Shown here piece after piece: positions 1 through 64,000 of a DNA stretch of 64,000 nucleotides. The notes below the pieces were generated by a model, which ran no database searches, was not told the DNA's origin, and saw only the letters and a list, made by a program, of their open reading frames with translations. Within the stretch, counting starts at the first letter, position 1. The number at the start of each line of letters is the position of its first letter. Location of the stretch: the NCBI GenBank assembly GCA_038363925.1, contig JAQQWL010000012.1:310001-374000 (forward strand). The letters are read 5' to 3'. The stretch comes from Apiospora phragmitis (lineage: Eukaryota; Ascomycota; Sordariomycetes; Amphisphaeriales; Apiosporaceae). The position numbers and the translations under genes were made by a program.

Positions 1-2850
1 TTATATAATAACCTAAGTTAAAACGTGTTCATAAGTCGCTAATTCCTATCCTATCCTAATAGTCAGCTATTATATAATAATCTATTACCGTAAACTAGTT
101 TATTTCTTTTCGTATAGTTATTTATAAACCGTTTATTAATTAAATACGTATTTATAGCCAGGTCTCGATATAATTCCTTCGTTAAATATCGTTTCGATAG
201 TATCTAATCTGTTACTATACTTAGCGATACGCGAAAGTCTAAAAATAACGATTTATATGTTAGTTTTTAATTAATAAGGGCCGGTATAAACTCCGGAACT
301 CCTCGGTAGGCTCGTATAATTAAGGTATAGAGAGCGATCTCTCTTTTAAATCCCTTTTCGAGGGCTCGTTATACGAATTAAAACTTATTTAATAAGATTT
401 CTAAAACCTCGATAAGTTATTTTTCGGCGTTTTTACTTTTTACTTATATAAAATAAGTTATTATTTAATTTATAAAATATTATACGTAATTTATTATTAT
501 ATTAAAATACGAGTCTATAAGGTAGTATATCTTGTTTTATCTTTTTTTAAATCTAATATAATTAAAATAAAATGCCTCTATACGGCCGGAAAAAATATTC
601 GGGAAGATTATATAGTATTAATCTTTTAATATATCTAGCTGTCGATATATTTTAATAAATATTTATACTTTATTATAAAAGATATCGTATAGTTTATCGG
701 TATAGTTCTTTTCTTTCTTTTATAGTTTCGAAAAAGTAACGACTTTATTTTAATCGATTTTACCGTTATAAATAGCTCGGTTTAAAAGAATATCGTATTT
801 TATAACGCAAGCTAGACTAAATAATTATACGGTTTAGTCTGGCGGTACCGGAGTCGGAAAAGGAAAAAGGACGATATCTTACGACGTTTAAATACTTATA
901 AATTTAGGGTTAGACGTCGGGCCTAAAGTGTCCCGTAGTATTATAAACGATTACTCTATATAGAAACCGGGTGTTTCTCGTTTAAGCGGCGGTTATTCGA
1001 TTATTTATTTTAAATAAGAGTATAAAACATCCTTTTTTTAGGTTTCCGAAGTCGGTTCTATTAGTTAGTCTTATTAATATATAAGAGCGGCCGGTAATAT
1101 TAAGTTTATAAGTTTAGCTTTAAAGGATCCGTTCGTTAATATATTAATTCCGTATTTTTTAAAATAATTAAAAAACTCTTTTTAAAACGTACGGTTAACT
1201 TAACCGAATTAGTACTCGGTTTATCCGTCGAACTCGGTAATAAACGACTTTTAAAAGGAGGTCCCCTTTATTTTTAATATATAATATTTTAAGAAGTATT
1301 ATATAAAGTACGTTATAAATAATTCGGGTATTATTTTTTTAAAAAGTACGTTTAAAGGTTCGAGTTTTTAAAAAGCAAGGTTAACGTTTTCTTTCTAAAC
1401 TATTAAAGGGATCTCGATATTTTAAGAAACTTTTTTATATGTAAATAGTTCGGGGTCTAGGGTTATCGGTTTATTTAAGTTCGATACGTCTAGGCTCGGT
1501 CTCGATTCGCCGACCGTAATTAATTCTATTTTAATAAGGGTTATCGTTTTATAGATCGTATAACAAGGTTATTTAAATATATAGTTATATATAGCTTAAC
1601 TAGTTTCGTATATAATTCGAAACCTGGTTTCCTCCTTATAATATACACTTGGGAAAAGGGGTTCCTCCTCGTACGGTTAATTTAGTTCGGCTCTTCCTCC
1701 GAATCTCTAACGGGCGGAAATTCTCGGGGCTCCTTAGCATGGTCGCCCTTACATCGATAGGGGCGTAAAACCGTTTCTTTACTTTTATTAATTTATAATT
1801 ATTTCACGTAACTATTAATTAATATTAAATAAGCTTTCGTATATATATATATAAATGGGTTCTAAGTTTAATCGAGGTTATATTACTATATGTTATTATT
1901 TATATTTATTTCTTATACTAGCTACGAGGGGTATCGTATACCCCTCTTATTAAAATAAAAAAGGGGTTTATACGCGTAAGCACGTAGCACCCTTTTTAGA
2001 ATAATATAGAAAACCTTAGTTCCTGCTATTCTAATAAATTATATATTAAATTATTTTATAATAGAATATATAATTAATAAAAGTTAATTATTATATTTAT
2101 TAATATATATATTTTTTATATTAAATCCTCTTTTAAGTTTAAGAGTATTTAATATAAATATAAATGAAGCTAACTTTATTTAAATATAATATCGAGTTTA
2201 AAAATTAATTTTTAAATTTAAAATAATAATTAACGAATAACGAGTTATTAGAATTTATTTACGAGATATTTTTAAACCTTTAACCTCTCGATTACGTAAA
2301 TATAAATAAAGCCGCGGTTAAAAAATAATCTCTTTAAACCTTAAATAATTTAATAACTAATGAACACTTATTTAAAAAGCGCTTACACTTATTCGCTTTC
2401 GGTATATAAGTTAAATCGAAGCTTTAACTTATAATAAAAACATTTAACTTAATAGTACTTATAAGAGGCTATTATTTTATAAACTCGGAAAAAGGTTTAA
2501 TATTATAAACGTTTAATTAATTAAATTAAAAGAAAAAAAAGACCGTTTATAAATTAAATTAAATAAAGTATATAAGTTTAAACTTTATTAAATAAGTAAA
2601 AAGCTTAATTTTACCTTTCTTATAAAATAAAGTATAATAATAATTTAAAATAAAATAATTAAATAATAATATAATTTTTAAAATAAATCGAAAAAAATAA
2701 AACGATTTAAATTATTAATTTAAATTTAAAAACCGATTTTAATATTATTAACTATATTAAAATTAAAATTCGTTAAAGTTATAATTTTCCGATTTCTTTT
2801 TAAATGATTATTAATAAAATAAACTTAAGTTACGATATAGTTTAGTATCA
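1..2850. repeat. AT-rich RIP-degenerated repeat, family not identified
   Basis: This block is extremely AT-rich, dominated by TTAAT/TATAA strings, and has very few CA or TG dinucleotides while TA is everywhere. That is what RIP leaves after converting CpA to TpA on both strands of duplicated DNA. No reading frame of useful length survives. A stretch near 850-1000 hints at a transposase-like helix-turn-helix reading, but too weakly to name a family. The composition changes abruptly near 2850 to GC-rich coding DNA, where a truncated lipase begins. The left end lies outside the window. Confidence 0.8.
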
Positions 2851-2907
2851 AGTTTAGGTAGATGCTTATGTGGTAGGACGGCTAAGTGGTTAAGGTGCTT
2901 AACATTT

Positions 2908-3939
2908 ATGTCACCCGCTCCAAAGATCCAAGTGGCCCTGGACCGCGGCTGGTACGTAATAACCAGGGATTACATGGGCATCAACGGCGCCTTCCCCGCG
3001 GGCCGGCAGATGGGCTTCGCCATTCTAGACTCGATCCGCGCGCCGCGACGGGCCTCGCCGCCGACGCCCGGTGGGCGCAGTACGGCTACTCGATCTGCTC
3101 GTTCGCGGCCGGCTTCGCGGACGAGATGGCCCCCTCCTACGCGCCGGACGCTGACGCCCGGCTCGTCGGCAGCGCGCTCGGCGGCACCGTCCCCACCGGC
3201 ACCAACCTGTTCCTGCAGGACGCGGGCCAGCTGAGCGGCGGCCTGCTGTTCAGCGCCTTCCTGGGCCTGTCGAAAGTCTACGCCAACTTCAGCGCCCTGT
3301 TAGACGCCAAGGCCGGGGCCGGCGACAACAAGCCGACGTTCGTGTACATCGGCAACAACGACGTCGAGGTCAACAACCAGCGGGAGCTGGGCCGCGACGT
3401 CTTCGATTATTTGGCGAGCGGCCGGGCCATCCTGTACAACGAGACGTTCCAGACCGTCGCCTCGGGCGCCCTGCAGCAGGGCGTGCACGGCGTGCACGGC
3501 GTGCCCGACACCCCCCTGTACGTCTTCAAGGGCGCGCGCGACGAGGTCTCGGCCGTCGCCGACACGGAGCAGCTCGTCGACCGCTACTGCGGCCTCGGGG
3601 TCGCGGTCGAGTACGAGCGCAACACCATGGCCGGCCACGCCGACGAGGAGCTGCTCGGCTTGCCCGCCGCGTACGATTGGATCGCGGCCCGGTTCGCCGG
3701 GCCCGGGCGGCTGCGTGCGGCGGGACGTGTCGCTGTTCTCCATGTCCGCGGCCGAGCTTGTTTCGTTTTACGGGCTGCCTGCGGCTATGGATATGGCGGG
3801 CAAGCTGGGTATCCCCTTTATATTGTATAGGAGAGGGGGAGAGGGAGTGAGTTTTCGACTAGAACTAGACATTCACTGTGAGAAGACACTCGTACCAATA
3901 CCGAAATCAATGTTACCAACTGTCCATAACGGTCCCTAA
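2908..3939 (+). pseudogene. Secretory lipase (LIP/PF03583-like), 5'-truncated and frameshifted
   Basis: The broken reading frames resemble fungal secretory triacylglycerol lipases. In order they show a GWYVITRDY..GAFPAGRQ segment (2935-3020), then a DARWAQYGYS..FADEMAPSYAPD segment carrying the nucleophile region (3064-3150), then GSALGGTVPTGTNLF, and a late NTMAGHADEELLGLPAAYDWI block with the catalytic-histidine region (3620-3690). The signal peptide and about the first 100 residues are missing because the RIP repeat begins just upstream. The frame changes near 3040, where a short stretch also appears deleted, and returns near 3703, where a GGCVRRDVSLFS tail is read. The expected GYSGG nucleophile elbow reads GYSIC. 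This is best read as a dead fragment cut off at a repeat boundary. Confidence 0.75.
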
Positions 3940-4886
3940 TCTGGCTTGGTATAATTCCACTACCATGAAATCCCGTAAATATCCAGTCTCTTTCTTCTCA
4001 ACGTGCTGGCTGTTACATGTTCTTGCAGCTAGCCCTGAGACCCCCTATACGTAGACTTATGAACCCACTAACATGAATTCATGACTTTCAGGGTGCGAAG
4101 AGCCACAGCCGCTCGTAACCCAGCTTTAGATGATATTCTCCTTCCACAATATCAAAACTGGGACACTTCGTCCTATTCCTTACAATCGATCTCAAAATCT
4201 CAAGGATCATTTCATCAGGCAGCATGTGTCTAGTCTGAGAGGATATTTTGGAGCCATAGTATCTTCAGCGGCCATGATGAGCTTGAGATTGTAATCGCTG
4301 ATGATAATGGCTCGTTGTTGGTCGAGAAAAGCAAAATTGTTATTCTAGCAACCCAGGAAGGCCATGAACTTTGTCCCTGACCAGAAAGAGGATGGAACAT
4401 TGATCAGTCAAGAATAGAAGCGATGCCCGGAAGCTCGAAACGAAAGTCTCGTTCCCGCCGCCCAAAGGAAAGCATGGAAGTAGACCATTCATCTTAATAC
4501 AAAGGTGGAGATCGAAGGACCCTAATAGAGGTCCACCACAACAGCCAACACTCGACATAACTTGGGGTAGAGACTTTTAAATATATATTCGATTGATACC
4601 TAAACAGTGCTTAAAATGATCCACCCTGGGGCTGCTGCTCAACCCAATTCCCGCAAAGGGGAACTAATAATACGCCATACCCAGTGCTGTGGTGGTACTG
4701 ATACACTCTCTTGAACTTCCCACCCCCAATGCTCCCCATCCCCAATGCGACGAAAAGGGGTAAGCTTTGTTTGGACCATGTAACTGTAAAAGACTTTCTC
4801 TGCCTTTCCATGCAATGTATCCAGGGAACCAGACATACCCTTCATCGTACGCAAAATCATCTCAACTTTTCTTCCCGGGTTTTTAT
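3940..4886. other. Intergenic, no gene seen
   Basis: About 950 bases with no frame that resembles a known family and no convincing spliced gene. It lies between the lipase remnant and the 3' end of the acyl-CoA dehydrogenase fusion, and probably holds that gene's 3' UTR. Confidence 0.5.
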
Positions 4887-6724
4887 CTATAGCTTCATAC
4901 CCGACATCTTAGCCACGCGCAAACTCTGCCGCATGCTGAGGTCAAGCATGATCTCCTCACTACCGCCCGGGATGGCGTAAGCGCGGACGTCGCGGTACAG
5001 CCGCTCGACCTTGGCACCCTGCCCGCCGCGCGAGTACGAGAGCCCCCCAAAAATCTGGGCCGCCTCGCGGGCGCAGAACTCGAAGCAGAGCGTGGACTGG
5101 GCCTTCAGGCCCGCGATGGGCCCGCCCAGCCGCAGCATCGCCTCGGTCTCGCCCATGCGCTGGCACTGGAAGATCAGGTTCTCGAGCCAGTTGTACGACG
5201 CCTCGATCTGGCGCGCCATGTGCGCCAGCTTCATGCGGATGACGGGGTGCTCGATCAGCTTCTTGCCGAAGGTCTGGCGCTTGCTGCCGTACTTGACGGA
5301 TTCCTCGTAGCAGACGCGCGAGAAGCGCAGGGACTGGATGATGATGCCCATACGCTCGTGGTTGAAGTTGGTCATGATGACCTTGAAGCCCTGGTTCTCC
5401 TTGCCCAGCACGTTCTCGACGGGCACTTTGACGTCCTCGAACGTGATGTACGTCGTGCCGCTGCTCCAGACGCCCTGGCAGTCCATGCGCCGCGTGCTGA
5501 CGCCGCCGAAGGACCGCTCGATCAGCAGCAGCGTCACGCCGTTCATGCCCTTGTCGCTCGTGCGCACCGCCGTCGTGAAGTAGTCGCACCAGATGCCGTT
5601 GGTGATCCACTTCTTCTCGCCGTTCACGATGTAGTGCTTGCCGTCCTCGCTCAGCTTGGCCTCGCACGTCAGGTTGGCCACGTCAGACCCGGCGTCGGGC
5701 TCCGTGATGGCGAGGCAGATGCGCTGCTCGCCGCTCAGGATGCCCGGCATGATGCGGTCCTTCAGCTCCTTCTTGCCGAACTTGATCAGCGGCGGCCCGC
5801 CGATGCCGTAGCCGCCGATCATGTTCCAGACGAAGCCGCCCGAGCCCACGCGCGACAGCTCGTCCGTCACGATCATCTCATGGAACAGGTCCCACTGCTC
5901 CGGCGGCACCGACTTGACCCTGTTCGGGGTGTACTCGACCGGGTAGTGCACGCCCAGCAGGCCGGCCAGGTAGCCGCGGCGGCCGGCCTCGAGGAAGATC
6001 TCGCGGGGCACCTCCTTCTTCTCATCCCATTCGGTGACGTAGGGCTCAATGTCGCTCTCAACCCATTCGCGGATCTCGGCTCGGAGGGCGGCATGGGACT
6101 CGTTGAAGTACGGGGAGTGGTACTGCCAATTCCCGAAAAAAGAGTCAGCTTTAGCTTTTTGGTGCGTGCGCGCACAAACAGCCCAATTGGGGTTGGAAAT
6201 AGAGCAAGAATAACAAACTTACGCCTTGGTACCAGCTGGGGTCGGCGAAAGGAATCAGATCACCGTAAGGCTCGAGGGCCTCGGCTTCGTCCTCGACGAT
6301 CTTCTTGGCCTCCTTGGTGGGCTTCGGCGCAGCGACGGCGGGCGAGGGCTTGGCAGCCTCGACCTTGGGCTTCTTGGAGTCGAGGGAGCCGACCTGGAGG
6401 GAGCCCTTGTACTTCTTGAGGATGCTCTCGTTGTGGTATTTCCAGAATTGCTTGGAGGCGTCCTTGCCGGCGACTCGCGTGAGGATCTTCTTACCACCTG
6501 TAGGTAGCCACTCAGTCGGGCATTGGTCAGCATGCGATGCGATGTGCGACGCGACACGGAAGCGGGACAGAGGCGGAACGATCAGCAAAAGCAGTTGGTT
6601 AGTACGTACCTGGGTGTTCGTCTTGGAACTTTGTCAAATCGTACACATCCTCATCGACAATGATCCACAGGTCGTCGGCCTTGTTGTGCGACGCGACGTC
6701 GCTCGCCTTGAAAGTTTGAGACAT
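4887..6724 (-). CDS. Cytochrome b5 / acyl-CoA dehydrogenase fusion protein
   Basis: Three exons join cleanly: 6724-6610, 6497-6223 and 6122-4887. The introns have GTACGT/CAG and GTAAGT/CAG ends, and the product is 541 residues. Residues 1-80 form a cytochrome b5 heme domain with the HPGG motif split by intron 1. His37 and His60 are the likely axial heme ligands. A Lys/Ala/Pro-rich linker follows (about 80-115), then an acyl-CoA dehydrogenase with the FAD-contact string ITEPDAGSDVA and the later IFGG and GGSEEIM motifs. The enzyme should oxidise an acyl-CoA-type substrate with FAD; the fused heme suggests electrons pass through b5. This architecture is known in fungi and the substrate is usually undetermined. 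The YEGT motif holding the catalytic Glu of medium-chain enzymes is replaced by PGGSEEI, so the base must lie elsewhere, as in isovaleryl-type members. No obvious signal or peroxisomal targeting sequence is seen. Confidence 0.9.
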
Positions 6725-8192
6725 GGCGGGAAGTACGGGACGTCGAAGCGGACTCTCTATAGGTAAGTAAATATGTATGACTAGGAGGTTGGTGGATTAG
6801 GAAAGAAGGGAATGAAGGTAGAGAGAAGTATGTAGTGACAATTGGTCAAAGATGCTCTATATTACTATCTCAAGAAGAAGACGACAAACACTGGGCTGAG
6901 GCGATGTAATTGTCATGTCATGCTCTGTCTCTTTAATAAACGGCTGACGAGGTGAATGCGAAACCAAACTAGCCCGGCCACTGTCGGTAAGATCCCACAC
7001 GCTCAAGTCAGCACGCGCCCCAGATTCACCAGCCCACTTTCACATGCCCGCAACAGTAGAACCGAAAACAGACAACAACTCCATGTACATTCCGGGGCCG
7101 ATCCCCAACACCCATCATCAGCATTAGGCAATATGCCAGCAACTTGGTGCTTGGGTGGCTGCTGCTTGGATCCTGAACGTGACACATGCCACAGCAGCAA
7201 AGCATTCTTGCCCCCACAATGTGCCCCCGTTGGAGCAGCGGCTACTGCCAATCTCCGGGTAGAGGTACCTCCGTGGGGAAGAGCTTTTTAATTTGGGGTC
7301 ATGTGGCCGCAATATGTTCTGCAGTGTCTTGGACTCTTGGTACTGCGCTGTAAAGTATTAGAGCGACGATTCAGCTTGCATGTGATGGCACGTAGCAACG
7401 CAGAGAGAGCCGATGTCATCCATAATAAGCAGAAGCACAGCGCATGCCTAATGCCTACAGTAGTGATGGATTACGCGGTGCTTGATTGGTCCCAAGAGCT
7501 GTGGTGGACCTCTGCACTCTTGCCGAGGTCCATTTAGCCTAGTGCTCAAGGGGATCTTCCCGACGGCACTCAGGTCACCCATAGGGGATGCACACCAGTA
7601 CCCTAACTACATAACCTAGTGGTGCTGATTACCACTTGGTTATGTTCAACCATGATCTGTACGCATTTGAGAAGAAATTCTGTAGTCCCGAAGAGGAAGA
7701 AGTATTGATTGATAGACAGTACCCGGAAAGTGCTATGCCTCTATATTGCAGCTGCCTTGTGTTAGGGCGCCTCGGTTCGACCCGTTCGTTTGGGGGTGTT
7801 CCGCCACTACACTTTCCAGCGCTTTAACCAGCTGACCAAATCCTAAATGTGGGGTATCCGACTGGTCAAGAACGAAGGCGCCCCTAAACCAAAAGCTCGT
7901 CTACAGATACAGCTGTTGATACTCCATACCCGGTTGATTGAATGAGGACTGGATCCTGCTTCAATTTGTGTGTTTTAATACACACTTGACTGAAATGTTC
8001 GAGCCTTCATAACCATTTCCAGATACAACAGATGTTGCGCGTACGACATATGGTCTTAGGTGACACTATGCGAAGCATATTGAACTCCACCCGTGCTGCG
8101 TCAGACCGACGACACGACCCAAACCTCGAAGGATAAAAAGGAGTGCATGTATATGCTTGCAGAGTGAGGCAACTCGATCAAGAACGTCGAAA
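6725..8192. other. Intergenic, with one strong hairpin
   Basis: This holds the upstream region of the acyl-CoA dehydrogenase fusion and the 3' flank of the Clr5 gene. Small frames here show no family resemblance. The one structured item is the inverted repeat at 7609-7645, listed separately. Nothing else is supported. Confidence 0.5.
7609..7645. repeat. 15-bp-arm inverted repeat (hairpin)
   Basis: The left arm 7609-7623 reads ACATAACCTAGTGGT and the right arm 7631-7645 reads ACCACTTGGTTATGT. They are reverse complements except for one T:T mismatch, separated by a 7-base loop. It lies in intergenic DNA away from any gene start. It could be a transposon-end remnant or an RNA hairpin; the sequence alone does not decide. 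Confidence 0.7.
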
Positions 8193-10125
8193 TCACCCTT
8201 TGCCATGAACAGCCTCAGTTAGCTCACCCTCGTTCACAGGAGTCGCGCCGTCACCGTCCCCCTTCTCCTGGTACAGCTCGTCCAGCGCGGCATCGAACTC
8301 GCGCCGAAACGCATCGGCCCGGTCCACGAGCGCGAGCTCGCGCAGGTACTGCTCGACGACGCTGATGGCGCGGATCTCGAGGCTTTGCTCGAGCGGCCGC
8401 TCGCGCCCGCCGGCCGCGCTGCGATGCTTCGAGACGCACATGTCCATGACGAGCGGCGCCAACCTCAAAATCTCCTCGTGGTCGAGCTGCTCGCGCGCGT
8501 GGCCGAGCATGCTCAGGTAGACGTAGGCGCGGTACTGCGGGTGTTGCTGCAGCTGGGCCGACGCGAGGATGCGCGCCGCGTGCCGCGCGAACTTCTGCGT
8601 CTCGCGCATGTCCTCGTAGATGTTGAGCAGCTGCAGGTTCGCCTTGAGGACCATGTCGCCGCCCACCTGCGGCATGGCCTCGAGGCGCGCCAGCAGGCGC
8701 AGGTAGTAGGCCTCGGCCACGCCGACCTGGACGAGGCCTTTCAGGGCCTGGTTCAGCACGGGGGCGCCGCGGACGTAGACGATGGCGCCGGCGAAGGGCG
8801 AGGCCGGGTCGAAGTGCGACTCGAGCTCGTCGAAGTAGAAGTCGAAGAAGGCCGACAGGTTCCGCTGGAACTCGGCGATGCTCATGCGAGACATGCGGTT
8901 CAGGATCAGGTAGAGCGGGTAGTACGGCGACGCGGCGCCCTTGAGCCGCAGCAGCTCGACCATGTGCTTGATGAACATGACGACCAGGCCCGGCAGGTTG
9001 GCCGAGTTGTAGACGGCGGCGGACAGCAGCAGCACGATCAGCCGCGGGTCCGGCGCGGGCGACTCCATCAGGCTGGACAGTTCGTCGAAACATCTCGATA
9101 TGATCCGGAAAGCCTCTTTCGTCTTGCCCTGCTGGACGATCATGTCCCCTCCCAAGTTGAACTGGCCATACCCTAGGACGTGTTCATTAGCTAGCTACAC
9201 GTGCAGTAGCCTCCTCGTCATTGACAGAACAGAGAATCACACCATCTCGGTTTACTATCCAAAACTCGGTACAGAATGCTACATGCAAGCAACCCTTGCT
9301 GGACAAAGTGAACGGGACGGGTCGGACTTACAGCCAACGATGCCGTTCCACTTCTCCTCGTACAGCGCCACATCCTGGTCCTTCCTCCAGAGGCCGACGG
9401 AGAACAGGCCGCGGACGTACTTGCGCGCGAGGAAAAGGGTCTCCTCGGGCGCCTTGACGAGCTCGGGCGTCGCGATGGGGAACAGCCCCGTGCTCCAGCC
9501 CGGCGAGGGCGGGCGGTTCAGCTGCTTCCCGCCCGATAATGATAATGACGATGATGCTGATGGTCTCGAGGCGCGGGCGTCGTGGGCGTCCCGCCATTTG
9601 CTGGGGTCCGTCTTGGCGTCGGACCTGGTCTTGTATTTCCGCAAGCCCCTTTTGACGGGACGGACGTCAGTCAATTGGAAGTTGACAAGCTAAGTAAGGG
9701 GGCTCTCTAGTTGGTGGCACGACTATAGGTAGGTAGGTATCATGCCATTTGAGAGAAGAGAAAACGAAACACACCATATCCTGAAGCGCATCTTGTACAT
9801 CCTCTCCCTGCGGCAAGATGGCATTTGTCAGAACTCAATCCCACTTCATATGAGGGGTGCCCCGCGGGACACAGCGGACTACAGCTTACGTTGCGACGAA
9901 ATTGTGCTGCTCGCGCATGATGCGGCAGACGTCGGGCAGACCCAAACGACGCTTGATGTAGAGGTCGACGATGGTGTCGCGGTGCCGCTCCCACTCGTCC
10001 GAGCCGGCGTAGGCGACGCGCGGCGGCCGGCGCACCACGGTAAACTCCATGGGCGGCGTGCTGGCGGCCGGGGTGGCGGCCGGGGTCAATGGCTGCTGCT
10101 GCTCGGCATAGGCGGCGCCGCTCAT
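8193..10125 (-). CDS. Clr5-domain protein with alpha-helical C-terminal region
   Basis: Four exons join in frame: 10125-9890, 9807-9775, 9648-9332 and 9172-8193, giving 521 residues. The Clr5 domain (about residues 37-105) is spread over exons 1-3. It begins with a DEWERHRDTIVDLYIKRR-type helix, continues VCRIMREQHNFVAT, and is completed by the tiny 33-nt exon (ERMYKMRFRIW) and GLRKYKT. This matches the Clr5 consensus W..h...I..LY...L..V...M...F.AT..Y..R...WGL.K. A Pro/Ser-rich linker follows, then about 320 residues of helical sequence resembling the TPR-like tails of fungal Clr5 proteins. The domain is presumed to bind DNA or chromatin, by analogy with S. pombe Clr5. The ATG at 10125 gives MSGAAYAEQQQ; the frame stays open upstream but looks non-coding. 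A degraded relative lies at 21.3-23.3 kb. Confidence 0.82.
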
Positions 10126-11856
10126 GGTTTCGAGTAGGCGCACCAATTCGGAAGCTAACAAGATACGAGACGCTAAGTAGGTAGGTATGATTAGCCCGCG
10201 GATGAAATGTGGAATAGGTAATAGATAGGTAGTCAGTTCTAATGTCAGATCATCATGGATGTCAGTCAGGAATTGCGAGCAAGCAAGCAAGTAGGCTTTC
10301 ATTCAGCTGGTTGTACCACTCCTCTCTTTGCCCCCCTCCCTCTCCACTCAGCAAGCTCAGCTCTCTCTTACTGTACTCCCTTTCTTGGCAGAGGGAAGGT
10401 CATGTGCTTGTGCTGACCTGCTGCCTGCAGTGCTCAGTGCTCAGTGCGTGCTGTGTGTAACTGTAGGAGCGGTGATGATTGGGCTGCTCTCCCTTGATTC
10501 CTGCCGGTGGCTAAAAGACAACTAACTGCCCTGCATCCAATTGGGTGCGGGTGGGTTGGTGTTGCAGACGCCCCATGGCACTGGATGGCGCCATGGCTTT
10601 AGCGATTCTTGGCGTCCATATTCGCTGTGGAACATTGTCTTCATAAACCTCACCAATTCTCCTCTACACCAATGTCAATTTCTTACTTGGTAGTCTGACT
10701 CCAGTAGTTTCCATGCCTTGGTTATACACCTACTTTGACTATATTTATGATAATTTCTCACCGTGTTGCTCTGTAATCAACACAGGTGAGGTGGGGGTTC
10801 CTGTCGTCTGTGATTCGGTGCGCCGCATGCATCGCATCGGAGTCCAGTGCAGAGCCTCCACCGTCCCTTGCCCAGAACGGAGGTGTTCCCGGTGCTGGGC
10901 CGCCGGCTTCGAGTTGCCGGCTGGGCTTACCAAACTTTTCTCGAACCCACTGAGAACCTCGCCTCAATGCGGTCTGCATCGTCACATCAGATAGGCGAGC
11001 TGCGATGCTCCGGTATCTTGTTATCAACTGTGTCTCCGCTTCTGGCAAGAAGATGCACTTTATGTTCCGGCATCCTATACGGGCTCCATCTTTTCGCGAG
11101 GAGGGGGCAGCTGGTCCCCTTCCGTCTTCGCCTTTTGCTAATATCTCCGAAGGGAGCGGAAGGGATGTCATCGCGTTCATCTTCAATTGGTCGCCGGAAA
11201 TTTTCGTCTTTTCCGCCCGAATGTGGCCCTCGAACAATACCAAGCTGACCTCAAGCGAGTTTACGCTGACGCGGCGAGCAGCATTGTATCGACTTGAGCG
11301 AACAGTAGTAGTCATGATTCTCTGCAGAGGTACACTCCACGGCATGCTTCATTCAGTATCTCGGAATGCAATGGCTGACAAGAAGCGGCTGGCCCTGACA
11401 AGCTTAGCTTCGGTGCCGACACGTGGGAAGCCATGCAACCAAGCAGCCTCTTCGGAAATCGATTCTAGAACCCGAGTAATGATGAGGTCGGGACATATCT
11501 GACGAACTTTCTTTTTATTAGGGTTCCGATGAGACTGCTTACTTGAGATTCGCTACAAGAACTAACTTTAGCAGTACTGTACTCCGGCAATACGCTTGGG
11601 GTGATCCGAAAACGCCAAGCTTCTGGGGGAACTTTGCGTGGATATATGACTCGGACGATATATGTATCCACTCACAGATCAGATAAAACCAAATACAAGC
11701 CCATACGCAATGGGAGCGGAGACCATTGCACTCCCACTATTTTCATCGGTCCTCATACAATTTCAGTCCTCACCATATTACCCAGCATGCCATCTGCAAA
11801 GCCCTTCCCGGCGACTGTAATCTAGAGGAGAGGAGAACCATGACACGCGCGATAGG
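10126..11856. other. Intergenic, no supported gene
   Basis: Overlapping frames of 130-195 codons occur on both strands at 10.8-11.5 kb. None resembles a known family, and their codons look like chance openness in GC-balanced DNA. AGGTAGGTAGG-like microsatellites lie near 10170-10230, presumably in the upstream region of the Clr5 gene. Confidence 0.45.
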
Positions 11857-13560
11857 ATGACCTCTTCTTACCCGCGCACCTTCTACAACTTCGGCACGTT
11901 CGATGTCATATTCGCTACCGCCTCCGTCTACGTCGTGCTGAATGTGGCAGTCATCAGCCTCCGGTTTTTTTCGTCCTGGAAGCGGCACGACCGTCTCGAC
12001 ATCGGCGACTGGTGTGGCCTCAGTGCAACTGTACGTGCAATATCTCCCCCACCCACCCCAACAGTCATTCACGCTGGCTGACCCGCTGGTAGCTTTTCAC
12101 ACTCGGTATGGCAATTGTCATGTTGATAGGTATGTTTTCACACTTCGGATTATGATCATTCTGCCTAAGCAGCAAGGGCAGGTGCCAGCACTCGGAGCAT
12201 TGGGAGACACGATCAGGACGTACGCGTGGGGGCTGAAAAGGCACTGATCCTGATGATAGATTACAATGTAAACCACTACCTCCATTACTATCACGACCAC
12301 TCTGATGCTGACAGGGCGGCCTCGTGACAGTTACACTTTGCATTCAACATCATCTTTACCCTCGCTGTGGGCTTAATACGACTCACCCTTCTCTTTCTCT
12401 GCCTCAAGCTGTTTCTGTACCATCCGCTGTATCGAATAATCCAAGCCATGATAGCCTTGGTGGTCGTCTGAGTGGCTTGCTACCTTGTCCTGACATTTTA
12501 AGTGCAGCAAGCCCCCTGGCACTTTCGTCGTGACGGTCCGGTCGTGCCCGGCTTTAACCTGGGAGCAGCGGCACAGAAGAAACTCGGCTTCTCGGTGGCC
12601 TTAACAGATTGCATCATCGATGTTGTCATGTTATTCTTACCATTATATCCAGTGAGTTACCCCAGGCCAGTATTTCGTGTATGTGGATCGACAGCTGATA
12701 CTTATTGATCACTCTAGGTCTTAAGGATGAATAGTGCGTTCACCTTTTGTTCATCGCGTTCCAGCTAGGATTTGGTTCAAACTGACGATTTTCAGTGCGA
12801 GGCAGGAACAAGATATGGGTTAGCATTGTATTTCTCCTCGGCGTGTTGTGAGTAGTCGATACACCAGGGCGGGATGCTGTTCGAATATATGTTGCTGACA
12901 CTTGCGCAGCTCGGTCACGGCGTCGATCGTTAATCTCGCCACCTTCACGGCTATGAATATCCCTATAGATGCGTTGTCTCATGAGCATCACGAGTTCATC
13001 AAGAATAACCAAGGCCACCTTAAGCACCCATGAAGCCACATCCTTAGGCCTCAACGACGTAAATGGTAAGCTGGGCGATTGCTGTTTCGGTTTCCATCAA
13101 GTTATCTATCTACGCCAGCAAGTTCTCTAACCTCACGCGAAAACCCCCAGGGGTCAGCGGGACCATTTCGTAGTGGGCCTTGACGGAATGCTCGTTGGGA
13201 AGCATCACGTGCAACCTGCCCATCATTTCGGGCTACATCTTTCAGCGCTTCTTCGCGGCTCCGGTGGAGTCCCTCTCGTCTCAGATCATCACCATGGGGC
13301 GGAAGGCGCTGCGGCTGAGCCCCACCGTGCCGCCGGATCAGACGACGCTGGACCTGACGCTGGACCAGACGGTGCCTCACCGACCCCGGTTTGATACGGC
13401 CGACCCTCGCTCGGAAGACTGTCGCCGAGCACGGTCGAGCATCATGTCGAGCTTTTACCATTGGAGATGCGCGGAGACAAGAGCGAGAGCAGCGCCTGTG
13501 CCTGCGAAGTACCAACCACCCAGGTGTCTTGTCATGCACAGCGAAGCATGACCTGCGTGC
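11857..13560 (+). pseudogene. Fungal rhodopsin-domain integral membrane protein, decayed
   Basis: The pieces follow the order of the fungal rhodopsin-like seven-helix family (PF20684-like). Helix 1-2 with the RFFSSWKRHDRLDIGDWCGLSA motif is read at 11857-12030. Later helices occur at 12334-12470 (FAFNIIFTLAVGLIRLTLLF), in LTDCIIDVVMLFLPLYP (about 12600-12650), and near 12800-12960 (RNKIWVSIVFLLGVL, then SSVTASIVNLATF). A last helix, WALTECSLGSITCNLPII, is at about 13170-13230. Intron-like GT..AG breaks sit at family-typical places. The frame is interrupted by a TGA after IALVVV, a TAA/TAG soon after YLVLTF, a TAG just before WALTE, and frame changes. The family is common in filamentous fungi and its function is largely unknown. 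The number of lesions points to a true pseudogene rather than sequencing error. Confidence 0.7.
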
Positions 13561-15170
13561 GACCGGTTCCGTAGCGTACCTACCAGCTGAAGAGGTAATA
13601 TCCGACATCAGCAGCATATCCAGCCTCAGATCTTTCTCGCGCATCATAGGCCTCCGACGCATTCGAACAGGGCCACGCTGTGTCACAGTCTCACTATCGA
13701 CATCTCGCCGAAGAAGCCCCAGGGAAACTTTGACATCGTGACAAATTGCGGAACATGAGAGCTCGTAAGCCTCGCTGTGATGCTAGCATAGTCACGGATA
13801 TCCTCACGGTCGTGGTTTTCAATCGCATAGTTGCGAAGCCTATTCTGGTTCATACGGATGACGTCCTAAAGGGACGGGCATTAACACGATATGGACCAAA
13901 GAGAGAGAGTTCCTCGGTAGTATATTCATGATGGAAGAGGCGGCAATCTCACCGAAAGTGTCCTTGTCGCTCGCAACCTGGCAGTCGTGGATTTCGACTT
14001 TTGTTCTTTTGCCATGTCCATCCGCCAGCGGGGCGCATGGCGATTAGATTCCACCAACCAGTGACGCGGCACGTATCTGAACCAACCATGGCACATCATG
14101 AGCGCCATGAAGCACGGAACAGGCGGCGCGGCACTCGACGACCTGATCGGGTAGGTGGTTATGACCAACTGCCGACTGTGGTAGCTGGCGCCATCTTGGC
14201 CCTCTTGGCGGGGGCTCCTAGGCAATTTAGCCAAGCGATTCCGACGTAGCCAAACCTGATAAGAGAATGGAGGCGGGGGAAAGAAGGAATGTAACGAACA
14301 GAGAAGACTGGCAGAAGAAGTGATTAAATGGTTGAAAAAGAAGACGGAAGTAATGGTTAAGAGCAAACAGCGAAAAAGGAGGAAGGGAGGGAAATCTAGA
14401 TGTATGTTGGTCGTATGACTCGCGTGAGGAGTGATGTGTTCCAGCTATAACCTAGATGGATAGATGAGCACATGGATGGCATTGCTTATCAGTCGGGAAC
14501 CCATGCACAGCATGCATGTCCATCCACTCCACAATCTATAAAGCGGAGCCGCCTTTTGCCATGACTCTCTATACGGGAGATATCACTACTTACTCACTAT
14601 TGCTCGCTTTGGCATCTTGATTAGGGCGAGCCCGAAACCCAAAGGAGATTGATTATGCGTGTAGAAGGCAGCACGTCAATTGGGGTATCTTATCAACCCA
14701 TATCGTTTCTTCGATGTTGGGAAAATCAGGTATATCCGGCAAGCTATTGCCACCACCCCTGGTCTGAATTACCCAATCGCGGTCCCCAGCTGTCACTATT
14801 CGGCCGGTGGTGCAACCACCACCGATCTGCCGCTGGATAATAGGCAGGCGCTCTTCAGCTATCATCCAGGAACGGAGCGAGGAGGACGGGCACTTTTCCC
14901 CTTGTAGGATAGGCTACGGTAGGGTTAGGCGGGCATCGCTCTCGGGTTGCCGAGACCCTTGGAAGCGCCGCGCAGCACGATTGAGGAAGGTTGTGAAGCT
15001 CCGAGATGGGGTCCCGTAGTAGAGAGCGCTTCACCAGCTCCAAGTCCCGGACCTACCTTCCTTTTACGTCCTAGATCCGGCTTCAATAAGCAGGGGCATC
15101 GGACAAAAAGAAAACAGGCTCATGATAGTAGTCCCGGCGACAGCTGTGAAGCCCGGATAGTTGTATAAAG
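13561..15170. other. Possible further gene relic, then intergenic
   Basis: On the plus strand at 13650-14150, short runs such as SPKKPQGNFDIVTNCGT, EEREFLGSIFMMEEAAISPKVSL and NQPWHIMSAMKHGTGGAALDDLIG look protein-like but lie in different frames and are separated by stops. They may be remains of one decayed gene that I cannot name. From 14250 to 15170 I see no gene. Confidence 0.3.
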
Positions 15171-15173
15171 ACT

Positions 15174-15179
15174 CATCAA
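15174..15179 (+). promoter_or_regulatory. TATA-like box of the metalloprotease gene
   Basis: TATAAA lies about 120 bp before the ATG at 15297, followed by a pyrimidine-rich leader. This is a common arrangement for strongly expressed fungal genes. It is a position and sequence match only. Confidence 0.45.
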
Positions 15180-15296
15180 GATCATCGGTCCTCTTTCCCT
15201 TTGGTGTCTGTTCCTCACTCGCCACCCGCACCGTCACTCACTTATCATAATTACCCCAGACAAAGACAGCCGGTCAGTCTTCCCGCCCCGCCCACG

Positions 15297-16318
15297 ATGC
15301 AGTTCAAGTCCCTCTTCGTCGGTGCCGTCGCAGCCTCGGGCGCCCTGGCCGCGGACCGCCTTTGCGGCTTCAAAGAGCCCTCGGCGGAGGACATCGCCAT
15401 CGCCCAGAGCTTCGCCGCGCAGGAGGCCGAGTCGCTGGCCGCCGCCAACGAGACCATGTTCCTCCAGGCCACCGTCAACGTCTACTTCCACGTCATCGCC
15501 ACCTCGCAGTCCGCCAGCGGCGGCTACCTCAGCGTAAGTAACACCACCCCTGTTTTATGAAGTATTCAGCCTTCGCCAAAGGCACAGAAAGAGAAAACAA
15601 CTAAGAGGAAACACACACGTAGGCCTCAAGCCTGTCCAGACAGCTCGACATCATGAACGAGCGCTTCGCGCCGTACGGCTTCGCCTTCACCCAAGCCGGC
15701 GCCGACTGGACCGTCAACAGCGCCTGGGCCCGCGACGGCTCGGAGCTGACCATGAAGCGCTCCCTGCGCAAGGGCACGTACCGGGACCTCAACATGTACC
15801 TGCTGGCCGACATGGACTACCTCGGCTACGCGTACCTGCCCAAGCGCGTCAGCAGCGGCTCCTCGGACTTCTACTACGACGGCGTCACCATCCTCGGCTC
15901 GACCCTTCCTGGGGGTTCCTACACGGACTACAACCTCGGCCTCACCGCCGTCCACGAGACCGGCCACTGGCTCGGGCTCTACCACACCTTCCAGGGCGGC
16001 TGCTCCGGGCAGGGCGATTATGTGGCCGACACCCCGCCCGAGGCTAACGCGGCGTCGGGGTGCCCCGTGGGGCGCGATACGTGCCCCGGCGGCGGCGTCG
16101 ATCCGATTCACAACTACATGGACTACAGCCAAGAGTAAGCAGCTCTCCGCTATTTACTTCCCCTGAACACTTTCCCCCCTTTTGTTATATTTCATTATCA
16201 AGAATTACATATGGCTAACTGAATGGTTTCTTTTCCACCCTATAGCTCTTGCTACGAGGAATTCACCCCTGGCCAGGTTACCCGCATGAACAGCTACTGG
16301 AGCACCTACCGTGCCTAG
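15297..16318 (+). CDS. Secreted zinc metalloprotease, M43 (pappalysin-like) family
   Basis: Three exons (15297-15533, 15623-16134, 16246-16318) give 273 residues. The N-terminus MQFKSLFVGAVAASGALA is a signal peptide, so the enzyme is secreted. The metzincin zinc site HETGHWLGLYH has ligands His190, His194 and His200, with Glu191 as catalytic base. NYMDYS around Met245 provides the Met-turn. Paired cysteines flank the site (GGCSGQGD, SGCPVGRDTCPGG, SCYEEF). Size and motif order match the secreted fungal MEP1-like M43B enzymes known from Coccidioides and many saprotrophs and pathogens, which cleave extracellular proteins. All splice sites are canonical, and no lesion is seen, unlike many neighbours. 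Neighbouring genes are not functionally linked. Confidence 0.93.
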
Positions 16319-16687
16319 ATGTGATTCGAATTAACGGCTTCGCGTCCTTAAAAGTCACTACCTTCTGTTTATGTGTGAGTGATGGGACTCAATATCTCTT
16401 AGGCTGTATAGGTCAGGGTTCCGTAGAGCATTCTTGGCATATAATTGATAACTATATAGTTAATGGCAGGTTAAGTCTATTTGAGTTCTTCCTGGCTCTA
16501 GACATTTAAAATAGGTAGGCTGTATATTCAGGTGTAACTGCCTACTAGTGCCATCGTATAGATTTTGCTCTAGTGCTGCTCCGATTTAGCATGTTGATCT
16601 TGATTCAGGCCGCGTATCCCTGTCATGACCCTACCTTAGGCCTGCTATTGTAAGACTGGAGTGAAGTTATGCTACTGATGAAGAACA
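16319..16687. other. Short convergent intergenic region
   Basis: About 370 AT-leaning bases between the 3' ends of the metalloprotease (plus) and the uncharacterised pseudogene (minus). It presumably holds both 3' UTRs; no other feature is seen. Confidence 0.5.
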
Positions 16688-17625
16688 TCATCCGTCAAGT
16701 CCCACTTTCTTCAGGTATTCGGAAACAGAAACCTCGTCAGGGCCTTCCTCGTAGTCCGCCAGAATCTCTCCAACCAATTTCGTTGCTAGTTCCTTATCCC
16801 AAGCCTCGGAGAACCAACCCGCATCTCGGAGGGCTTGTCGTATGCCATCGTTCTCCTCCGGCTCGTAACACAGTCAATCCCCCTCCATCAGACAGCCCTC
16901 GCGGTCCACATAGCCCGGAAACCACTCGAGCGAGCGCAGCTTCTGCTCGCACGCCGCGAAGAACGGCTGGATGCGGTAGTAGGCGTACTCCATCCCTTCC
17001 GGGCCCCATGGGTCGGGTTCGGGCATGCTGTCCTCGTCGTCGAGCTTCACCTCTTCGTTGCACGTGGGGATCCCCATCTCGGGCCAGACGTTGCCGACGT
17101 TCTGCTCCATCAGGACGACGCCGTGTTTGGTGTCGAGGAAGACCTTTGTAGTAGTACTCTTCTGTGTCTTGGTTGCTTCCTAGACATATCAAACGCGGCG
17201 GCTCGCCTGGTTTTAAGACCTCACCGTCCCCCCTTCGCAATTTATCGCTGTGTTCATTCCAGTAAGCGATGAGACGAGGGTCCAAGTAACACTCCAGGGC
17301 CAGCCCCAGCACGAACTCCGGACCGCCCAGGTCCCATTGAGGCAAGTGGCGTAGTAGCTCCAAGGCTTCTTCGGTGAAACCAAGACACGCGAAGCCTTCT
17401 TTAGTAATGGGGGTGGCCCTCGGGGGGCGGAAACAACAGGCAGTCAGAACCGGCATGTATTCGGTCGAGCAGGCTGAAGTAGGACGAGATCGCCTCGACT
17501 GCTTCATCGCGAAAATACATATTTGGCAATATACCGAGAGCATTGTGGTTGTCGTTTTGTCCAACAGTGATTTGATTGGGCCTAAGAAAGGACGAAAACT
17601 TTGGAGAGGGATGTGTTTCGAGGAA
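16688..17625 (-). pseudogene. Uncharacterised fungal protein with three frame lesions
   Basis: Read on the minus strand, protein-like sequence runs through three frames. First comes PWFLETHPSPKFSSF..NALGILPNMYFRDEAVEAI (17620-17410). After a shift in a CCCCC run near 17404 comes GFTEEALELLRHLPQWDLGGPEF..LICLGSNQD. After a second one-base shift near 17143 comes VFLDTKHGVVLMEQNVGNVWPEM..DPWGPEGMEYAYYRIQPFF. This last part is interrupted by a TGA near 16876 and continues LCYEPEENDGIRQALRDAGWFSEAW to a stop at 16688. No in-frame ATG precedes the first segment; a TAA lies just upstream. The codons read well throughout, so the gene was recently functional. I do not recognise the family; the layout is reminiscent of small acidic cytosolic fungal proteins. 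Confidence 0.6.
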
Positions 17626-17639
17626 CCATGGGCGACTGG

Positions 17640-18353
17640 GTGATTACGCGGTACGAGCTGACATTCCTCACCCGACGCAAGGGGGGACGCAAATATTTCG
17701 GATTAAGTATAGATCCGTGACCATCGCTATTGCTTGTTTGCGATAGCACAACCTGTGGTATAAATCATCATAACACAAAAGCTCCGTCCATCGAATCATG
17801 GGCAATCATTACACAAGAGGGTTTCATGAGCCTCCCCTGTCCCCCCTATAACATTTAGCCTTGTTATTTATCCCATTATAATGTCTATAATTATCTTGTC
17901 GAAGCATACTGTACAGCAAAACAATTTGAAGGGAAATGGCTGGGTTCGGAAGATGGTATTTCGTAGAAACGGAATACAGTTGACGCAGCAATACAGATGT
18001 TTCCAGGATAAGGGTGCTTACTGCGATTGCGGCAGGCCACAGCTGTACGCTTACATCGGCTTTCTGGTTATTCTTTCCTTTCTTTCAACGCGGCAGTCAT
18101 TTATGTGTGGACTCATAGGTACCGTGGCACAGGTTTCATGGGCTCTCCGACTTCGGATCTCTGATCACTAGGAAGGCTCTAATTGACTTGGCTCATCATT
18201 CTGCTTTGCGTCATGGGAGGGCAAAAATGGGAGATTGGTAGATCAGATATAACGGAGAAAGTACGCCAACAGTAAACCAATTGGAAACAGGAGATTGAGG
18301 GGGGGCCCTGGGATATTAAACGCATGCTTGACGACTAAAACTCCGGGCATTGC
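17640..18353. other. Intergenic, no gene seen
   Basis: A small plus-strand frame at 17881-18171 shows no family resemblance or signal peptide. Nothing else is supported. Confidence 0.4.
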
Positions 18354-19810
18354 TTAGTCTATCCGTTTTCTCCTTGAAGGGCCATCGAGGTCCAGCTCCA
18401 TCACTCCATTTTCCCTACCAGATTCCACTTCCATGTCCTCCAGGAAGTTCTTCATTGGCTCCAAGGCCAGCCCTAGATGACGTTGCAGGACCTTCCCTCC
18501 CCGCTTCCTCGTCGTTGATGACCAGAGCTGATGCAGTGCGGATCAGGTTTTTGATCTGCCTGCCGTTCAAGGGCTCAGATGCGAATTTCTCCAGGGCGCC
18601 ATTAGATTTAAGTTCGTTGGCGGTCTGCTCCGATACCTTGCGAAGAAAGGCGTGCCATAGAACACGGCGACTGGATATGGAAAGCGGTGGATAACGGATG
18701 GCCAGGTGTATACGCGACTTGAAGGCGGTATCAAAACAGTCGACTCTGTTGGTCGTGAGAATCAGGATACCTTGGTAGTACTCGAGCATGCGGAGAAAGA
18801 CTGTGAATCAACGTTAGCGGCCCCCGTCGGAAACACCACACGCCGTTCCTACCATCACGAATACTCCGACCTCGGTTTTCGGCTTCTTGGGTTGAGGAAA
18901 GGGGCGACATACCTGAAACGAGGGCGTTGCGAAGTAGTCCGTGGGGTTCCCGTTGCTCAAGAAAAACATCCGCTTCGTCTAATAGAACAACTGCGTGCCA
19001 CTTCTCGGCAATCTCAAAAGCTGCTGATAGTTGTTCCTCCACCGACTTGGCCGTAGTGCCAAGTGTCCCGGCATCCAAGCGTAGGAGGGGCTTGCGACAG
19101 TAGTCCGCTATGCCCTCTACGTATTGTCGGTACATATTGGAGTTGGTGGTATTCTGCATGACCAACGTACCTGCGGTAAGAGTTTTACCGGTACCCGGGG
19201 CGCCATAGAGGAGGAAGACAACGCCGCGGCCTTTTCCTTTGATGAAGTCATCAAACTGCAACCGCGTATCCTCATGTACCTGTACGAGGGATAGAATCTG
19301 CTGCTTGTATGTTTGCTGGAGTATGAGTTCTTCAAAGGCGCTTGAGTCCAAGCCGATGTCTTGCATGTTATCGATACGGAACCGCCCCCACGCATTATGT
19401 CGGAGCGAGTACCCATACACAAGATCGGAACAAATGATCAGCTCTTCAGTTGTCATGTTCTCGGCTCCACCGTCATTGGCATGGAACACCTTTTGGGACG
19501 ATGTGAAGGATATCCTTGTATATGGGTAAGCCTCAACGAAAGCGGCTCGATCAACCATGATACGAGATTTGATCTGTTCAATGCGGCTATCGTCAATCAA
19601 CTGCTTATTGAAGAGGGGCTTCATCCTGCCACGTACCATTCGATATCGATAATCTTCCTCGTCATAGACAAATGAGCCTATGCCGTCATACAAAAGATGA
19701 TGCTGCCCGTGAAGTGTTATGAATTTCTTGCCTCTTGCGAGTAGACGAGACCGAACGGCATCCGACTCTGCGACGTAGTGCATGGGGATTAACTCCAAGT
19801 CGGCGTCCAT
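18354..19810 (-). CDS. AAA+ ATPase (fungal DUF7025/AAA type), short N-terminus and shifted C-terminus
   Basis: Two exons (19810-18913 and 18800-18415) give an open frame of 427 residues. It starts with a segment like the end of the DUF7025 region (RGKKFITLHGQHHLLYDG..), then a MVRGRMKPLFNKQLIDDSR linker. The AAA core follows: Walker A GAPGTGKT, Walker B AVVLLDEADVF, and after the intron the sensor-1 strand ILILTTNRVDCFD with the SRIHLAIRYP arginine-finger region. Relatives have several hundred more N-terminal residues, so the 5' part seems lost. At the 3' end the conserved frame breaks near 18492: reading on in the other frame gives VLQRHLGLALEPMKNFLEDMEVE and ends at 18354, whereas the open frame ends at 18415. 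It should be an ATP-driven remodeller if functional; the substrate is unknown. A damaged or mis-sequenced copy is likely. Confidence 0.72.
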
Positions 19811-21337
19811 GTTTATTCTAGAGGAATCGAGTGTGTATTGGGTAAATATGACAGACTGAACTCGAGGAGAAGCGACCGAGGATTGATGAAATAAATAAAA
19901 TGTTGGCCCTCCACAGCTCAATTTATATAAAACGAAAAACCTGCCCTAGGCCCCCTTCCTACCCATGTACTAAGGCTTTGTGTTGCTCTCGGGGACTGCT
20001 TCCTTCGGCGAGCCTGCAGTTGCGACAGACAATGTACTTGTAGCATGGAGAACTCCAGATTGATCGGTAGTTGCCTGAATAGCCTCGATGGTGTTGAATG
20101 ACTGTTGGCCAACCGATTCGTTAAGCTACCTGAGCATGGGGTCGCCCGCGCCTTCAGGACGGCTTGTAGCTGCAGGTGCGGCCCCTCTCTGTGGCCGGGG
20201 TACCGGTACAAATCTGCCAGACTAAGAGTTCATCGCTTAGCATGAAGGTACCAGACTATGAATGTGATGTGGTGTACATGTTTGTTTCTACTCACCATAA
20301 TGGCTTGTTGACCTGGTACTGTATGTAGTGTGCCGTGACCAAAGGAAGAGGTTGTGCAGGAGTTCGGCAAGTAGTAATGCAAGTACAATAGGAACGCCTA
20401 CGGTCACGGTTCAAGTTGCTGTATCTGGACAGTAGGGAAGTGGTAATCGGATACTCTTGTCGAGACAAATTGTCTATTGCGTCGATGGAAGCCTTTCCTC
20501 TATAGACAAATTGTAAAACTTTGGAGAACTTTCAGCATGTCTTAGGAACGTCAGTTGTCATACTAGAAAGTCTGCCTTTTTGATGATCCTTTTAGGTACT
20601 ACAAAGAACTTCTAGGGTGAAATAGTCGATTGGATCGCAATGGACACAATAAGGGCTTGGATCTTTTAGGATCCTTCATTGCCGCGAGGCTTTCGTTACA
20701 ATTATTGAAAGCGGTGGATACATTAGGAATGGCCGGTCTAAGAACCTTTCCGGATCTTTAGAGAACGTTGACGTGTAGTGGAAGCTCACAGCTAGCCGGA
20801 CCGTCGTGTCGGTGTAATACGATTTAGAACTTTCAGAATCTTTTGGAGGCCCTTTGGGTTGTATAGGTACGGGACTAGTTAGCCGCTCAAAGGGTACGTA
20901 TATGCAGGGGGCATTAGTGGTCAATGGTCATTGGGCTACTTTTGCGCAGAACTTTGAAGAACCTTTTCCACATGATGTAGCAAAGCCTCCCTTGCATTAC
21001 ATGCAGGCCACCGAAACTGGCTGGATAAGTTCTTTCCTGGATCTTTGAAAAACTTTTATTTAGGCCTCGTTCTCCGGCTGCCCCGATCCCTCCGTCATTA
21101 TACCTAAATGGTATCCAAGTTCGTTTCAGCGATCTGACGAGGGCGAATCGGAATTGATTGCCTGTTTATTATTCGCCTGGTAACCACTCTTGTTAGTATA
21201 TTTCACTATTATCGTTTTCCTTATACCTTCTTCAAGTGATGCCCTCGTTCCCTTTCCTAATATCACCGACGGAGCTAACACACTCGCCTTAAGAATAACT
21301 TATTCGAATCATTCTACCACATACAAGTATCACCATC
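19811..21337. other. Non-coding region with a recurring AACTTT-type motif
   Basis: No gene is supported. Between 20500 and 21060 a loose motif CTTT(G/A)(G/A)A(G/A)AAC(T/C/G)TT recurs near 20518, 20757, 20949 and 21042, often next to another GAAC or TTCC block. It may be the remains of a diverged tandem repeat. The DNA upstream of the AAA gene (19811-19921) is AT-leaning, as for a promoter. Confidence 0.35.
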
Positions 21338-23345
21338 ATGAGCCGTGCCCCATTCTTCCACTTCAATTCCGCCATTGGGGATTCCCTGGCCACAGCGGGC
21401 CAGGGACACGCACAGGATTCTCAGCGTGCAAACATGAGCGACCAGCAAATTCTAGCCCCCTTATTGTTCCAGCATGATGCGCTGGGCGGTTTCTTTGACC
21501 CTGGTACTGTCAACTCGTCGCAACCGCATACATTCAACCTTGGGAACCACTCGATGAACTCGTCTCAAGCCTACTCAAGCGGGCAACGACATACTGCGCC
21601 ACATGGAGTAGCTTCCAGTTCGAATGCGCCACTGGCCAGTATGCAGCCCCGCAGATGCAGTAGCAAAACCCGGGAATGAGAGACATCCTCAATCCTCCAC
21701 CTCCTGGTAATACTGTACCCCCCTTGAGAAGGGAGGCAACTAGGAATCTAAGGCTGCGTCAGCCTTCACAAGCTTTCTGGGATAAGCACAAGCCTACCAT
21801 CCAAGTCCTCTACATCGATGAGAACAAGCCTCTCCAGGATGTGATAGACGAAATGCACAACAAGCATGGTTTTACCGCATCGTATGGCCCCCAATCTTGA
21901 TGGTAAAGGATGAACACTAAAGGCAAATTCCTATAGTAAGAAAATGTATAAAGACCGTTTCAAGCTTTGGTCATGGTCCAAGAATGTGCCACACAAAAAG
22001 GTGGCTTGGATGCAGAACAAACTCGATGAATGCAAACCTCAGAAGATTGTGTTCCAGTACCATGATATGGAACAGTCGGAAGAGAGGCTTAAGAAGTTGT
22101 TGGATGCTCGGAAACAAGCCGACGAAAGTGAGAACGCCTTAAGGGATTTGGTCCTTTGCCCACACTCGCGTTGGTGAGACTACTGACTCGCCACCCCAGA
22201 TGAACTCGAACCCTTTGTGTCTACCCCCAGCGACGTGCAGTATCGTACAGAAATTTCGGTTGCCGGTGCCACACCACAGGCATCTAATGAAGCGGAGGCA
22301 CCCACCGATGACATTGCAAAAGTGGCATTCAACTACGATGCCGAACCAGAAGGTTTCAGTTTGCGCTCCATGAACATGGATGATTTGCGTACTTCACTGC
22401 AGTCGGCCTCTGAGGCAGCATCAGCTGGGAAGCATGCAGAAGCAGAAAAGATGTTCCGGGACGGCCTTGTCGGCTTTCGTCGCCTTCTGACACCCACTCA
22501 TGACGAGACGCTTCGAGCAGGCTACCAGCTAGTCTCGTTCTATGCTAACCTGGGAAAAATGGGCGATGCCGATACCGTGCTAGATTGGATGACATCCAAA
22601 CACGTCGAGAAATGGGAGGGGGGCATGAAAAGACCCTGGCCCACCACACACGCCTAGTCAAGCTGCTTCGCCAGTGGGGTCGGACTGAACATGCCGAAGC
22701 CATCCTCTTTAAGTTGATGGACGAGACCAATGATTTGTATGACATTGGAAACGGTGCAATCATTGCCGGCTCACCTGATGGGGACAGGTCATCGCTGCAA
22801 CAGGGCGATCAGCAACACTTTGAACCTCTCATGCTTGCAGTTCAGGGTCCAGCGACTATCACACGCCAGCTCAAGCTGATGGAAATGGCCCCCTCGCTGT
22901 CTGAAGATGGATTCGCGGGGTTTCTAACCCAGATCATGGAGCAGTGCGAGGCAAGGTCAGGCCAGCTCGGCCCACAGGGGATCATTGCCAGGTGCTTGCT
23001 CGCGAAGCAACGGTTCTTGGGAGGCGACATTGCAGACAGCACTAGTCTGCTGTCCGCCGCGAGGCGCACTGCAACCCGTTTGTTATACCCAGGCCAATAA
23101 CTACCGTCGTGGGTGCTTCTCAAAGCCGCCAGCCAGCCCGCCTTCACGTTGTTGGAGGTGGACAACCATCGCGAATGCAAGGCAGTCTTGGACGAGATCC
23201 TCAGGGCATTACAAGTAAGACCCCGCGGCAGCGACGAGGACGAAGACAACTGCATCCTGATGGGATTTCTCTGGTCGACCGCAGCCGAGCTCAACCGGCT
23301 ATCGGACTGGAGTAAGGTGCGGCCATGGGTTGAAAGATGCTTCTA
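21338..23345 (+). pseudogene. Clr5-domain protein pseudogene
   Basis: Protein-like sequence runs left to right through several frames. A Ser/Gln-rich N-terminus begins at 21338. The Clr5 domain starts at about 21770 (FWDKHKPTIQVLYIDENKPLQDVIDEMH..GFTAS), crosses a GTATGG/TAG intron at 21889-21937, and ends with KKMYKDRFKLWSW. A helical, TPR-like tail follows from 22199 to 23345. Lesions are a frame change near 21670, TGA codons at 22175 and about 22190, a one-base shift near 22617 in a G run, and a TAA at 23098 (GQ*LPSWVLL). Domain order matches the intact gene at 8.2-10.1 kb, but the sequences differ widely, so this is not a recent copy of it. No function is expected. Confidence 0.78.
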
Positions 23346-24100
23346 GCTTGGTAAATAAGGGAGTTTGATTTCGAACTAATTAAGTCTTTTCGGCTCGAAT
23401 ATAGTCCGTTTTACCGCGATGAATACGGGAGAGCAGAGCAGGAAGAATATGAGTAACAAGTTGAAATGTTTATAGCCGTATGGGAACTGACACTTCCTGA
23501 TAGACCACCTAACCTTCACTCGGGCTTTTATCCCACACGTCCTTTGCGTGCCAGCACTAACTGAAGTGAGCCAAGAAGCTCTCCAAGGAAACCGCCCCCC
23601 AGCGATTTGCCCCGTCAATTGCTTTCACTATATTCCCGTTATCACCGTGAGATGGAGACACCTTTTATAGCATGGTACCATGTGAGTCAGATCGAACTGA
23701 CTAGCAAGCTAACGAACAACGAAGTTATCTTGATGCATGAGCTTTGAGTAACCGCAAAGGAATTAACTCGTTCGAGTCTGTCTGATGGCACATTTCAGGC
23801 TTCTCGATGTTTGTAATGATACTAAAAAGGACAGTTGGTGAGGACCGGGCCAGCAACCATCCCTTGCATCCTCTAGCGCGCTTGATCTTGGCCGAGCCAA
23901 CACACCGGTAAGTGCTTATGGCTTATGTGAGCTCCCCCTCAATGTCTGCTGTTTCGTCAAAGCATTCCACTTCCACTCCCAAAAGTTCGACCGCATACTC
24001 CATCAAGCCGGTTATTTACTACGCGCTTGGCCTTCTTTTTGGAGACCAACCTCGCAGATTGTTCATTGAAGCAGGGACAATAGGTTTTGCCACCGCTTCG
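23346..24100. other. Intergenic / upstream of the P450
   Basis: No gene is supported. The frame upstream of the P450 start stays open from an ATG at 23918, so a longer N-terminus is possible. The sequence before 24101 does not look like a P450 leader. Confidence 0.4.
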
Positions 24101-25543
24101 ATGGAGTCCCTCAATCGCTGGCACGTGTTTACCTTGGCGGTTCTCGCCTACTACGCCACTCTGGTGTTCTACCGTCTGTTTCTTGACCCTCTGGCTCGCT
24201 TCCCCGGCCCGAGACTGGCGGCCATATCGCGTTGGTACGAGACCTACTATGACGTGTTCCTAGGTGGAAAGTACACCTTCAAGATTGCAGAGCTGCACAA
24301 AGAATACGGTAGGTTGTCACGGGTATTAGAATAGGCAGATGCCGTGCTGAAAACACGAACAGGCCCGATCATCCGCATCAGTCCGTACGAACTGCATGTG
24401 GCGGACCCCGCAGTTCTATGAGACGCTCTACCACTTGGATGGCCGTTGGGACAAATACGCTTGGACATATGACGCATTCGGAGCCAGCGACTCCACCGTC
24501 TTCGGCTCCGGTCACGATGCCCACAAGATCCGTCGGCGTGCCATTGCCCCTTTCTTTTCGAAGCCGAATGCCCTGGCCAGGCAGGAAATGCTATGCCGGA
24601 ACGTGGAAAAACTTTGCCGTCGCATCTCCGATCTGGACGGCACCACTTTCAACCTGGGGGCCGCCATCAGCGCTTTCACGAGGGACAATGCCAACGGGTT
24701 TATCCTTGGGAAGGCCTACGACGAGCTCGACCTGGACGACTTTGGCATCGGCCTATCCATTGCCTCCCACGGGGCGGGGTTCATGTGGCACACCACCAAG
24801 CACCTCCGCTGGTTCGGTCCCAAGCTGAAAGCCATGCCTGTCAGCTGGATAATGAAGTCGGCTGACGAGGGTATGAAGGCGTTCATCCGTTTCATGCAGC
24901 AGTACGAACAAGACACGCGCGGGACTCTGGCTGCTGCAAAGTCGTCGTCTTCGCCCTCAGGTGATACTAGCGATAATGTGGTGCGGAACACTATGGTCGA
25001 CCAGATTGGCAACTCCAACCTCCCGCCCGCAGAGAAGAGGCTGGAACGCGTTATCCAGGAGATGGGCCCGACACTAGGTGCCGGCCTCGAAACGACCGCC
25101 AACACGCTGAGGCTGGTCTTTTACCTTGTCTACTCCAACGCCGAGATACTCCGACGGCTCCGGCAAGAACTTGTTTCGGTCGCTACTACCGGTGCTTCAA
25201 CCTCTCCCTCCTTGAAGCAGTTGGAACAGCTGCCCTACCTCACGGCCGTCTTGACCAAGGGTTTACGCCCCCTTTTCGCGGGGCACATGGATGTGCCTCG
25301 GCATGCAGTAAGTCCTCGATCACTTCGCTTTTTGACTCCCGTATCTGGCTAACTAATCCACTCTTGTTACATAGTTTCGCCTGGGCCGAGATGTATATGG
25401 TTCTCGCCGCGCTGGTCAAAGAATTTGACTTCACTATCGAGGGTGCTACGGCCAAGGACTTTGAAGCTGAGATGGACAGCTTTGCGATTGGCACTAAAGC
25501 AGGGCCCAATCTGAATGCTCGTATCTCTGCCCTCGCTGCCTGA
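24101..25543 (+). pseudogene. Cytochrome P450 pseudogene with internal deletion
   Basis: MESLNRWHVFTLAVLAYY at 24101 is a typical membrane anchor followed by LDPLARFPGPRLAAIS. The intron at 24309-24362 is canonical. The body matches the fungal E-class P450 group often annotated trichodiene oxygenase-like (DAFGASDSTVFGSGHDAHKIRRRAIAPFFSK; helix I region GAGLETTANTLRLV). Lesions are as follows. A one-base insertion near 24408 breaks HVADP/QFYETLY. The ExxR motif reads KGLR, with Lys for Glu. About 100 codons are then missing, so KGLR runs directly into the heme loop. The loop itself is readable only in another frame as FSRGTWMCLGM, with the conserved Arg of GTR as Trp. The last exon (25375-25543, FAWAEMYMVLAALVKEFDF) is intact. 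No enzyme can be made. Confidence 0.85.
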
Positions 25544-25668
25544 TGACATTGCCCTCTTGGCTTTGTCATATTTGTATTCCGTCCGTTGGTGTTTACACTA
25601 GATTTGGCTGGTAATACGAGGTACATACCATTCGCAATGGACTTGTATTGTCAGGATATCTTTATTAG

Positions 25669-27226
25669 TTACGGAGACCCTTTGCCCGGAGGGCTATCCA
25701 TTCCAAATCCATTTCCAGGTCCCCCGGTATCTCGGCCGTCGTAAAGCTGCTCAATCTGCCGCGGCATCTCGCCTTCTTGATTGGGTTGGTCCAGAATGTC
25801 GGTACTGCCCAGGGAATCCAGAAGGAGCTGCATGACCTCCCGCTGTCTCTGGGTAGCTTGCTGCTGCCGCTTCTCCCGGTCGTCTAGCGTTTCTACGCCC
25901 TGTTTTCCCTGCCGCAGTCTCACATAGCCAGTCAGTCTGGCGGCGCAATGAACGGGGGTGTCGCCCTTGTGGTTCTTGACGTCGGCCCGCGCGCCATAAC
26001 TAAGCAGGAGGCGGACTGTGCCGATTCTTTCCACGTAGTGCAGTGCCGCATGGAGCGGGGTATTACCACAGTTGTCTCCCACGTCGTCGCTCGGGTCCGC
26101 CCCATGGTTCAGGAGGAATTGGACCACGGGGTCGTAACAGGACGAATCGTAAGCAGACGTTGGTCGCTCGAAGTACCGTGCCGCGAGTGCCAGAGCGGTC
26201 ATGCCGCGTTCGCCGCGCTCGTTGACGTCGTTGTATGGCAGAAGAGCCTTCATGGTCTCGATAGCGCGGCGCGCAACTTCAGCGTCGCTCAGTGCTCCCG
26301 TATACTCCCGGTGACGGGAAAAGAATCCTTTGGCGGCCACGGGGAGAGCCAGTTGCCCACAGCCGTCCCGCTGACGCGCCATCGCCGGGCCCTCGAGTGT
26401 ATCCAGTAAGAACTGTACCGTGGCAACATTGTGGCAGCCGCTGGCGATATGGAGTAGGGTCGTACCTTGACGGCCGACAGCAGCCCAGTACACAGCACGG
26501 GCACTGACGTCGGCGCCCCCCTCGATGAGGCGTCGGATGATGGATGGCCGGGCCCATCCCACGGTTAGACTCAAAAGTGGACGGAATCAGGGCGCCTTGC
26601 TTCACCGCGTCTGTGTCGTCTGGTTCAAGATAATAACGCTCCTCCTCATGGTAGAAGACCACGTCCCGGGCGTTAGCCCCCGCCGCTAGGAGGAGCGCTA
26701 TAATCCTCTCAAACTTATCCAACCAGGCCTCGGGTGTAGTACCGTCTGGGTATTCCTGAGAGAATCGGTAGCATGCCGTGAGAATAGGCGTCCAGCCGCC
26801 ACCGCAGCTGTCCTGCTCGTGGACATCGGCCACCGGCCGCCCTAGCAAGAACCGCAGCACCTCGATTTGGCCCCACTCAATCGCGCGGTGCGTAAGGTAT
26901 CGGTACCACGGATTCGGCATCGAAGGGTCCCACCAATCGCGCTCATCGGCGTCGTCGTAGCTTCCGTATTTCAGCAGCGCCTCGAGGATGCGGACGCTGC
27001 CGCATTTGACCGCGACGTCCCAGGGCGTCCCGTGGGAAGACACGTAGGGTATCGTGCGGTTGTGGACGAATTTGTGCGAGGCGTGCAAGTATTCCTCGAA
27101 CGCGGCGGCGTCGTCTCGCTTAGTGATGTCGTAAAACCTCCCGTCGGGATCTTTTGGCGGAACAACCTCACGGCACCATGCAACCTCATCAAACCCCGGC
27201 GCTCGGGCGGGACCGGGCAAGGACAT
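25669..27226 (-). CDS. Ankyrin-repeat protein, one-base frame break
   Basis: From the ATG at 27226 the frame encodes ankyrin-like repeats: GTPWDVAVKCGSVRILEALLKYG, LTHRAIEWGQIEVLRFLLG, GWTPILTACYRF. It is interrupted near 26576, where four T residues seem to hold one extra base. The other frame then continues without a gap (SLTVGWARPSIIRRLIEGGADVSARAV, TTLLHIASGCHNVATVQFLLD, NTPLHAALHYVERIGTVRLLLSYGARADVKNHKGDTPVHCAA) to a stop at 25669. With the base discounted the protein has about 518 residues, without introns or a signal peptide. A protein-binding role is likely, but no partner is evident. The rest of the gene is undamaged, so this may be a sequencing error or a very young pseudogene. Confidence 0.75.
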
Positions 27227-27345
27227 GACTGAATGCTCTGGGTTGTGAAGAAAGAGGGTGTCTGGTCGAAACCCGACAAACTGGCAGCCGAGATGTATTG
27301 TGCAAGGTGGGGAACTCGCTTCGATATAAATAAGTACTTACTTAC

Positions 27346-27940
27346 TTACTCACATTGTATTAATAGTGAAGCCCACTTGCCAAAAGTACACCGGGGCTTA
27401 CTAGTCCCGGCCCAGAGACAGCGCGCGGCAATCGCCGAGATCAGGGTCTCGCTGCTCAGCAGCGCCATGTAGAAAGCGGACGCCCGGAAGAACGTGACGC
27501 GCTTGTCGAAGTCTTGGGCGATGGCCCGGGTGGCCGCGTCCCGGGCCTTGGCGTCGCCCGAGAAGGCCTCGGGGGTTCCCACGGAACAGGTTGCGGCAAA
27601 ATTGGTCCAGGAGGACCACGAGCGCGACGCTGGACTCAGGACTGGCCGTGATCCAGTCGTCTAGCTCGTCTCGGCGGGCCTGAAGAACCAGATCGCCGAA
27701 GTCCGTCTTGATCTGGTCATCGAGTCCCTCTGGCGCGATGATCCACTCGATGGGATTTCGGTCGAACCAGAAGGTCAGGACCCGCTGGACGTCTGGGTTC
27801 ACATTAACTGTGGTCGTGATGGACCGCTTTGGCGTGAAAGAAGAGTAATGTCTGATATTGGACGGATAGGCTGTTGGACCTGGGGGTCTGGACTGGAAGA
27901 CCTTAGTGGCGCGGAAGAGGCTTCGTGCAAAATAACTCAT
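27346..27940 (-). pseudogene. DUF924-family protein, frameshifted and 3'-truncated
   Basis: MSYFARSLFRATKVFQSRPP at 27940 is Arg/Ser-rich and could be a mitochondrial presequence. The DUF924 core follows: VQRVLTFWFDRNPIEW, DDWITASPESSVALVVLLDQFCRNLFRGNP. The frame breaks near 27580 in a CCCCC run and continues as EAFSGDAKARDAATRAIAQDFDKRVTFFRASAFYMALLSSETL. The protein then ends early at 27346: the family's C-terminal HSE..Q and repeat segments are absent, and a GTAAGC at about 27400 could be an unused donor. DUF924 proteins are TPR-like and of unknown function. A combined frame break and missing 3' part makes a pseudogene likely. Confidence 0.65.
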
Positions 27941-28839
27941 AACAGGGAAGTGCTGTTGAAAGAGCTGTAAAGAAAAGCGAGGCCAGGCTAACATGTATTA
28001 TTGTTTCGTTGCTAAGCCCTCACTGGACGTAAGGGGTTGGCTTGGCATTTGAGCGAAGTTAGAACCAACAGAACAGGCAAGGGGTCATGGTAGTATCGGA
28101 ATGATGTGCTTACGGCATCTTGCTCATCATCAGGTACCGACAATGAGGTTCGCCCGTTCCTCCTGTGGAGGCACGTAGCGCCAAAATGGAGAAGGCTGGT
28201 AGTTTGGGCGGTAAGTCGGTTCAGACCCGAGACGGATTTAAGCCTATCCCATCTTCTGTACTCCATATCCATACCCTGGGCGGTTTGCTGCGTTCCGATT
28301 GGTCATGCTCGACTTAGCTGGTGCTACAAGGATTACGGGCCCGAAGAAGAGGTTTCCGACACGGGAGACTCCTATTGTTGAAAAGTTAAGCAAGTCAGAT
28401 TGCCTCTACCAACAAAATGATTTAAATCTCTACCAAACGCACTTAGGATCTCTGTCGAGTGCCATTGTCGCATTTCAGCTAATTACCCATGTTCTGGGCT
28501 TCGGGGGCCGGGCCACTCCCGCCCCGAGGAAGCTGGCCAGGTCTATCGGACCCGCGGCGCCGAGACTAGTTCACCCAAAGGACCCCTATTGCAAGACTCG
28601 CAACTATGACTGTTCTAGCTCCAGCCAATGAAATGAAATAATGAAAACGTCAACATGCCTCGCGGCCATTGACGCCCACCGGAGGAGCCGCGTCCAACGA
28701 CCAGATGTCCCGACACTCGCCCAGAGCGCAATGGTGTAGGCAGATTTGGCACAGCCACTCAAATCAAAGTGGGGTATTATTGAGATCTCTCTTTCGTGAT
28801 ACCAAGGGTGTTATCACTGCAGTGGGATATTGTTGCCGG
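27941..28839. other. Intergenic between divergent genes
   Basis: About 900 bases between the DUF924 gene (minus) and the WW-domain gene (plus). Small frames around 28012-28640 show no family resemblance. Confidence 0.45.
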
Positions 28840-28847
28840 TATATATA
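28840..28847 (+). promoter_or_regulatory. TATA-like box of the WW-domain gene
   Basis: TATATATA lies 135 bp before the ATG at 28975 and is followed by a CT-rich leader. Inferred from position and sequence. Confidence 0.45.
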
Positions 28848-28974
28848 CCATGCTTTGTCCAGCTCCTCGTGGTATCGGTTTCCCCTAATCTCATCACTTT
28901 CTCAGAGCAATACGCTGCTTTCTACTGCAGTTGTCCATCTCTTCAACCTGTCTAGTACAAAGCAAGCTCCCACC

Positions 28975-29810
28975 ATGACCGACTACGCACCTCCTGCGGG
29001 ACCGCCCCCACCAACCGTTCCCGAGGGCTGGGCGTCCCGTTGGAATGAACAATATCAGGCATGGTAAGTTGGTATTAGCCAACTCTTTTCCTTCCCCTCT
29101 ACTGCACAAGGATTCATCCATTTGACTGACAGCAAATGTTTAGGTTCTACGTCAACCTGTACACCAAGAAGTCTCAGTGGGACAAGCCAACATCTCCAGC
29201 TGAGGACCCCAACGCGGCGGCTACACCATCAGTTCCATCTCCCAGTCAGACCACCTCCGAGAAGCCGACTGCTGAGCGGGAGTTCGCGGAGCAGACACCC
29301 GCAGTCGATCTAGCCACCAGACCCGGAGCCGCTCCCCCATCCCCGGCCCATTCCGGCGAAAAGGGAGCCCCTGCGGCCGCACAGAAGACAAAAGGCAGTT
29401 TCTTCAACAAGATCGTCGGGACTTTCCAGGAGAAGACCAAGGGCGCTTTCCCTCAGCAACAGCAGCAACATCAACAGCAAGGGTATTATAGCTCCCCTCC
29501 GCCTCAACAGCAGGGGTACTACGGAGGACCACCACAGGCAATGCAACAGCAGCAGCCGCAGTACTACGGCCAACCGCCCCAGGGAGACTACTACGGCGCC
29601 CCTGCTGTCCAGCAGCAGCAATACCAGCGCGCGCCGGAGCAGCCTGTTGATAAGAAAAAGGGCATGGGGGCTATGGGCGGCGCCGCGGTTGGTGTGGGTG
29701 CCGGTCTTCTAGGTGGAGCCTTAATCGCTGGTGCCATGTCACATGGGAACGAGGAGGCATACGAGGAGGGCATGGCCGCTGCTGAGCATGATGATGATGA
29801 TGACTTCTAG
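28975..29810 (+). CDS. WW-domain protein with Gln/Gly/Tyr-rich tail
   Basis: Two exons (28975-29063, 29144-29810) join inside Trp30 and give 251 residues. A single WW domain occupies residues 16-46, with the signature residues Trp19, Tyr32, Trp42 and Pro45; it should bind proline-rich motifs. A Pro/Ser/Thr/Ala-rich linker follows, then KGSFFNKIVGTFQEKTKGAF. Next is a low-complexity region of QQQ runs and GYY repeats (about 155-205). Then comes a glycine-zipper-like hydrophobic stretch (GGAAVGVGAGLLGGALIAGA) and an acidic C-terminus ending DDDDDF. Such WW proteins are widespread in ascomycetes and uncharacterised; the Gln/Tyr region suggests aggregation or condensate behaviour (inference). The gene is undamaged. 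Confidence 0.9.
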
Positions 29811-30406
29811 ATACGAGAGTTCACTTGGCCAGTCTCGATGTAATTTGGCATGGCTGAATAGGAAGAAAGACGAGAGAGAAAGAGAACAAGGAAGTAATTG
29901 ACCATGTTATTAAACAAGGATGATGAAAAGTTTATAATTCCATCGACGGGTGAAGAAAAAAAATCTTCCTCGGGAGGTAATGATATGGCGATAGTTCGTT
30001 AGACCCCTACGAATAATAATAGCTTAGTCGCATTCTAGGGACGGCCGGCGGCGTAAATAACCAAGCGACTCTCGCTCTCGGCTTCAAACAAGCGACTAAA
30101 GAGCATTTGGTGGATGAGCTGAGTTGGCTGTGGACAAGCTTTTACAAACTACTGGTCCTTACGAGCTGCAGCTTGCATTCTGGGGATGGCGTCGGCCCCA
30201 GAAATCACCAGCGGCTCTCGGTCTCGGCTTAAACAGGCGGCTAAAGAGTATGCTTATTACAGTATTACGAATATCAGGTACCCATCATCATTAAGTAGAC
30301 GCACGTCGAAAACTCCAACTCTCCATTATTAGCACATGCAAAACGTTCCACAAGTCTTGGTCCACCCACTTTCCCCCTTCCCCTTTTCCATTTAACCATA
30401 ACAACT
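29811..30406. repeat. Intergenic with an imperfect direct repeat
   Basis: A unit of about 45 bp occurs twice, at 30063-30105 and 30209-30250. Each contains AGCG(A/G)CTCTCG(C/G)TCTCGGCTT followed by AAACA(A/G)GCG(A/G)CTAAAGAG. The copies are 146 bp apart and about 85-90% identical by eye. No gene is seen. The region lies between two convergent 3' ends. Confidence 0.6.
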
Positions 30407-32072
30407 CTATTCCTCCGAAGTGTACCGCCCCGAAGTCGTGATCGTATTGCTCAGCATCCCCAGCTTCTGGATGTGGTCCGCCAGCGACACCGACGTCGTG
30501 TAGGCCTTGCGCGCAATGTAGCCCTGCCCGTTCGCGCCCGCGTGCTCGGCGTTCCACGCGAGGATCTGCTGCACCATGCCCTCGCGCGTCGTCGTCACGC
30601 CTGTATATCCCAGCCCGCCCTCGCTCACAGGGTGCGCCGCCTCGGCGTTGGTCGCGACCAGGTGCGTGCAGATGGAGAACAGGCCCGGCTTCAGGTAGCG
30701 GACGTCGCCGCGGACGGCGGGGATGTGGGGCTCGAGGGCGGGGAACTTGTGGGGGAGGACCGACCACCATTCGATGGCGTAGGCGAGCAGGAGCATGACG
30801 GCGGGCGGCAGTGGGAGGACCATGAAGGGGTGGATGGAGAGGGTCCGGATCGCTGTGTAGATGTGGTCGTAGGCGATGGGCGGGTTGGGGTCGGTGACGA
30901 CGAAGGGCCGTCCTGCTTGGGGACAGTCTGGCCTCAATAAGGCAGCCTCGTGATGCAGATGCGCGACGGCGACGTTAGCGCCGTGAACAAAACTTTGCAC
31001 AATGTGAGTTGCCCATCTAGCATCCATCGTCTGCATGTCAGTATTGCTCGCGACCTAGGACGCATATACGGAAAGGCGGATATGGGTTCAACTCACGTCG
31101 GCATGACAGCCCTGGAGAGAGGGTCGCCCAAGATGTTGTCGGACGGACTGCCGTAGACGCTATTGGCGGGCCGTATGCAGCCGGTGCGGAACCCGTCACG
31201 ATTCGCGGCGCACACCGCCCGCTCCGCCACCGCCTTGGACGCCGGGTAGTTCCCCGAAGAACTCCTCGTGGGGGCGGAGCGGCTTCCCAAAGAAGTCGCG
31301 GCAGTCCAACACCTGCCAGAAGTGCCGGGGCCACTTTCCCGACAAGGCGCGCCACGGCGCCACGAACGGCTCGATGGGCCGGATGGCGATCGAGGCCGAC
31401 GACGTGACGCTCAGGACGTCGGCGCCGGCGCGCTCGGCCGCCTCCATGACGTGCCGCGTGCCCGCGACGTTGACGCGCTCGGGGAAGGCGTACACGTACT
31501 TGGAGCGGTCGGACGGGATGATGACGGCCGCCGTGTGGAAGACGGTCAGCGGCAGGTCGGCCACGGCGGAGGGGTGCCAGGGCCGGGCGAAGGCGTGCTC
31601 CACCGACGACGGGGACGTGATGTCGGTCTGCGCGAAGTCCACGTCGGCGGCGGGGCCCGTCTTCATGTCTTCGCGCTCGGGTTTGCGGATGTCGATGATC
31701 CGGATGCTCTGCGGTGGCGTGCCGCGTGCCAGGAGCTGGAGGACGATGAAGCCTCCGACGAGACCTAGGCAACCGAGTGAGAATGTGAGCGGATGGAAGA
31801 GAGGGAGTGTGCATCTTACCAGATCCTCCGGTTACTACATATCGTCGATTTTGCTTGGGCGGCAAGTTGGCCGTGTAGTCGACGGGATGTGTGCGAAGCT
31901 TCTCATACAAATCCCGGAGCTGCGCGGGCTGCCATGGAGAATCCGTAAGCTTCCGCACCTCCTCAGGGGTTCCTTTTAGCAAGTAATTTATGTGGGCCAG
32001 ATAAGCGAGCAATAATGCGACGGCCAGGTAGGCGCAGACGGTCAACCAATCGAACGGCGTGTAGTCTTTCAT
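30407..32072 (-). CDS. 3-beta-hydroxysteroid/C-3 sterol dehydrogenase-like SDR, one-base frame break
   Basis: Exons are 32072-31820, 31764-31097 and 31016-30407. The first encodes an N-terminal membrane helix (DWLTVCAYLAVALLLAYLAH) and the start of a Rossmann fold. The nucleotide motif TGGSGLVG spans intron 1. Sequence then follows the Erg26/3-beta-HSD family: IRIIDIRKPER, FHTAAVIIP, VNVAGTRHVMEAAERAGAD, and the active-site YPASK, followed by the substrate-side block NSVYGSPSDN. Just before YPASK the frame breaks: GGGG at 31252-31255 appears to hold one base too many. Discounting it gives 509 residues. The last exon uses the acceptor CTAG before 31016. NAD(P)-dependent oxidation of a sterol or similar alcohol at membranes is predicted. 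Everything else is intact, so a sequencing error is as likely as decay. Confidence 0.78.
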
Positions 32073-34200
32073 TTTTGGCCAGTTAGAGAGAAACGGTACG
32101 AAAATCGACGCAGTAAGATTCCCGGGGCCGCCATGGCTACAGGGCCCTTTTTAGGAAAACCCTCCCTCATGCTGGTGTCGCGGTGGAGGGTGGTATTAGA
32201 CGGTCCGTGGTGGTGTGACAACAATGCGAAAAATAGGCTGGGGTTAGGATCGTTGAAGTCATCGGTTAGAGAAAGGGGGGCCAGGAGGGGCGTTTAAGTC
32301 CGGCAATCAATGCACCTTTGTAACATTAGTAACAGGTTGAGCCTAAAGCCACTTGGTTAGGGGCCGGGATTGGGGTAGCTCCAACTCTTTCGTGATTTGA
32401 AATGGCCATGGCGCCCTAGGTTAGATAATTTCTTCCATTCGAGTAAAGCGCGATCTTAACACTCAGATACGTTGGAAACATCTCGGGAAGACACGTTAGG
32501 TAATGCTGGCCCGTTTCCGATCTTGAGACGATCGTCCCGTATCAAAGATGGGCACGAAGATTGCTCAAGTCGAATACGAAACTGACGGCCAAAGATTGGG
32601 CAACACGAACAAAACATTCGAACTCAGAGCCCCTCGAATGTTTCGAAACGCTATTAAGTTGAGAGGCTCGGATACTTCGGACGGCGGTTTCACTAGTTGC
32701 ACTTTATCTTGACTTCACGAGACGCCACTCCACTGCCAAATTATGCGGCCTTGATCATACTGCAGAAATGCTATGAAGTTTCTTTGATTCGCATAACGAC
32801 ATCAGAAAGTAGATATGAGACTTGCAGCTGCCGACGGGATAACAGCCAACGCACTTTGTGCACCACCCTCGAGCTGCATCAGGCAGTAGGCCTTCAGCGC
32901 CACCAATGTCGATGCACAATAGTGATCGCCCTCTTCAACTCATGCCACTGAAGATAAGTCCAGTCGACGTTGATCAGTTTGACTGCAGGCGCCATTCCGA
33001 GCCGCTGCGGACTATGGTTCCTGCATGCGACGTTACACAATGCCTCCCCTGGCGCTACGGGCTGGTGTCCCTCTTGGTTGCTCTTGTCGGCTCTTATACG
33101 TTTACTGAACAACCTCGCGTAAATAAAGGCTTGTGCGTGAGTGTGTGGCGTTCAGGTTGGCATTGGTCGACTCGCGCTGCCTTACAACAAAGCTACCCGA
33201 GTCAGAAGTGATACAGGGCTAATGCGCTCGCCCAGAGGCAGCCCAGTGAGACATGGAGCGAGTAGTGGCCGAGAGCGAACTTTCATCCTTGCTGACTTTC
33301 GAAGAGTAAATCAGGTGCTGGTGAATTCGTGTCCCAGGCATACCATAATATTCTCCTAGGGTGACCATTCACCTCAATATCATGATCGTTGGAAACCTAT
33401 GTATGTTCGGCGTTAGGGGGAAGGTGGGAAGCGTTTAAAAGAAGACAATGGTAAGATGGAAGACTTCTTGATTACAACTCGAGTCCTAGTGTTCAGTGTA
33501 CGATGTTTTCTGGAGTCTATTCTATGGATGGAAATATGATGACGGGTAGAGAGGCTAGAAATCAGCGCCCCTATCTTACGTCGCACAGCGGACGGGATGT
33601 GACTTTCCTAAGTACATAGAAGAGCACACATCAACAGAAAGCCGATGGCATACGCCATCTGCGGATGTAGGTAGAACATTCGCCCGAAAGAGAAGTGTCT
33701 GAGAGGAAGATACAAAATGCTGATCCTCAGACAGTAATGCTTGTCGATCGCTCACTAGAGAGGTGAGACTTGGGTGCAGAGCATCTGCGCCGGTTGGACA
33801 TACCTGGCATCGATATATACTCCTGGATTAAGGAAAACCTCTGAAAATTTCGATTGGAGCGAAAGCCCTGTTACTCGAGAGCAGACAGACAATGCAGCAA
33901 GTCATTGTACCGCTGTTATACCACGTCAATCTGGACGCTATGGATCACATAATCAGTCGCCGCTTTTGCTCAAGCTTCGCTCAGGCCGGCTCAGGTTCGG
34001 CTTGTATGGTCTTGGCATTGGTCACTCCTGCTCACGTCCCTCCGGCTTATCCATTGCGACAACGGAGCTGCTGAAAGCGAACTGCCAAAGTGTACCAGGA
34101 TCTATAAACCACTTAGGAAAACATGGATGCGAACAAAGCACTGCCTTCAGACATGGGCGGAAAATAGAGCCAGGGGTAATCCTATACAAGTAGAAGCTCC
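32073..34200. other. Gene-poor intergenic region
   Basis: About 2.1 kb with only short frames that lack family resemblance, signal peptides or convincing splice structure. Base composition is balanced, so it is not RIP-degraded. Confidence 0.45.
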
Positions 34201-34439
34201 GAATATAGCTCTATAGAGCTAAAGATGGATACTTATAAAAACCTTCTTCCAACGAACTTGTTATGTTTTTCCTTCCCTCCTAGAATTCTTTTAACTTAGT
34301 TATTAAACGGTGTTTTTATATATAAGACTTCTTTTTCTTATTCTCTTACTAAGGAATATTCTCCTACTACTTTTATTAAAGTTTAAGCAGTTCGTTTAAT
34401 TCAAATAAACACGGCTTCCTTAAATCGTAGTAGTCGGTT

Positions 34440-35170
34440 CGATATCGGAGCCGCTCTCGACTTTGCTATTTAAAATGGGCTATCGGAGCGATTTACTATT
34501 AATGAACACGTTATTCGTAAGAAGCTCCAACGGAAAAGCAAAGAGGCTTACGAACGAGAAATAAAACTTTAGGAGTCGTATATTATTAACTGCTAAGGAG
34601 AGTATAAGCTTCTAACTTAAATAGATATATGTAACGATTTCCCGAATCCGATCCTCGTAATATGCGAACGATGAAGCACTTTGCCGAAGTTGTCGGAATA
34701 ACCACACCAGGAAGGTTAGATAAGACGGGAAAAGCCACTACCTAGAGCGTTAGGAACAAGATGCGACGATTCTATAATATGTGAGAACGCGATTACAAAG
34801 TTAGCATTCCAGAGGAAGTCAAGCTTTCGGTAGCGCCAGTGAGTTAAGTCTAATATCGTTACTTAACTAGTAGTTGTTATAACTAACTTATAGCTAGTAT
34901 ATAGACGGAGAGCTGGTGGATAAGTTGAATCTTTCGAGAGAGAAACGCCGGCTAACTTTTCTCACGATAGTAAACTACGTTCACCTGCAGGAGCATCTCT
35001 AGACTTGCGATCATTATAACTACTTATATGAAGGCAGTCGAGTGGACAGTGCTAATTTTCTTAACACCTACTGCTTTACGTTAGTACGACTGAATGAAGT
35101 TTGTTAGGCTGTCTACAAGGTTAGAGACTAGACTTCGGTAATCCGTTACAGCTTCGGCATCCACTAAGTA
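34440..35170 (+). pseudogene. Relic of a DUF3435-type (tyrosine recombinase-like) gene
   Basis: Through stops and frame changes, the plus strand reads segments like the fungal DUF3435/FluG-domain family. The first is GRLDKTGKATT..VRNKMRRFYN (34710-34780), then ERDYKVSIPEEVKLSVAP (34785-34850). After a gap come ELVDKLNLSREKRRLTFLTIVNYVHLQEHL (34905-35000) and YEGSRVDSANFLNTYCFTLVRLNEVC (35028-35108). This is the typical order of helices in these proteins. The flanks are TA-rich and many G:C positions look mutated to A:T, consistent with RIP. DUF3435 members include the captain recombinases of fungal Starship elements as well as stand-alone relatives; the surviving sequence does not show which kind this was. 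Confidence 0.6.
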
Positions 35171-35990
35171 TACTGTTGAATGGGCTTTTCGTACGTACGT
35201 ATAAAGATTAGTTTTGGGGTTCAGGTTGGTGGTATATTTATTCATTATCCTTCTACCTGCTGGTTAGCGGCAGCAGCCGCCAGAATACCATATATACGGA
35301 AAAGGGGCATGACTCGTGCGTATATGCACGTGACGTCCCTGGTGAAGGACCAGCCCCTGATAGGATATACTAACAGCGACTCTCCGATCAGGCAGCAATC
35401 AAGCGGTGTTGGCAGGTGACACGAACAGGCGACTCACTGGGTCCACTATTGTGGCGCTCTATAAAGGGCACACTTCCTGCCTATTGCTATAGCACGAAAA
35501 AGCAGTCAAGTTGCTTCACTTGAACGTCACGCTCGGAATCGTTTAAGCCGGTGAGTTGATTTGCCTAGGAGAGCCCCAGGGCAAAGTTATATACTATAAA
35601 AGGACAGAACAAGAGACGCAGAGTTGCTAGTGGAGAAAGTAAGCATCGTGTGAGGACAGGTCTCAACAGGAGTTGGACTTCATATACATACCAAAATAAC
35701 CACTCCGGTACCTTGAGTAGGTCCCACTTTTGGTCACTTAGTCGAGTGGTAAATTCAACAACAGTTACATGTCATGAATACATTACTCTACAATACCACT
35801 TTCGTTATATGACTTTTGAACAGAGCACCGACCAGCACACGGGTAATTACGGCAACGAGCTAGAATTAACACTAAGTTGTGCCCAAGGGAAAACCCTCAG
35901 GGGAATAAAAACCCTCGGGGACTTAGTCTAAGCGAATGTCCATTGACTGCCATCCCTTTCAAACGTTCCTAACAACTTTGTATCAGCCGC
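35171..35990. other. Non-coding flank
   Basis: No gene supported; short plus-strand frames near 35180-35930 show no family resemblance. The 3' UTR of the cysteine-rich peptide gene should lie at the right end. Confidence 0.4.
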
Positions 35991-36215
35991 TCACTGGCAC
36001 CTCCCGCTAGTTTGACCCGCCGAGACGAGGCAAAATCCCGAGCAGCAAGGCGGGTTGGAGGTGATCTCCTATAATTCGCGAATTAGCCATAGCCCAAGAT
36101 ATGCTTCTTTTTCTGTTGTACTTACGCAGATGTTACCGTCTGGGAGGCACGACTGGGCAGCAGCCTGAGCCGTGAAGACGGCAATGGCAGCGTAGACGTA
36201 GGTGGATATCTGCAT
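35991..36215 (-). CDS. Small secreted cysteine-rich peptide, cystine-knot (ICK-like) spacing
   Basis: Two exons (36215-36126 and 36068-35991) flank a 57-bp intron with GTAAGT and TATAG ends, and give a 55-residue protein. Residues 1-21 (MQISTYVYAAIAVFTAQAAA plus Q) are a clear signal peptide. The mature part of about 34 residues holds six cysteines: Cys23, Cys30, Cys38, Cys39, Cys43 and Cys54. This is C-x6-C-x7-CC-x3-C-x10-C, within the spacing of inhibitor-cystine-knot/knottin peptides. The intron falls exactly after Cys30. A TATAAAG lies about 140 bp upstream and the leader is CA-rich, as in well-expressed fungal secreted-protein genes. It is isolated between a recombinase relic and a RIP-mutated retrotransposon, a setting typical of candidate effectors. 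The fold and role (effector, antimicrobial or inhibitor) are inference; I know no named homologue. Confidence 0.82.
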
Positions 36216-36350
36216 CTTGATTGAGGGGGCGGTTGACCGTTGGTTGGTGGTGGAAGGTGGATGATGTCTTTTGTTTTTGGAGGTAGAATTGGCTTGTTGT
36301 GACTGTGGAAGTTTTTGGGACAGAAGGAAAGAAATGGAGACTCTCTCTGC

Positions 36351-36357
36351 CTTTATA
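36351..36357 (-). promoter_or_regulatory. TATA box of the cysteine-rich peptide gene
   Basis: TATAAAG on the minus strand, about 140 bp before the ATG at 36215, followed by an AC-rich leader that continues to the start codon. Confidence 0.5.
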
Positions 36358-36359
36358 GT

Positions 36360-38506
36360 TTTTTTTCGACGTGGAGAGGCGCGGCCTGCGCTCTTGGGAT
36401 ACTCATCGCCCGTTCGGGCGGGCTAGCACACAAGGCTTCGTTGATATTACCTATTGGTATGTAAACGCCAATATTACGTTAACCATCATAATTATGTTGC
36501 GATCATCGCTCGTCGTGATTGAGCCCGCAAACTATTGCCTAAAAAGTATGCAGGGTGCTTAGAAGGCACAGTCAGAAGTATGCGTAAGATCCAGACATGG
36601 TATTCCCGCCGATGGTATTCCCGCTTCACCCAACGTGAGTATTAGCCTTTTTTTAATGGGCATAGGAGTTATCAATTGAGTTTCCCCCGGTGTGTTAGAA
36701 GTCGAAATCGGTAGTTAAAGCTATGTTGAACTTTGGCGCCTTCCACTCCGAACCTATTTGTGTCCAACACGTTTGTGAATAGCAAGGCCGCATATCCTAT
36801 TCGACCTGAAGTCTTTAAGTTGCTATCGAGACATCGTTTTAACTGACTTCTGAAAAGACGGATGCCAGTTTTCTCCCTGGAAGCCGATATCCGAACTTGA
36901 TGCCATTTCCTGTGTGAAATTGGCTGTTGTCACCGGTCATGGAACGATCACCAATAAGCCTTAAGGCACGGGACGTGGGAGCCACCTTAGTATAGGCAAA
37001 GATTAGCACTCGGTTACCAACTGCAGTCAGCAAGGCAGTCCTTGGACGTCGCTTGAATTTATTGATGTTACAATATACGAAACTTGGCGGCCGTCTGCTG
37101 ACGGCTTACCCACCAACTTGCTGATGGATATGGAAGGTTGGGGTAAACAATGGAAACAAAGCCGTTGACATTACGCCCCGACCTCTGCGCCTTCAACCGG
37201 GAATTGTATATTATGAATGAAGTCATAATATTGCATCTCTTCTCAGCATTGGTTGATTGTTGAACGCTTTAGCTAGATGGTAAAGGTAAAAGTTTGCGAA
37301 CGCTGACAACTCCTTACCGGTACTGGCTCGGACTTATTGAAGCGGAAGATCGAGATTTCACAACGGTACACGCGGCTTGTGTGACACGAGGACGGCATCT
37401 GTTGCCGAACTCCTTGAATCGGTCTTATTTTCTGGTCTGCATGTATGTCAAATGAAGAGAAGCGGGAAAGCAAAATTCACACCTCAAGGCCTCAACCTTT
37501 TCCCTCGATTTTCCTGTGGTGTACCTATCTAGGTAGGTATCATTTCCCAGGCTTTGCTGTCGATCCTTTGGTTTTAGGTCATATTCTGAAAGACTTCGAA
37601 GAGATCCCCAGTGGAATCATTTTCTACGACCAGAATTGGAGTCGCCTACCTAGGTAATGTATCTTGAATGAGATTCCTAAAGAAGGAGCGTCGATGCGGG
37701 GGCGAAGAATGCTACAGTAATGTGCATTTTGCCTATGTGCCCATAGAACACCGCCTCCTGTCAGACCGTGACACAAGAGCGGGGAAGGCTTGGTAGAGAG
37801 GTGCCCAATGTTCAGAAAGTTTGTTTTGCCAATTGTGGCAGGCTGCAGCTGAGAGCGGTGGTGGATACTGTGCTCCCGTCAAGAGGACTGACAACATCTA
37901 GCGATGGACTTGAATCCTTCGGTGGCTAGGATCATACCTGGAAGTCGATGCCTGTGTGGATTCCTGTCTGGCGTTGCTCCGCCTAAAACAGTGTGAGTAA
38001 AAGCTCACGCATCGCACCAGCGCCGTGTTACTCATTGCTTATCATTCTGCGGGGTGAGAATTGCTCTTTGGGATTTCATTGCAACTGCCGGCAGCCAAAC
38101 AGAAACCTGCGGGAACGGTAAAACATTGTGCGAGAGTGGATAAGCAGCGTGCGGAGCATGCGGATGACTATTGATTACAAAGCATGACTTGGAAGTAGTA
38201 TATACATTGATCATTATTTGAATTAGATACTTTCATAATTACTATACGTAAACAACGGTTGAGAGAATGTACAAATCCGCTGTTGGATGGAATGAACCGA
38301 CTTCAACCAAACAAGACGCGCATACTGGACAAGCACGTGAGTTTGGTGAATCTATACAGAGACAGGCTCCATTTCCAACCCTGGAATTTCCGGACTCTTG
38401 GGTCTCCTCTCGTGCTTTCATTAGTTCCCATCTGTTGCTACTTTTTGCCACTTATATGGAGCTTTTCATCGGTAACGTGCTAATGCAGGACCAAGCGCAT
38501 AACGGG
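36360..38506. other. Gene-poor intergenic region
   Basis: Frames of 60-98 codons occur but none resembles a family. A minus-strand frame at 36839-37033 reads smoothly but is not recognised. Two CCTAGG-centred palindromes (37522-37539 and 37647-37657) are noted without a feature call. No RIP signature. Confidence 0.4.
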
Positions 38507-38511
38507 GCTTC
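38507..38511. repeat. Target-site duplication (left), GCTTC
   Basis: GCTTC directly precedes the left LTR and is repeated directly after the right LTR at 44437-44441. Five bases is the usual copia duplication length. Confidence 0.85.
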
Positions 38512-38745
38512 TATCGCAACCACGGATAGGGATAATGGCAATGAGATTAGAGCTACCTATTAATTAAGGCCCAAAGAATCTGTCCAGGTCCTATAGTTCT
38601 GTCTATATATACTGTTCGACGCTGTGCGTACGAGCGCCACGAGTTATGGCTGGAATGTCGCTATCCAGCCGGTTGTCGACTGACTCGCGTCGTCTGATCT
38701 AGCTAAACCTTTACCGAGTCAGCTATGCCACCCTGCGTTGCGACA
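38512..38745 (-). repeat. LTR of copia element (3' LTR in element sense)
   Basis: This is 234 bp, matching 44203-44436 in length and, except for transitions, in sequence. It ends GTTGCGACA, so an intact LTR should begin TGTCGCAAC; it begins TATCGCAAC, a G-to-A change of RIP type. Just inside the element a CACCCCCTAG string (38746-38755) reads as a purine-rich tract on the coding (minus) strand, where the polypurine tract belongs. Confidence 0.9.
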
Positions 38746-41700
38746 CACCCCCTAGATTACGATGGGTGATCAGTTTATAGTAATCTGCTTCGAGTAGTAT
38801 TAGTGGCTAAAGGCGTTCTCGCTAAATGTCTTTGAGGTTTAGCAGAGATCGAAAGTGCTCGAACTTCTATTATGATAAAGACTTGGTAAAACTGTCTGCT
38901 AGCATAATTATAGTAGGTAGATAATTAAGGAGGAATGTTCCCTTCATATATTCCTGCTTAAGCTATATATTTTAAATATCTATATATTTAAAACGCGTAT
39001 CGATCTGTTGGCCTTAACTTATTACGAGTCGAATAGTCTAGAGATTATTATAATATACCTTAAGAGGCTCGCTAAGATCCAGGGCGATTTGCTTTATAAG
39101 GCGTTGAAGGGCGATTGCCTCCTTAGTTGTCCTTTCGACTCCGAGGAGCTCTGCTTCGGTTGTTGATGTGGTGACCGTATCTTGTAGTCCTGAGCGCCAT
39201 ATAATCGGTCTACCGAAGAGTAGGACCAGGTATCCGGCTAAAGACCGTCTGGTTTCCTTATTGTCTGCGAAGGAAGTGTCGCTTGTTATAATTAAGGCTT
39301 TTTTATACTTTCCGTTATATTTAATAGCTAAGAATCGAGTATTATATAAGTATCGGATCATTTGCTCTACTGCTTTAATATAATTAGCTAAAAGGTTTAT
39401 TAAAAATTATAATAGCTAGGCTATAGTGCGAGTAATGTCTAGGCGGGTAATAACTGCTGTGTATATAATAGATTTAACTATCTCTTAATAAAGCTTAGTT
39501 TCCTCTCTTGTTACAATTCCTAGATTCCTTGAAAGAGGCGTTGTTGGTATCGGAATTGTGGGCATATACCGGTCGGTTTCTATAATTAGACTAAAGCGCC
39601 TGGCTACCTTCTCTACATAGGTGTCTTAGCAGAGATAGAGTTTCTAGCTAGTTCGGTCTCTAACTACCTTAATTCCGAGGAACCATTAGATATCTCTTTC
39701 TTCTCGAAGCTTATATTTAGCTTTCAGCATCTAGATAAGGTTATCTATAGAGGATTTGTCTTACTTTTAAGAAAAAATAAAGATGTCGACTATATAAAAG
39801 AGGATTAGAAGCTTGTCGTTAATAAAGATATAGTTCTCCTCGGAGGTTCGATAAAGTCCTATATCTTCGAGGCTCTTAGCTAACTCCTTGTACTATAGCA
39901 GAGGTGATTCCCTTAGGCTATAAAGGGCTTTATTTAGTTCGGCGACCTTCTAGTTATCTTCTCTAGCTTATATAAACCCAAGTCCTTTATACCCTTAAGG
40001 GAGCTGGCAGTAGATACTTCCCTTACTTTTATCGATATTGCTATTTAAGAAGGTATTTATAACGTTGTACTGCTTGTACTCGAGGTCGTAACAGGCATAT
40101 ATAGCTATTACTAGTTAGAATGACTTTGCTACCAGCGTAGCTGTGTAGGTCTCGTTGCTTAGATCGAATTAGAGATCTCCTTATATATAGATTTATACTT
40201 TATATCTAATTAGGTTTCCGTTTTTATCTGTTTTATATATAAAGACCTATTTGAAAAGAAGAGGCCTAGTAGAAGCTTTTAATTAGTCGATTAGCCTCTA
40301 GGTTCTTCTCTATAAGAGCTCTTAGAGCTCTTTTCTATAAGCTTCTTAAAACTGCTGTCTGTATTCGTGTGTCCTTAGGTCTGCGTATGTCTTTAGTGGA
40401 CGTGGGAGGCTCGACCTAGGTGTTTGTTAAATAGCGGCGAGAAAAACGCTATATAGTTTATAGATTTCTTTATTTATTAGCTAGTCTTCTGCCTTTTCTT
40501 TAAACAAGACTGCCCCTGCGAAGGGCGTCTGAAGTCTCTTATTTCTACGCGTTGGCTCGTCGTTATACACTTCTAATCGAGTCCGTCTGTACCTCTTCGT
40601 TAGTTGTATAAGTTCGCTTTATAATAGATTAAGCTATATAGTAAGAGTATCTTAATATGTTTCCCTTAAATTTAACTCTACTTAAACTATAATTATATTA
40701 TTATATAATCCTTAAGTTTACTAATTAAAAGGTGTGGGATAAGCGGTTAGCTCGTTTACCGATGGCTCGTTTCGCGGTATACTAGTTTGCGCGTTAGGAG
40801 CATCTTGATATACATCCCCTGGATATACCCCTACTTAGGCCGGACTTGAAACCCCTTCTTCACCTTGCTGCTGTATCCAGTCAGGGACGTCTCCCACGCT
40901 GGTTAGACTCTTAGGCAGGTCGTCAGGAAGTAAAACCCCTTCTTCACCTTGCTGTGTTAGCAGGTCGTTAGGAGGTGTTGCCCGTACAGGCGGTCCCTCT
41001 CTAGGTTCCATTAGGTCTGTGAGAGTCTGTACGTTGAATGGCAGTTGCGATAGGTGCTGTTCTGGGAGTGCCCTTATTTGATCAGAAGTTGTATTCACCT
41101 CGGGAGGTTCAGGTGTCTAATCAGGGGTAGCGTAAGGAGAAAGAAGTCCCGTGTCTTCTATAGGCTCTATCTTTACCCCCGAGTTCTTAGTCCTTTCGCT
41201 TAGTAGCGCCTGTAATGTGTCTTGCTATAGGCACTCTTCGTTGCTAAAGACGATAGTGTTAAATTCGATTTCGAGCTGAGTATATAGTTAGGGCTCTAAT
41301 AACAATTTAAACGTGAGTAAGTCCCTTGTTACTTTAGCTCTTAACGCTATAGTCTTTTCTTTAGGTGTATAGTATATCGACTCGTCGAAAACCACATCTC
41401 GAGAGATAACTACCTTATTTAGCTCTAGGACCTAGATCCGGTAGATATTAAGTATAACATAGTTAATAAGGTAGCTAATATAAGCTTATACATATGTCTT
41501 ATAGTAATTGCTTTTAACTCGCTTAGTCTGTTTATATTTAACTTTTAAAGGGTAGGCCTTATGGCCGTAGGCGTAGATACCGGTCCAGTTTAGTCGATAA
41601 TTAATCTCTTCGAATAGATATCCTGGGGCTTAGTACCAGCGATGGTAGAGAGAAAACCACTTTTCCAGGCGTTCTTTTAGCGAGACCCAGTGGTTGCGGC

Positions 41701-44202
41701 GGACAGGGGTCATGTTATACAGATATGCTGCTGCTTGCTAGGCTTTAGGCTAGAGATTAGAAGGAAGCTTCGCTTAGAGGCTTATATAGTTTACTTTAGT
41801 CTATATAATCCCGCTATATCGTTCTGCTCCGCCGTTAAGCTCTTTGGTATAAGAGGGTGTTGTCTTAATGTCGATGCCCTCCTCTTTAACCTATTATAAA
41901 ATTTTGCTTTCCACCTAGTCCTCGAAGTTTAGGATGCTGCGGTCTCTATCTATCCGGATCTTAAGGATAGATAGCCCTAAGTGTTATCGGACATATTGCT
42001 TAAATTACCATATAATATCTTTAGTATCTAGTTTATTAACGATTAGATATACATATATATAACCACTATACTTATCGCTTATTACGCACGTATATTAGCA
42101 GTAGTTATAGTCCTTTTTTAATAAAAAAAGGTTAAGCCGGATCCTTTAAAAAGGCTGCTTAGCTTAGCTCTCGCTAAGCTCGTGGGAGATAATCTTATAT
42201 ACTTTCCCTATACTGCAATAGGGGCATTTCTTTATTTAAATCCCTTTAAATTAGACATTCCTCCCTGCCTTAATAAGCTTCTCTAGGGATCTTGCTCCTA
42301 TATGTCCACTGCGTAAGTGCCAGACCCAGGGATCGTTAGTCCTGGCTAGTTTAGGGTCCTTCGACGTCCGTCTTAAGCGTCTAGTTAGTAGTCCCTTATT
42401 TAAAAGGCACTAAAGATATATAAGTAGGAATAGAGCAGTTTAATATAAGAGGAATAAACTAGGATATATTTAATAATCTAAAGGTTATATCTCTTATTAA
42501 AAGTTATTATAATCCTATTACTTTCTAAGCTTTTATATTATAATATGCTGTCTAGGCCACAGGTCTAGTAGCCTTCCTTTTCGAGAAGAGTACCACTAAC
42601 GATATTTGTATAGAAGGAATTACAGCTACATTCTAAAGGATAAGGTCTCGAGTCCGCTCTCCCTCAGGGCCGTTAAGGACGTTCTTAATTACACGAGTGC
42701 CCCTTATAGTGACTCTAAGGCGGCTTGTCCTAGCAAGTATAGAATTATCGTCGTAAACAGGCTTTATAGAACTTAGAACCAGTAGAGACTTGTCGTTAAT
42801 TAAGTGCTCGCTAGACTTATAATTATAGATTATTAACTAATATAATAGATATTTAATAAGAGCTATAATCGTTCTTAAAGTATAATCTATTAATTAATTT
42901 ATTAATACGACTTTAATAAAATAGTTATCGTTATATAGTTTATTATATCCTATAATAAGGTTTATTAAAGCTAGTTAATTACTATTACTTAACTCGATAT
43001 TAATATTAATTTATAATAGCTTAATAGGTAAAAGTATTTCTTTATAATTATCTTAAAGCTTAGTAACGATTTTATGCTACTATTATTTATCGAGCTCCTT
43101 TTTATATCTATTAATAGTCTCTTTTTTTAATTTATACCTATAAGATAAGTGATCGATAATCCTGTTAAGAACTGCCTTTTAAAGGATTTAGCAATTCTTA
43201 AGCTTAAACGTATATCTGCGGTCTGCAATAGAATAAGGGCATTTATATGTCTTCCTGGTGCTTTTCGACTCTTAACTAGATTCTTTGCCGTTCTTATCTT
43301 TCCCTTAAAAGGTAATGAAGACACTCCTAAACGTAGGATTACATCTCGATTCCCTAGTAGAGCTTCGGATTGTCTTAATGAAGAGCTCGCCTACCTGTTT
43401 TAAGGTAAAGACTGCCTGCCCCTCGTTAAGTACCTCATGCTCGGCTATTTGTTGTCTGACTCCCTCAGCCTAGGAATGAGCGTAGGGTTCAACTGCTTGG
43501 AGAAAGTAGTTGATTAAAAGGTCTCCAACGACTTTAGGGACATTATATCGCTCGGCCAGGTTCCTTTTTAGCTCCCAGGTCTTATACCACTCGATTAGAT
43601 CAGTTGATTTGCTCTGAACAGATAGGGTATTAATATATTTTATCTAGGCGATTCGCTTTTACTTAAGGTCGAATGGTGCTAGCTTAGATTATAGATATTT
43701 AATTATAGTAGGCAGGTCCGCTTTAATAGGGCAAAGCTAGATCTAAGAATAGTTAATTATTTAGAGAACTTAGTTATATAAGGCCTTAACTCTAGTACGG
43801 TTATTAAGGAATTTACTTAAATTAAATTAATATTATTTAACTAGTATATTATAATATATTTAATTAAACTCGGTTAAAGTTTTAAGTGTCTTATTCCTTA
43901 ATTTTATAAAGTCTTAGTATAAGTTTAAACTTAGCTTAATTAGCTCCTCGTCTATATCGATATTAGCGTATTTAGCGATATTAAATCTATACGCCTTATA
44001 CTTATAAGCTTTAAATTAAGGCTTTTAATCTTAAGTAGTTTTTAAAGCTACTTAAATTAAGTAATAAATTATTTAACTTATTATAATAAGATAAGTTAAA
44101 TTAAATAATATAATATAATTATAGTTAATTATTTAATAAAATTTATAAAATATAATGTTTAATAATATAAGCTAATTAAATTATAAGTACCGGGCTTATA
44201 AC

Positions 44203-44436
44203 TATCGCAACTATAAATAAAGATAATAGTAATAAGATTAGAGCTACCTATTAATTAAGGCTTAAAGAATCTATCCAGGTCCTATAGTTCTATCTATATA
44301 CACTGTTCGATGCTATGCGCACGAGCGCTACGAGTCATAGCTAGAATGTCGCCATCCAGCCGGTTGTCGACTGACTCGCGTCGTCTGATCTAGCTAAACC
44401 TTTACCGAGTCAGCCATGCCACCCTGCGTTGCGACA
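44203..44436 (-). repeat. LTR of copia element (5' LTR in element sense)
   Basis: This is 234 bp, beginning TATCGCAAC and ending GTTGCGACA, and the mate of the LTR at 38512-38745. Differences between the two are almost all C/T or G/A, as expected from RIP. The GCTTC duplication follows at 44437. Confidence 0.9.
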
Positions 44437-44441
44437 GCTTC

Positions 44442-45322
44442 TTTTTCTCACCTGGGCATCTATATATGCTACTGCCAGGCTGGAGTTGTAACACAGTCTC
44501 TTTCAAAGTACAGCATTATCTAGGCGTGAGGTACTTGGAGGACCTTGTGCTGCCTAGGGTGCTATGGGTCGGTCTGGTGAGCGCGCTTACCTTCAAGTTG
44601 CCCTGTACAATATCACTCGGCAACTGACTTACCCGCGATTTGTTAAGGCACAGTTGTTATAGTGTATCAAGTTGAAAGTACGTCGCTCAGGAAACACGCT
44701 CGTTTCTGATGGCGCTAACACAGCCGCATAAAAATCGCCGTTCGGCGTTATACTCATGCTGTCAGGTATCAGCAATTTCAAGATGTCTTTGACTCTAAAG
44801 CCGGCTTGGGACTGAGTGGCCTTGTGCATCAGATGCTCATGATTGAGTCAGCACGAGTCGTTCGTTATTCGCGTATCGGAATATGGATTTCCCAGTTGGG
44901 AAATGTGGCCGACATCCAGTCCCGCATCATTGCCGAGTGGGGCGCGATAGACAAGCTCCCGTGGCTAAGCAACGGCCTGTTATGTCAGTATCCATCTGAC
45001 TGTTTGCTAAATGGCATGCCGGCTAACGGTGTGAGCTGTTTGTTGAAGGCCTTTCAACGCTGCCCCTTCATCTAGCGGTCACCTATGAAATCCAGAATTC
45101 TAACGAAACATACCTTACAAAGAAAAGATGCAGCATGTGTACACCGTCTAATTCGTGCCGAGGGAGATTGGTTGCCTGTCTTCTAGGTTGGTTAGGCGTT
45201 CATGAGGCATGGCAACAAGAATCGCTCATAAGTAGAACGTAATTTTCTATTCTTGGACTGCTTCACCATCCTCATCATCCAGCATCCCACAAATAACCAC
45301 CCACTTTGGTAATCCTACAACG
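44442..45322. other. Intergenic, no gene assigned
   Basis: A plus frame at 44806-45075 and a minus frame at 44629-44829 read smoothly but show no recognised family. The right half should hold the promoter of the F-box-like gene. Confidence 0.4.
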
Positions 45323-46166
45323 ATGTCGACTTCTACTGCTTCAAGTGCGGCGTTGCGCCTCCCGGAAATCGTTGCGCTGATCGTTGACCACATCTACCAA
45401 GAGGTGCAAGCCAGAAGGGGCAGGCGCCGCCAGGATCTCTATCAATCCACCGACTACGTCGACACCCCAGGCGTTCGGTTTAAGCTGAGGAAGGCCGCTT
45501 TTCGCCACCTCGTCTACCTTAACTCTCTATGGTTCCATAGTGTTATATCGGTCCTCTGGCGCCACCCAACCCAAACACAGATGGACCCTTGTCTCACCGA
45601 GTTGTTCTGCAGCATTGAGCCGGCGCGCCGCAACATATATGCGCAATATATTGAACGGGGCACCTTGGTCTTTGCGGAGTCGCCTGAACTTCCGTGTCCC
45701 AGGAGAATCTGGATGACGAAGGATCAGAAGAAGCAGAAGACCCCCGAGCAGTGGCTGGCTGCAGTCGACTTTCTTCGGATGAGGACCCTCATCGTCAAGT
45801 CTGGCTTGGGTAACAATCTTCCTCTGCTCGGACGGAATTGTGTCGAAGATGTCTTTTTCATTTGCGACTGGAACCCCGATTACCTGCAGGGTGATCTAGA
45901 TCAATTCGAGGTACGTTTAAAGAGAGTTACGCTTTATTGAACCAGTGTTATAGCTCCTAACACATTCGGGTGTCCAGATGATGTTCAAGCGACTCCAGTT
46001 CTACGACTATGACCTGTCCTTGGCTCCCGTGCTGCAGAAATTTGGGGAGAAGATGACGAAGAAGAGAAGAGAAGAGCTAAGCAGCGATACTCCCTTCAAG
46101 ATCGACGAACCTGCGGGTTATTATCCGGGTGATTGGAGTTCGTCCAAGGGTTGTTTCTATGCTTGA
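45323..46166 (+). CDS. F-box-like domain protein
   Basis: Two exons (45323-45910 and 45978-46166, phase 0) give 258 residues. After a short Ser/Ala leader the sequence LRLPEIVALIVDHIYQ matches the first helix of fungal F-box-like domains. LVYLNSLWFHSVISVLWRHPT (residues about 70-90) matches the second part with its conserved Trp. Later LRMRTLIVKSG and LPLLGRNCVEDVFF resemble the start of the usual leucine-rich-like region. The protein is shorter than typical relatives (350-500 residues), because a stop falls soon after FKRLQFYDYDLSLAPVLQKFG. An F-box would link a substrate to an SCF ubiquitin ligase; the target is unknown. The short C-terminus may mean truncation by a stop or a missed further exon. 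Confidence 0.65.
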
Positions 46167-46335
46167 GATCTGAAAAGATGGGTTCTGGCTACTTCATCAC
46201 ACGGGAATTGGCTTGTCCAATTCATTTGTGCATACCAGAAGTAAAAAGATTCGTTGGCACACAGGGTCTTGCGCATACCCCTTTTAGCTATGCATCGAGG
46301 TGCCCACATTAACCAGAGCAATGAAAATACCAATC

Positions 46336-48095
46336 CTAAACCTCGTGGCCGCACCCAAGATGCCTCTCGCCCAGTGCCTCCAACTCCTCGATCATTATCA
46401 GATCCGGACCCACCGATCTCGTTTTGACGTTCTCAAACATGAAGGGGTTGACGGGGGTCTTGGGGATGAGCTCCGCCCCGTCCATCGAAAGAATTGCCAG
46501 CATATGCGCAGCAGCCTGTAATGGTCGTTAGTTCTACCTTTTTGACAGGGGGACTCCAAAAGATGCCCAATTAAAAGCACTCACCTTGGCGTTGACCGTG
46601 AGGGTCTCCGGGTCGGGGTTCTCGATGGTGTCGCACTCCTGGTGGTAGCACGGATCCTGCGCCTGTCCCGTACCAGTGTGGAGAAATCCGAAAGGCTTGT
46701 TGAGGACCTGCCAAAACGCGGCGTAGTCGCTGCCATTCGTCAAAACGGCGGGCGTGACCTTGTGTCCTTGCGCCTCAAAGTGCTCGACCCAGAGCTGCTC
46801 GATGACCTCGGACCCGGGCGGCGCGATGGACCCGTGGCTGCTGCCGCCCGTGTCGGCCACGCCGAAGTAGCCCCGGGCCACCATGTCGAAGTTCAGGTAC
46901 GCCACCAGCCGGTCCACGTCGGCCGTCGCCAGGTTCGCGCAGTAGTGCTTGGACCCCACCAGGCCGTTCTCCTCGGCGGCCCACCAGGCGAAGCGGACCT
47001 TGTTCTTGGTCTTGTACTTGGCCAGGGCCTTGGAGAGCTCGAGGAGCAGGCTGGTTCCGGAACCTTGTTGTGATGATTATTGTCAGTACTAACCTGCTTA
47101 TCTCACTTGGGGTAGGGGCGGTGGTCTTCAGGAAGCCTTACCATCGTCATTGATACCAGGACCGGCTTGGACGCTGTCGAGATGCGCTCCAAGCTGTGTA
47201 TTCAGTTAGATTATTGTTCGCAAACAGCATGGCATGGCATGCACTCACCATAATTACATTTTCCTCATCACCTCCTTCGAGCTCAAGGATCACATTCTGC
47301 GTGGTTCTCGTCTCAATAGTCTGGGTCTGCTGAAAATGGGCCGTGACCGACTCCCCAGCAGCGATGCGTTCCTTGAGCGCCAAACCGTCTGCTTCGTTGA
47401 TGAAGCCGCAAGGCGCGAGGTCGTCACTCGGTTCACTGAGCGTGCCGCCCGTGACCTTGGCGGGCGTATCGTTGTAAACGATGACAGCCGCGGCGCCGGC
47501 GGCCTTTGCCGGCTTCACGCGACCCGCGAGGGTGCCGCCGGTGGGGCAGCGGAACCGCTGAACCAGCACGATCTTGTCCTGGACGTCGAGCCCCGCGTAG
47601 TTGGCGGCGTCGCAGCCCGCCGCGCCCTCGGGGCCCAGGACCAGCGCCGCCGTGAGGCCCTCGGCGCTCGTCGAGGGCGAGTACGTCAGCCCGTAGACGT
47701 AGATGGAGGAGTCCTCGTCGTCGACGACTTTGAACTTGATGCTCTCGACCGAGTTGTACAGGCCCGGCAGGTCCTGCTTCCACGCCTGGGCGCCCGGGTA
47801 CTGCGACACCAGGCCGTAGACGTAGTCGACGGAGGCGGCGTAGCCGGGCAGGCCGAAGGCGCGGTTGCCGCCGTGGGCCAGGGCGATTTCGTTCAGGGCT
47901 TCTAGATGCGACATCAGACTTTTCACACTGTTAGCGTTTTTGTTCTCAGATCTTGATTGCCATTGATTGGATTCGCAATTACCCTTCGGTTTTGATGTCG
48001 GCTTGCAGCTTCTCGGACTCCACCTTGACTTTGCAGGTGCCCATGACGCGGGCCGCCAGGGGCAGCATCGCTGCCATAACCATGGAGTTCCTCAT
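46336..48095 (-). CDS. Secreted M28-family aminopeptidase with PA domain
   Basis: Five exons (48095-47983, 47918-47249, 47193-47142, 47063-46585, 46515-46336) give 497 residues. MRNSMVMAAMLPLAARVMG is a signal peptide. A protease-associated (PA) domain occupies about residues 120-240 (DKIVLVQRFRCPTGGTLAGRVKPAKAAGA). The M28 metal site is complete: His265 and Asp267 in GAHLDSV, Asp277 in INDDGSG, Glu309-Glu310 in AAEENGLVGS, Asp338 in LNFDMVA, and a His in FLHTGTG. The 52-nt exon 3 carries the first metal motif. The enzyme should bind two zinc ions and remove N-terminal residues from peptides outside the cell or in the vacuole, like fungal leucine aminopeptidase and aminopeptidase Y. All junctions are in phase and no lesion is seen. 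Confidence 0.93.
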
Positions 48096-48211
48096 CGTGG
48101 GGTTCTTCGTATCGAGCGATGCAACAACCTGGCTTGTCAGAAGAGAGCTGACTAGAAGGGGGTGCTCGGGTGTCAGAAATATCTGAGACGTGAACGGGCG
48201 GTGACTCGCAA

Positions 48212-48219
48212 TTTATATA
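48212..48219 (-). promoter_or_regulatory. TATA-like box of the aminopeptidase gene
   Basis: TATATAAA on the minus strand about 118 bp before the ATG at 48095. Inferred from position. Confidence 0.45.
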
Positions 48220-49008
48220 TCGCGTTAAACATGGATTTCATGGACCAAGGTACTGGAATATCCGATATCTGTTTCGCTGAATTATGACTGGTCCATGCGA
48301 TGCGGCTCACCCTGCCGAGGGTTGGGCGCTGCCCATGGCATGGAGACCGACGGCAATGGATGCGGACTCAAAGTACGGATGAGGAAGGTCGAGTCTGCCG
48401 AAGGCAGATTTGTTGGAGTTTGCCAAGCCGCCAAGGATAAACACGACAGGCACCTTCTGGTTGTGTTATCGCGCTCGCCAAGCGCCCCCCCCCCCCCCGG
48501 GTAACGGCTTCGGTCCATACAGAAGCACTCTGGAAGGACTTGGGCAGACTATAACGATAACATACTGAAGGGAGTTACGTAGTAAAATTGCTGGACCAGG
48601 CCATTTTACCTCCGGTAAAGTCTTATTAGTTTCAGCTCTAGTACATGATCGCTATTGTGATTATGGATTTGGGCTCTTGCAATCGATTCTGGGGTAAATT
48701 GTCCAATCGACTGAAGCTTTTCGGTTTTACGTGATACTCTACGGCCTCCCCTCCAGTGTTCCACTCATAATCATCGCTCGCTACCGTTTTGTGTACCATT
48801 CGCGCTCCGACATAGCTCCGTGCTAACTACACCAGTCATCCCGTAGTATCCTCTTCAGCATCTTTTAGAGTCTCAGCTACTCTGCCCTCGGCCCGAAGGT
48901 CGTTACTTCATTCAGGTGCTCTGGGTACGGGATTGGGTCTAGCGAGCGTGGATTAGCGTATGACCTGCCAAGACGTGAAAACTTGCTAGGGTAAAAGACT
49001 TACTATAA
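48220..49008. other. Intergenic with a 14-C homopolymer
   Basis: No gene supported. A run of 14 C residues at 48485-48498 is notable because a second run of 14 C sits at 59893-59906 inside a pseudogene. Such runs are prone to length error. Confidence 0.45.
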
Positions 49009-51076
49009 TTAGGTACGCATCGAATACGCCTTATCAAAGGTCGTTCTTAGCTCTGCATTCTTCGCCAATGTACCTGGGACAACTCCGAGGTACGATTCGG
49101 CGTCCGAATACAGCTGACTCTTCTGGGACGGCGCCAACTTTGCGAAAGAGCTCCAGCCTTTCTTTCCTTTGTCGTTAAACTGTGCGTTAGCAGCTCTCTT
49201 TACCTGGTTTTTACTCGGTATAGCTGTCGACAGATCCTTGTCAATGTCGACTGTGTGAGAAGGCGCCTTCGAGCTATGTTCTTGAGGAGAGTTGATGACG
49301 TTGCTATCCCCATTCCCATTCTTGCGCCCGCCTTTCTCACTGCCACTGGCCTTCGCGCGATCCTGCGGCTTTCGAGCAACTACGTACATCGGCACGTCAT
49401 CAACCGTTCGATTCGCGACGTGGACCGAGTCGTCTGTTGCCATGATACTTCTCCCACCATCCACAGTCGTACGCTTGCGGATCTTCAACTTCGTATAGTG
49501 GCTGCCGAGCGCCTTCAGCCCTACAAGACCCTCGTCGGACACGTCCAGGCCCAGCTGAGCAGTGGGGCAAAACAGCAATGCCTCGCCAGTCTGAAGGGTA
49601 ACGATGGTCTCGAAAAGTACCTTGTTGTTGCCGGGGTCGTTTTTCTCGGCACCGGCCAGGTGCTTTTTCAGCACTTCGTACCAGGCTGGAGAAAGGAAGC
49701 GGTGGACAAATGTGGCGTTCGCCAGGTCGACGAGCTCCGGAGCGAGGGTGGGTTCCTGCGTAGCGATGATAACGCGTGTGCCCGTGTGGCGCTGCTGGCG
49801 TATGATGGAGGTCAAGTCTCCCGTGAGACTGCGCGCGGCCCCGGATTGGACAAGGAACTGTGCATCTCCCGTTAGTTACCTCCTCTAGCATTCTCGCGAT
49901 ACTGACGGCTTATTTACTTACCTTATGGGCTTCATCCACGGCCACAACACGACCGCATGTGCTCCGGTCCTCTAGAAATATGGATAGGCAAATAGAGAAT
50001 AGCGCACATGCATCATCGGAGCTGACGAAGGGATCGCTCAGGTCGACGATGGTCAGAGAGCCAGGCGCGAAAGCCCATATGTCTTCGTCCGCCTGTGCCG
50101 GCCGGGTGGATTGCGTCAAAGGGGAAGGGGCAAGGAATGTATCCAACAGCTGCAACCGCATGCTGAGTGGCACTTCTTGGCCTCTAACCCACCCAACCTC
50201 TGTAAGGCGCCGACGGAACTCGGTATACGAGAACTTGGGGCCCTCCATGGCCATCTGACGAATGATGCTCATGACCACCTCCATATACAAGGGTGGGTCG
50301 CTGGACGCGGGGTCGACCGCCATGAGCTTCAGGATCCGTGAGATATTCAGCTGGTTCTCCGTGAGGTACAGCGGCATGACCTTCGGGGGCGGAAACCCGG
50401 ATGGGAGGCCGGAGAGGTTCGAGTAGAGGCGCTTCATCGCCCAGATGTTGGAGGGGCAGACGAGGACGTTGACGGGCACGCCGGAGGAGCACAGATACGC
50501 CGACTCGCACAGCTGCGTCGTGCTGTCGTTGGTGAAACTGTCATAGTGCATCACCATTCCAGATAAGGGATTCGGGAGCTTGCCGGTGCCGCTGTTCTGG
50601 TCGATGTAGCTTTCCAGAAGGCAGCTGAGCGTGTGGCTCTTGCCTGCACCCTGCGATCCACAGATAAATGTCGACCAAGGAATGTTCATGTTGGCTAGAA
50701 CAAGTCTGTTCTCGGCAGAGTTATCCGGAACCCCTTGTTGAATGCCGATCAAACCGTACTGAGTGATGAGCTGAGGGGTGCCGTCCTCAATTTCAGAGTG
50801 AAGAAAGCTGTCAACGCCCGAGGTGAAGAGAGGCGTGTTGATGAACGCTTCGGCCTGTCGTTTGTAGAACTCAATTCGTGCTTCGGAAACATTCCCCTGG
50901 TCTTCGCCCAGCTCGACACCATCGATAAGCGACATAAGCGGGTAGAACTTCGAACACTGTTGAGGCGTCTCGTCATCCGTCGATTCGGAGGAGTCGACTT
51001 TCAGCCATCGAGTCAAATTGCGGCGGGTTGGCAACATCTTTGCAACAGCAAGGTCTGCATCGGCCATCGATTCCAT
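49009..51076 (-). CDS. HerA/FtsK-like P-loop ATPase
   Basis: Two exons (51076-49922, 49857-49009; 64-bp intron) give 667 residues. ATG 51076 is the first in frame. Walker A is GSQGAGKSHT (about residue 140) and the Walker B strand RVVAVDEAHK ends exon 1. Right after the intron are SIIRQQRHTGTRVIIATQEPTLAPELVDLANATFVHRF. The order P-loop, DExH-like Walker B, then an ATQxP sensor strand and a domain-end switch is that of HerA/DUF853-type DNA-pump ATPases. The C-terminal 150 residues are Lys/Ser-rich and mostly disordered. Such genes in filamentous fungi are annotated only as P-loop NTPases. A DNA-linked motor role is inference, and no NurA-like nuclease is next to it. The gene is undamaged. Confidence 0.8.
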
Positions 51077-54000
51077 CGCTGCCGTCAGGCTGAGATCACA
51101 ACGTAGCAGCCCGGGAGAAGTGAAATGAGATGATCTGCGCTCCAAGGTCGTCAAATCAATGTTCTGGGCCAGAAGAAGATGCTAAGTTCAAGCTCCGACG
51201 AGCAATAGAGTTGCAGCATTAATCCAAGCTCTAAATCGGAGGTCTGGACCTTGGTCGTACAAAGAGAGCAAACAAAAATAAGGTATTCTTTCTAACGAGC
51301 AATCTCTTACCCGTTTTTCACCTGGACCCAGCGGTCAAGCTCTGTTTCGTTTGACACGGGACTTTGCAGTGCTATTCACCGGGAAACCCTTTCATCTCCC
51401 ATATTCACCCCAATTAGAATCCAAACGAAAATAGTGTCCTCTAGTAATTCGTAACACGCCAGATAGGTTACGGAACAGCATGTCGAGAATGGCTGCCTGC
51501 ATACCTATGCTTGCGCTATTTACTTCCCCATCGCTGGATACGAGTATTGGTAAAGCGCCCGTCTCACGCTTGACTGAGGCAACTTCCAGCTTCCTAAGTA
51601 GATTGCACGTTTGCGGTAGTAGATTTCACGTAATTAGACTTAGCATCCTTGTCCGTTTGTAGGAGAAAGATCAACGAGAATTTCAGTCTCGCTACTGTCT
51701 CCTCGGTAAACAAGAACTCCTTTGCTATTCTGTACGCTGCTGTAGCTTTCAAGTGTACCAAGGGAAACATAAAGTCTATTGTGGAATCTCCACCTAAAGG
51801 TGGTGGTAGTCTATTGCTGTCTCACAAGCATCGGAACCTGCTGGATATCATAGATAAGATGCAAGCCCAAGAAACCAGTCACTTCGTGGACCTGCCCCTG
51901 ATCATCATCTTTCTGGACTAGTCCTCAGGCACGCGCTCTGTACTTGAAGGCAAGTTTGACATGTCTTGTACTACCAAGGTCAGTCGGGTATTCAATACCA
52001 GAGCTTTACACAGCCGTAGCGACCTCCGATTAACACCTATACTTATTTCTAGGACACATTCTGCATTGGTTTAGCAACGAAGCCCATCTTGTGGCACAAT
52101 CGTTCCGTGAATGACAGCATCAGCGTCCACCCCGTTGCTGACCGTCTCATGTCTTCTGAAGTTTCTTCGGTTTAGACTTGGAAGTTCCGACAGACTGATC
52201 ATCTCCTGTGGCTTCTGCATAATGCTGCATAGGTGGAGTTCCTTGTGGTGGAACTTCTTAAACGGACTAGAGTCTCAAGGTCATCACTGGCCGTTATCGT
52301 GTTAATCGTCGTCACTGCCGTGTCCATAAAGGATCTGAAGAACATGGCAGTTTATAATGTCCAACTTCAGTACTACCTTGGTCCAATTGACAGAAGGTTT
52401 ACGGTCTGGTGTCTAAAGCCCTGATCTTAGAATAATAACAAGTTGGTGTACATGGTATTTTCTAGTATCACTATGTTCCCCGTAACGCGTTGGAAGGTCA
52501 CATTCAAGGTACGAGTTCTGGGACAAAATCTCTAGCTGGTCCGAGGGCCAACCAAGCCGTGGCGGGCTACCGGATGAGCCATCCCGGACAATCTTCACCA
52601 ATGACAGATACTGATGTTACGATAAGTCTCACTTTCGGTGAAAGGATTGAAGAAGTACTAGAGCAGAATCAAATCGATATTCAGGCTATAAGAACAGCGA
52701 AGGACTTTGACACTGACTTTTTCTCATATCCACCTTCCTACATCTGAAGCATCGTATATACTTAAGCAACACAGAGCAATTTACCAATTGCTACCATCGG
52801 ATGTGGAGGGCTCCTGGTCGAGCTCTGCCATGAATATGGTTGTGATCCAGCCCGAGATGCTCTCTAACACAGCCTGTGAGGCGGTTAAGTTGGCTAGAAA
52901 GCCCCGAGTACTGATCATTCTCAATCTCCCCTAAGACAACTGCATGGAATTACCATCATGACTTCTCGCCTTGTCATTGCGGCTGTGTAAGAGCCGTCGT
53001 GTCTGCAGATTGACGTGGATGACGTTCACGGGATATTGGGAAATTGAATTTCATATGCACCAGTGCCTCGCCATGTCGCCCGATGTCGGTACATCTACAA
53101 AGGCTCAAGTGTTTGGGTATGGCATTTTGGTTTCGTATGAGCTTAGTAGCTCCCGTTCGCCCGAGTTGACTGCTTGGCAACGTCTGGGGTTATTGTCGGC
53201 CACGTCAGATAATAATGGGTTTGATGAGCCTCTCTATGCGGATTTTGCGTAGGAATTAGAGGATCGACAACGCCAAATCTGTTAAAGTATTATTAGTGTA
53301 AGGCAAAGTCGGTAGCTCTGGCTTATTAGGGGGATAAACCTTTGCCGCATTAGGAATCGTGCGGCTACGTAGCAGCCGTAGCCGCTCTCCCCCCTACTGT
53401 AGCCCCCTCCTAGCTTGGTGCTAGGCCCTGCCGTAAAACAACGAGGGTATCGACTGATGAACACTAGGATTGGCAATATTTTACATTCCGCTGTGAGTCC
53501 CCATGCCCACGTGGCCCATGTATATGCTCCAGGAGAGCATGCGGAATGCGGCCGTGGAGGGCAAATGATGGACAGGGACAGCATGGGGCGGACGATCTGC
53601 TGCGTGCGCACCGTAGTTAGTCTATGGCCAGCCCTACGATCAGCCTTTTCAACAAATGCTCGGTAACTGAAAATAGATTGCTATTCTCCACCCCTACCTG
53701 TCCTACCACTACCCCGGTTTCATATTTGTCTTAACCAGACTGAGTACCTACCTTCTCACCGTCGTGGCTCATCTCATCGTTGTTTTGTTGATGCATTGAC
53801 GCTCTCATGATGGTAGTCAAAACACAAGCCTCGATCGATGACGCAAATCGAGTACGCGTTGCTCTCTCTCTCTCAGACTAACAAGGCTGCAGACGACCCC
53901 AGGGGACGTGCAAGTGCTCCGGCAGCCTCGGATAGAGTAGGAAGATACTGGCAAGGCACGCTGACAGGCTGGTATTACGCGTTCCGTCTAACATTGCGAG

Positions 54001-54090
54001 TTGTGAGTTGGCTCCGTGTTGTAGGATAAGCGTTAGTTGGGGCACTGACGTACATCTCGAGATGCACACAATCTCTACCGAGTGGCATGT
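51077..54090. other. Intergenic with unassigned, partly protein-like stretches
   Basis: About 3 kb without a supported gene. Plus-strand frames at 51649-51921, 52490-52747, 52707-52934 and 52971-53252 read smoothly in places (for example GERIEEVLEQNQIDIQAI) but are separated by stops and frame changes. They could be the remains of one decayed gene, which I cannot identify. Confidence 0.3.
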
Positions 54091-54098
54091 TATATAAA
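54091..54098 (+). promoter_or_regulatory. TATA box of the repeat-precursor gene
   Basis: TATATAAA 197 bp before the ATG at 54295. The leader between them is strongly C/T/A-biased with very few G, as seen in highly transcribed fungal genes. Confidence 0.5.
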
Positions 54099-54294
54099 GA
54101 TGATTGTCTCTCCCTGAACTCCCTACTTTTCATTTCTCCTCATCAGCATCAATAACAACAGCTACTACATTCTCAACTTCATTCACAAAGTTTCTTCACC
54201 TTTCACGTCTCTCTTTACAAGACTTTCACTCTCACTCTCACTACTACATCCAAGATAACTATCATCATCCAATCTCATTCCTTACTCTATCAAC

Positions 54295-55284
54295 ATGCAG
54301 TACTCCATGATCTTCACATCGGCTCTGGCCACGTTCGCCACCGTCGACGCGGCCCCACTTGAGCAGCGCACCCCTCAGTACGTCCCTTTGCATCCACCCA
54401 ACAACTAATCTGGTCATCGTACTTTCACTTACATAGGTTGCCTAGGGGTGTGCTCGGCGGCCTTCTCGGTGACGGCGGAGCCAGCGGCAACAGTGGCAGC
54501 GGACAACAGCAGGGCGGCAGCAATGCCGGTGTTGGTGGCCTTCTCGGCGGCCTAACTGGTAGAGACACCGAGGTCGAGAAGCGCACCCCTCAGTAAGTTC
54601 TTTATTAATACTTACCCAATAGCTGAGTCATCGTACTCTCACTTACACAGCCTGTCTAGAGGTGTTCTTGGCGGTCTCCTTGGAGACGGCGGCTCTAGCG
54701 GCTCTGGCAACGGACAACAACAGGGCGGCAACAGCGGTGTTGGTGGCCTTCTGGGTGGCCTGACCGGCAGAGATGCCGAAGTCGAGAAGCGCAGCCCTCA
54801 GTAAGTATAACCAGTTCGCTGAAGGCTCTTTTTAGACATTTTCTAATTCGTACTACTCAGGGGTGTCCTGGGCGGTCTCCTTGGTGATGGCGGCTCTGCC
54901 AACAAAGGTAACGGACAACAGCAGGGCGGCAACAGTGGTGTTGGTGGCCTTCTCGGCGGCCTGACTGGTCGAGATGCCGAGGTCGAGAAGCGCACCCCTC
55001 AGTAAGTTTATTCTTCCGATGCGGGCTCGGTCCGGACGGTTTCTAATTCATGCTCTTTAGGGGTGTTCTTGGTGGTCTTCTCGGCGACGGTGGCTCCGCC
55101 AACAAGGGCAACGGACAGCAGCAGGGCGGCAACAGTGGTGTTGGTGGTCTTCTCGGCGGCCTGACTGGCAGAGATGCCGAGAACTGGAAGCGCAGCTTCC
55201 AGTGAGTCAATCATGTGGCTTATGCTAGGCTTGGGTTCAACGTGTCGAACTTGTCCTCCTAGGTGGTTTCGGTGGTCTTCGTAA
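54295..55284 (+). CDS. Secreted Kex2-processed repeat protein built of exon-repeat units
   Basis: Six exons, all split at the same phase inside a CA|G codon: 54295-54377, 54446-54592, 54660-54800, 54861-55001, 55061-55201 and 55263-55284, about 224 residues. Residues 1-19 (MQYSMIFTSALATFATVDA) are a signal peptide. Exons 2-5 each encode one repeat of 47-49 residues. A repeat starts GVLGGLLGDGG, has a Gly/Asn/Ser/Gln linker with QQQGG, continues GVGGLLGGLTGRD, and ends EVEKR (NWKR in the fourth) followed by (T/S)P or SF. The KR pairs are expected kexin sites, so at least four Gly/Leu-rich peptides should be released in the secretory path. Exons 3-5 are each exactly 141 nt. In repeats 1 and 2 an upstream acceptor (9 nt earlier) would add LPR or HLSR. 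No UstYa-like tailoring gene is nearby. A KEP-type repeat precursor is the best label; its product is unknown. Confidence 0.85.
54437..55262 (+). repeat. Tandem exon-intron repeat units inside the precursor gene
   Basis: Four units of about 200-215 bp, each one exon plus one intron. The exons are nearly identical. The introns also match in pairs: introns 1 and 2 share TCATCGTACT.TCACTTACA, and introns 3 and 4 share TTTCTAATTC near their 3' ends. The gene therefore grew by duplicating whole exon-intron units, not coding sequence alone. A fifth, decayed unit follows at 55263-55370. Confidence 0.85.
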
Positions 55285-55545
55285 TAACAGTGGCTCCGAG
55301 GCCGACTATAGTAACGGAGAGGAAGGCGGACACCCTGGTGGTGGACATTGTATCCATTGCATGGAATATGTAAAGAATTTTCCTATGTATACTTTACGAA
55401 TATATTTTCTTCTCCTTTACTTATAGATTATAACTTGATGCATTATGTCCTGCTTTTTGTGGTGCGATGATTAAAACCGTGCACTAACTAATGCGCTAGC
55501 AAGGCACGCTCGATTGTGAATCAAACCTAGCCTTTTCTATGCGTA

Positions 55546-55590
55546 AGCCAGCTGACGGTGCTACGGTCACCCCATGTAACGGCGACCCCT
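55546..55590 (+). repeat. Left terminal inverted repeat of the Fot1/pogo element
   Basis: Pairs with 57421-57465. The repeat core contains CTACGGTCACCCCATG and ACGGCGACCCC. Confidence 0.9.
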
Positions 55591-57420
55591 AAATTTAGAT
55601 AGCCCTTGATAGTACTACATATAAATTAGTATATAAACTAGTCAGCTTTTGATTTATAATTAATTAAATAATACCATCGTTTTCCTTTTCTTTTCCTCTT
55701 TCCGATAGGCTGTAAACTTAACGAGTTAGTACTGTAACGCGCGATTTAGGATATTATAAATAGCTCGTTAATAAAATAAGCCGCCGAGAAGTATAATATT
55801 TTTAGAATAATTCTAAGGGCTTGGATTCACGGCCGCAAGACTATAAAATAACGGAATAAGTCCTTCTAGGCCTTAATAATAGCGGAAAAGTTTTAGATCG
55901 TAATTTAATACCTTATATAATATGATCTAAGCTGCTTACCGGCGCACGTTATTTTCTAGATGTTTACCTAACGGATTTTTTAAGCTAACGGGATTAATAT
56001 AATCCTCGGTAAGCATTAAGTTAAAAGATTTATTACTCGCTATCCATTTATCGGTGTTACTTTTTTTAAGAGGATAGATTTTTTAAAGCTTAACGTAACT
56101 TTTATAAAAAAAATTATCGAGTTTTTCGAACGGCTTAATAATCCTATTTTAAAATCGATCCCTCTAGAGTTTCGGTTTAATATTGACGAGATCGGTAATT
56201 AGTTCGGCTGTGGAACGAATATAATAATTATTAGACCTGTTAGAATAAAGAGAATACTAGTTATAAACTCTTTTAATTAAAAATAGGCTTTTACGGTCGA
56301 ATATAATAATGCTTTAGGCCGAGCTTTACCTTCTTTTATTATATTTAAGGGTTAATAAGTTCAGTAGTAATGGTTTCCGGAGGAGGAGGACTTATTAATA
56401 GATGTTATAGAGGATTAGGTTTTTGCGGTATCCCCTAAAGGCTAGACCAATAAGGAGCTGGCCCTGGTGTAACTAAATGAGGTCTTTATCCCTTATATAA
56501 AGCTTGAAAACGAGGACTAGTGGCGGCTTATTATTCTGGATAGTTACGCCAGCCACGTAAACGAGGACTTTATTATAACGTATTTAAAGTATAAAATATA
56601 GCTTCTCTTTTTTTCGGCATACTTGTCGCACCTATTATAACCCCTAGATCTTGGTCTCTTTAATATATTAAAGGATACCTACCACCGGAAGGTAACCCTA
56701 TATTATATAAGGCTTAATAATATAAATATAAATAAAAAGGACTTCTTTTAATATTACGAGCTAATTAAAAGGTTTACCTTTCGGCCGTATATAATAATTA
56801 ACGGCTAGGCCGTAACTAATATATTCCTTCGCGATATTAATAAGCCCCTTAATAGCTAGAACTGGAGGATAGAAAACTAAGCAAAGGCAGGACCATCTAA
56901 GCCTCCCCCCAACGTTTTTAATAAACAATTCTTTTTTATAACGTTACTAATACTTATAACCAGCCGCTAAATTAAAGAATTAGCGGATACGCTTAGTAAT
57001 AATAATGCTATTTTCGATAACGCGACGCGCCGGGTTTTATTCCGGAAGCTCCAGAAAAGTCTAAATACTTTAAACGGCTAAATCGGCTAACTAGAGCACG
57101 AGAAGTCAGTTTTAGAAGGTAATCTAAAAAAAGAAAGAGGTAAAAAGAAGAAAAAAGTAATGCCTAACCCTAACTAGAAATTTACGCGTATACGAAATGC
57201 TATAATAATTAAAAGGGAAATAAATGGCGTTATACTAGAACCCTAGGCTATTACTCCTTTATTATCGACGCCGGAAGCCGTTATAATTAAATCTAACTCT
57301 GAATCTGAGATTAAAAGTATTATAAAAGCGTTTCGGGACTGAAATAGTATTTTTAGGATTTTGTATTAATTTTTAATTATATTATTCGTATTATTATTAT
57401 ATAGTATTGTTGTTGGTTTT

Positions 57421-57465
57421 TGGGGTCGCCGTTGCATGGGGTGACCGTAGCACCGTCAGCTGGCT
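57421..57465 (-). repeat. Right terminal inverted repeat of the Fot1/pogo element
   Basis: Reverse complement of the left repeat; a T/C difference in CATG(T/C)AACGG is visible. A TA dinucleotide follows. Confidence 0.9.
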
Positions 57466-57467
57466 TA

Positions 57468-57904
57468 CTCGGCGGATCTAGCAGCTCGCGACGCAGCAGG
57501 CACCATACCCACCCCAGATCAATCCTCCACCCGGCGTGACTGATTACGCGAGCCGAGCTTTTACCGAGGAACCGTTGGACATGCTTCTCGGTCTCCAAAT
57601 GTGGCTACCGTATGTGTGAAAATTGCAGCTAACATTACGACGATAGTCCGGGGTATGATACGAATCCTCAATTGGGTGCTGTACTCCTGTATGACTGCGG
57701 CACAGTCAGCGCAGGCCTTGCGCGGACCGAGCTCCGAGCTCCGAGATACGGATCGGACTTCGCCGACAAAACAGGCAACAGCATCATCCAAAACACAATT
57801 TAGGCCGACTATTTAAGCTGGCTTTCCTTTCTCAATATCACAGCGGAAGGGCTGGTCAGTTGCAACATTGGATTTCTGGCCTACCACCAGCGCCATTATT
57901 CGAG
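57468..57904. other. Upstream region of the GNAT gene
   Basis: About 440 bases with no gene; the promoter of the acetyltransferase should be here, directly beside the transposon end. No RIP leakage is obvious past the repeat. Confidence 0.45.
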
Positions 57905-58797
57905 ATGGCTGACGCAACATCCGCGGTATCAGCGACCCCCGCTGCCGCCGAGGACAACAAGAACGGCAACAACAACATCAAGAAAAGGATCCCCTGGAAT
58001 ATTGAAACCCCGACCCCAGCCGATGTGCCCGCCATCGTCGACGTGCAGTGGAACGCCTGGACCTCGGAGCGCATGCAATCGCTGTTCCCGCACACCGAGT
58101 CGGCCCGCGTCTACTCGGAGCGGGACCACCTGCTGAACGTCACAGGGCAGCCGAAGCGCCCCCGTCCCGACGGCGAGCCTTACAAACCTGAGCCCGAGAC
58201 TACGATACGGGTCGTGCGCGACGCCAGCAGCGGCAAGGTGGTCGCGTTCGGCCTGTGGCGACACATGCGGCCCGGCGACGACTGGGGGTGGCAGGCGTGC
58301 TGGTCAGGCTTCGACGACATCCCCGACATTCACGAGGACGTGGTCGAGGGGATCTTTGGGCCGTCGCGCAGGGTTCAGCGACTGCTTATGGATGGCAAGG
58401 AGCACTTGAGTAAGTCACTAATAAGCTTATGAACTGAACCCGATTCTCATTGCAAATCGTCCTTACCAAATCATGTTTTATTTCTTATCTTCCCTGGCGC
58501 TCGTCAAGTGCTTACTCACCGCACCTGTCGCAAACAGTGCTCGAAGCGCTGGCGACCCTGGACACGCACCGCGCCCGCGGCATCGGCACCGCCCTCGTGC
58601 AGTGGGGCAACGCCTACGCCGACGCGCGCGGGTTGCCGAGCTTCCTCCTCGCCAGCCCCTTGGGGAAAGCTGTGTACGAGAAGGTCGGGTTCGCCGTGCG
58701 GGACGTCTCGCACTTAACGGACGAGAAGCCGTTCTCGGTCCCCATGGTCCGGCCCGGAAAGGGCGAGGAGGGTGAGGAGGCGAAGGTGGTGGTGTGA
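57905..58797 (+). CDS. GNAT-family N-acetyltransferase
   Basis: Two exons (57905-58409 and 58538-58797, 128-bp intron) give 254 residues. After an Ala-rich leader the GNAT fold begins near residue 35 (IETPTPADVPAIVDVQWNAW). A central strand ETTIRVVRDASSGKVVAFGLWRHM follows. The acetyl-CoA motif A is THRARGIGTALVQWG (R-x-x-G-I-G, about residue 182), and then VYEKVGFAVRD as motif B. It resembles the many fungal small-molecule GNATs; the acceptor substrate cannot be told. The C-terminus is acidic. The splice junction completes the expected HLMLEALATLD helix. It is undamaged and lies between a transposon and a pseudogene. Confidence 0.88.
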
Positions 58798-58970
58798 GAC
58801 TGCTGGATATGTTGGGGTTGGTGATGAGTTTTCATTCTGGTGAATCAGTTAATCAATTGCTTGATCGATTTAGATATGTTTGACTCCTGGATCACCAAAC
58901 GTGAGCATGGACAGGAAGCAGAGGGTTTCAGTGAAGCCAAGAACCACATGATTATACGCCATTAAACATT

Positions 58971-60927
58971 TCATATTAAACACCTTGATCGCCCAACATA
59001 ATCAGCCAGCTGCGCCGTCGTCGCCGCGTCCGCGCCTGGCGCGACCTCGACGGCGCCACGCGCACGCAGGGTCGGCGTGTCGATGACGCGGCGCAGATAG
59101 CGCAGATGGGCGACGCTGATGGCGATACAGAGCGGGTTGCTGCCGGCGCGGAAGTCCAGGACGGGCGGCTCGAGCGGGTGCGTCGCGTTCAGCCGCACGC
59201 GGCCGCACGAGAAGGGGTGCAGGTTGATGGTCGACAGCGAGGTGCCGCCGCCGAAGAGGACTTCGAGACTCGGCGCCGACGCGTTCGAGTGGAGTGCCAG
59301 GAGGAGGGCGAGCTGGTACTGGTAGCCCGCCGTCAGGGCCGGTGAGGTGCTGACATCGAGAGGGAAGTATAGCGCGGTATTGTCCGCCGGGGACTGCGCA
59401 AGCTGTTGCTTTATGGTGGTAATGATAGAATCGAAGTCGACGGGCATGTTGGCCAGGGGTATGTAGATGTCTTTGTTCCTCATGTCCAGTGTGTAAGGGC
59501 CCCTTGCCGGGGTTTCGTCAAAGCCGGCTGTGGCGTCGGCTATGAACGCTGGATCGTACATGTCGGATGGTAAAGGCGAAAGACCCAGGGGTTTCGTGTC
59601 TTCACGCCGTTTTCTTATTTCAGTATTTAGTAATTATTCGCTTCACTTGGTAAATATACTTACAATTCCATTCGATGATTCAAGCGGGGTGATCTTGCAG
59701 ATTTGCACCTACGCCGGAAGGTCCACCACCGCAGATATACCAGCCTTTCGAAGTACATCGGCGGGACCGAATCCACTACGATATAATATAGTCGGTGTAT
59801 TCAGTGCTCCGGCGGATAGAACAACTTCCAACCTCGGCGTCACGTTGAACAGCTGGCCGTCCGACAGTGGTCCCACTTCCACAAGGGGCGGGCCCCCCCC
59901 CCCCCCTCCCTCCTGGGCCTGTCATCCGGGTACAGGACCCTCAAAGCCTGATGCCGCACCAGCAGATCGTAGTTGTCCCTGGTGGCGTTCACTGCCGCAT
60001 AGTGACCCAGCCCCGAGTGGGATCGTCGGCTCGTCGTCGGATGTTGAGAAGTGGGCACCCAGCAGAGGCCCGTTTTGTCACCACCGGCGCATCCCTGTCG
60101 GATGGGGATGTCCAGTTCCTTCAATGCGTCGCGGACAATTGCAAAATCCGCCCACTGGAACGGTGGATAGCTGGGAATGTATGGGCGTGGTGCCCCCGTA
60201 GACACTATCGTCCCAAGTGTAACCAAACGCCTTGACGCTGGTCTCAGGGGGCGCGGTGAAAGTGACGCTCTGGAGAACGCCCGTCGTCACCTATCTTTCC
60301 TATATAGCCCAGTGGTGTTCCATTTGGGGGTAACTCTCAATAAATGACACCGGTCTCGTACCTTTTTGAAGTATGGGAAGAGTCCCTCCCAGTTCCACCT
60401 GTGTTCGCTCTGATCAAACACTTCGATGCCAGTCGGCGCGTACCACACATCAAAGCCAAGGCGCGAACCGCGGACAAAGAACTGCCCGTTCACGCAACTG
60501 CTACCCCCGACGACCTTCCCGACGACCACCGTGGCGGTCTTGTTCGCTACATGCGGACTCGGCAACGAGGTGAATGTCCAGCTGCTGGCGCCCGGGAAGC
60601 CCGGGGCGTACTCGACCTGCCGCAGGTCGAAGAAGCCACGACCATACTCGATGTCGCCGTACTCGATGACCAGTATGGTTTCTGTAACGATCTGGTCAAT
60701 ATTTTGCAAGTCGCACGGGAAGCCGGAAATCTCTCTGCTACTGCGGGGAATGCCTTGCTAAGACGGTCTGCGACGGAGAGGCCAGCCGTTCCGCCACCGA
60801 GGATCACGAAATCGTATTGGTCGCGCAGCTGTGTTGCTTGGCGCTTGGCGGCGACGTCTGGTACGGCTAGCGCGAGGGTCTGCAGAACGCCCAGCAGTAG
60901 AACGCTGCGGAGAACCACTGGCATCAT
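58971..60927 (-). pseudogene. GMC oxidoreductase (aryl-alcohol oxidase/choline dehydrogenase-like) pseudogene
   Basis: MMPVVLRSVLLLGVLQTLALA at 60927 is a signal peptide, and FVILGGGTAGLSVADRL is the FAD-binding GxGxxG region. ILVIEYGDIEYGRGFFD, VGKVVGGSSCVNGQFFVRGSR and WNWEGLFPYFKK follow, then the GMC middle ([45 protein letters not shown]) and substrate domain (59561-58971). Lesions: an extra base in CCCC near 60760, a frame change near 60160, a 14-base C/G run near 59900, a shift and TGA near 59700, and loss of the last ~70 residues with the catalytic His-His/Asn pair. The gene would have encoded a secreted flavo-oxidase of alcohols. The number and kinds of lesion make this a firm pseudogene. 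Confidence 0.85.
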
Positions 60928-61446
60928 TGCGAAGTTTTTGTTAGCCCACGCACAGTCACTATCTGACTCTTCTTCAGTGGTACTGTTGAAGTGGCAGCAT
61001 TATGTAGGTCGCAAACTTTCTGTATCACCACCGGCAATATTTCCGTGCCATGGATATATTACCTGCATCCGCCAAGCAGTGATGAGGCCAATCCAGCACC
61101 TCGACGGAGTACATGTGGTATCTTGGCACCTGCGAAGCGATTAGCCCTACGAAAAGTGCATTTCGGGAAAGGTTTAGATGCAATGCCCTACATTGCAAAT
61201 CATTCTCGAGGAGCATGTGTCGGCCAGATCCAACAACTGGCTTGGTGTCGTGATGGTAATCGCGACGATGGCGGTACATCGTGACTCTGGGTAATGTACC
61301 GAGTACGGTGGGTTGCAAGATAGAGAGGCTATATACTCGATACAAGACAACCGTTATCCACCTAATTGCCTCGCTGTTAGATGCGTCATAGAACGAAGCA
61401 CTGACTATATCAGCATTGCGTGCATCTAAGAACTATCAGCATCCCC
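60928..61446. other. Intergenic between two GMC genes
   Basis: About 520 bases, no gene seen; it holds the upstream region of the GMC pseudogene and the 3' flank of the next gene. Confidence 0.45.
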
Positions 61447-63221
61447 CTATTCCTTCTTCTTCTCGCGCAGCGCCAGGATACTCTCGGCCGCGCGCTCTGC
61501 AACCACCATGGTGATCGCCATCGAGTTACCCGTCGGAAGCGAGGGTATGACAGACGCATCGACGACGAACAGGTTCTCAGTCCCATAGACCCTAGCATCG
61601 ACATCCACCACGGCGGACCCGCCCGCCTTCCGCCCGTCGTCGGTACCGAGCCTGGCCGAACCGACGAAGTGGCGGGCCGAGTCGAAACCGCCCGCCCACA
61701 AGTCCTCGACGGTCGCGCCGTGCCCGCCACGCGAGTACTCCAAGACGCTCTCTGGCCCGCGCGCATAGTCCAGCATGAGCTGGAAGAAGGTCGACACAGC
61801 CTCGCGGTCGCCCGCAGTCTGCAGCCAGGGGTCCCGGACGAAATACGTGGTCCCGTTGGGGCGGATGCCGAGCTCGCCGCGCGAGTCGGCGCCGCGGGTG
61901 AGGGTGGCGCCCATGAGGACGGTGCCGTTGGCGCGCACGAAGTTCATGGCCTCGATAAAACGAATACCGCCGTCCTGGTTGGTGATTTTCTGCCAGAGGT
62001 TCAGGCGGATGTTGCCTTGGGTGAGGGGGCCGGAGCCCTGGGCGAAGAGCGCCACGTCCTCGGCGGAGGGGTTGAGGTATTGGGCGGTGGAGAGGGAGGT
62101 CAGGTTGCTTAGGGCGGGGTCCGTCACGTTCCACACGAGGCGGAACATCGGATGGTCCTGGATATTCTTTCCGACAGGGGAGATTGATCCATTGCGACTC
62201 ATCTGGCAGCGTCACATTGGTTGTCTCAGATTGTTGCACGACCCGGAGTTGCTCTGTTGTGCCGATTCCCGAGTTGAACAACAGGCGGGGTGTCGACATG
62301 GCGCCCGCAGAAAGAATGACTTTGCCGCCCTGAGCAAGTCGAATAATCTGCCGAGAACCGCTGGCGTCTTCGACTTCGACACCCGTGATAGTCGCGTTCG
62401 TCCTCACGGCGCGGATGACTTTCGTGTTCAACTGAAGCTTGAAGTTCTCCTTTGCCTCGGCAAGGGGGAGGTACGTCCGCACTGGGCCCGCCCGAAGACC
62501 ACCTAGAACCTGCAACCACGTGGTCAGTACGAAGTCCAATGAAATCAATACTTCCCGAAACACGCTGGTGTCTCACATTATCCGCAGGGTGAAAGTACGT
62601 CATGTCTTTAGCGTCGGGCTCTACCAACGTATCGACCTCCCTCCAACCATAGGGAGCCAACTGCTTTGTCAAGACCTGATAGGCCGCCTGGTCGTAGTAC
62701 CTCCCATCCGCCGACGGCAAGGACGTCCCCGGATTCCTCTCGTACAGCCGGGCCTCCGCCGGCGCGACGTCGTCCCATTTCCAGCCCGCGGGGAAGTCGT
62801 CGAAATCCCACGTGGCCGGCTTGACCCACTGCAGCCCGTTGACGACGGAGCCGCCGCCCAGGATGCAGCCGGCCAGGCCGGGTATGTCGGAGCACCAGGC
62901 GCCATCTGCGGCGGGGATCAAGTTCAGCTGGTGGCTGTAGGCCGGGATGTCGTAGATGGTGACCGTGTCGTTCCAGGGCACCGTCTCGGTCCCACCGGTC
63001 GCGAAGGTGGAGGGGCCGCCGCGTTCGAGCAAGAGGACCGAGGCGCCGGTCTCGGCGAACCGCTGGGCGACGACGATACCGGCAGGGCCGGCGCCGGCGA
63101 CGATGTAATCATACAGTGCCTCGGACGAGGCCGTGGCACCGTTGGTTGCCTGGCCACTGACCACTGGGCATTGTAGGGTGGAAAGACAGGAAGAGAGCAG
63201 CAGCATTGGGATTCTCGGCAT
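61447..63221 (-). CDS. Cellobiose-dehydrogenase-like GMC flavoprotein (no cytochrome), one-base frame break
   Basis: Two exons (63221-62577, 62509-61447). MPRIPMLLLSSCLSTLQCPV is a signal peptide; GAGPAG (residues 43-48) binds FAD. The order YDIPAYSHQ, WCSDIPGLAGCILGGGSVVNGLQWVKP and later RHFVGSARLGTDD..GGSAVVDVDARVYGTENLFVVDASVIPSLPTGNS is that of the flavin domain of fungal cellobiose dehydrogenases (AA3_1-like). This includes the His (RHFVGS) and Asn (PTGNS) active-site pair. No heme domain precedes it. Near 62178, after ESQWINLP, one base in CCCCTG shifts the frame; discounting it gives VGKNIQDHPMF and a 568-residue protein. The rest is clean. If functional it would be a secreted sugar or alcohol dehydrogenase that could feed electrons to lytic polysaccharide monooxygenases (inference). 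Confidence 0.8.
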
Positions 63222-63560
63222 GTTGGCGGTGAGTGGACAGCAGCAGGTGTCGGGCTACTGTTGGAGTGGCGCGGGGTCAAAGGGCTACGAGCCGAATAAA
63301 TACCCTTGGCTAAACGAGGTTACACATCGAAAAGTCTGTGCACCCTACCTAATACTCCCTTACCGGGAAGGGATGAAATGCAAGCCCGATTCATCGCGCG
63401 TCTTTAGGCGACACGGAAGCCCTCTCAAACTTTGAAATAAGCACTCGACTGTTACCCGATCTAATTGAACTCTTTTTGATTAGTTATAATTACCTACTAG
63501 GTTAATGTAAACTCTACTTAGTAGGTCCCTAGCTTAGTCGGCCCTATAGCATTCGATCCA
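63222..63560. other. Intergenic
   Basis: About 340 bases between the CDH-like gene and the tannase/feruloyl-esterase gene, with no feature beyond presumed promoter and 3' UTR. Confidence 0.45.
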
Positions 63561-64000
63561 CTACGACTTGCAGGCCCAATTGGTCGCATTGTGGATATCC
63601 CCACTCCCGGTATAGTGCGCCTGTCCAGGATACTTGCAGATCGGCCTCTGCCGCACAATCCCCTTTTCCGCAGTATCGTCTCTGAACTTCGTCGCCACGA
63701 TGCTTTCCAGCGTCTGGCCCCTCTCCACCCACTCCATCAGCGCTACCAGCGCGTCGTGCCGCCCATCCCCGTATCCCGGGAGGGGCCAGATGTCTTGGCG
63801 GCCCAGATCCTGCAGGATTGCTCCCTGCCCGCTGCCGCCAAAGTACCACGGCGCGTCGTACACGCCGCCCCCGCAGTGCTGCATCCCGGGCACGAATAAC
63901 AGCCGGTAGAAGTCGTCGAGCTCGACTCCTTGGGTCGCCGCCATCGCCGCGTAGGCTTCGTCGTACAGCATCCGGCTCGCGCCCGGCGGGATCAGCCCGT
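63561..64000 (-). CDS. Tannase/feruloyl esterase family protein, 3' part only
   Basis: The gene runs off the right edge, so only about the last 146 residues are visible. GLIPPGASRMLYDEAYAAM, FYRLLFVPGMQHCGGGVYDAPWYFG and GRHDALVALMEWVERG..PESIVATKFRDD-like segments match the C-terminal part of the tannase/feruloyl esterase family (PF07519), where GMxHC carries the catalytic histidine and a disulfide cysteine. A second Cys pair (RPICKYPGQAHYTGSGDI..NWAC) closes the protein, as in this family. Secreted enzymes of this kind hydrolyse gallate or ferulate esters of plant material. The visible part is undamaged. The signal peptide and nucleophile Ser lie outside the window. Confidence 0.85.
   Translation of the reverse strand, partial: GLIPPGASRMLYDEAYAAMAATQGVELDDFYRLLFVPGMQHCGGGVYDAPWYFGGSGQGAILQDLGRQDIWPLPGYGDGRHDALVALMEWVERGQTLESIVATKFRDDTAEKGIVRQRPICKYPGQAHYTGSGDIHNATNWACKS

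Follow-up and report, generated by a model that had tools for sequence, protein, structure and literature searches.

Our analyses of a 64,000 nucleotide (nt) stretch of the Apiospora phragmitis genome (hereafter the window) have identified a gene which very probably encodes the precursor of a Kex2-processed repeat protein (KEP), fitting the published description of these precursors in its sequence features. Five well-supported exons, beginning with an ATG at position 54295, are joined into a product of 218 residues that contains four near-identical repeat units, compared with the three or more units with dibasic Kex2 sites by which KEPs are recognized. Each unit is encoded by its own exon, and this exon-per-peptide layout is the most unusual feature of the gene. 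The layout provides a clean case for asking whether duplication of exons drives the evolution of peptide copy number and whether splicing adjusts it. The gene also allows the mature peptide to be predicted precisely (viz. its start, end, mass, and pyroglutamate), while few KEPs, of which 7878 are reported to have been predicted (PMC7329392), have a known product or function.

Structure of the Gene and its Repeat Units

The coordinates of the gene and of the features around it are listed in Table 1. The start codon lies in the context ATCAACATGC and the signal-peptide-like start, as judged by eye and from hydropathy, is made up of the hydrophobic stretch MIFTSALATFA followed by VDA-AP. The original prediction of such a start followed by four nearly identical Gly/Leu-rich units, each in its own exon and each ending in Lys-Arg (KR), agrees with our results (KR in 4/4 units), and the tandem arrangement was picked up independently by Tandem Repeats Finder (201-nt period, 3.6 copies, score 715). 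The prediction's reading of the gene as a secreted precursor of the Kex2 type is likewise supported. Exons 3–5 are, as predicted, of the same length, and repeats could be gained or lost in frame, since the exons are symmetric and the introns are of phase 2. The claim that all of the introns split the same CAG codon has to be amended for intron 2, where the codon is rejoined as CAA (still Gln). The model of five introns and six exons is supported by donors and branch motifs for exons 1–5 and introns 1–4, whereas intron 5 and exon 6 are weak.

Table 1. Features of the precursor gene and its neighborhood, in window positions.
Feature	Position	Strand	Characteristics
Peptidase M28 and PA domain pieces	46.5–48.1 kb	minus	Pfam
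TATA box-like TATATAA	54091..54097	+	About 200 nt upstream of the ATG; precedes a pyrimidine-rich leader with 69% C+T
Exon 1, 83 nt	54295..54377	+	Start codon, signal-peptide-like MQYSMIFTSALATFATVDA-APLEQR, TP-CA of the first unit
Intron 1, 68 nt, phase 2	54378..54445	+	Donor GTACGT
Exon 2, 147 nt, repeat unit 1	54446..54592	+	Alternative acceptor would give start at 54437
Intron 2, 67 nt, phase 2	54593..54659	+	Donor GTAAGT; 70% identity to intron 1
Exon 3, 141 nt, repeat unit 2	54660..54800	+	Alternative acceptor would give start at 54651
Intron 3, 60 nt, phase 2	54801..54860	+	Donor GTAAGT
Exon 4, 141 nt, repeat unit 3	54861..55001	+	
Intron 4, 59 nt, phase 2	55002..55060	+	Donor GTAAGT; 66% identity to intron 3
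Exon 5, 141 nt, repeat unit 4	55061..55201	+	Ends in NWKR-SFQ
Proposed intron 5, 61 nt	55202..55262	+	Donor GTGAGT; weakly supported; retention gives protein end ...KRSFQ
Proposed exon 6	55263..55284	+	WFRWSS-stop; doubtful
Degenerate stretch like a fifth unit, other frame (GGFGGLRNNSGSEADYSNGEEGGHPGGGHCIHC)	55263..55362	+	DNA alignment z in text
DNA transposon, 1926 nt	55543–57468		51-nt terminal inverted repeats, 96% complementary
GNAT piece	58.5–58.8 kb	plus	Pfam
GMC oxidoreductase or FAD-binding models	59.0–63.3 kb	minus	Pfam

A branch-like motif with its A located 14 nt from the intron end is present in each of introns 1–4, and introns 1 and 2 have others too. These two introns also contain an in-frame AG located 9 nt upstream of the acceptor, the use of which would yield TPQLPRGVL or TPHLSRGVL and alter the starts of units 1 and 2; the 14-nt branch spacing favors the downstream AG in both. 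In intron 5, the sole branch-like motif is situated 40 nt from the intron end, and the proposed exon 6 contributes only WFRWSS-stop, while the repeat-like frame at this place (GGFGGLRNNSGS) is a different one. On these three grounds (viz. branch distance, short ending, and mismatched frame) exon 6 was rejected as a firm exon. The degenerate stretch which begins there aligns at the DNA level with exon 5 (z 4.8), and less so with exon 4 (z 3.4), exon 3 (z 3.0), and exon 2 (z 1.7), and its repeat-like frame finishes in GGGHCIHC. Acceptors at 55290 or 55311 would lead into the repeat-like frame; a scan for branch motifs found none near 55290, and no support was found for either acceptor. None of the options for the 3' end alters the four units.

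The units are 49, 47, 47, and 47 residues long, and their alignment covers 48 columns with 36 invariant residues; KR is kept in all four of them while other positions vary. Pairwise comparisons of exons 3–5 revealed 21, 28, and 23 differences in 138 coding positions, resulting in 4, 6, and 4 amino acid changes, respectively. In random-mutation (neutral) simulations of these three pairs (5000 per pair; exon 2, which has a different length, was omitted), as few amino acid changes were obtained in none of the runs, the simulated means being 13.4, 17.1, and 14.3. The dN/dS ratios for the three pairs, calculated from NG86 dN and dS, are approximately 0.16, 0.21, and 0.11. The differences among these exons are thus mostly synonymous, which indicates that the protein is under selection. 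The introns bear traces of duplication as well: the identities of intron 1 to intron 2 (z 9.5) and of intron 3 to intron 4 (z 7.6) are well above those of shuffled controls, while of the other 8 intron pairs one reaches z 4.5 and 7 stay below z 4. Hence, the duplicated unit consisted of an exon together with an intron, and the copy number of the peptide would shift by duplication of this exon-plus-intron unit of about 200 nt.

A DNA search found only a single copy of the gene in the genome (52.67 Mb in 19 contigs), and all 5 pieces matched in a protein search of the genome are its own exons. The DNA pattern of the exon ends (KR, one codon, Pro, and CAG followed by a GTRAGT donor) occurs 3 times in the genome, each time within this gene, and its reversed control has no match. 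Searches of Pfam with the 218-residue product returned 4 families at E values up to 1, all of them under the curated cut-offs and judged to be due to chance, and no match to it was found among PDB sequences at E values up to 1. Searches of prokaryote and viral contigs, which as non-fungal collections say little about this gene, gave 566 and 84 pattern matches, respectively, none of which was confirmed, and five repeat strings were absent from the open papers searched.

Exon-Per-Peptide Layout and Possible Intron Retention

The phase of the introns and the donor sequences GTAAGT or GTGAGT of introns 2–5 have the consequence that read-through into any of these introns meets a stop codon, TAA or TGA, immediately behind CAG. 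Products of 77, 124, 171, or 218 residues would result if intron 2, 3, 4, or 5, respectively, were retained, each of them finishing with complete repeats and three further residues, and a transcript keeping intron 1 would encode 37 residues without any repeat. These stops follow automatically from phase and donor sequence and hence they are not evidence of regulation. From the sequence one may nevertheless construct an exon-modular precursor, in which each exon supplies one peptide plus a KR-T/S-P spacer, duplication changes the dose over evolution, intron retention could set the dose within the cell through shorter precursors that finish with complete repeats, and the products would form a new class of long, pyroglutamate-capped surface peptides with Gly/Leu blocks; we regard this extended proposal as speculative and rather unlikely.

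A narrow search of open papers found no precedent for a KEP with one exon per repeat among the matches listed. The main text of the KEP survey does not contain the word "intron" (PMC7329392); the survey is therefore silent on the frequency of this layout, and other KEPs may share it. The available part of a report on pheromone precursors says nothing on introns between the repeats (PMC10182648), and in the glycine-rich proteins of Glomeromycotina the introns, one or two in number, are described as lying close to the signal sequence rather than recurring with each repeat (PMC8786786). A partial precedent, and no more than that, is provided by the SP7-like effectors. The SP7 family of Rhizophagus irregularis also consists of secreted repeat proteins with predicted Kex2 sites (PMC5293756), and SP7 is reported to have five mRNA versions arising by differential splicing (PMC4617103). 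However, its repeats are hydrophilic and 6–16 amino acids (aa) long, it is reported to act in the nucleus of the host, and the portion of the literature available names a single conserved intron, placed ahead of the first repeat, instead of an intron for every repeat (PMC11333574).

Predicted Processing and Mature Peptides

The KRs of three of the four units are followed by Thr-Pro (TP) or Ser-Pro (SP) and then by Gln, which constitutes an STE13 signature, described as XP or XA after a Kex2 site (PMC6339444), and which was missing from the original prediction. From this arrangement we infer the following route. The signal peptide would be removed first, Kex2 would then cleave in the Golgi on the C-terminal side of KR, a carboxypeptidase of the Kex1 type would strip the KR, and a Ste13-type dipeptidyl aminopeptidase would take off Thr-Pro or Ser-Pro. 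The mature products would be linear peptides of 43–45 residues with an N-terminal Gln (likely as pyroglutamate) and the pattern QGVLGGLLGDGG...GQQQGG...GVGGLLGGLTGRD(A/T)E(VE/NW), with predicted ends DTEVE for unit 1 and DAENW for unit 4. When a Coprinopsis KEP was expressed in Pichia, mass spectrometry is reported to have detected peptides that had lost XA/XP and had Gln or pyro-Gln as their first residue, and several further KEP peptides from Coprinopsis itself begin with pyro-Gln (PMC9769878). Two features count against this reading: SF, not an STE13 dipeptide, follows the last KR (NWKR-SFQ vs. VEKR-(T/S)PQ elsewhere), and unit 1 is preceded by Gln-Arg (QR), not Lys-Arg. Candidates for the processing enzymes are present in the genome, viz. 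one partial match to the Kex2-type P-domain (58 of 86 positions, with a TAA inside the six-frame match, as an intron would be expected to cause), DPPIV_N at 2 loci, and 30 matched pieces of Peptidase_S10; these matches are to families and do not amount to proof of the identity of Kex2, Ste13, and Kex1.

The trimmed peptide of unit 3 (QGVLGGLLGDGGSANKGNGQQQGGNSGVGGLLGGLTGRDAEVE) has 43 residues, an average mass of 3952.2 Da, a pI of 4.5, and a mean hydropathy of −0.39 (all computed); with pyro-Gln, the mass would be lower by about 17. The hydropathy profile has positive values in both Gly/Leu blocks and drops to about −2.5 in the linker. With two hydrophobic blocks and a polar Gly/Asn/Gln linker, the peptide would be able to assemble on the surface of hyphae or spores and to work there like a repellent or a surface-active wall peptide. 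This role is assigned by analogy and with less confidence than the processing route, and the best explanation as a whole, in which a KEP precursor yields repellent-like surface peptides, appears to us plausible although a little short of evenly balanced. Against the surface role stand the negative mean hydropathy, the poor AlphaFold2 model of one 46-residue unit (mean pLDDT 60, pTM 0.21), and the lack of a helix over the first block, a low-confidence helix being predicted only at model residues 27–43. A fold search of this model against viral models found no matches. Knockouts of six kep genes in Coprinopsis cinerea are reported to have had no apparent phenotype (PMC9769878), and a surface role is therefore not the rule among KEPs.

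Comparison with Known Systems and Alternative Explanations

The gene shares with KEPs (Le Marquer et al., 2019, PMC6339444; Umemura, 2020, PMC7329392) a signal-peptide-like N terminus, at least three near-identical units, and KR between the units, and it differs from them in having one exon per unit, although this may hold for other KEPs as well. The lack of UstYa near the gene is also shared, as 22% of KEPs have one (PMC7329392). The peptides were originally considered unusually long at about 47 residues, a view which cannot be upheld: KEP motifs are reported to span 3 to 352 aa, with 25–50 aa used as a class (Le Marquer et al., PMC6339444), and the Kex2-cut amphipathic peptides of Rep1 from Ustilago maydis, which form surface-active amyloid-like fibrils, are 35–53 aa long (PMC4617103). 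Kex2 sites and a similar peptide length are common to Rep1 and this gene, and of the Rep1-type features the peptide has a length within this range and two hydrophobic blocks with a polar linker, with a negative mean hydropathy; the peptide is compatible with Rep1 in its length and block structure. The Rep1 precursor is from a basidiomycete and has 12 repeats, compared with 4 units in this ascomycete gene.

The Kex2/Kex1/Ste13 route is also that of the ascomycete alpha-pheromones, and a linear peptide serving as a secreted, pheromone- or hormone-like signal would agree with the KR followed by an X-P dipeptide that both have (KR-(T/S)P-Gln in 3 of the 4 units here) and with a contig that, like nearly all pheromone precursors, lacks a UstYa match. 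However, the peptides of 43–45 residues are far longer than the 9–24 aa of the alpha-pheromone class, they have neither the Cys pair nor the PYGxPxG motif of the class, and their content is of low-complexity Gly/Leu/Gln type, which makes a signal improbable; a pheromone pattern had no match in the genome and did not lead to the true pheromone gene, and this comparison is accordingly incomplete. Another unlikely product is a membrane-active peptide, be it antimicrobial or host-acting. Candidalysin acts on membranes, and membrane-active peptides are usually cationic. The two Gly/Leu blocks of positive hydropathy and the low-confidence helix recall such peptides, and candidalysin, which is released by Kex2, has been named as a KEP product (PMC9769878). 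The trimmed peptide, in contrast, is acidic in its pI, and it has no long uninterrupted hydrophobic helix in a model of low confidence; no report of a candidalysin-like Kex2 peptide in Fusarium was found among open papers. For a ustiloxin-type (dikaritin) precursor cyclized by UstYa, the gross architecture of a signal-peptide-like start and predicted Kex2-cut repeats is the same, but none of the at least 31 matches to UstYa (PF11807) in the genome, a lower bound obtained from a six-frame search, is on this contig, none is among the 29 neighboring ORFs scanned, and the core is long and Gly-rich. The units are also devoid of Tyr and Cys, and Trp is confined to the spacer end of unit 4; Tyr is usual rather than obligatory, being present in 65.6% of KEP repeats near DUF3328 genes (PMC7329392). 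With no UstYa match found on the contig and Tyr missing from all 4 units, the original statement that the gene does not match dikaritins is supported, and we reject a dikaritin as highly improbable.

Two further explanations dispense with a released peptide or with a functional gene. The Gly/Leu/Gln repeats could remain as one chain in an uncleaved or partly cleaved cell wall or matrix protein, and GN/GQ-rich repeats have been linked with amyloid features (PMC8786786). The retention of KR in 4/4 units despite variation elsewhere, together with the T/S-P directly behind it, which is best explained by trimming after cleavage, speaks against this rather unlikely arrangement. Decay of the gene, with its last unit out of frame and a transposon inserted on its 3' side, would be in line with an exon 6 frame unlike that of the repeats, the weak intron 5, and the RIP-mutated transposon beginning 342 nt past exon 5. 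It is distinctly unlikely, given that units 1–4 are open and conserved, that exons 3–5 have an excess of synonymous change, and that promoter-like features are present.

Genomic Surroundings

The gene content, the introns, and the RIP-like repeats point to a filamentous fungus. Pfam scans covered the product and 29 ORFs, with 27 taken from the 68 that reach 150 aa or more, plus two shorter ones. Besides the neighbors in Table 1, pieces of a secretory lipase, an AAA ATPase, a P450, and ankyrin were identified elsewhere in the window; Rfam and tRNA scans of the whole window yielded 0 and 0 matches. On other contigs, several of the UstYa-family pieces lie near one another (e.g., C5 at 3.81 Mb, C6 at 0.24 Mb, and C13 at 1.72 Mb), and hence true dikaritin-type clusters may exist there.

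The transposon downstream of the gene is AT-rich and has RIP-like dinucleotide ratios. A 1401-nt piece of it is found at no fewer than 43 places in the genome including itself (40 of 162 candidates were scored), with the 42 others at 83–88% identity. AT-rich sequence with RIP-like dinucleotide ratios also occurs at positions 1–2900 (GC 0.25) and 34000–45000 (GC 0.41) of the window. In the precursor gene itself, the TA/AT ratio is raised (1.29) and the second index is normal (1.1).
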